From: Nitrospiraceae bacterium
GTDB lineage: Bacteria > Nitrospirota > Thermodesulfovibrionia > Thermodesulfovibrionales > UBA6898
Length of the DNA: 33,273 nucleotides
Direction of reading: 5' to 3'
NCBI GenBank assembly: GCA_003153275.1
Contig: PLXX01000098.1
Location: 4,985-38,257, forward strand
A program made the translations under genes and the position numbers. Position 1 is the stretch's first letter. The number at the start of each line of letters is the position of its first letter. Of this stretch, positions 1 to 33,273 are shown piece after piece. Below the pieces are notes generated by a model. It saw nothing but the letters and a program-made list of their open reading frames with translations, had not been told where the DNA came from and did not search any database.

Positions 1-2330
1 CGCTTTCTCCCGAGCAGCGTACAGACATGGCCCCTCTCCGTCGCCTCGCTGATGACGGTATCGAAATAATTTCTGACACCAGGATGCTGCTCAAAATACT
101 GTCTGATAAACCTGTCGGCCTCGCGCGTATCGATATTCAGCGTCCCTGACAGGCCGAAGGCCGAAATACCGTATATGACCCCGAAATTAACAGTCTTGGC
201 TACTCTCCGCATATTAGAGGTAACTGCTTCAGGGGGGACGCCGTAAATCTCCGCAGCTGTCCGAGTGTGGATATCACGTTCGTTTCTGAAGGCATCGAGC
301 AGACCCTGGTCCTGGCTGAGATGCGCAAGTATTCTGAGCTCAATCTGGGAATAGTCTGCAGACAGGAGAAAGTTGCCGTGATCGGCAATAAAAGCCTCTC
401 TGATCGGTTTCCCCCACACACCTCTCACGGGGATATTCTGCAGATTCGGGTCGCTGCTGCTCAGCCTGCCGGTAGCAGTGACCGTCTGGTTGAATGAGGT
501 ATGGATGCGTCCTGTCACAGGGTCGGCAATAGCAGGCAGCACATCCAGATAGGTTGTCTTAAGCTTTGTAAGAGAGCGGTACTGCAGGACCTCCCGGGGT
601 AGTTCATGCTGCGATGCCAGTTCTTCCAGCACATCCACATTTGTCGAGTAGCCTGTTTTGGTTTTTTTTGACGGCTTCAGCCCCAGTTCGTGAAAAAGGA
701 TGGCGCTCAGCTGTTTTGGTGAGTTGATATTGAACTCCCCGCCTGCAAGAAAATATATCCTCTGCTGAATACTCTTGATATCTTCAGCCAGTATTTTGGA
801 GAGCCTGTTCAGTTTTGCTGCATCAATCTTTATTCCTGCCTTCTCCATATCCGCCAGGACCTGAATAAGCGGCATTTCAATATCACTATAGATATGCTGC
901 ATACCCTGTTCTTTCAGCTTTGCAAAGAGAATGTCTTTCAGTTCGAAGGTAAGAGCAGCATCTTCTGCAGCATAGGCGGTTGCTTCAGCGAGCGGCACTT
1001 CGGCAAAAGTGGCCCGTTTATTGAGCACCTCGACAAACGGACGCTTCCGCTTCGAGAGATATTCGAACGAGACCTCATCGAGGCTATGGGTCGCCTTGTT
1101 CGGGTTCAGCAGATACGCCGCGAGCATTGTATCGTAGAGCGGCCCTTTGACCCTGATATGCTCCTGTTCCAGTACCATCATATCGAATTTCAGGTTGTGA
1201 CCGATCTTGGCGATTTTTTTGTCATTCATCACCGCCCCCAGCGCATGCAGAACCTGCTGTTTTTCAAGCTGGCTGCCGGCGCTCTCCAGAGTCAGCGCAT
1301 GTGCCAGCGGGACATAGTAAGAGATCTCCGTAGCATTGCAGAGTGAGATTCCAACCAGACCGTCAGTGCGTGCGTTTCTGCCGGTCGTCTCAACATCAAA
1401 TGCGATCTCACCATGTAATGACGCAAGAAATTCCTGCAGCTGTTGATGGGAAAGGACAGTTTCATACCTGCGGTCTGACAGGACGGATGCAGGCAGCATA
1501 CGCATCATGCTCGAAAATTCGAGCTCCTTGAAGACTGATAGCAGAGCAAGCCAGTCAGGCTCTTTCATCGAGAGTTCATAAGAATCAATCTCCAGCGGGA
1601 CCGCGGTGTCTATTGTCGCCAAGGTACGGCTCAAATTCAGGTTGCCGAGGTTCTCTGTAATCATCTTTCTGAATCTTTCCTTCTGTATCTGCTCGGGATG
1701 CTGAATCAGGTCATCGAGGCTGCTGAAGGTGGTGAGGAGTTCACGCGCAGTCTTCTCTCCTATACCCTTTACCCCGGGAATATTGTCGGAGGTATCGCCG
1801 GTGAGCGCCATAAATTCAACAACCCGCTCCGGCCCGACACCGAACTTTTCCCTGACATAGTCCGCGTCAAGTACCCTGTCCTTTATCGGATCAAATATTT
1901 TAGTATCGTCGTTGACAAGCTGCAGCATATCCTTGTCGGCGGTAACAATATAGACACTGTTCCCGTCTCCGGCAAAATGTTTTGCGAGCGTGCCGATAAT
2001 GTCATCCGCCTCATATCCGGGTATCTCGAAGGTCTTGATATTGAACGCCGAGACCAGTTTTCTGATATAGGGGAGTTGCCGGACTAGTTCGTCAGGGGCC
2101 TCTTTCCGGTTTGCCTTGTAGTCTGCGTAGAGCATATGCCGTTCGGTCGGTGCCGGGGTGTCGAACGCCATCACGACGTAGTCGGGTTTTTTGTCCTTAA
2201 TGATCTTCATCAGCATATTGGTAAACCCAAAGACCGCATTGGTCGGAAGTCCAGCTGATGTGGTAAGGCCCTTCACCGCATAAAAGGCACGGTAGACATA
2301 GGAGTTGCCGTCGATAAGATATATGTTCAT
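1..2330 (-). CDS. polA: DNA polymerase I (3' end cut off by window edge)
   Basis: Minus-strand reading from ATG at 2330: MNIYLIDGNSYVYRAFYAVKGLTTSAGLPTNAVFGF... (5'-3' exonuclease), ...GEIAFDVETTG... (3'-5' exo-like), ...ADYSQIELRILAHLSQD... (polymerase motif A). Open to position 1; absent from the ORF track, presumably because it runs off the edge. Confidence 0.96.
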   Translation of the reverse strand, partial: MNIYLIDGNSYVYRAFYAVKGLTTSAGLPTNAVFGFTNMLMKIIKDKKPDYVVMAFDTPAPTERHMLYADYKANRKEAPDELVRQLPYIRKLVSAFNIKTFEIPGYEADDIIGTLAKHFAGDGNSVYIVTADKDMLQLVNDDTKIFDPIKDRVLDADYVREKFGVGPERVVEFMALTGDTSDNIPGVKGIGEKTARELLTTFSSLDDLIQHPEQIQKERFRKMITENLGNLNLSRTLATIDTAVPLEIDSYELSMKEPDWLALLSVFKELEFSSMMRMLPASVLSDRRYETVLSHQQLQEFLASLHGEIAFDVETTGRNARTDGLVGISLCNATEISYYVPLAHALTLESAGSQLEKQQVLHALGAVMNDKKIAKIGHNLKFDMMVLEQEHIRVKGPLYDTMLAAYLLNPNKATHSLDEVSFEYLSKRKRPFVEVLNKRATFAEVPLAEATAYAAEDAALTFELKDILFAKLKEQGMQHIYSDIEMPLIQVLADMEKAGIKIDAAKLNRLSKILAEDIKSIQQRIYFLAGGEFNINSPKQLSAILFHELGLKPSKKTKTGYSTNVDVLEELASQHELPREVLQYRSLTKLKTTYLDVLPAIADPVTGRIHTSFNQTVTATGRLSSSDPNLQNIPVRGVWGKPIREAFIADHGNFLLSADYSQIELRILAHLSQDQGLLDAFRNERDIHTRTAAEIYGVPPEAVTSNMRRVAKTVNFGVIYGISAFGLSGTLNIDTREADRFIRQYFEQHPGVRNYFDTVISEATERGHVCTLLGRK

Positions 2331-2393
2331 AAGTGATTATACCATTACAATCAGGCTGCTCCGCCATGGTATGATAAAATCATATATATCAAT

Positions 2394-2990
2394 ATGGTGG
2401 GTATGATGAACGATTTGATACAGTGTTCAGGTTGTGGAAAGAATGTGAACCCGAAGAGCATGTTCTGTCCTTTCTGCGGCGGAAGGGTGCGGACCGGGAA
2501 GACTGTCGAGAACCCTGGCTGCCCCAGGTGCGGCACGGCGCTTGACTGTGAAAAAAGGGAGGAGATAGATATTGATGTGTGTCCGGCCTGCGGCGGACTC
2601 TGGCTGGACAGGGGTGAGTTCAGCATTGTCACAGCGGAATCCACCGTATACCGAGAGGAAAAGCTTAAAGAAGAATATTCGCGACCCGCGATGACTGAAA
2701 AGATAGAATATATACCCTGCGTGCGGTGCGGGAAGCTGATGATCCGAAAGAATTTCGGACGCATATCAGGTGTGATTATCGACGAATGCGCAAATCATGG
2801 TGTCTGGCTCGACAGAGGGGAACTCGAAAAGATCAGGCATTTTATACTCGATGGGGGACTCGAAAAAGAACAGTTCAGGGAGATTGAGCAGAACCGCCAG
2901 GAACTCCGGGAGGTTGCACAGCAGGTCGATGACCTTGCCTTCAGCCACAAGCTCATCCACTTCTGGAACTGGAAGAGGTGGTTTTTTTAG
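2394..2990 (+). CDS. Zinc-ribbon (zf-TFIIB-like) protein
   Basis: Repeated CxxC motifs (CSGCGKNVN, CPFCGG, CPRCGTALDC, CPACGGLWLDRGE, CVRCGKLM, DECANHGVWLDRGEL); WLDRGE is typical of zf-TFIIB-like proteins. Confidence 0.8.
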   Translation: MVGMMNDLIQCSGCGKNVNPKSMFCPFCGGRVRTGKTVENPGCPRCGTALDCEKREEIDIDVCPACGGLWLDRGEFSIVTAESTVYREEKLKEEYSRPAMTEKIEYIPCVRCGKLMIRKNFGRISGVIIDECANHGVWLDRGELEKIRHFILDGGLEKEQFREIEQNRQELREVAQQVDDLAFSHKLIHFWNWKRWFF

Positions 2991-3025
2991 CACCAGCGTT
3001 GTAATACCTGTACGGTGAAATGGTA

Positions 3026-3787
3026 CTATTCGAGCAGATTTGCTATCTCGGCAAAATCCTCCATACTAAGGGTCTCAGGGCGTCTTTGAGGGTCTATTCC
3101 CGTGTTTTTGAGAATGTCTTTTATTCCGGGCCCAAATGGCTTGAGAGAATTCGAGAGCGTCTTTCTCCTCTGCATAAAGGAAGTCTTGACAAGTTTGATG
3201 AACAGTGCTTCGTCTTTTACTCTGACAGCCGGCATATCGCGCGTCCTTATATGTACGACAGCAGAGTCTACTTTGGGGACCGGGTGGAAGGACTCTTTGG
3301 GAATCATGAACTTCATCTCGGGAAGCGTATAATACTGAAGCATGATCGATAGGACGCCGTAGTCTTTTCCCCCGGGAGCGGCGACAATTCTCTCGGCAAC
3401 CTCTTTTTGGATCGTCAGAGTCATTGATTCCAGATTCTGTTTGGTCTCAAGCAGCCTGAAGATCAGCGGCGTGGTGATATAGTAAGGGATGTTTGCCACG
3501 ACACTGAACCGGCCGATATCCTCATAGCGGTACTTCATGGCATCACCTTCGATCAGATCAATGTTCCGGAATGTCTTGAGCTCAGGGAGAAGTCTCAGGC
3601 AGAGTTCGTGGTCAAGTTCGATGGTTATGACTTTTTTTGCCCTCCCGGCAAGCAGCTTCGTCAGGGTGCCGAGGCCAGGGCCTACCTCGACAACCGTATC
3701 GTTCGGGGTGATGCCTGATGCCTCAACTATCTCTCCGAGGATTGAGGTATCAAACAGGAAATTCTGGCCAAGATGTTTTTTTGCCAT
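3026..3787 (-). CDS. ksgA: 16S rRNA (adenine(1518)-N6/adenine(1519)-N6)-dimethyltransferase
   Basis: MAKKHLGQNFLFD..., VEVGPGLGTLT, VVANIPYYITTPLIF, FHPVPKVDSAVV: KsgA/RsmA motifs. Confidence 0.96.
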   Translation of the reverse strand: MAKKHLGQNFLFDTSILGEIVEASGITPNDTVVEVGPGLGTLTKLLAGRAKKVITIELDHELCLRLLPELKTFRNIDLIEGDAMKYRYEDIGRFSVVANIPYYITTPLIFRLLETKQNLESMTLTIQKEVAERIVAAPGGKDYGVLSIMLQYYTLPEMKFMIPKESFHPVPKVDSAVVHIRTRDMPAVRVKDEALFIKLVKTSFMQRRKTLSNSLKPFGPGIKDILKNTGIDPQRRPETLSMEDFAEIANLLE

Positions 3788-3801
3788 TCAGATCCTCAGC
3801 C

Positions 3802-4773
3802 TCATATTCTCAACTTCTGTGCAAGCAACATCGCCTCGATCATGCTCGACGGGTTTGCAAGTCCTTTCCAGGATATATCGTAGGCAGTGCCGTGATCAGG
3901 AGATGTGCGGATTATGGGCAGTCCGATAGTGGTATTTACCCCTTTATCAAAGGCGATCATCTTAAGAGGGATCAGTCCCTGGTCATGATACATGCACACG
4001 ATGATATCAATGCCTCCGTTATAGGCCTTGTGAAAGAGTGTGTCCGGAGGATAGGGGCCGGAACACGGTATGCCTTCGGCTTTGGCAGCTTCGATGGCAG
4101 GGATTATGGCGGTTCGTTCTTCCTCTCCGAACATGCCGGCCTCTCCTGCATGAGGGTTTAGTCCTGCAACAGCTATTTTCGGATTTTCAATGCCCAGCAT
4201 GCCACAGGCTTTTTTCGCCAGCCGGATTGTTTTAAGAACAGTGTCATGAGTAATCAGCTCAGGAACACTTTTTATGGAGGTATGTATTGTGGTGAGGATA
4301 ACGCGGAGAGGTCCGCCCGAGAGCAACATAGCATAATCCTTTGTGCCGGTCATCTCGGCTAACATCTCGGTGTGACCCGGCCATGAGAGGCCCGCAAGCT
4401 TAAGTGCCTCCTTGGTGATCGGGGCAGTGACTACTGCATCGACCTTCTTGTCCAATGCGAGCTGCACTGCTTTTTCGATGAACTTCACCGACGCCCTGCC
4501 ACCTTCAGCCGTGGCCCTGCTTTTTTTGAAGCTGACTGCCGGGATCTCTATGAGGTTCAGGTCTGTATGGGAGACATTCGCATCTCCGGGGTCATGAATC
4601 AGCCTTATGCCGAGCCGGACTCCGGTCAGGCTGATCGCCTCTTCGAGCACCTTTCGGTCACCGATTACTACAGGCAGGCAGTCCTGAATGCTGCCTGGTC
4701 CGGCCAGTGCCCTGACGATTATCTCAGGACCGATGCCTGCCGGATCGCCCATGGTTATAGCAATCTTTTTCAT
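3802..4773 (-). CDS. pdxA: 4-hydroxythreonine-4-phosphate dehydrogenase
   Basis: [18 protein letters not shown]..., [36 protein letters not shown]: PdxA family. Confidence 0.95.
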
Positions 4774-5186
4774 TCTCCGATTATCTTGACGAGGGCCCGT
4801 TTTTTTCTTCTGCCGTCAAACTCTCCGTAGAATATCTGCTCCCAGGGGCCTAGATCGAGCTTGCCTTCGGTGATAGCAATGACGACCTCACGGCCCATGA
4901 TCTGACGCTTCAGATGTGCATCGGCATTGTCTTCCCCGCGGTTATGGTGATAGAATGCGACAGGCTCATGAGGGGCCAGCTTCTCAAGCCAGACTTCATA
5001 ATCATGATGCAGCCCGGACTCATCATCATTGATGAAAACCGAGGCAGTGATATGCATGGCATTGACCAGGGCCAGGCCTTCCTTGATGCCGCTTATCCGC
5101 AGGCAGCTATCCACCTCGGAGGTAATATTAATAAATGCACGTCTGGTCGGCACATTGAACCACAGTTCTTTACGAAAACTCTTCAA
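4770..5186 (-). CDS. YjbQ/UPF0047 family protein (secondary thiamine-phosphate synthase-like)
   Basis: [75 protein letters not shown]0047 signature. 4-bp overlap with pdxA. Confidence 0.93.
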
Positions 5187-5284
5187 GGATAATCCCCCGC
5201 TGCTGCAAAAAAAAGATCTATTGGATATTCTAACACGCGAAATAGACTTGACATTAGTTTTTCCTCACTCGTTTGCGCCCAAGG

Positions 5285-5496
5285 TCAATAAGCCGCTATC
5301 AAATGAACTGGGTGATCGAAAGAACGGGGTGATAACGGCATGTGCGCTCATTCTCGGTCCGATATTGCCCGGACCTCCGAGGCACCGGCGCAACAAGCTG
5401 CTGAATCGGCTTACATGCCGTTATCACCCCTTCACAGTAGACCTGATAGTGGCGAGGGGAAATCAGTATGAATTGACTGGTTCACGTCTTCGCGGT
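5285..5496 (+). ncRNA. Putative structured RNA / leader upstream of tyrS (class unknown)
   Basis: Nested complementary arms: GCCGCTATCA/TGATAGTGGC (outer, one G-U), perfect 18-bp GGGGTGATAACGGCATGT/ACATGCCGTTATCACCCC (5327-5344/5413-5430), TGCGC/GCGCA, GTCCG/CGGAC, AAGC/GCTT, then AATCAGT/ACTGGTT downstream. No convincing ORF. Confidence 0.5.
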
Positions 5497-5509
5497 TATC
5501 ATAACTTCT

Positions 5510-6760
5510 ATGTTTTCGCCTGAAAAACAGATGGAGATTGTTCGGCGGGGCGCTGTCGAGATCATCAGCGAAGAGGCGCTTCTGAAGAAGCTGCAGAAGT
5601 CCTGTTCAGAGAACCGGCCGCTCAGGGTCAAGGCCGGGTTTGACCCAACTGCGCCGGACATCCACGTTGGTCATACGGTCCTGCTCGAAAAGATGCGCCA
5701 GTTCCAGGAGCTCGGGCATGAGGTCATATTTCTTATCGGTGATTTCACTGGTATGATCGGGGATCCGACCGGGAAGAGCGAGACCCGGAAGATATTGACC
5801 AATGAGGCGGTGTTGCAGAACGCCGAAACATACAAGACTCAGGTATTCAAGATCCTCGACCCGGCAAAAACACAGGTGCGGTTCAACAGCGAGTGGCTCG
5901 GGAAGATGAGCGCGATCGAGGTTGCTCAACTCGGTGCGTTTGAGACAGTGGCGCGGATGCTCGAACGAGAGGACTTCAAGAAGAGGTTCAAAAATCAGCA
6001 GCCCATCAGCATACTAGAGTTTTACTATCCTCTGTTTCAAGGTTATGATTCGGTCGCGCTCAGGGCGGATATCGAGCTTGGGGGCACGGACCAGAAATTC
6101 AATCTCCTGATGGGCAGGTCAATGCAGAAGGCAATGGCGATGGAAGAGCAGGTGGTCCTCATGATGCCGCTCCTCGAAGGGCTCGACGGAGTGAACAAGA
6201 TGTCGAAGAGCCTCGGGAATTACATTGGTATCAATGAGCCTGCCTTTGAATATGTCAATGGCGAACTGACCGGCATGTTCAAGAAGGTGATGAGCATCCC
6301 CGACAGCCTTATCGTGCGCTATTCCGAGCTTGTTAGCCATATATCGATTGATGAGGTTCATATCCTGAAGGCCGGGCTCACTGGCGGGACCACAGACCCG
6401 AGGGACGCGAAGAAAGAACTCGCGATGGAGCTTGTGACGAGGTATCACGGGCAAGAGGCTGCGGAACGGTCAAAAAAAGAGTATGTGGATTTCCTTGAGA
6501 ACAGGAAAGTAAATCGAGATGCCATTGCATTAGTTGAGATAACAATCGCAGAAGGATCGAAAGCCAACTGGCTTCCCCAGGTTATGAAAGAAAACGGGCT
6601 TGCGAAAGGTACCGGTGAGGCGGTCAGACTGATAAAACAGCGCGGTGTCAAAGTAAATGATCATGTTGTCGAAAGCCCTGATACGGTGCTGGATGAAGGT
6701 GAACATATCGTCCGGGTCGGCAAGAGTAAGATCTTGAGGGTTGTTGTTTCTGCTGCGTAG
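5510..6760 (+). CDS. tyrS: Tyrosine--tRNA ligase
   Basis: [56 protein letters not shown] (KMSKS), C-terminal S4-like domain. Confidence 0.96.
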
Positions 6761-6830
6761 TCTGTCTGCCTGCGTTTCTGTTTCTGCTGTTGACAAGAAT
6801 TTCCGTAACAACATATAATTTCACATACCT

Positions 6831-7541
6831 ATGAGCTCTAATATCCAGGAACTTTACGACTTAGGCAAGAGGCTTTATGAAGAGGGCAAGCTGCAGGCGG
6901 CTGAGCCTGTTCTGAGAGAAGTGATTATGCGCAATCCGAACTATGCCGATGTCCATAACAAGCTGGGCATCATTTACAATCTCAGGCGGGAGATGACGAA
7001 GGCTGCTGAACATTTTGAACAGGCGCTAAAGCTTAACCCGAGCTATACCGAAGTCTCTCTGAACCTTGCGATAACCTATAATGATATGGGCGAGTTCAAA
7101 AAGGCGCAGGAAGTCTTTTCGATGGCAGCCCAGATCGCCCATCCGGATCCGAATGCCCTTGACCCTTTTCTTGCGGGTAAGCTTGCCAACGAGCATTTCA
7201 GAGTAGGAAATATTTATCTCGAACTTAATATGAACGACGAGGCGATCGAGGAGTTCAATAAGGCGATCAAGCTATATCCGAAGCTGGCTGATGTCCATAC
7301 GCGCCTTGGCGTAGCGCTCAGGAACAAGGGGCTGGCAGAAGAGGCCATTGTGCATTTTGTCAAGGCAAAACAGATCAACCCTCGTTATGGTCCGGCCTGG
7401 GTGCAACTTGGCCTCAGTTATTATATGAAAGGATTGACCGGTCTTGCCTTTGAGGAATGGGAGAAGGCACTCGAGCAGAATCCGGACCTTAAAGAGGCGG
7501 AGTCTTACCTGCGGTTTCTGAAAAAAGAGGATAAAGCCTAG
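6831..7541 (+). CDS. Tetratricopeptide repeat protein
   Basis: Several 34-aa TPR-like repeats (A..Y...G....A...F..AL.LNP). Confidence 0.88.
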   Translation: MSSNIQELYDLGKRLYEEGKLQAAEPVLREVIMRNPNYADVHNKLGIIYNLRREMTKAAEHFEQALKLNPSYTEVSLNLAITYNDMGEFKKAQEVFSMAAQIAHPDPNALDPFLAGKLANEHFRVGNIYLELNMNDEAIEEFNKAIKLYPKLADVHTRLGVALRNKGLAEEAIVHFVKAKQINPRYGPAWVQLGLSYYMKGLTGLAFEEWEKALEQNPDLKEAESYLRFLKKEDKA

Positions 7542-7544
7542 TCT

Positions 7545-8513
7545 GTGTCCCTGCTTGATGTAAGGGATCTATCGGTTGCCTTCCGCACAGACGGCACAGC
7601 TATTCCTGCAGTAGTAGACCTCAGCTTTTCTATATCTGAATCTCAAATATTCGGTCTTGCCGGCGAGAGCGGCTGCGGCAAGAGCATGACCGCGCTCTCT
7701 ATCATGGGACTTCTCCCCCAGAATGCTCAGGCCGCCGGATCAATACTGTTTAATGGCACTGACCTGCTGACGCTTGACCGCGAAGCGAAGAGACGTCTGA
7801 GAGGCAGTGAGATCTCCATGATATTCCAGGAACCGATGACGTCGCTCAACCCTGTCCTGACTATCGGCTATCAAATATCGGAAGTGCTGACAACTCACCT
7901 CAATCTTTCGAAACGGGATGCGTTGGAGCAGTCGATCGAACTGCTGAAGGCAGTGAAAATTCCGTCTCCTGAGATTCGGGCCGGGGAATATCCTCATCAG
8001 ATGTCCGGCGGCATGCGGCAGCGGGTGATGATCGCCATGTCGATTGCGTGCAACCCGTCCCTTATCATTGCTGATGAGCCGACAACGGCACTTGACGTGA
8101 CGATCCAGGCCCAGATTCTCGAACTTATCCAGAAGCTCCGCGAGGAGCGGAAAATGTCGATTCTTTTTATCACACATGATCTTGGCATCATAGCTGAAAA
8201 TGCCTCACGTGTCGGTATTATGTATGCCGGCAGGATGGTGGAATCTGCTGCGACTGCGGAGCTTTTCAGCAACCCACGCCATCCTTACACCATTGGTCTT
8301 CTTGAATCGATTCCGCAGATGAAGGGGGCCAGGCTGCGTCCGATAGCTGGCACAGTCCCCCGCATGGATGCACTGCCGGCAGGGTGCGTCTATTCGAACA
8401 GGTGCAGCTATGTTCTGCCGGCGTGCAGGGCAGAAGAGCCCGCCCTGCTGCAGGTCAGCCAAGACCATATCAGCAGGTGCATCCGCGCAGGTGAAATAAC
8501 ATGGAACTCCTGA
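7545..8513 (+). CDS. Oligopeptide/dipeptide-type ABC transporter ATP-binding protein (OppD/DppD-like)
   Basis: [19 protein letters not shown] (Walker A), [41 protein letters not shown]-terminal Cys-containing oligopeptide domain; GTG start. Confidence 0.92.
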
Positions 8514-9496
8514 AGGTAACAGCGCTCACCAAACATTACAAAGTCAGGGGCGGACCCAGTGGTGGATTCATGAGTGGATTCGGAGGCGCAGACCCGGTCC
8601 TCAAGGCAGTTGACGGTGTTGATTTTTTAATTAACAAAGATAATGTCCTTGCCCTTGTCGGTGAGAGCGGTTGCGGAAAATCAACCTTGGCGAGGATGGT
8701 GCTCAGACTCATAGAGCCGACCTCAGGGTCGGTCGTGTTCAAGGGTAGTGATGTGCTTCATCTTCGAGGCGATGCACTGAAGGCCTTCAGGAAATCTGTC
8801 CAGATTATTTTTCAGGATCCCTTTGCATCTCTGAACCCGCGTAGGACGGTCTTTGATACCATCACCGAGCCCCTAATAATACACAGACTTGCAAATAGCC
8901 GGGACATGAGGGAATCAGCAGTAGAAATCCTCTCCCGGGTCGGGCTCGGTCCCGATGTCCTGACCCGCTACCCGCACGAGTTTAGCGGGGGGCAGAGGCA
9001 GAGAATCTGCATAGCGCGGGCACTTGCCGTCTCCCCGGAGCTGATCGTGGCGGATGAGCCCTTGTCTGCGCTGGATGTATCGATCCAGGCCCAGATCATC
9101 AACCTCCTGATGGACCTGAAGCAGAAGACCGGGATATCCTTTCTCTTTATAAGCCATGACCTGCGAGTGGTACACTATCTGAGCGACATGATAGGCGTTA
9201 TGTATCTTGGCAAAATCATTGAATACGCATCAACTGATGACCTTTTTGCCCGGCCGATGCATCCCTATACCGTCATGCTGCTTGAATCGGCACCGAAAAT
9301 CAAGGCAGCCAGGGGAGAAGAGACCAGGATACCACCGGCAAAAGGCGAGGCCCCAAGTCCCATCAATATGCCTTCGGGCTGTCCCTTTCATCCGCGATGC
9401 CCGAAAAGGTTCGAGCCATGTGACCGCGACATACCGCAGTTACAGGAAAGCCAGGGAAGACAGGTGTCCTGCCATCTCTGGAACACGAAGAGTTAA
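8501..9496 (+). CDS. Oligopeptide/dipeptide-type ABC transporter ATP-binding protein (OppF/DppF-like)
   Basis: [70 protein letters not shown]; overlaps the upstream ATPase. Confidence 0.92.
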   Translation: MELLKVTALTKHYKVRGGPSGGFMSGFGGADPVLKAVDGVDFLINKDNVLALVGESGCGKSTLARMVLRLIEPTSGSVVFKGSDVLHLRGDALKAFRKSVQIIFQDPFASLNPRRTVFDTITEPLIIHRLANSRDMRESAVEILSRVGLGPDVLTRYPHEFSGGQRQRICIARALAVSPELIVADEPLSALDVSIQAQIINLLMDLKQKTGISFLFISHDLRVVHYLSDMIGVMYLGKIIEYASTDDLFARPMHPYTVMLLESAPKIKAARGEETRIPPAKGEAPSPINMPSGCPFHPRCPKRFEPCDRDIPQLQESQGRQVSCHLWNTKS

Positions 9497-10023
9497 AGCA
9501 GTTTTTCTATCTTTGCGAGGATCTCTGCGTCGGTCCAGTCGTATTCCCCGAAAAACTTCTCGACAATCATCCCGTTTCTGTCGATCAGAAATGTGGTCGG
9601 CAGCGAAAACACCTTGAACTGTCTTGCGATCACCTTTCTGCCGTCGAGCAGGACGAGCAGGTCTATGCCTTTTTTGCTGAGAAAGTTCCTGGTGTCGGAT
9701 GAAGATTGATCCACAGATACCGTAACAATCTCAAACCCGTGTGCCTTGAATGTCTTGTTCCTCGAAAGGGACTGCAAAGAAGGCATTTCTTCTGTGCAGG
9801 CAGGGCACCAGGTCGCCCAGAAGGTCAACAGGAAAACCTTGCCCTTCAGAGATGACGACAGATACCTGGCGCCCTTCAGGTCCTTTGTCTCAAATGCAGG
9901 TGCCTGGTTAAGCCTGTCGACCTCAAAGGGAGAGACCGGCTTTTCGGCAGCAGACAATCCACTGGCACAGAGTACCAGTACAAATAACAGTCCTGTAATG
10001 ATAAACGAAAAATTATTATTCAT
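9493..10023 (-). CDS. TlpA-like thioredoxin-fold protein, exported
   Basis: Likely start MNNNFSFIITGLLFVLVLCASGLSA (signal peptide) at 10023; GKVFLLTFWATWCPACTEEMPSLQSLS, LPTTFLIDRNG. Confidence 0.9.
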   Translation of the reverse strand: MNNNFSFIITGLLFVLVLCASGLSAAEKPVSPFEVDRLNQAPAFETKDLKGARYLSSSLKGKVFLLTFWATWCPACTEEMPSLQSLSRNKTFKAHGFEIVTVSVDQSSSDTRNFLSKKGIDLLVLLDGRKVIARQFKVFSLPTTFLIDRNGMIVEKFFGEYDWTDAEILAKIEKLL

Positions 10024-10153
10024 AGTTATTATTCTACAGAGAAAACGCAGAAAGAGGCAATGTATTCTCAACCTGAAAGTATTTGGTATAGCGTGACGGG
10101 TTGTAGCTGAGAGAAAAATTATACAAAGCTGTTCTTCAGATAGGTCTGAGGGC

Positions 10154-10363
10154 TCAGGTAACGGTAATGCTCCGGCCTTCAAATTTCACGATCTGCCCTT
10201 TTCGTATTTTGCAGCGCTTGCGCAGCTCAACGACGCCGTCAACCATTACCCGTCCTTCAGCAATGAAAGCCTTCGCCATACCACCGCTGTCGCAAAACTG
10301 CATAACCTTCAGCAGGCTGTGCAGTTCGATAAACTCACTGTTTTTGAGCTGAAAATCTTCCAT
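10154..10363 (-). CDS. S4-domain RNA-binding protein (YbcJ-like)
   Basis: EFIELHSLLKVMQFCDSGGMAKAFIAEGRVMVDGVVELRKRCKIRKGQIVKFEG. Confidence 0.87.
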   Translation of the reverse strand: MEDFQLKNSEFIELHSLLKVMQFCDSGGMAKAFIAEGRVMVDGVVELRKRCKIRKGQIVKFEGRSITVT

Positions 10364-10409
10364 CTTCAGCAGGTGAACGGAACGTTGGTTCCGTTGCCTG
10401 CGGGAAGCC

Positions 10410-10838
10410 TCATCCTGAAATGAACAGTTCGAGGTCCTTGATGGTTGTTTCCTTTTCCGAGATTATCATCTTGACCACATCGCGTATGCTCACCAGCCCG
10501 ACGAGGTGTCCTCCTTCCAGAACAGGGAGATGACGAAGATGTCTGCAATTCATTATCTCCATACACTGTTCTGTCGTATCCTCGGGCGAGACGCAATATA
10601 CCGAGATTGTCATAAGTTCACTGACGGGAGTTTCCTTGGATGATCGACCCTTCAGTACTACCTTTCGTGAATAATCCCTTTCAGTGAAGATGCCCAATAA
10701 ACTGCTTCCTTCGACAACAAGCAGGGCGCCAACATCCTTCTCGGCCATGATCTGCAGCGCCTCATAGGCGGTTGTATCGGGCATTATTGTCCAGAAACCC
10801 TTCTCCTTCTGTTCAAGAAGTTTTCGTACGGTGGCCAT
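10410..10838 (-). CDS. CBS domain-containing protein
   Basis: Two CBS motifs: AYEALQIMAEKDVGALLVVEGSSLLGIFTERDYSRKV and QCMEIMNCRHLRHLPVLEGGHLVGLVSIRDVVK. Confidence 0.93.
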   Translation of the reverse strand: MATVRKLLEQKEKGFWTIMPDTTAYEALQIMAEKDVGALLVVEGSSLLGIFTERDYSRKVVLKGRSSKETPVSELMTISVYCVSPEDTTEQCMEIMNCRHLRHLPVLEGGHLVGLVSIRDVVKMIISEKETTIKDLELFISG

Positions 10839-11055
10839 ATCCTTTTCCTCCTTAGGTAGTCAATTTCTACCTGAGTCTTTAATATGTCTCTAACTTCTTT
10901 TTATCACAATGGGGTCATGCTGTCAACATGAAGTTGCAATGATGATTTCACCTATAGTTTCAATATATAAGAGGACCATGATGCGGTTCGCCACCGGGGG
11001 GCAATGGGTTGCAGCCTCTAAAATCCAGTATCCACAGGTCGATTGCCTTTGGTGG

Positions 11056-11490
11056 CTATTGAATCAGATCTATTGTAAAAGTACTATCGGAAAATTCGTC
11101 TTGCTTCTTTATCAGGAGCCATTCCTTGCTCTTGCCTGACATGCGGACTAAAGCAAACACACCTTTCAGTTTCTTTCCCGCAAAGACTATCTCCAACCGC
11201 TCTGACTCAAGGCTTCCGGCCTTCAACGCATACTCACCGCTGTCCCAGATAAAGACCTTCCCTGCGCCATACTGACCCTGCGGTATCGTCCCCTCAAACC
11301 CTGCATAATCAAGTTCGTGGTCATCGACCATGACTGCCAACCTCTTTTCAGCAGGATTCATGGACGGACCTTTCGGCACGGCCCAGGATTTGAGGACCCC
11401 TTCCATTTCAAGTCTCAGATCAAAATGAAGACGTGTGGCATGATGCTCGTGAACAACAAAGTGCGGCATCCGCTTACCTGACGTCCTCAT
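11056..11490 (-). CDS. Stand-alone LigD-type DNA 3'-phosphoesterase domain protein
   Basis: HFVVHEHHATRLHFDLRLEMEGVLKSWAVPKGPS..., VMVDDHELDYAGFEGTIPQGQYGAGKVFIWDSGEY; typical LigD PE domain without ligase or polymerase domains. Confidence 0.9.
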   Translation of the reverse strand: MRTSGKRMPHFVVHEHHATRLHFDLRLEMEGVLKSWAVPKGPSMNPAEKRLAVMVDDHELDYAGFEGTIPQGQYGAGKVFIWDSGEYALKAGSLESERLEIVFAGKKLKGVFALVRMSGKSKEWLLIKKQDEFSDSTFTIDLIQ

Positions 11491-12322
11491 GTCGTTTTAT
11501 CGATCTCTCAGGTGATGTGATGGTAGGTTGCGGGCCTAACTTATTTAACCGTTCATGGACATACGAAAGCAGAGAAGCATGGACTCGATTGATTGTTTCT
11601 GTCCGGGGAAGCTGTGCAGCCATCCTGTTGAGATAGTCCTGTTCATCCAGCATCCTGATGGCTTCGTTGAAATTGAGGTCATAGGCCCATGACATCAGCA
11701 TTAATTTGAAGTCGTTCATGGTCCTGAGATTTTTCATTGAAGCGGTATGCCTCTGGTCGATATCCAGAATGATCTCATCGGAATACACAGGAAGGTCAGG
11801 TAGTCCCATGCCTGCCTCTGAGACCATATCGGCCTGATCACTCTCGTAGAATCCAAGGAATATCCGCCAGATATCAAGTTTGTCAGCGTCCCGGACCATT
11901 TTCAGAAGCTGCTGGTGGTCCGGGTCTTCAAGGTCCGGCACCGCTAAGGCGTTATGAAACCGGACGGCGTTTATGATTCCTGCCTGTTCATTTTCAGGAA
12001 TATCATCAAGTACCTGCTCATGTCTGAGGACATCTGCCCCGAGCCTGCCGTGGTTCACCGAGATGCTGTCCCTGAAGGTTTTGTACTTCCCATACTGGGG
12101 AAATCTGCCGATATCATGGAAAAGTGCGGCTGCTTCAGCGATCAGGGATTCATTGATGGTAAGAGCCTGGCTCTCGGCAATACGGGTAATGATGCTGCAG
12201 ACATGGCCGGTATGTTCGATCTTTAGATCAATATTCTTCTGCCCTTCTCTGTCGTCCAGAAAAAAAGTCTGCGTGTACTGGTTGAACCATTTCCTGAAAC
12301 GATCAAGGTCCTCCGGTCTCAC
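11474..12322 (-). CDS. HD domain phosphohydrolase
   Basis: AEAAALFHDIGRFPQY (HD), HGRLGADVL; likely GTG start at 12322 (GTGA overlap with moaC stop); the longer ORF to 12406 overlaps moaC. Confidence 0.87.
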   Translation of the reverse strand: MRPEDLDRFRKWFNQYTQTFFLDDREGQKNIDLKIEHTGHVCSIITRIAESQALTINESLIAEAAALFHDIGRFPQYGKYKTFRDSISVNHGRLGADVLRHEQVLDDIPENEQAGIINAVRFHNALAVPDLEDPDHQQLLKMVRDADKLDIWRIFLGFYESDQADMVSEAGMGLPDLPVYSDEIILDIDQRHTASMKNLRTMNDFKLMLMSWAYDLNFNEAIRMLDEQDYLNRMAAQLPRTETINRVHASLLSYVHERLNKLGPQPTITSPERSIKRHEDVR

Positions 12323-12792
12323 CGCTTGAACGTACCGCTTTTTCCCCCGCTTTTTTTCATGAGCATGATATCGGTTATCGTCATCTCCCTGTCGACTGCC
12401 TTGCACATGTCATAGATCGTCAGCGCAGCTGCCGCAACAGCAGTGAGCGCCTCCATCTCGACGCCGGTCTGTCCGGCGATCTTCACCCTCGCCTCAATGA
12501 CGATGCAATGGGTCTTGGTCTTCGGCCTGCAGTCGACCTGCACCGACGTGATATTCAGCGGATGGCACATCGGGATAATGGCTGCAGTCTTCTTGGCAGC
12601 CATTATCCCTGCGATTCGCGCAACGCCAAGCACATCGCCTTTTTCTATATTATTGATCTGGATCAGCCTGAAGGTCTCTTTCTTCATCAGGACTGTCCCT
12701 TGCGCAACTGCCTCGCGCAAGGTCGATGCCTTGTCAGATACATCCACCATCCGCGCATTGCCCTTTTTGTCAACATGCGTCAGTTGTTTCAT
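12319..12792 (-). CDS. moaC: Cyclic pyranopterin monophosphate synthase
   Basis: MKQLTHVDKKGNARMVDVSDKASTLREAVAQG..., IPMCHPLNITSV, GVEMEALTAVAAAALTIYDMCKAVDREM. Start at 12792 fits the family N-terminus. Confidence 0.95.
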   Translation of the reverse strand: MKQLTHVDKKGNARMVDVSDKASTLREAVAQGTVLMKKETFRLIQINNIEKGDVLGVARIAGIMAAKKTAAIIPMCHPLNITSVQVDCRPKTKTHCIVIEARVKIAGQTGVEMEALTAVAAAALTIYDMCKAVDREMTITDIMLMKKSGGKSGTFKR

Positions 12793-12878
12793 CCGCCACT
12801 CCCGGACTTGCACCGTTCGGTGACTGCGGTCCTGAGATAGTCGATCGCCCTGAGGAACCCATGCGTGGGGGTGATCAT
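12789..12878 (-). pseudogene. 29-codon MoaA-like mini-ORF (N-terminal remnant), coupled to cpoB and moaC
   Basis: Translates as MITPTHGFLRAIDYLRTAVTERCKSGSGG*; IDYLRxxVTxRC matches the conserved MoaA N-terminus. ATGA overlaps at both ends. Confidence 0.6.
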
Positions 12879-13801
12879 TTTTTCCTGACCGGTTTTTTAT
12901 CAAACTCCGCCAGCCTTTTTTTGGCAAGGGCCGCATCTTTAGAATCAGGGAACTTCTGAATCAGCTTCTCCAGAATCACCCGGGCAGTCTTTTTGTCTCC
13001 GATCTCGGCAAAGGCAAACCCCTGTTTTAAAAGGGCCCCGCTCGTCTTCTCGGTCTCAGGATATTTTTTGAGAAGAGTTTCATAGGCGAGGATAGCGCTC
13101 TCGTAATCTTTCTCGGCGTAATATGTTTCACCGATCCAGAACTGCGCATTGCCTGACAACCTGTGTTTTGGCGAGTCCTTTATAAAGGCGTCAAACTTTA
13201 CCCGTGCTTCCTTATATTTTTTGTCCCTGAAAAGCTGATAGGCGGAATCATACAGTTTGGTATGGTCCTCAACTGCACCTTTTTTGTCCTTATCTTTATC
13301 AACGGCATTCTCGACCGGGGTATCCTCAGGCTTCACCTCTTCAGGACGGGAGTCCTTGTCGGCAAGCGTCTTTTCCGTCTCTGCCGGGGGTCGGTTCTTT
13401 ACCGATTCTTCGAGTGAAGCAAGTTTATCTTTCAGGGTCCTGACCTGGATTTCAATACCACCTATCTGGGCTTTCAGCAGGTCCTTCTCCGCGGTCGAAT
13501 CCTTAAGAATCTTCTCCTGGTAATATCTGCTTTCCTCAAACCTGCCTCTCAGTTCTTGCAGGCCGCTCGTGTTTTCCGAGATCCTGGCGTTCAACTCTCC
13601 CTGGCTGTCGCGGAGCGCACTGAAGGATTCCTCATTGACAACCCTGGCGGTTCGCTCCCTGAGGCCGTCAAGCTCTTTTTTGGCCTGGAGCGTGTCTCGC
13701 TTGAGATTATCAACATCGCGACTGAGCATGTCCATATCACTGTTCGTTGCACAGGCGGCACATGTCAGAAGGAATAATAATCCGGCGATGACTCTTATCA
13801 T
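12875..13801 (-). CDS. cpoB: Tol-Pal system coordinator (YbgF/CpoB)
   Basis: Signal peptide MIRVIAGLLFLLTCAACA, coiled coil, then C-terminal TPR (LYDSAYQLFRDKKYKEARVKFDAFIKDSPKH...); downstream of pal. Confidence 0.9.
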   Translation of the reverse strand: MIRVIAGLLFLLTCAACATNSDMDMLSRDVDNLKRDTLQAKKELDGLRERTARVVNEESFSALRDSQGELNARISENTSGLQELRGRFEESRYYQEKILKDSTAEKDLLKAQIGGIEIQVRTLKDKLASLEESVKNRPPAETEKTLADKDSRPEEVKPEDTPVENAVDKDKDKKGAVEDHTKLYDSAYQLFRDKKYKEARVKFDAFIKDSPKHRLSGNAQFWIGETYYAEKDYESAILAYETLLKKYPETEKTSGALLKQGFAFAEIGDKKTARVILEKLIQKFPDSKDAALAKKRLAEFDKKPVRKK

Positions 13802-13803
13802 AG

Positions 13804-14367
13804 TTATTTGCCTGCCTTTGTCAGGACAACAAAATGTGCCCGACGGTTTTTTGCCCAGCATTCCTCAGTCTGCTCCCGGCAAAGAGGTTTTTCCTCACCA
13901 TAACTGATGACATCGATTTTTGATGACGGGACCCCGAGGGCCACTAGGGCATCGCGGACAGCTTTTGCCCTCCGGTCGCCGAGTGCAAGGTTGTATTCGT
14001 TCGTTCCCCTCTCATCGCAGTGACCCTCGACTGAAAGACGCGCTCCGGTATTCTTTGTCATCCATGATGCAATCGATTTCAGCGTAGGCTGGTAATTTTC
14101 CTTAACGTCGTATTTATCGTAATCGAAAAACAGGTCCTTGAAGATACCTTCCAGCTCAGAGACCGAGAGCGTGGAGGCATCTTTTGAATCAATAGATTCG
14201 ATCTTTGTTGGGACCTGCTTGTCGGCGACATTGTCGGCGGTATCCTTCTGTGCCTTGTCCCCTTCTGACTGCTTTTGCTGCTGATCGTCCGGCTTGGTTA
14301 CCTCTTTCTTGGCGCAGCCCGCTGCCACCAACGCCAGCAACAGTAAAATGATTACATACCTTTTCAT
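13804..14367 (-). CDS. pal: Peptidoglycan-associated lipoprotein
   Basis: Lipobox LVAAGC; OmpA-like LSVEGHCDERGTNEYNLALGDRRAKAVRDALVALGV. Confidence 0.95.
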   Translation of the reverse strand: MKRYVIILLLLALVAAGCAKKEVTKPDDQQQKQSEGDKAQKDTADNVADKQVPTKIESIDSKDASTLSVSELEGIFKDLFFDYDKYDVKENYQPTLKSIASWMTKNTGARLSVEGHCDERGTNEYNLALGDRRAKAVRDALVALGVPSSKIDVISYGEEKPLCREQTEECWAKNRRAHFVVLTKAGK

Positions 14368-14388
14368 GAAAACCTCCCGTAAAAAAAT

Positions 14389-15681
14389 TTAATTGGGGGA
14401 CCATCTTGGACCAAAGGCCTTCAGGTCTCCCGGTGTTATTCTTTTCTGGGCCTCTCCGTCGGCCCGCATGATATAAACAGCCTTTTTCCTGTCACGGTCT
14501 GATATAAAGGAGAGATACCGTCCATCAGGAGAAAAGGACGGGTCTTCGTTATTGCCCTGGTCGGTAAGCCTCAGGAGCTCTGACCCATCCGGCTTGACAA
14601 TAAAGATCTGATTTTTTCCGCCATGTCTGCCGGAAAAGGTTATCCTGTCCCCCAGGGGTGACCACCCCGGCGAGGTATTATAGTTGCCTTCAAAGGTTAT
14701 TCGCCGGATGTCTCCTCCATCAGCCCTCATAACATAAATCTGGGGAGACCCTCCCCGGTCTGAAACAAATGCTATGAAGTTCCCATCCGGTGAAACCGCA
14801 GGAGAGACGTTGATCCCGCGCGTTCCGGTGATTTTTTTGAGGGTGCCGTTGTCGAGCTGATACGAATAAATATCCGGGGTTCCTTCTTTTGATGATGAGA
14901 AGACAAACATGTTGGCGTTTGGGAAAAAATCTCCAGCCATGTTGATCCCCTTGGCAGAAAAGACCCTTTTTTCAGTCATTTTCAGAAAGTCTAACAAATA
15001 TATGCCCCATTGTCTACCACGCTCTGAGGAGTAGATGATCTTTGTTCCGTCAGCTGACCAGTGCGGCGTGAGCATCAATTCTCCTTTCAGCCCCAGTTTC
15101 CGCGGCCGATGCCCATCCCAGTCCATGACGTACATTCCCTTTTCCCCTGCGTCCTCGCCGACAAAAACAATTCTCGTCCGGAAGATGCCCTGCCTGCCGG
15201 TCAACGCCTGGTAGATATCGTTGGCGATGCTGTGGCCCAGTTGTCTGGAGAGATCCTTTTCTGCCTGATACTGTTTATTGAGGATCTCTTTGCCGTCTGC
15301 GGTGTCGTAAAGGATTATGGATACAGACAGGTTTTTGTCTCCTGATACAGATCCCTTGACGACCGCCTCTATCCCAAGCGGCAGCCAGTTCTTCTGGTTG
15401 AACGGCTGTGACGCTGATTCTATATATGAAGACTTGTCTATGTACATAAAGAGACCCGTAAACCCTACATCATCCCTTATGACCTCTGAGATCTCATGCC
15501 CTTGCGGTCCCTGCAGATCAAAGATCGCCAGCGGCAGCTTTTTTATGGAAGGTGATGTAATGTCGATGTAGATCTTTGCCAAGGCAAACGACGGCAGCAG
15601 GAGTGAGGCCAGCATGAGTGTGACTATGAGTACGAATATCAACCGTGAGACGACTCTTTTTGAGCGCTGCTCGGTGTTCAT
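14389..15681 (-). CDS. tolB: Tol-Pal system translocation protein TolB
   Basis: Signal peptide, TolB N-domain, repeated WD40-like PD40 motifs (SPDGNFIAFVSDRGGSPQIYVM, SPDGRYLSFISDRD). Confidence 0.95.
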   Translation of the reverse strand: MNTEQRSKRVVSRLIFVLIVTLMLASLLLPSFALAKIYIDITSPSIKKLPLAIFDLQGPQGHEISEVIRDDVGFTGLFMYIDKSSYIESASQPFNQKNWLPLGIEAVVKGSVSGDKNLSVSIILYDTADGKEILNKQYQAEKDLSRQLGHSIANDIYQALTGRQGIFRTRIVFVGEDAGEKGMYVMDWDGHRPRKLGLKGELMLTPHWSADGTKIIYSSERGRQWGIYLLDFLKMTEKRVFSAKGINMAGDFFPNANMFVFSSSKEGTPDIYSYQLDNGTLKKITGTRGINVSPAVSPDGNFIAFVSDRGGSPQIYVMRADGGDIRRITFEGNYNTSPGWSPLGDRITFSGRHGGKNQIFIVKPDGSELLRLTDQGNNEDPSFSPDGRYLSFISDRDRKKAVYIMRADGEAQKRITPGDLKAFGPRWSPN

Positions 15682-16379
15682 GGCGTGAACCTGATTCCCA
15701 ATTCCATTTCGTATGGCGGGGGTGTAACCGGTGATGCAAGTTCAATTGCCTTGAGCACCGACTTGTCAAAAATCCGGTCGCCTGATTTCTTTTCAATCTC
15801 CTGGATCCTGATCACACCATCTTTGGAAATCTTGACAGAAACAACAGTCTCGTGATTTCTGCTGATCGTGTCAGGATATGACCATTGCTTCTGTATCTCA
15901 CTCCTTACCCTGTCGGCATATGTCAGCTCTTCACCCTGGCCTGTACCCTTTTTCTCGCCCCCGCTCTGCGCCCCGGTTTTTACCGACGTCTTTACTACTG
16001 CCCGCGGTTGGTCACTCCCCTTTACCGAAAGCATTGCTTTTTTTAAGTTGGCGAGTTTCTCGAGTTTCTTTTTTGCGTCCAGCGCATGAATGGAATCTTC
16101 GAGCCGCTTCCGGTCTGACTTTGTATCGTGCGGGACTTTCTCTATAGTCCTGGTCATTTCAGCTGCCTTGGGTATTGCTGCAGGTTCAGGAGATTCGGCC
16201 TGACTTTTTTTTGCAGCTGGCTCTGATACGCTGCCTCCCGGAGAAACGAGATTAACAACATACGGCGACGGCATAGTCATCCGGCTGGAATTCTTCAGGA
16301 CGACCAAAGTTATAAGGAAGAGTGTTGCGTGCAGAGCGGCTGAAACAGCAGTTGTCTTCTGGAGGCTCGGCCCCTTCAT
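15678..16379 (-). CDS. tolA: TolA / TonB C-terminal-like protein
   Basis: N-terminal TM helix, charged linker, C-terminal YADRVRSEIQKQWSYPDTI...VVSVKISKDGVI...FDKSVLKAIELASPVTPPPY; position in tol operon. Confidence 0.87.
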   Translation of the reverse strand: MKGPSLQKTTAVSAALHATLFLITLVVLKNSSRMTMPSPYVVNLVSPGGSVSEPAAKKSQAESPEPAAIPKAAEMTRTIEKVPHDTKSDRKRLEDSIHALDAKKKLEKLANLKKAMLSVKGSDQPRAVVKTSVKTGAQSGGEKKGTGQGEELTYADRVRSEIQKQWSYPDTISRNHETVVSVKISKDGVIRIQEIEKKSGDRIFDKSVLKAIELASPVTPPPYEMELGIRFTP

Positions 16380-16777
16380 CTTAGTTCGAGCTTTGGTTCG
16401 GTGATCATGCCCAGCTTTTCAATGCCTGCGTCTTTAATCTCCCCCATAACCTCAACCACCAGTCCGTAAGGAACGTCCTTGTCTGCCTTGAGAAAGACAT
16501 TCGGATTGACCTTGCTCATCGCCTTAAGCTTGCTGTGCATTTCAGCGATGGATACGTTTGTGTCATTCATTGAAAGTGTACGGTCTTTTTTCAGGACAAG
16601 CGTGATCCGCTCTTCAGGCGACAGTTCCTTGCCCTTTGCCCTGGGGAGGTTCACATCGACTCCCTGCTGCATAAGCGGTGCGGTCACCATGAAGATAACG
16701 AGCATGACCAGCATGACATCAACGAGCGGTGTTACGTTAATTTCCGAGAGGACGTTCCGGTCCCGGCCTGCTTTCAA
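16376..16777 (-). CDS. tolR: ExbD/TolR family protein
   Basis: SEINVTPLVDVMLVMLVIFMVTAPLMQQGVDVNLP. Confidence 0.94.
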   Translation of the reverse strand: MKAGRDRNVLSEINVTPLVDVMLVMLVIFMVTAPLMQQGVDVNLPRAKGKELSPEERITLVLKKDRTLSMNDTNVSIAEMHSKLKAMSKVNPNVFLKADKDVPYGLVVEVMGEIKDAGIEKLGMITEPKLELR

Positions 16778-17403
16778 TTATTCGCTCCCCTGAAGAGCTC
16801 CAGAAGATCCTCGGAGAAGTCCTCCATTTCGATGATCATCTGCCTGGCCTTGCTGAGATAGTAGTTGTAAGCGATGACCGCCGGGATGGCCGCTGCAAGG
16901 CCGACCGCTGTCGCAATGAGCGCCTCGGCAATGCCCGGGGCGACAACAGCAAGCGATGCCGACCCTGCAGTCCCGATGCCGTGGAAGGAATTCATGATCC
17001 CCCAGACCGTTCCGAAGAGACCGATAAAAGGCGATGTCGACCCCGTTGTTGCAAGGAAGTTGAGATACTTCTCCAGTTTTACCGATTCAAGTGTCTCATA
17101 ACGCCTGAGTTGGCGCTTGACCTCTCCTGTGTCGCGGTGCGTATCGTCGGAATAGACCGATTTGAAGACGTTGGCAATAGGGCTCAGCGACATGTTTTTT
17201 GTTATCCTGAAAAGATTTTTTGGATCACGGCTTGAGTGGTATGCGCGCTGAAATTGCATAGATTCCCTGTTGGCCCTGGCAAAATACCGTTGCTTGAAGA
17301 ATATGATTGCCCATGAAACAACCGAAAAGAACAGGAGAATGAGGAGCACGCCTTTGACAACGATCCCTGCATTAAGTATCAACTGAAGAACGGAATTATT
17401 CAT
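16774..17403 (-). CDS. tolQ: MotA/TolQ/ExbB proton channel protein
   Basis: FLATTGSTSPFIGLFGTVWGIMNSF..., VAPGIAEALIATAVGLAAAIPAVIAYNYY. Confidence 0.95.
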   Translation of the reverse strand: MNNSVLQLILNAGIVVKGVLLILLFFSVVSWAIIFFKQRYFARANRESMQFQRAYHSSRDPKNLFRITKNMSLSPIANVFKSVYSDDTHRDTGEVKRQLRRYETLESVKLEKYLNFLATTGSTSPFIGLFGTVWGIMNSFHGIGTAGSASLAVVAPGIAEALIATAVGLAAAIPAVIAYNYYLSKARQMIIEMEDFSEDLLELFRGANN

Positions 17404-17567
17404 ATTAGCATCCTCTTAACCGCCTTGAATTTAAATGATTTTCTGCAAAAAGTCAAATTAACTTTTTTTACTTATCATGCACAGCATCGAGCATAACCGT
17501 ATTGACTGTTTATTATATAATAATTGGCTGAATAAAATATTTTTCTGCTATAATAAGCGCCAAATCC

Positions 17568-17657
17568 GGAGAGGTGGCTGAGCGGTTGAAGGCGACGGTC
17601 TTGAAAATCGTTGTAGGGGTAACTCTACCGTGAGTTCGAATCTCACCCTCTCCGCCA
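17568..17657 (+). tRNA. tRNA-Ser (anticodon UGA), CCA encoded
   Basis: GGAGAGG acceptor pairs with CCTCTCC, discriminator G then CCA; anticodon loop CTTGAAA; long variable arm; T-loop GAGTTCGAATCTC. Confidence 0.95.
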
Positions 17658-17692
17658 CTTAACTTATTGATATTATTACATAGTACCTGTGG

Positions 17693-17761
17693 AATTAAGC
17701 ATAACATTGCGTTAACGCAATGTTATGCTTAATTGTTAGAAACGCAATGTTATGCTTAATT
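17693..17761. repeat. 42-bp perfect palindrome plus a third copy of the 21-bp arm
   Basis: AATTAAGCATAACATTGCGTT|AACGCAATGTTATGCTTAATT (17693-17734), GTTAGA, then AACGCAATGTTATGCTTAATT again (17741-17761). Confidence 0.97.
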
Positions 17762-18093
17762 TTCTGAAGCATTTCTCTCATTATTCTATATCATTGAGCA
17801 TGAATAATGGGCCTCTCTTATTAGCGGGTCGGCATATCAGTTCTGGGAAGAATTTCTACCTAAACCCAAAATCTTATATAAGAGGTCAGTCGGCATTATT
17901 GGTTTGCCGGCCGCAACCTCGAAATTCTCCTGAGTTAATGGCAAGGGGAGTTCTGGCACCCCATAAAGACAGTGATCATTTTGTTGCTGAAACCAAAGAC
18001 CAGCTCAAAAGGTTGCTTGATCTCGCTGTTATTGATAGCTTTGAGGTCACAGGAAAACTAAGGAGCAGGAAGATATTGTGGACTCGGGAATAA
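17752..18093 (+). CDS. Hypothetical protein (uncertain; start lies in the repeat)
   Basis: 113-codon open frame; no recognised domain. Confidence 0.3.
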   Translation: MLNFLKHFSHYSISLSMNNGPLLLAGRHISSGKNFYLNPKSYIRGQSALLVCRPQPRNSPELMARGVLAPHKDSDHFVAETKDQLKRLLDLAVIDSFEVTGKLRSRKILWTRE

Positions 18094-18280
18094 TGTATCG
18101 GGGAATTATCGGGGAAAATTCCTTTGCAAAGTGGCTCTGGCATTGGGTTTCTGACTCCTATAGTAATATATAGTTATATAGTAACTATATGGGTCAACGT
18201 GCCTGACGCTACGCTGCACGTTTCCCCTGTTTGTGATTAGTAAAGATTACATGCCAGCGTTTTAGCACTCAATAAGTTTA

Positions 18281-18499
18281 TCACTCATCACTCTTATAGA
18301 ATCTATGGCTTGCCCCGAAAACTTCCCAGAATTTTGCTGCGATTTTTTTTGAAACAGGCTTGAAAATGATCCATAGAGATTCAGGAAGTTTTCTATCTGC
18401 GGTCAGGAAAAGTTCTACAGGGTCTCAAAATTTTTCAAGGGGATCATCTTTGGAAAGCATCATGAAAGTATTGTGATTTTTGGTTTGTGCGGTGTCCAT
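18281..18499 (-). pseudogene. Small ORF interrupted by in-frame TGA (18425-18427)
   Basis: MDTAQTKNHNTFMMLSKDDPLEKF[TGA]DPVELFLTADRKLPESLWIIFKPVSKKIAAKFWEVFGASHRFYKSDE*; protein-like on both sides of the TGA. Confidence 0.35.
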
Positions 18500-18647
18500 A
18501 CCTCATACCCCGCATGTAACTAAAATATCGGAATAGGATAGGGAACATTTCTACCCCACCCTCCCAAAAAAATATGTCAAAAATATAGTGGTTTATTTAT
18601 TTGCCATGTCTCACCTTAAACAACGATAATAGATTTATTTCGATATC

Positions 18648-18977
18648 ATGCCAGCTATAATATTCTCTATGACCCCAAGGGAATTTGCTGAAGCAATTTT
18701 TAGGATGCATGAAATCCTGCAAAGCATTTTTCCTGTCGGCTCTGCGGTGCCTCCCTGTAACGGGCAATGCAAGGGGATCGCTGAGGATAACTACCTCAAC
18801 CTCTGTCCTGACTGCTATGAAGCCCTCATGGAGCAGCTACAGGCTCTCCAGGACTCTGTCGTAGGGAAGGAATTCAGCTTGCTTCTTGATAAGCTCAAGG
18901 AAGCTCCGCAAAATGACAATGGGGAACTTGCAGGTGTTTTGGCTATTTTCAAGATGGGGAGCAAAGTAGCTCATTAA
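18648..18977 (+). CDS. Hypothetical protein with two CxxxC/CxxC motifs
   Basis: 109 aa; CNGQCKGIAEDNYLNLCPDC. Confidence 0.6.
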   Translation: MPAIIFSMTPREFAEAIFRMHEILQSIFPVGSAVPPCNGQCKGIAEDNYLNLCPDCYEALMEQLQALQDSVVGKEFSLLLDKLKEAPQNDNGELAGVLAIFKMGSKVAH

Positions 18978-18983
18978 TCGACT

Positions 18984-19238
18984 ATGGACAATGCAACACT
19001 CATAGGATTAGCAGCAGGTACTTTAACTACCATCTCTTTTTTGCCCCAGGTTATCAAAACATGGAAATCAAAATCAACTAAAGATATTTCAATAGGTATG
19101 TATGCTGCTCTGAGTGTCGGACTGTTATTGTGGATTTTCTACGGCTTATCTATAGATTCGATGCCTGTAATTATTACAAATACCGTCAGCTTGATTCTGA
19201 CGGTTCTGGTTTTGCTTTTGAAGATAAAGTATGGCTGA
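18984..19238 (+). CDS. SemiSWEET / PQ-loop (MtN3-like) small transporter
   Basis: 84 aa, three TM helices, GTLTTISFLPQVIKTWKSKSTKDISIGMYAALSVGLLLWIFYGL. Confidence 0.9.
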   Translation: MDNATLIGLAAGTLTTISFLPQVIKTWKSKSTKDISIGMYAALSVGLLLWIFYGLSIDSMPVIITNTVSLILTVLVLLLKIKYG

Positions 19239-19912
19239 CAAAATAATTATATCCATCTTTTGACAAACTCTCTGATTATGCTAACGAGAACTCTGAAGAT
19301 ATTCTGGCGTGGCAAATCCACTGAGGGGTACACCCTTATGAAACTATCCTTTGTTATCTCACAACTTTTTCGACCCATAGGTTGATTATACCAGCCTTGT
19401 GAATTTCTGGACATAGGTTGCGGTGGTCTCTACAGATTTAATTTTATTAATTTGACAAGCTGGCAAAAAAGGAGTAAATTGAAATTAGAAGACACGCCCT
19501 CCAAGTGGTGGTCTTGCTCTTCTCTTTCTCAGCAGAAAGGTTATGACTCATAAGACGTAAGTACAGATGTAAAAGTCCCATGCTGTATGTCTCAAGATGC
19601 AGAACCGCTGAGGATTGAGAAAGAGCAAACACCGCTTTTTAAGCTGAAAGAAGTCAGTGCCTTGGTAAGGGTTTAAGCTTAGAACCAATACGAGTTCGGG
19701 AGCGGTAGCAGGTTGTGGTGAGCAAGCCTCCAAAAGCGAGGAGGAAGCCTAAGCATCTGCCGAAGCACCCACTTTTAAAAAAGTCTATGCATACCCAAAC
19801 CCCAAGGCATTGGACTTCTTTTTTTATTGCCTCATATTTAAAGCACTGAAGGCATTTCTCCGTAAAATAACAGGCAGGTCATTGGAATCAGGATAGACCT
19901 GCCCATTATGGT

Positions 19913-20038
19913 TCAACGGGGCATTAGTTGGGAGGGTTTGCCGTCAGTCTTTTCTTTTTTTACTTGTCTCTTCTCTTTCAAGGTGTGCTGTGCTTTTTTC
20001 TTAGTGTTTGGTTTTTGTTTGTTGGTCTCCTTGCTCAT
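19913..20038 (-). CDS. 41-aa lysine-rich miniprotein
   Basis: AAGGAGGTCAAC-ATG; MSKETNKQKPNTKKKAQHTLKEKRQVKKEKTDGKPSQLMPR*; near-ideal Shine-Dalgarno. Confidence 0.55.
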   Translation of the reverse strand: MSKETNKQKPNTKKKAQHTLKEKRQVKKEKTDGKPSQLMPR

Positions 20039-20168
20039 GTTGACCTCCTTGGATAAGACTTACCCTTATTCTACTGCATAGCTCAGAATAGTCAAATGTA
20101 TCGTTCCATAAAAGCCCACCCAGCCCAGCATGGTATAATAATACTATGAAGCATACAGGAGGATAACG

Positions 20169-20390
20169 ATGCCCACACTGGATAATCTATATTGTACTCT
20201 TACGAAAAAAGCACAGACAGCAAACCACGGCATTACAAAGGAAATTGTTGAAGATTGGGTTGGAGGTGTTGGTTCTGCCAATAGACAGATAGCTTTCATG
20301 TCGGCAGCTCTCAGTGCTCTATATAGCGGTCAATATACTGTTGATAAAATGATTCAAGATATCCTTCATTCAGGTGGCCTGGATAATTAA
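20169..20390 (+). CDS. Hypothetical protein
   Basis: 73 aa with AGGAGG upstream; stop overlaps next gene (TAATG). Confidence 0.6.
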   Translation: MPTLDNLYCTLTKKAQTANHGITKEIVEDWVGGVGSANRQIAFMSAALSALYSGQYTVDKMIQDILHSGGLDN

Positions 20391-20680
20391 TGAAGAAGAA
20401 ATCGCATTTCTCTGTTGAGGACATAATCAGGAATGAGTTCAAGAAACCTGTCAGCAGGGGAACTATCGGCAAAGACGCTAATGGGTTGATTTGGGCTTAT
20501 GGGGTTGTCCTGAAGGAACAACGCTACAATGTCGGAGTTATTACGATAGACCTGGAGACTCATGCGGTAAAACGGCATCAGGATAAAGAACACTCCTATG
20601 ATCAAAGGGCAGATGCAACAGCCTATATATCAGGACTGATAAGGGAGATATTGCCAATACCACTTCCAGCTGTTCAATGA
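20390..20680 (+). CDS. Hypothetical protein
   Basis: 96 aa; directly abuts preceding ORF, consistent with translational coupling. Confidence 0.6.
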   Translation: MKKKSHFSVEDIIRNEFKKPVSRGTIGKDANGLIWAYGVVLKEQRYNVGVITIDLETHAVKRHQDKEHSYDQRADATAYISGLIREILPIPLPAVQ

Positions 20681-20730
20681 GGCAGTTCCCCAACCGACCT
20701 TCTGGGTAAACATCTAACTGGAGGCACTGT

Positions 20731-21018
20731 ATGACACAAGATATCATCATTTACGGCAAGGCTGGGTGACCCCATACGGAAAAGGCTAGGTCAGCCTTCA
20801 GCACCGCACAATATTTTGACGTTAGACAAGACCCCATCAGACTTGAGGAAATGCTCTTGCATTCCAAAGGCGTTAGGAAGGTACCCGTTATTGTTGAAGG
20901 GAGAAAAGTATGGGGGATCGTGAGGGGTCTGATCCCGATAGTTTATCGGGCAATCAAAAGTTTCACAGATTCAGGTTTCCAGGATAATGGTGGGAATTGC
21001 TGTTGTGTTGTTTTGTAG
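20731..21018 (+). CDS. Glutaredoxin-like (UXX-star-type) putative selenoprotein; in-frame UGA at 20767-20769; C-terminus probably frameshifted
   Basis: MTQDIIIYGKAG(U)PHTEKARSAFSTAQYFDVRQDPIRLEEMLLHSKGVRKVPVIVEGRKV...; UGA sits at the redox Cys position of the thioredoxin fold; SECIS-like hairpin follows; GGAGG upstream. Confidence 0.8.
20782..20798 (+). promoter_or_regulatory. Putative bacterial SECIS hairpin
   Basis: AAGGCT-AGGTC-AGCCTT; loop carries GGU at nt 20-22 after the UGA; in E. coli fdhF, from memory, GGU lies at nt 19-21. Confidence 0.75.
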
Positions 21019-21025
21019 TATAAAT

Positions 21026-22351
21026 CAGTAGTGTCCGACAGTTAATTGAATAAATTCAACTGGTTTTGGGATTCGGAGATTTCCGGGACCAGTGTAGTTT
21101 CCGTAAGTAGTTGTAATAACGGTGTTCTTTCGAAAACCGAGACGCTGAGAATCTGTAAAATTGTGTAGAGACTCGCTGGAATGTTGAGCCTCTTTTTGAG
21201 TATGGCTACCAGCACATAAACTGATATGGCAATCCAGATCTGAGTTTTCACGGCGTTCTCCGAAGTGCCATAAAAGCTCTTGATGCGTAGGTTTTGCTTT
21301 ATCCATTTGAAGAAGAGCTCTACCTGCCAGCGGCAGCGATACAGTTGTGCAATGGTCAATGCCGGCAGGGTAAAATTGTTGGTCAGAAAGACCAAGGTTT
21401 TTTTGGTTTCGGAGTCGTAATATTTGACACGGCGAAGTTTGCCGGGATAGTCTTTGAGCGAATAAAACCCGGTCAGCATAATTGTTTGGTCGTACCGTAG
21501 GCCGGTTGATGGATCGACAGGATGAGAATAGATTCTGCGGCATTTGAAATTGGATTTTGATCTGGTTACAAAGAATCCTGCTGCTTGTGAGATAGTATGA
21601 AGTCTGGCATAGTCCAGATAGCCTCGATCCATTATGTAGAAAGCGCCTGGTTCTATGGGAAGGACGTCGAGGACGTTCACATCGTGTACTTTCCCATCTG
21701 TGATGCTGATAAACGTGGGAATATTGCCCCTGAGATCCAGCAGGGTATGCAGCTTGATTGCTGACTTGGTCTGTCGGAAGGTAGCCCAAGGAAACATCGA
21801 TAAGCAGAGGTCTATCGTCGTTGCATCCAGTGCGTATACTGTTTGCTGCAAATCGACACCAAAGGGTTCGTTGTTGTAGAGAGCACGTGCCGAGGTGATT
21901 AATGAATGGGCTAGATCGGCATATATGTGCCAGTCTCTCAGTTCGTTTGCATCGGCAAGATTTGACTTTGCGACTGTGCCGTGAATGCCCATGTGGTAAA
22001 GTTTCTGTTGTTGCGCTCGAAGACATGCTTCGATATCGCGGAGACTCTCCCGATATGTCAGTTGAGCAAAGGCCATGCAGAGATATTGGTCGAGACAAGT
22101 GAAGGTTCTGATGTTGTTGTTCCCTTGGTAACGAGCAACACAACGTCGAAAAGTGTGCAGGGGCATGAAGTCTATAACTTGTGAAAATATCAACTTGCCA
22201 GTAAACATAGGTTGTCTCCTTCCGGGTGTTCCCGGAACGATGACGGACTGGCTGAAAATATTTCAAGTCGGTAACAGGTCGTAATGTCATTTTTATGTTA
22301 TTCTTTCAATAAGTTATGGTGCTTTATGCAAAAAACTGTCGGACACTACTG
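21026..22351 (-). mobile_element. IS4-family-type insertion sequence (1326 bp)
   Basis: Perfect 18-bp terminal inverted repeats CAGTAGTGTCCGACAGTT / AACTGTCGGACACTACTG; 9-bp direct repeat AGTATAAAT on both sides (21017-21025, 22352-22360). Confidence 0.95.
21042..22208 (-). CDS. IS4-family DDE transposase
   Basis: 388 aa; VYALDATTIDLCL, KLHTLLDLRGNIPTFISITDGKVHDVNVLD, YIMDRGYLDYARL, YRCRWQVELFFKWIKQNLRIKSFYGTSENAVKTQIWIA (Y-R-E/K region). Confidence 0.95.
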   Translation of the reverse strand: MFTGKLIFSQVIDFMPLHTFRRCVARYQGNNNIRTFTCLDQYLCMAFAQLTYRESLRDIEACLRAQQQKLYHMGIHGTVAKSNLADANELRDWHIYADLAHSLITSARALYNNEPFGVDLQQTVYALDATTIDLCLSMFPWATFRQTKSAIKLHTLLDLRGNIPTFISITDGKVHDVNVLDVLPIEPGAFYIMDRGYLDYARLHTISQAAGFFVTRSKSNFKCRRIYSHPVDPSTGLRYDQTIMLTGFYSLKDYPGKLRRVKYYDSETKKTLVFLTNNFTLPALTIAQLYRCRWQVELFFKWIKQNLRIKSFYGTSENAVKTQIWIAISVYVLVAILKKRLNIPASLYTILQILSVSVFERTPLLQLLTETTLVPEISESQNQLNLFN

Positions 22352-22390
22352 AGTATAAATATCAATCAAATCTAAACGGGGGACACAATC

Positions 22391-22663
22391 ATGACTAAGC
22401 AGGAACTCATCGAAAAAATGGCAAAGGATGCAGACATCTCCAAGGCAGCAGCAGACGTGGCTCTTCATTCTTTCATTGACGGGATCGTGAAGACTCTGAA
22501 GAAAGGCAGCAAGGTTACCATGGTAGGCTTCGGTACTTTCTCTGTGGGCAAAAGGGCTGCAAGGACTGGGCGTAATCCCCAGACTGGAGCAGCAATCAAG
22601 ATAAAGGCATCTAAGGCTCCTAAGTTCAAGGCGGGTAAGGGTTTTAAGGATGCAGTAAAGTAA
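22391..22663 (+). CDS. HU family DNA-binding protein
   Basis: MTKQELIEKMAKDADISKAAADVALHSFIDGIVKTLKKGSKVTMVGFGTFSVGKRAARTGRNPQTGAAIKIKASKAPKFKAGKGFKDAVK. Confidence 0.97.
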   Translation: MTKQELIEKMAKDADISKAAADVALHSFIDGIVKTLKKGSKVTMVGFGTFSVGKRAARTGRNPQTGAAIKIKASKAPKFKAGKGFKDAVK

Positions 22664-22731
22664 ATTTCTCTTTAAGGGGCAAATGTCCTGAACAGTATTT
22701 GTGTTGACAGCCATTGTAAAGGAGAGCGACA

Positions 22732-23100
22732 ATGCTTAATTATGAATTAAATCGCGCGGAGGGCATATTGATTCTTAAACCCATTGGCCCCTTGGAATCA
22801 ACGGATTTCGAGAAACTAGTCCAAGAAGTGGATCCCTATATAATCGAAAATGGCAAGCTCAATGGCCTGATGATTTACACCAAAGCCTTCCCAGGATGGG
22901 ATAATTTCGCAGCCTTCTTATCCCATATGAAATTTGTCAAGAACCATCATCAGAAAATCAAGAAGATTGCGGCCGTAACAGGCAGCGGTTTCCTATCGAT
23001 TATGCCACAGGTTGTCAATCATTTTATAAAGGCCGAAGTAAGGCACTTTGACTACGCTGACAGAGATGCAGCTCTGAATTGGCTTAAGACTGAGGAATGA
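22732..23100 (+). CDS. SpoIIAA-like (STAS/Crl-type) family protein
   Basis: GLMIYTKAFPGWDNFAAFLSHMKFVKNHHQKIKKIAAVTGSGFLSIMPQVVNHFIKAEVRHFDYADRDAALNWL. Confidence 0.85.
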   Translation: MLNYELNRAEGILILKPIGPLESTDFEKLVQEVDPYIIENGKLNGLMIYTKAFPGWDNFAAFLSHMKFVKNHHQKIKKIAAVTGSGFLSIMPQVVNHFIKAEVRHFDYADRDAALNWLKTEE

Positions 23101-23232
23101 GCATAATGAAGTATTCTTTGCGCGATCTAACTCCCTCCCTGCTGATGTGGGGATCTATTTTATCAGCTCAATAAACAAAGCCACAAAACAACAAAATGCC
23201 CCAGAATCGTGTCAATACTAATGCAGCGTCCA

Positions 23233-23499
23233 TCATGCCCCTTTTTTTTTCTTGTCTTCCACCTGCTCCTCTGCGGCGGTTTCTGGCTTCTGCTCCATTG
23301 TCGTGGTTGGTGATATTTCCTTTGGTTTCTCAGGAGTGACATTAATGTCCTTGCTGGTATCTGCCATAGCTTTTTTGAATTCTCTGATGCTCTTGCCCAG
23401 TCCTTTACCCAGTTCAGGCAGTTTTCCAGGACCGAAGATTATCAGGACGATAACCAGAATTATGATCAAGTGCAGTGGCTGAAACAATCCTTCAAACAT
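23233..23499 (-). CDS. tatA: Twin-arginine translocase TatA/TatE family subunit
   Basis: [45 protein letters not shown]. Confidence 0.93.
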
Positions 23500-23576
23500 A
23501 GTTCACCTCTTGGTTCATTATAGCTGTTATGGAATGGCTTTGCCTGTATATCTCTTAAAAGCCCAAATGCCCATTT

Positions 23577-24470
23577 TCACAAAGCCCTCTGTATCATCCC
23601 CTGCATTGCTTTGGCGTTCCTCACGGCTTTTGCCCCATGACAGTTGTTGAACATCACATGGGTTTCTGTGGCTCTCATATCTGCTTCCTTTATGGCTGGA
23701 ACAAACGCCCGTAGTTCTGCATCTGAATACTGATAATCAAATCTCAGGGAGGTCTCGATCCCTTTTTTCAGCCAAGTGTCCTTGTTCCTGCCATGAAACC
23801 TAAAGTAAGCAATTGAACCAGTCACATCAGGAACAAAAGGAATGGTAGCAAGGCTGCCATACTGAGGTTCATCGGCTGTTACATAAATAAATCGGTATTC
23901 CCGCAGAAATGTCATGACTGAAACTCTTGCCTTTGGGGTTAACCAGCTCCCATGTCTGAACTCCACCGCAATAGGAAGCCCCTCCATCAATGCCTGACAT
24001 TTCAGGATGTAGTCAAGGTTTGTTTTCTTGTATAGAAACCAAGGGGGAAATTGAAAGACCACTACTCCCAGCTTGCCTGTCTGCATCAAGGGCTTCAGGG
24101 CATCCCTGAATCTCTGGGCAATGATCTTCAACATGTCAGGTTCTTTGATGTAGATATGGGTCTTTTCCCTTTCTGGTTTTGGAAGGTAGGCAGCAAGATC
24201 AACAGGAAGGCTCTTGGGGTCAATGCCGTGTCCTGTCAGGGCACCATAGGCTTTCGCACTAAAGATAAAGTTCTCGGGGGTTCGGTCAGCCCATCGCTCA
24301 GTTGTGCTGATATCAGGAATGGAATAATACGGTGAATCAGCCTCTACGACATTGAAATTGTCGGCATAATATTTCAGACGTGCTTCGGCAGTACTGGTTC
24401 CCCTGGGGTAAAATTCTTTGCTCTCCAGAAGGGTCTTTTCAGTCCAACTACAGGTGCCGACATGGATCAC
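23577..24470 (-). CDS. DUF72 domain-containing protein
   Basis: MIHVGTCSWTEKTLLESKEFYPRGTSTAEARLKYYADNFNVVEADSPYYSIP..., VVFQFPPWF, AVEFRHGSW, YFRFHGRN. Confidence 0.93.
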   Translation of the reverse strand: MIHVGTCSWTEKTLLESKEFYPRGTSTAEARLKYYADNFNVVEADSPYYSIPDISTTERWADRTPENFIFSAKAYGALTGHGIDPKSLPVDLAAYLPKPEREKTHIYIKEPDMLKIIAQRFRDALKPLMQTGKLGVVVFQFPPWFLYKKTNLDYILKCQALMEGLPIAVEFRHGSWLTPKARVSVMTFLREYRFIYVTADEPQYGSLATIPFVPDVTGSIAYFRFHGRNKDTWLKKGIETSLRFDYQYSDAELRAFVPAIKEADMRATETHVMFNNCHGAKAVRNAKAMQGMIQRAL

Positions 24471-24491
24471 TTATTTGGTCACCTTCAGGTC

Positions 24492-25835
24492 CTATTCCTT
24501 ATCGATCCCCAAACGTTCCCACAGCCATGTCATATCACAGTGAGGTTTTCCCATTTGCTTATTGCGTTCCTCAATATTCTCAATAGATTTCAATAAGTCC
24601 TTAACCTTTTCTTTTCCCTCTTCGGTCCTCACAGCATGTAGCGGTGTCATTCCATCAAGGGCGGGAACAAAATCATTCAACCACTTCTCATAATGCTGTC
24701 TGATGAACTTCTGATATAACTCCTGCTCGACTTCTGGAGGAAGATTATTGTCAGAGTGCTTGATGTTTCCCCTGCTACTAGATTCAATTACTTCAAAGGG
24801 TTTTTCCAAGGTATTGCCAGTGTGAAGGAGGACACCTGATAACCTTTCGAGAAGCATGACTTTCCCTGCCTCACATCTTTTTTCTGAGTTGCATCTTAGC
24901 GTAAGCTGATTATCACGTATGGAAAGCCACCCCAGGACTGTTCCACTATCTTGCCCTCCTTCCCTGTCAACCCATATGAAAGCGCTGTCCTGCTGTTCTA
25001 TGCCTTCAATTTGGTGGAGACCTGTGATCAAAGCATCATGGTCAAGGATATCAAATATAGCTCCAGCAAATGCAAATGGCTCTCCTGTTGAGGTATGGAG
25101 CATAGGACTCATATTTTGAAGCAGATTGTACCAATAGAAATTGCAAAGTTCGCTGTTGAGCTTCAGAAATTCATCCAACGTTGAGTCGGGATACTCCCGA
25201 TTATAATCCTGATACTCCCGATTTATATTGGCAATAATGGTTTCCTTTTCCATTACAAGGTAAGGGTAGACACAGCCACTTATAATATATTTTCCGTCAA
25301 CATGTATCAGACGTGTTGCAAAAATATCCCATTTTTTTGTGGCTCTCGTTGCCATCTTCTCCCGCACGTCATATTCCCCTCCCAGTAAAAGATCCTTTAG
25401 TATGATGCCCTTTTCTGGTATTACCTCTTGAACCTCATACAGGCTGATGATGGAGTTCTTCATCATGGTCAGGATTTTATGCTCATCCAGCGACAACTTC
25501 TTGTTTTGCGCCATATAAAGTTCAACAAAGGTCTTATCACCCTCGTCATCTACCGTGTAATCAAATACAACCCACTCCCAGAAATTTATGTCTGCCTGGT
25601 CTAGTCCCTCGGAATCAAGATGCTCCTCGGGATCAAAATCATTCCAAAATACTGAATGTGCATCACCTAAGATATCTTTATAATTCTTTCTTATGAGCCG
25701 CAGTATGCTCTCGACAAGTCTCTTTTGAATGGATTCTTCCCTGCCGACTGTTTCAAATGTGGCTACAAGGCAACACTTCTTATACTTCTTCCCTGATCCA
25801 CAGGGACAGGGATCATTTCTCCCTACCTTACTCAT
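24492..25835 (-). CDS. SEC-C motif-containing protein
   Basis: N-terminal [22 protein letters not shown]; remainder of 447 aa unrecognised. Confidence 0.82.
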
Positions 25836-28038
25836 CTTTAGGCTCCTGTTTTTGAACTGGATTCATTACTGTCATCAACCTGTCTCGCAATAAAGTATAT
25901 CTTTTTTGTGGTTTGTTGTTCTTGATTGCTATCGCCAGGGCTTTCTTTGTCCCGACCAACACAACCATTTTTTTACCCCTTGTTATCCCTGTATAGATAA
26001 GGTTTCTTTGCAATAGCATATAGTGCTGGGTCAGGATCGGGATCACTACAACAGGATATTCACTCCCTTGGGATTTATGAACCGATACGGCATAGGCATG
26101 GACTATCTCATCCAGCTCGGTGTATTCATAAGGGACAGCCCTTCCATCATAATTTACAACAACTTCATGTTGCTCTTTGTCGTGCTTGATGATTTTTCCT
26201 ATATCACCATTGAAGACTTCTTTGTCATAGTTATTTCTGATCTGCATGACCTTGTCACCAATCTTCAAGGTCTTGCTACCCATAACAAATTCATCCTGTG
26301 AAGGGTTAAGATGTTTCTGCAGCTCAATGTTGAGATTTGAAGATCCAACCGTTCCTCTATGCATTGGTGTCAACACCTGGATATCATCAATAGGTTTAAA
26401 TCCGAATTTCTGAGGAATTTTTTCTCGGCATAACTCAACGATCTTAGCCAGTACCTCCCCTGGTTCTTCTATTTGGAAAAAATAAAAGTCCTGGGGTTGA
26501 TTACCATATGGGGTAAACCAAGGCATCTCACCGTTGTTGATCCTGTGGGCATTCACTATTATCATGCTCTCTTTTGCCTGTCTGAATATCTCGTTGAGCC
26601 TTACCGTTGGAATTGACCCTGAATCAATAATATCCTTCAAGACGCTCCCAGCACCCACAGATGGTAACTGATCTACATCACCTACCAGAATCAGGGTAGC
26701 CTCATGGGGAACAGCCTTAAGGAAGCCATACATCAGGATGGTGTCTACCATTGATGTTTCATCTATGACGATCAGGTCAGCATTCAGTGGGGTATCTTCG
26801 TTCTTTTTGAATCTTCCATCCTTGGGGCTAAACTCAAGGAGGCGATGGATGGTTTTGGCTTCATGACCTGTAGCTTCAGACATCCTCTTGGCGGCTCTCC
26901 CTGTGGGTGCGGAAAGCAATACCCTTTTGCCCAGCTTTTTATAAATCCTGATGATGGAATTTATTATTGTTGTCTTCCCAGTTCCAGGTCCTCCTGTCAC
27001 CACCATGACCTTCTTATCAATAGCCTCCCTGACAGCCTGTTGCTGATTCTCTGCAAGTTGTATCTTAAGCTCCTGCTGAACCCAATCCAGTGCTTTATCT
27101 CGGTCAAAGGCTCTCAGGTTCTTTTGGTACTGCATCAGGACCTTTAACCTGCTGGCTATAGCGACTTCACACACATGGAATTTGGCAAGGTAGACCGCCT
27201 TGTTGTTTTCTTTGTACTCCTCTTGGCATAGGTCTTCAATGATGATCTTCTTTTCCAATGCAATCGTGCCGATTGCCTTGACGATAATATCACGCTCCAC
27301 CCCAAGGATCTTGTTACATTCCTCTATCAAGGGTTCATAGGGGTAATAAACATGACCATCATCCGAAAGCTGATGCAGGACATATAGGATTCCTGCCTCT
27401 GCTCTGATCAAGGAGTCCTTGGCTATACCTATTTGCTCTGCTATCTTGTCTGCTGTAATAAACCCAATACCAAATATATCAGTAGCAAGCCTGTAGGGAT
27501 TTTGCTGAACAATCTGGACTGATTCTCTTCCGTATTGTTTGTATATCTTGGCTCCATAGGTGGGGCTGACCCCATTACCCTGAAGCCACACCATGACCTC
27601 ACGGATTTCCTTTTGGTCATCCCAAGCCTTCTTGATCATCTCTATCCTCTTATCCCCGATACCATCAACTTCAGCCAAACGCTTTGTATCTGTTTCAATG
27701 ACCTGAAGGGTCTCAAGACCAAATTTGGTTACAAGCCTTTTTGCCATGACAGGGCCGATCCCATTGATTAATCCTGACCCAAGGTATCGTTCTATGCCTT
27801 TGACTGTAGCGGGAATAACCGATTCATAGGAACTGATCTTGAACTGCTCACCAAATTTGGGGTGGTTATGCCATTCACCCTTAAGTTTCAGGACTTCGCC
27901 AGGACTCACTGAAAGCAGATTACCCACAACAGTAACAAGGTCATGTCTGCCCCCGACCTTCATTTTTGCAATAGTGTAGGCATTCTCTTGATTGTGGTAG
28001 GTAATCCTCTCAAGCTGTCCCTTGATCTCAATTATCAT
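25828..28038 (-). CDS. recD2: ATP-dependent RecD2-like DNA helicase
   Basis: [11 protein letters not shown] (HhH), [16 protein letters not shown] (Walker A), [55 protein letters not shown]. Confidence 0.95.
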
Positions 28039-28054
28039 GCCGTCTCGTGAATTC

Positions 28055-28939
28055 TTAATTCAGCTTTTGGAGCTGAAGCCGACTCTTTTCATCATATCTC
28101 TTATAGGAAAGATAGTCCTCTTTTTTCATTTCAAATAATTGTTTTTTGTATTTTGTTGTAAGATCATACCAAAGTGTAAGTCGCCTCTCAAATCTCTGAT
28201 CCATCGGGCTTCCAAGCGTATCCAGATATGCCAGAATAGCCAAGTAATATCGCATGGCATTTCTCTCCTCCGAACCTCTTAACCCAGTTACATATTGCGG
28301 ATTGCCCTGTTTGTCATTTGCAACGGTAAAGCCAATTTTGCCCTGCCTAAAAAGTAAAAAATAGGTGTTAATTTTAAAATAGCTTAAAAAACTATAACCA
28401 AATAAGTAATGCAAGTGAATAAAGGTCGTGTTTTCATCGAGAGGTACAGCCTCAATTTGAAATTGATGATCCTTTGTACTAAAAGGTCCCTCATTGGCAG
28501 TAAGCGAAATTCTGAACTGTTTTTGCTGTTCATCAACAGCCAGCTTAAAATTTATTGGAAATGCATTTTCAATGGGGTCAGAATATCTTTTAACATTCTG
28601 GGCGGTCAAAAGCCAATCATTTTCAATCCTGTGATATGTGCAAGCTCTTATGTTGATTGTAAGCATAAGGATATCACACAGCCCAGATGGTTCCTTGAGA
28701 TTGTTTTTTACTATGTCAAAAGGATGATTCACTACGCCATAGATATCTACGTAGGAAGAGTTGCTATCCACAAATGATTCCATATGAACGGGGAGCCCGA
28801 AAGAACTTGTTTTCAGTCCATATTCAATCTCGTGATATTTCTCTAAAAGGGGCTTATTTGCTGGAAGTAATTCTTCCGCCTTGGCACTACTACCCCATAT
28901 AGTAAAAATCAGTATTATGACTGTTAGGCATTTACCCAT
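28055..28939 (-). CDS. Hypothetical exported protein
   Basis: N-terminal signal peptide (MGKCLTVIILIFTIWGSSAKA); 294 aa uninterrupted. Confidence 0.75.
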   Translation of the reverse strand: MGKCLTVIILIFTIWGSSAKAEELLPANKPLLEKYHEIEYGLKTSSFGLPVHMESFVDSNSSYVDIYGVVNHPFDIVKNNLKEPSGLCDILMLTINIRACTYHRIENDWLLTAQNVKRYSDPIENAFPINFKLAVDEQQKQFRISLTANEGPFSTKDHQFQIEAVPLDENTTFIHLHYLFGYSFLSYFKINTYFLLFRQGKIGFTVANDKQGNPQYVTGLRGSEERNAMRYYLAILAYLDTLGSPMDQRFERRLTLWYDLTTKYKKQLFEMKKEDYLSYKRYDEKSRLQLQKLN

Positions 28940-28968
28940 AGCTTGTCAATCCACGACCTCAGCAACTG

Positions 28969-29189
28969 TTATTTGGTTTCCTTCATGGCTTCTCTTGCCT
29001 TATCCACGACACGGTGGACATTCCCAAGGCATCATTTCCCTGTGGGATTTGTTTCATGACATCGGCAGTACCAGCTTGTTTGGAAGCCTTGATTCTCTCA
29101 AGGATAGTGGACTCACCATTATGCTCCTTAACATCCTGCTCTATGTCAGATTCTGAATAGCCAAAACAATAACAAACTAGCTTACCCAT
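28969..29189 (-). CDS. CopZ-like / (2Fe-2S)-type metallochaperone, candidate selenoprotein; apparent -1 frameshift mid-gene
   Basis: Frame from ATG 29189: MGKLVCYCFGYSESDIEQDVKEHNGESTILERIKASKQAG; shifted frame continues YCRCHETNPTGK(TGA)CLGNVHRVVDKAREAMKETK* to TAA at 28969-28971. TGA 29032-29034 aligns to the first Cys of a CCLG motif. Confidence 0.65.
28996..29031 (-). promoter_or_regulatory. Putative bacterial SECIS hairpin (minus strand)
   Basis: TGCCTT...AAGGCA outer stem, TCCAC-CGTGTC-GTGGA upper stem; loop starts 19 nt after the UGA with G at loop position 2. Confidence 0.6.
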
Positions 29190-29195
29190 AATCTA

Positions 29196-29438
29196 TTAAT
29201 GCACAACCGTCATAGCTATGAATACCACTATGCCTGTCATGATAAAGGTTGGTATCAGAAATGCGAGAAGCATAGCCCATGCCCCTTTTTTGTTGCCCAG
29301 ATTGAAAGTCCAGCCAAGCACGGGATTTCTCTTAGGCACTATCCAGCGGGTATCCCGCTTGGAGAAGTAAAATCCTGGGGATGTCCAATTATCTGGATTT
29401 TCCCACTCGGATTTATTAATCTGGTTAATATCAGCCAT
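29196..29438 (-). CDS. Small membrane protein (DUF5808-like)
   Basis: WENPDNWTSPGFYFSKRDTRWIVPKRNPVLGWTFNLGNKKGAWAML plus one TM helix. Confidence 0.75.
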   Translation of the reverse strand: MADINQINKSEWENPDNWTSPGFYFSKRDTRWIVPKRNPVLGWTFNLGNKKGAWAMLLAFLIPTFIMTGIVVFIAMTVVH

Positions 29439-29521
29439 GAGTTATTCTATCCTAAAAAACAAACCACAAAACAACAAATAACACCCCAGGGACACCATGC
29501 CCAATGGGGGCGTTAAAATTT

Positions 29522-30151
29522 CTATCTAGTCTCTATTTTTTCCACATCTTTTCCCGAAACACTTTCAGATAGTTCAGGGTACAATTTCTTGAGACATTCA
29601 GGACAAATACCGTGAGAAAACTGAGCTTCGGAATGAGAAGTAATATAGGGTTCAATCTGCTTCCAGTAGCCCTCATCATCCCGAATTTTTTTGCAGGATG
29701 CGCATATGTGAAGTATTCCGCTTAACTGTTTCACTTCACCCAAGGCTTTCTGAAGTTCCTCTACAAGCCTCATGTGTTTATCCATATCGGCTTTTACTAA
29801 GGAAAGCACAACAGCATAGACAACAAAAAAGCCGAGATGCATCAATAAGCTCCATATCTCAATAAATAAATGGGGATATTCTTTCCCCGCCAGAAAATCT
29901 GTAGCTATGATTGTCAATACACTAAGGAACGACAAAATAATACTGGGAATTCTGCCACCAAACCATGCACCAAAACTTATAGGTATCAGGTAGAAAAGCG
30001 ATACGCCTATTTCATAACCCGTTACATAATCAACAAGCCCTACAAATATCAGTAACAGGATATTAACTGTTATAAGAAACGGCTTAGACTTAGATTTAAG
30101 AAACTCGGTCAGTTTTGAAATTGTGGTCCTATCTGTATTCTCTGATAACAC
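29522..30151 (-). CDS. Membrane protein with N-terminal sensory-type TM region and C-terminal CxxC/CPEC module
   Basis: Four or five TM helices; C-terminal LSGILHICASCKKIRDDEGYWKQIEPYITSHSEAQFSHGICPECLKKLYPEL; GTG start. Confidence 0.8.
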   Translation of the reverse strand: MLSENTDRTTISKLTEFLKSKSKPFLITVNILLLIFVGLVDYVTGYEIGVSLFYLIPISFGAWFGGRIPSIILSFLSVLTIIATDFLAGKEYPHLFIEIWSLLMHLGFFVVYAVVLSLVKADMDKHMRLVEELQKALGEVKQLSGILHICASCKKIRDDEGYWKQIEPYITSHSEAQFSHGICPECLKKLYPELSESVSGKDVEKIETR

Positions 30152-30317
30152 CGCTTAATTCCTTGGCAAACTTAATCAAACGTTGAGGCTCCCCAATATT
30201 TGTTATCAATAATATACCACCGTTTTTCGAATTGATTGTGAATAATTGCTTCAAAGTAGACAGGTAATGAAAATACCTGGCAAATTCTCCCAGTCCAGCA
30301 GTAATTTCAAATTGTCT
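30129..30317 (-). pseudogene. Possible degraded STAS-like fragment, upstream-overlapping 29522-30151
   Basis: Frame reads ...AGLGEFARYFHYLSTLKQLFTINSKNGGILLITNIGEPQRLIKFAKELSGVIREYR*; no start codon in frame; protein-like sequence in another frame immediately upstream (PLNCEDNLKLLLD). Confidence 0.35.
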
Positions 30318-30378
30318 TCACAGTTAAGTGGTAGCTTATATGTCAAGAAAAGCGTCTTGAGTATCAAAGGAGGTATCA

Positions 30379-30561
30379 ATGAGCTGCCCATATTTTGAAG
30401 AAGGATACATCGGCACCTGTGGTGCATCGGAATCAAGGTATGTTCCGAGCATTGAAAGGATGGAAACGTTCTGTTTTAAGGAAACCTGCAGACTCTGCCC
30501 GACTCTATCGGAATATTTATATGAAAACGATATGGCTATGGCTAACTTGTCTCATCGGTAA
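30379..30561 (+). CDS. Small Cys-rich hypothetical protein
   Basis: AAAGGAGGTATCA-ATG; MSCPYFEEGYIGTCGASESRYVPSIERMETFCFKETCRLCPTL... Confidence 0.65.
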   Translation: MSCPYFEEGYIGTCGASESRYVPSIERMETFCFKETCRLCPTLSEYLYENDMAMANLSHR

Positions 30562-30599
30562 CTATTGGGGTGCTTATTTATTCGGGCTATACTCCCTAA

Positions 30600-30755
30600 T
30601 CAGTAGCCACGTTCGCCTTCATCAAACCTTGCCATTCTAATGCATTCTCTCAGGGCTTCCTCAATGCTGCTGATTTTTTCATAGCTTACCATGTCGCTGA
30701 CCAGTTTATTGAGGAACTGAACTTCCCTGTCTGTTAATTCCATTGTTATTGTCAT
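30600..30755 (-). CDS. 51-aa hypothetical protein
   Basis: GAGGTGAAACAAC-ATG; MTITMELTDREVQFLNKLVSDMVSYEKISSIEEALRECIRMARFDEGERGY*; below ORF-track length cutoff. Confidence 0.55.
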   Translation of the reverse strand: MTITMELTDREVQFLNKLVSDMVSYEKISSIEEALRECIRMARFDEGERGY

Positions 30756-30925
30756 GTTGTTTCACCTCAATAGTTGTTATGTTTCCTCATTGATTCTCTT
30801 GCCCTGTCAAGAGACATTTCCCTATCCAGGAACTTCAGAAACTTCTGACAGGTGACAGGAAACTTTTGGAACAAATGAAAGGATGTAGTATTAGTATTGT
30901 CTCATTCAAATATTAAGGGTTTGCA

Positions 30926-31195
30926 TTATTTATAGTCTAGCTGTGCCATATATATCTTCCCGCAATCCACGACACGTTTCACTACGGCAAATTGGTAACC
31001 CTCTATCTTCTCATTGAAATGCAGAACATACTCCTTTTCAAGCGGGTAATCTGTTGTAATGATAAGTCCCTTTTTTAGGGAGTAGGTAAGGAGTCCAGTT
31101 AGCTTTAATGCCTTTTCTTGGAGTTCAGATATAATCAAAGAAAACTGGATTGTCTTCTTAACTGATGCTTCATTCTTCACATTCATGTTGCTCAA
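30926..31195 (-). CDS. Hypothetical protein
   Basis: 89 aa; KKTIQFSLIISELQEKALKLTGLLTYSLKKGLIITTDYPLEKEYVLHFNEKI..., possibly PilZ-like. Confidence 0.55.
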   Translation of the reverse strand: MSNMNVKNEASVKKTIQFSLIISELQEKALKLTGLLTYSLKKGLIITTDYPLEKEYVLHFNEKIEGYQFAVVKRVVDCGKIYMAQLDYK

Positions 31196-31315
31196 TCCTA
31201 TCTTTATCTCGGTACTTCACTGATTATTATATCAAATGGATTGTTACAATATTATTAAGGATTTGTTTTCTTTCTGTTAAATCTTTCAGTAATTACATTT
31301 GATATTTCATGAAAT

Positions 31316-31518
31316 AAGAAGCCTTCTTGACTTCTCTGCGCCCATAGGAAGGCGTTTGATTTCGTGGGGATGGCATAATATGTGGAATCCACTTCTACGG
31401 TATTAAAGTGTTCGGCATAATAATTCAGCCTGGTTTCGGCGGTTCTGGTGGTTTTCGGATAAAATTCACCGCTTTGAATAAGGGTCTTTTCAGTCTATGA
31501 GCATGTGCCTACTCCCAT
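31316..31518 (-). pseudogene. Truncated DUF72 gene fragment with an internal amber codon
   Basis: MGVGTCS[TAG]TEKTLIQSGEFYPKTTRTAETRLNYYAEHFNTVEVDSTYYAIPTKSNAFLWAQRSQEGFLFHEI; aligns with the N-terminus of the intact DUF72 protein at 23577-24470 (W replaced by TAG). Confidence 0.87.
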
Positions 31519-31953
31519 TCTAGGAATCTAATATCAAGAAAATAGGGATAGCGAACCGACTTCCTCACAGAAGTCCGCACTAGCCTCGTTTTTTCATGAC
31601 TGAGGAATCCGCCCCGTAACTTTACGGATCTCCTGAGCGTTTGGTATCTCTCTGGTGTGTGAGAGGAGGTGCCAGGTTATTTTTGTGCTTGCGTTAAATC
31701 TCGGGAGAAACCTTCATCAAGAAGGGGGTCAAAAGGCGTGCCCAGGTATTGTCAGCTTGGGACGACAAGTGCGAATAAGCGTTATTCTGCTGCGATAGTT
31801 GCAGGATGAAGTGTGAAGAACTATGCTGTTGCGCCGTCTATGGCGATTCAATGAGGCTCTTGGGTCTTTCCCCTATGTCGAAGGGAATGTAAAAGTTTTT
31901 TAAACAGCCGGTTTGTGCTAAAATTCTCCAGGAAACAGGAATGCAATTTCAAG

Positions 31954-32661
31954 ATGAATACCCGGCGCTTTGTTAAGAGGGAATTAATCACAAGAGAAGT
32001 CTTAATAAACAATCTCTTGACTGGACACGCAATAGATATTAGTCCTGAAGGGATGTTTATCAATGTCCCTGCTGAAATAAAAGAGGGTGCTTCTATAACA
32101 CTGAAATTAAATACTAACGGCCTCCCTTTAGTTATTAAGGCGATTGTAAGACATTCCCAACTTGGCATTGGCATTGGTATTCAGTTTACCGGGTTGAATG
32201 AGGATCAGGAGGACCGGCTCGCCGAATTCATAGAACAATGCACGCAAGAACGTTCAAAGTTCGAAAAACAGGGCGGTAAGCCTGTAATATTAATGGTTGA
32301 TGACAGACTGGAATCTATAAAACCGTTCGAGCTACAGCTGCGTCTTGCTGGTTACGAAACTATTCTTGCGAATAACGGGATTGAAGCGGTAAAAGAGATG
32401 GATATAAATAAAGTGGACTTGGTCATTACTGATCTTCTTATGGATAGGATGAATGGCTTTATGCTGATTCAACTTATCAAGCAGACACAGAAGTTCAAGA
32501 ATATTCCGGTTGCAGTTCTTTCGGCAACGAATCAAGGCGACGCCGATATAGAGAGGGCTACCCTGTTGGGAATCGAGCGTTTTTTTATGAAACATAATAC
32601 TAAACCTCAGGCATTCGCCGAGGAAGTCACGAGAATATTAAATATAGCAAAAACTAACTAA
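31954..32661 (+). CDS. PilZ domain - response regulator receiver fusion protein
   Basis: N-terminal RRFVKRELIT...GHAIDISPEGMFINVP (PilZ-like), C-terminal ILMVDDRLESIKPFELQLRLAGYETILANNGIEAV...DLVITDLLMDRMNGF...AVLSATNQ...GIERFFMKH (REC). Confidence 0.85.
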   Translation: MNTRRFVKRELITREVLINNLLTGHAIDISPEGMFINVPAEIKEGASITLKLNTNGLPLVIKAIVRHSQLGIGIGIQFTGLNEDQEDRLAEFIEQCTQERSKFEKQGGKPVILMVDDRLESIKPFELQLRLAGYETILANNGIEAVKEMDINKVDLVITDLLMDRMNGFMLIQLIKQTQKFKNIPVAVLSATNQGDADIERATLLGIERFFMKHNTKPQAFAEEVTRILNIAKTN

Positions 32662-33273
32662 GACTCCTACTGACGGCTGCAGGAGAACCATCAAATCAGC
32701 CCACATCCCGTTCCCCCGTTACCCTTTTATCTTGCCTGACATTGGGCTTTTGTTCGTTGGACATTACAGCATAAACTGCAATTTTTCCTGTGTGAAATTG
32801 ATGTTCGACGGGCGCATTTGGGGGTGGTCGCCAAGGTGGAACAGCCCCCTACACCAGTCCCGATCCTTCAGTGGCTTTGATAGCAGGCAGTAGAGAAGCC
32901 TGCTCATTCCAGGTTGTCTCATTAGTTGACACTGCTTCGCAAAATCAAGGGCCTCAACATCCGAGATGTTCTCTCCGCACTTTTCACGCCCTTTTTGTTT
33001 GGCTCACGAACTAACTAATACACTTTAATGTTAATGAAATATGACAATTTTCGAAGGTAACCCTCGCGGAGATGCGGCAGGGAATTTGACTCATCTCCGT
33101 GCCGTTTTCCATATCACCGCCTATTGGTACAAACATATAACCGAGAATAATCAGAGTAGCTCCCTGTGATTATAAGGGGGCCACATTGGACATGCGCTCA
33201 AATGTGTGGTCTAATGATCTTTAATGCACTAAATTCTCATATATCATTGGCGCGTCAGCCCCCAACGTCGGGA

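Follow-up and report, generated by a model that had tools for sequence, protein, structure and literature searches.

A frame-broken copy of a small CopZ-like selenoprotein gene in a Nitrospiraceae genome, and the probable role of its family in metal(loid) detoxification

Introduction

Does a TGA codon in a short, frame-broken gene encode selenocysteine (Sec), and if it does, what would the protein do? The question arises from a 33,273-nucleotide stretch of contig PLXX01000098.1 from a Nitrospiraceae bacterium, which we will call the window. An earlier note on the window, made from its sequence alone, proposed that a CopZ-like Fe-S protein with a UGA codon was hidden there by a missing base. 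We confirmed that this part of the window is a real, frame-broken copy of a small selenoprotein gene of the CopZ-N/BFD-like kind. We will call the family GxUC, after its motif. In our reading, the window holds a broken GxUC gene and the intact protein most likely acts in metal(loid) detoxification; judging from sequences and gene neighborhoods, we give this a probability of roughly 0.7.

Results

A small gene interrupted by a one-base gap

The minus strand of the window contains a 68-amino-acid open reading frame (28983-29189). The earlier note called it annotated, but it is an open reading frame only. It opens with MGKLVCYCFGYSESDIEQDV...STILERIKASKQAG (its initial residues, from 29189 onward, are MGKLVCYCFGYSESDIEQDVKEHNGESTILERIKASKQAG) and its likeness to the family is then lost. 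Past the break, the adjacent frame reads CRCHETNPTGK, the TGA codon, CLGNVHRVVDKAREAMKETK, and a TAA stop codon (28971-28969). After GGT (29072-29070), AC (29069-29068) is followed by TGC CGA TGT CAT GAA, which is one base short. In an alignment with L001/L055, the closest relative, in which the frame runs open across the break, the gap is a single base, in the codon between GGT and TGC (29067-29065). The proposed one-base frame break is thereby borne out. The features are listed in Table 1.

Table 1. Features of the broken gene and its surroundings (positions within the window)
Feature	Positions	Strand	Evidence or remark
N-terminal part of the CopZ-N/BFD-like gene, codons 1-40, with CYC motif	29070..29189	-	frame intact
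One-base deletion site (GGT AC- TGC)	29067..29070	-	by comparison with intact relatives
C-terminal part in the shifted frame, CRCHETNPTGK-U-CLGNVHRVVDKAREAMKETK, with TAA end	28969..29067	-	relatives and constraint
Selenocysteine codon, in-frame TGA	29032..29034	-	TGA in 80/80 relatives (best 80 of 137)
SECIS apical stem-loop, GTCCAC-CGTGTC-GTGGAT	29002..29019	-	98% paired, 84 sequences, compensatory changes
Outer arms of the hairpin, TGCCTT/AAGGCA (span)	28996..29031	-	64% of cells paired; less conserved family-wide
Upstream neighbor, 80-aa membrane protein with weak DUF5808 match	29196..29438	-	90%-identical gene in G021
Downstream neighbor, 294-aa protein without family match	28055..28939	-	no known tie to the system

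The frame-joined protein has relatives in 24 of 101 related genomes (best E = 7e-32). Also, comparison with relatives shows purifying selection on the frame that follows the shift (pN 0.18-0.32, pS 0.50-0.59). Together, these results argue that the joined reading is not due to chance.

TGA encodes selenocysteine across the family

We scanned 85,000 species genomes and kept the best 80 of 137 loci by score. TGA stands at the Sec codon in all 80 of these, which by record title come from Nitrospirota, Desulfobacterota, Gammaproteobacteria, Synergistota, and others. In the 101 related genomes, the relatives have TGA at the same codon, except for multidomain proteins with Cys, remnants, and the window's own halves. 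Similarly, among 296 Nitrospirota genomes, every short stand-alone match above 84 bits has TGA, and the weaker matches without it are multidomain Cys proteins (152-318 amino acids), fragments, and the broken half from the window. An in-frame TGA aligned with the Cys of homologs is what is expected of a bacterial selenoprotein. The earlier note had suggested that UGA replaces the first Cys of a CC pair, and it allowed that homologs might have neither Cys nor Sec at this column; the relatives have TGA or Cys there.

The host genome is a 2.5 Mb draft in 159 contigs (82.5% complete). It encodes tRNA-Sec (67.9 bits, on contig C50), and selA (611 bits) adjoins selB (374 bits) on contig C79, so the genome does not lack the Sec machinery, a lack that the note had named as grounds for refutation. 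SelB is present in 11/11 tested genomes with the UGA form (one of these is partial, where a contig ends) and in 2/14 genomes with the Cys form only; this comparison drew on 26 genomes in all and does not control for kinship. We rejected tRNA-Sec alone as a marker of genomes with the UGA form, as it gives no separation among near relatives (87/101 have it). We also dropped genome G015 as a clean swap to Cys in a genome that lacks Sec: it has selB, and its match is a remnant that lacks the initial CYC. This remnant (L024) has TGC where TGA stands in other members, and hairpin-like sequence persists in it.

As a SECIS element, we looked for a hairpin directly after the UGA whose loop lies at a distance of about 16-37 nt and has a G near its start. 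Both the hairpin in the window and the family alignment show this arrangement. In the window, the upper stem pairs GTCCAC (29019-29014) with GTGGAT (29007-29002) around the loop CGTGTC (29013-29008), and the outer stem pairs TGCCTT (29031-29026) with AAGGCA (29001-28996). The spacing from UGA to loop is 18 bases (the loop thus opens with base 19), and G is at loop position 2. The note's description of a general bacterial SECIS matches in its arms, loop distance, and G. Across the family, the 6-bp stem at 15-20/27-32 (with the UGA at 0-2) is paired in 98% of cells, with 84 distinct sequences; when one arm of the stem is slid as a control, pairing is just 23-57%. Both sides have changed in 10 stem cells, versus a mean of 1.3 and a maximum of 6 in 2,000 shuffles. 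For instance, C-G is replaced by T-A at 17/30, and the stem of L115 has T-A at 17/30, A-T at 18/29, and A-T at 19/28. The third codon positions 20 and 29 are nearly fixed (entropies of 0.09 and 0.32 bits, versus up to ~2 outside the stem). Also, within V-H/R-R-V-V/A-D, the choice of H or R and of V or A tracks the pairing of the stem.

Given the family-wide TGA, the covarying hairpin, the presence of selA, selB, and tRNA-Sec, and an intact paralog with UGA in the same genome (see below), these comparisons make it essentially certain that the UGA is read as selenocysteine in the GxUC family. UGA is a stop codon in table 11, yet we give very little credence to an ordinary stop that would leave a truncated protein of ~51 residues: the region after the TGA is conserved at the protein level across phyla, the Cys homologs read on past that point, and the SECIS covaries.

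Some members of the family vary around the Sec codon. In L105, L107, and L129, Cys precedes Sec to form a Cys-Sec-Cys triplet (GCUCLG or GCUCLP). Another relative (G130:C267:160-369) has two TGA codons within the match and is possibly a two-Sec variant. One relative, L155, which is 52% identical, lies on a contig classed as viral (IMGVR_UViG_3300036543_000108). And Nitratidesulfovibrio oxamicus, represented by a cultured strain, has two copies of the Sec gene (L063 and L064).

A putative [2Fe-2S] protein that scores below model cut-offs

Intact members of the family are small stand-alone proteins of about 70-80 amino acids with the motif NPxG-K/R-UCLxDV. The CYC, CxC, and U-C motifs are invariant. 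Judging from the Cys pattern, CYC and CxC are the expected ligand set of a [2Fe-2S] cluster. The note's reading of the gene as one for a CopZ-N-like Fe-S protein is supported. The AlphaFold model is helical and confident (pLDDT 91). A search with this fold gave no significant match; three of its four matches were Bfd entries, at E about 5. The window protein matches Fer2_BFD at 20.5 bits (E = 6e-4; the Pfam gathering cut-off is 26 bits), and 12/21 members match Fer2_BFD at E < 0.01. The domain of the CopZ copper chaperone proper, zf_CopZ (PF18423), has no match in the host genome and none in the 21 members.

The frame-joined window protein scores 47.5 bits against NF047645 (CopZ_Nterm_CC; cut-off 100) and 28.7 bits against NF045877 (CopZ_Nterm_CU; cut-off 190), and L003 has similar scores. 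All 21 members match the C-terminal part of the NF047645 model. No NCBIfam model was above its cut-off for the members checked, so annotation can easily truncate these genes at the UGA or overlook them.

The window gene is a second, damaged copy

The host genome has another UGA-containing paralog, which is intact, at C50:9273-9473, ~4 kb from tRNA-Sec. Nearby are ArsR, an ArsP-like permease, and a CGGC protein. The window gene is thus the second, damaged copy: as assembled, it cannot make the protein, and the paralog on C50 can.

In a tree of 90 rows, which is based on few columns, the window copy falls in a seven-row clade from Nitrospirota (98/96 support) with L055, to which it is 78% identical. 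In pairwise comparisons, both halves of the window copy are constrained, on par with pairs of intact genes. This fits either a disabling change of very recent date or a mistake in the draft sequence. We lean slightly toward a pseudogene rather than a sequencing error: the chances are a little better than even that the paralog in the window was inactivated recently and that the C50 copy carries the function. Besides the one-base deletion, the window copy shows Asn where the family almost always has Asp, and it has no arsenic or mercury marker or other detoxification genes around it. Also, the syntenic copy in genome G021 (L043:10593-11100, on C148) is a plain pseudogene, with a Cys-to-Tyr change, an in-frame TAA, and its own frameshift, which suggests that the locus tolerates loss. 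What does not fit so well is that the window copy has no further disabling change and that no relaxation is visible in its post-shift part.

It is somewhat less likely, at short of even odds, that the gene is live and the break is an error of sequencing or assembly, in which case the genome would make two such selenoproteins. The purifying selection in both halves would then be that of an intact gene, the SECIS, CxC, and Sec-Cys motifs are undamaged, and the genome is a fragmented draft. But the Asn at the Asp site and the clear decay of the G021 copy beside the same 80-aa gene are harder to account for in this way. Programmed frameshifting that joins the two frames would explain why both are conserved, but we consider it highly improbable, since the intact relatives, including the closest (L001), need no shift and a slippery run was not seen at 29072-29065.

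In G021, the DUF5808-like gene stays conserved (90% identical) while the adjoining Sec gene decays.

Many family members are found near arsenic and mercury genes

In the neighborhoods of the family, we found ArsP-type permeases, ArsR, Acr3, ArsC, ArsE-type thioredoxins, ArsG, ArsM, and MerA. As specific markers we used ArsC, ArsP, Acr3, ArsE, ArsG, ArsM, and MerA, chosen after the neighborhoods had been seen, and we excluded ArsR and plain thioredoxins. The marker families belong to one known system. Among the best 80 of 137 loci, 33 have at least one specific arsenic or mercury marker, as compared to 0/20 control regions, which were mostly around tRNA-Sec of the same genomes (Fisher p = 1.3e-4, which is optimistic because these very loci supplied the markers). 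For Nitrospirota alone, 13/22 loci have a marker (p = 2e-5, optimistic for the same reason). The other 47 of the 80 best loci have no specific arsenic or mercury marker. Several orders of genes around the Sec gene recur: ArsR-ArsC-ArsP-CopZU-TauE-ArsE, Acr3-Trx-CopZU-ArsG, and MerA-CopZU.

In a Myxococcales MAG (JALVPF010000149.1; L073:1806-3473), a complete MerA begins with the Sec domain (GRUCLGDV). The fusion is a single frame of 556 amino acids through the TGA, with a MerA match of 568 bits at residues 95-555. The N-terminus of MerA often carries HMA metal-binding domains. That the Sec domain lies where these are often found argues for a metal hand-off.

Arsenic is not the sole setting, as some loci have ChrA, CrcB-like, or general genes. 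The Desulfobulbaceae-type loci L098, L103, L104, L105, L112, and L117 have TauE, MFS, CrcB-like, and DUF190-like neighbors, with ChrA in several. At L061, L065, and L075, HgcA (the corrinoid protein of mercury methylation) is encoded a few kb from the Sec gene, and arsenic genes are present as well.

Discussion

A possible role in metal(loid) detoxification

The Sec codon, the SECIS, the Sec machinery, the family, and the neighborhoods are directly supported, and they suggest the following model. In intact copies, SelB and tRNA-Sec would read the UGA as selenocysteine, directed by the hairpin right behind it. The product would be a protein with a putative [2Fe-2S] cluster and a Sec-Cys pair. 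This pair might bind a soft thiophile such as As(III), an organoarsenical, or Hg(II); alternatively, the cluster might keep a partner reduced. Either way, the protein would serve an efflux pump or a reductase encoded alongside, presumably by a hand-off.

More specifically, and as a tentative proposal from sequence comparison, GxUC proteins could be Sec-armed metal(loid) chaperones for As(III), organoarsenicals, or Hg(II), and in one lineage would stand in for the usual N-terminal metal-binding domain of MerA. We find it about equally plausible, and still short of even odds, that the protein is a redox carrier and not a metal ligand, with the cluster and Sec-Cys pair feeding electrons to thioredoxins, ArsC, or ArsG. 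Sec is a redox residue in most cases, and ArsE-type and other thioredoxins, as well as ArsG (a DsbD-type membrane protein), often adjoin the Sec gene. But the fusion to MerA places the domain where HMA metal-binding domains are common. Detoxification of metal(loid)s, by whichever means, is the role we favor.

What is known and what may be new

Reviews from 2022 and 2026 list a (2Fe-2S)-binding protein (copper chaperone CopZ family) in form 1 and form 2 (PMC13188914; PMC9312934), so the GxUC family was already known. The 2026 review gives the motif of form 1 as GxUC and that of form 2 as CU (PMC13188914; PMC9312934). The searched text of these reviews (PMC13188914; PMC9312934) describes neither the neighborhood nor the function of form 1: in that text, the 2026 review makes only general links between selenoproteins and arsenic or mercury, and the 2022 review does not mention arsenic. 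The family's names are absent from the main text of papers from 2008 and 2016. In these portions of the literature, we did not find the setting of the family in arsenic and mercury gene clusters, or its fusion to MerA, described, and both may be new.

For a family that annotation easily overlooks, the UGA question is settled in favor of selenocysteine. In the window copy, the frame break and the Sec codon hide such a gene doubly. The conserved presence of genes for arsenic and mercury nearby, together with the fusion to MerA, leads to a testable idea, that anaerobes use selenium for the detoxification of metals.

Comparison with known systems

Bfd (bacterioferritin-associated ferredoxin) is similar to the family in its Fer2_BFD-like domain and CxC start, and it leads the fold matches, which lack significance. 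Bfd ends in CxxC, without the CC/UC pair. The N-terminal domain of CopZ from Archaeoglobus fulgidus (PDB 2hu9) aligns weakly over 56 positions (E = 0.056), with KPVCYC...C...NPSGRCC, but it lacks the second Cys of CxC and has Cys-Cys instead of Sec-Cys. A. fulgidus CopZ also carries an additional zinc site and has a copper-related function. The proteins of NF047645 and the Cys proteins L021-L023 share the CYC...CxC...NPxGxCC core with the GxUC family, but they have Cys-Cys, are longer, and have an extra N-terminal part; the window protein and L003 score ~47 bits against this model's cut-off of 100. NF045877 (the Csac_0668 family, or "form 2") has the same domain and also has Sec at the CC pair, but in second place (CU), in a model of 161 positions against which the members score 25-29 bits (cut-off 190).

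The closest counterpart is form 1 (cd10141, WP_245779778.1), which shares the GxUC motif and the family name (PMC13188914; PMC9312934). This match is by motif and name from one table row, rather than by the sequence of WP_245779778.1. The sequences that we aligned combine a CopZ-like domain with GxUC, and in form 1 as reviewed (PMC13188914; PMC9312934), Sec is the first of the two residues, as it is here.
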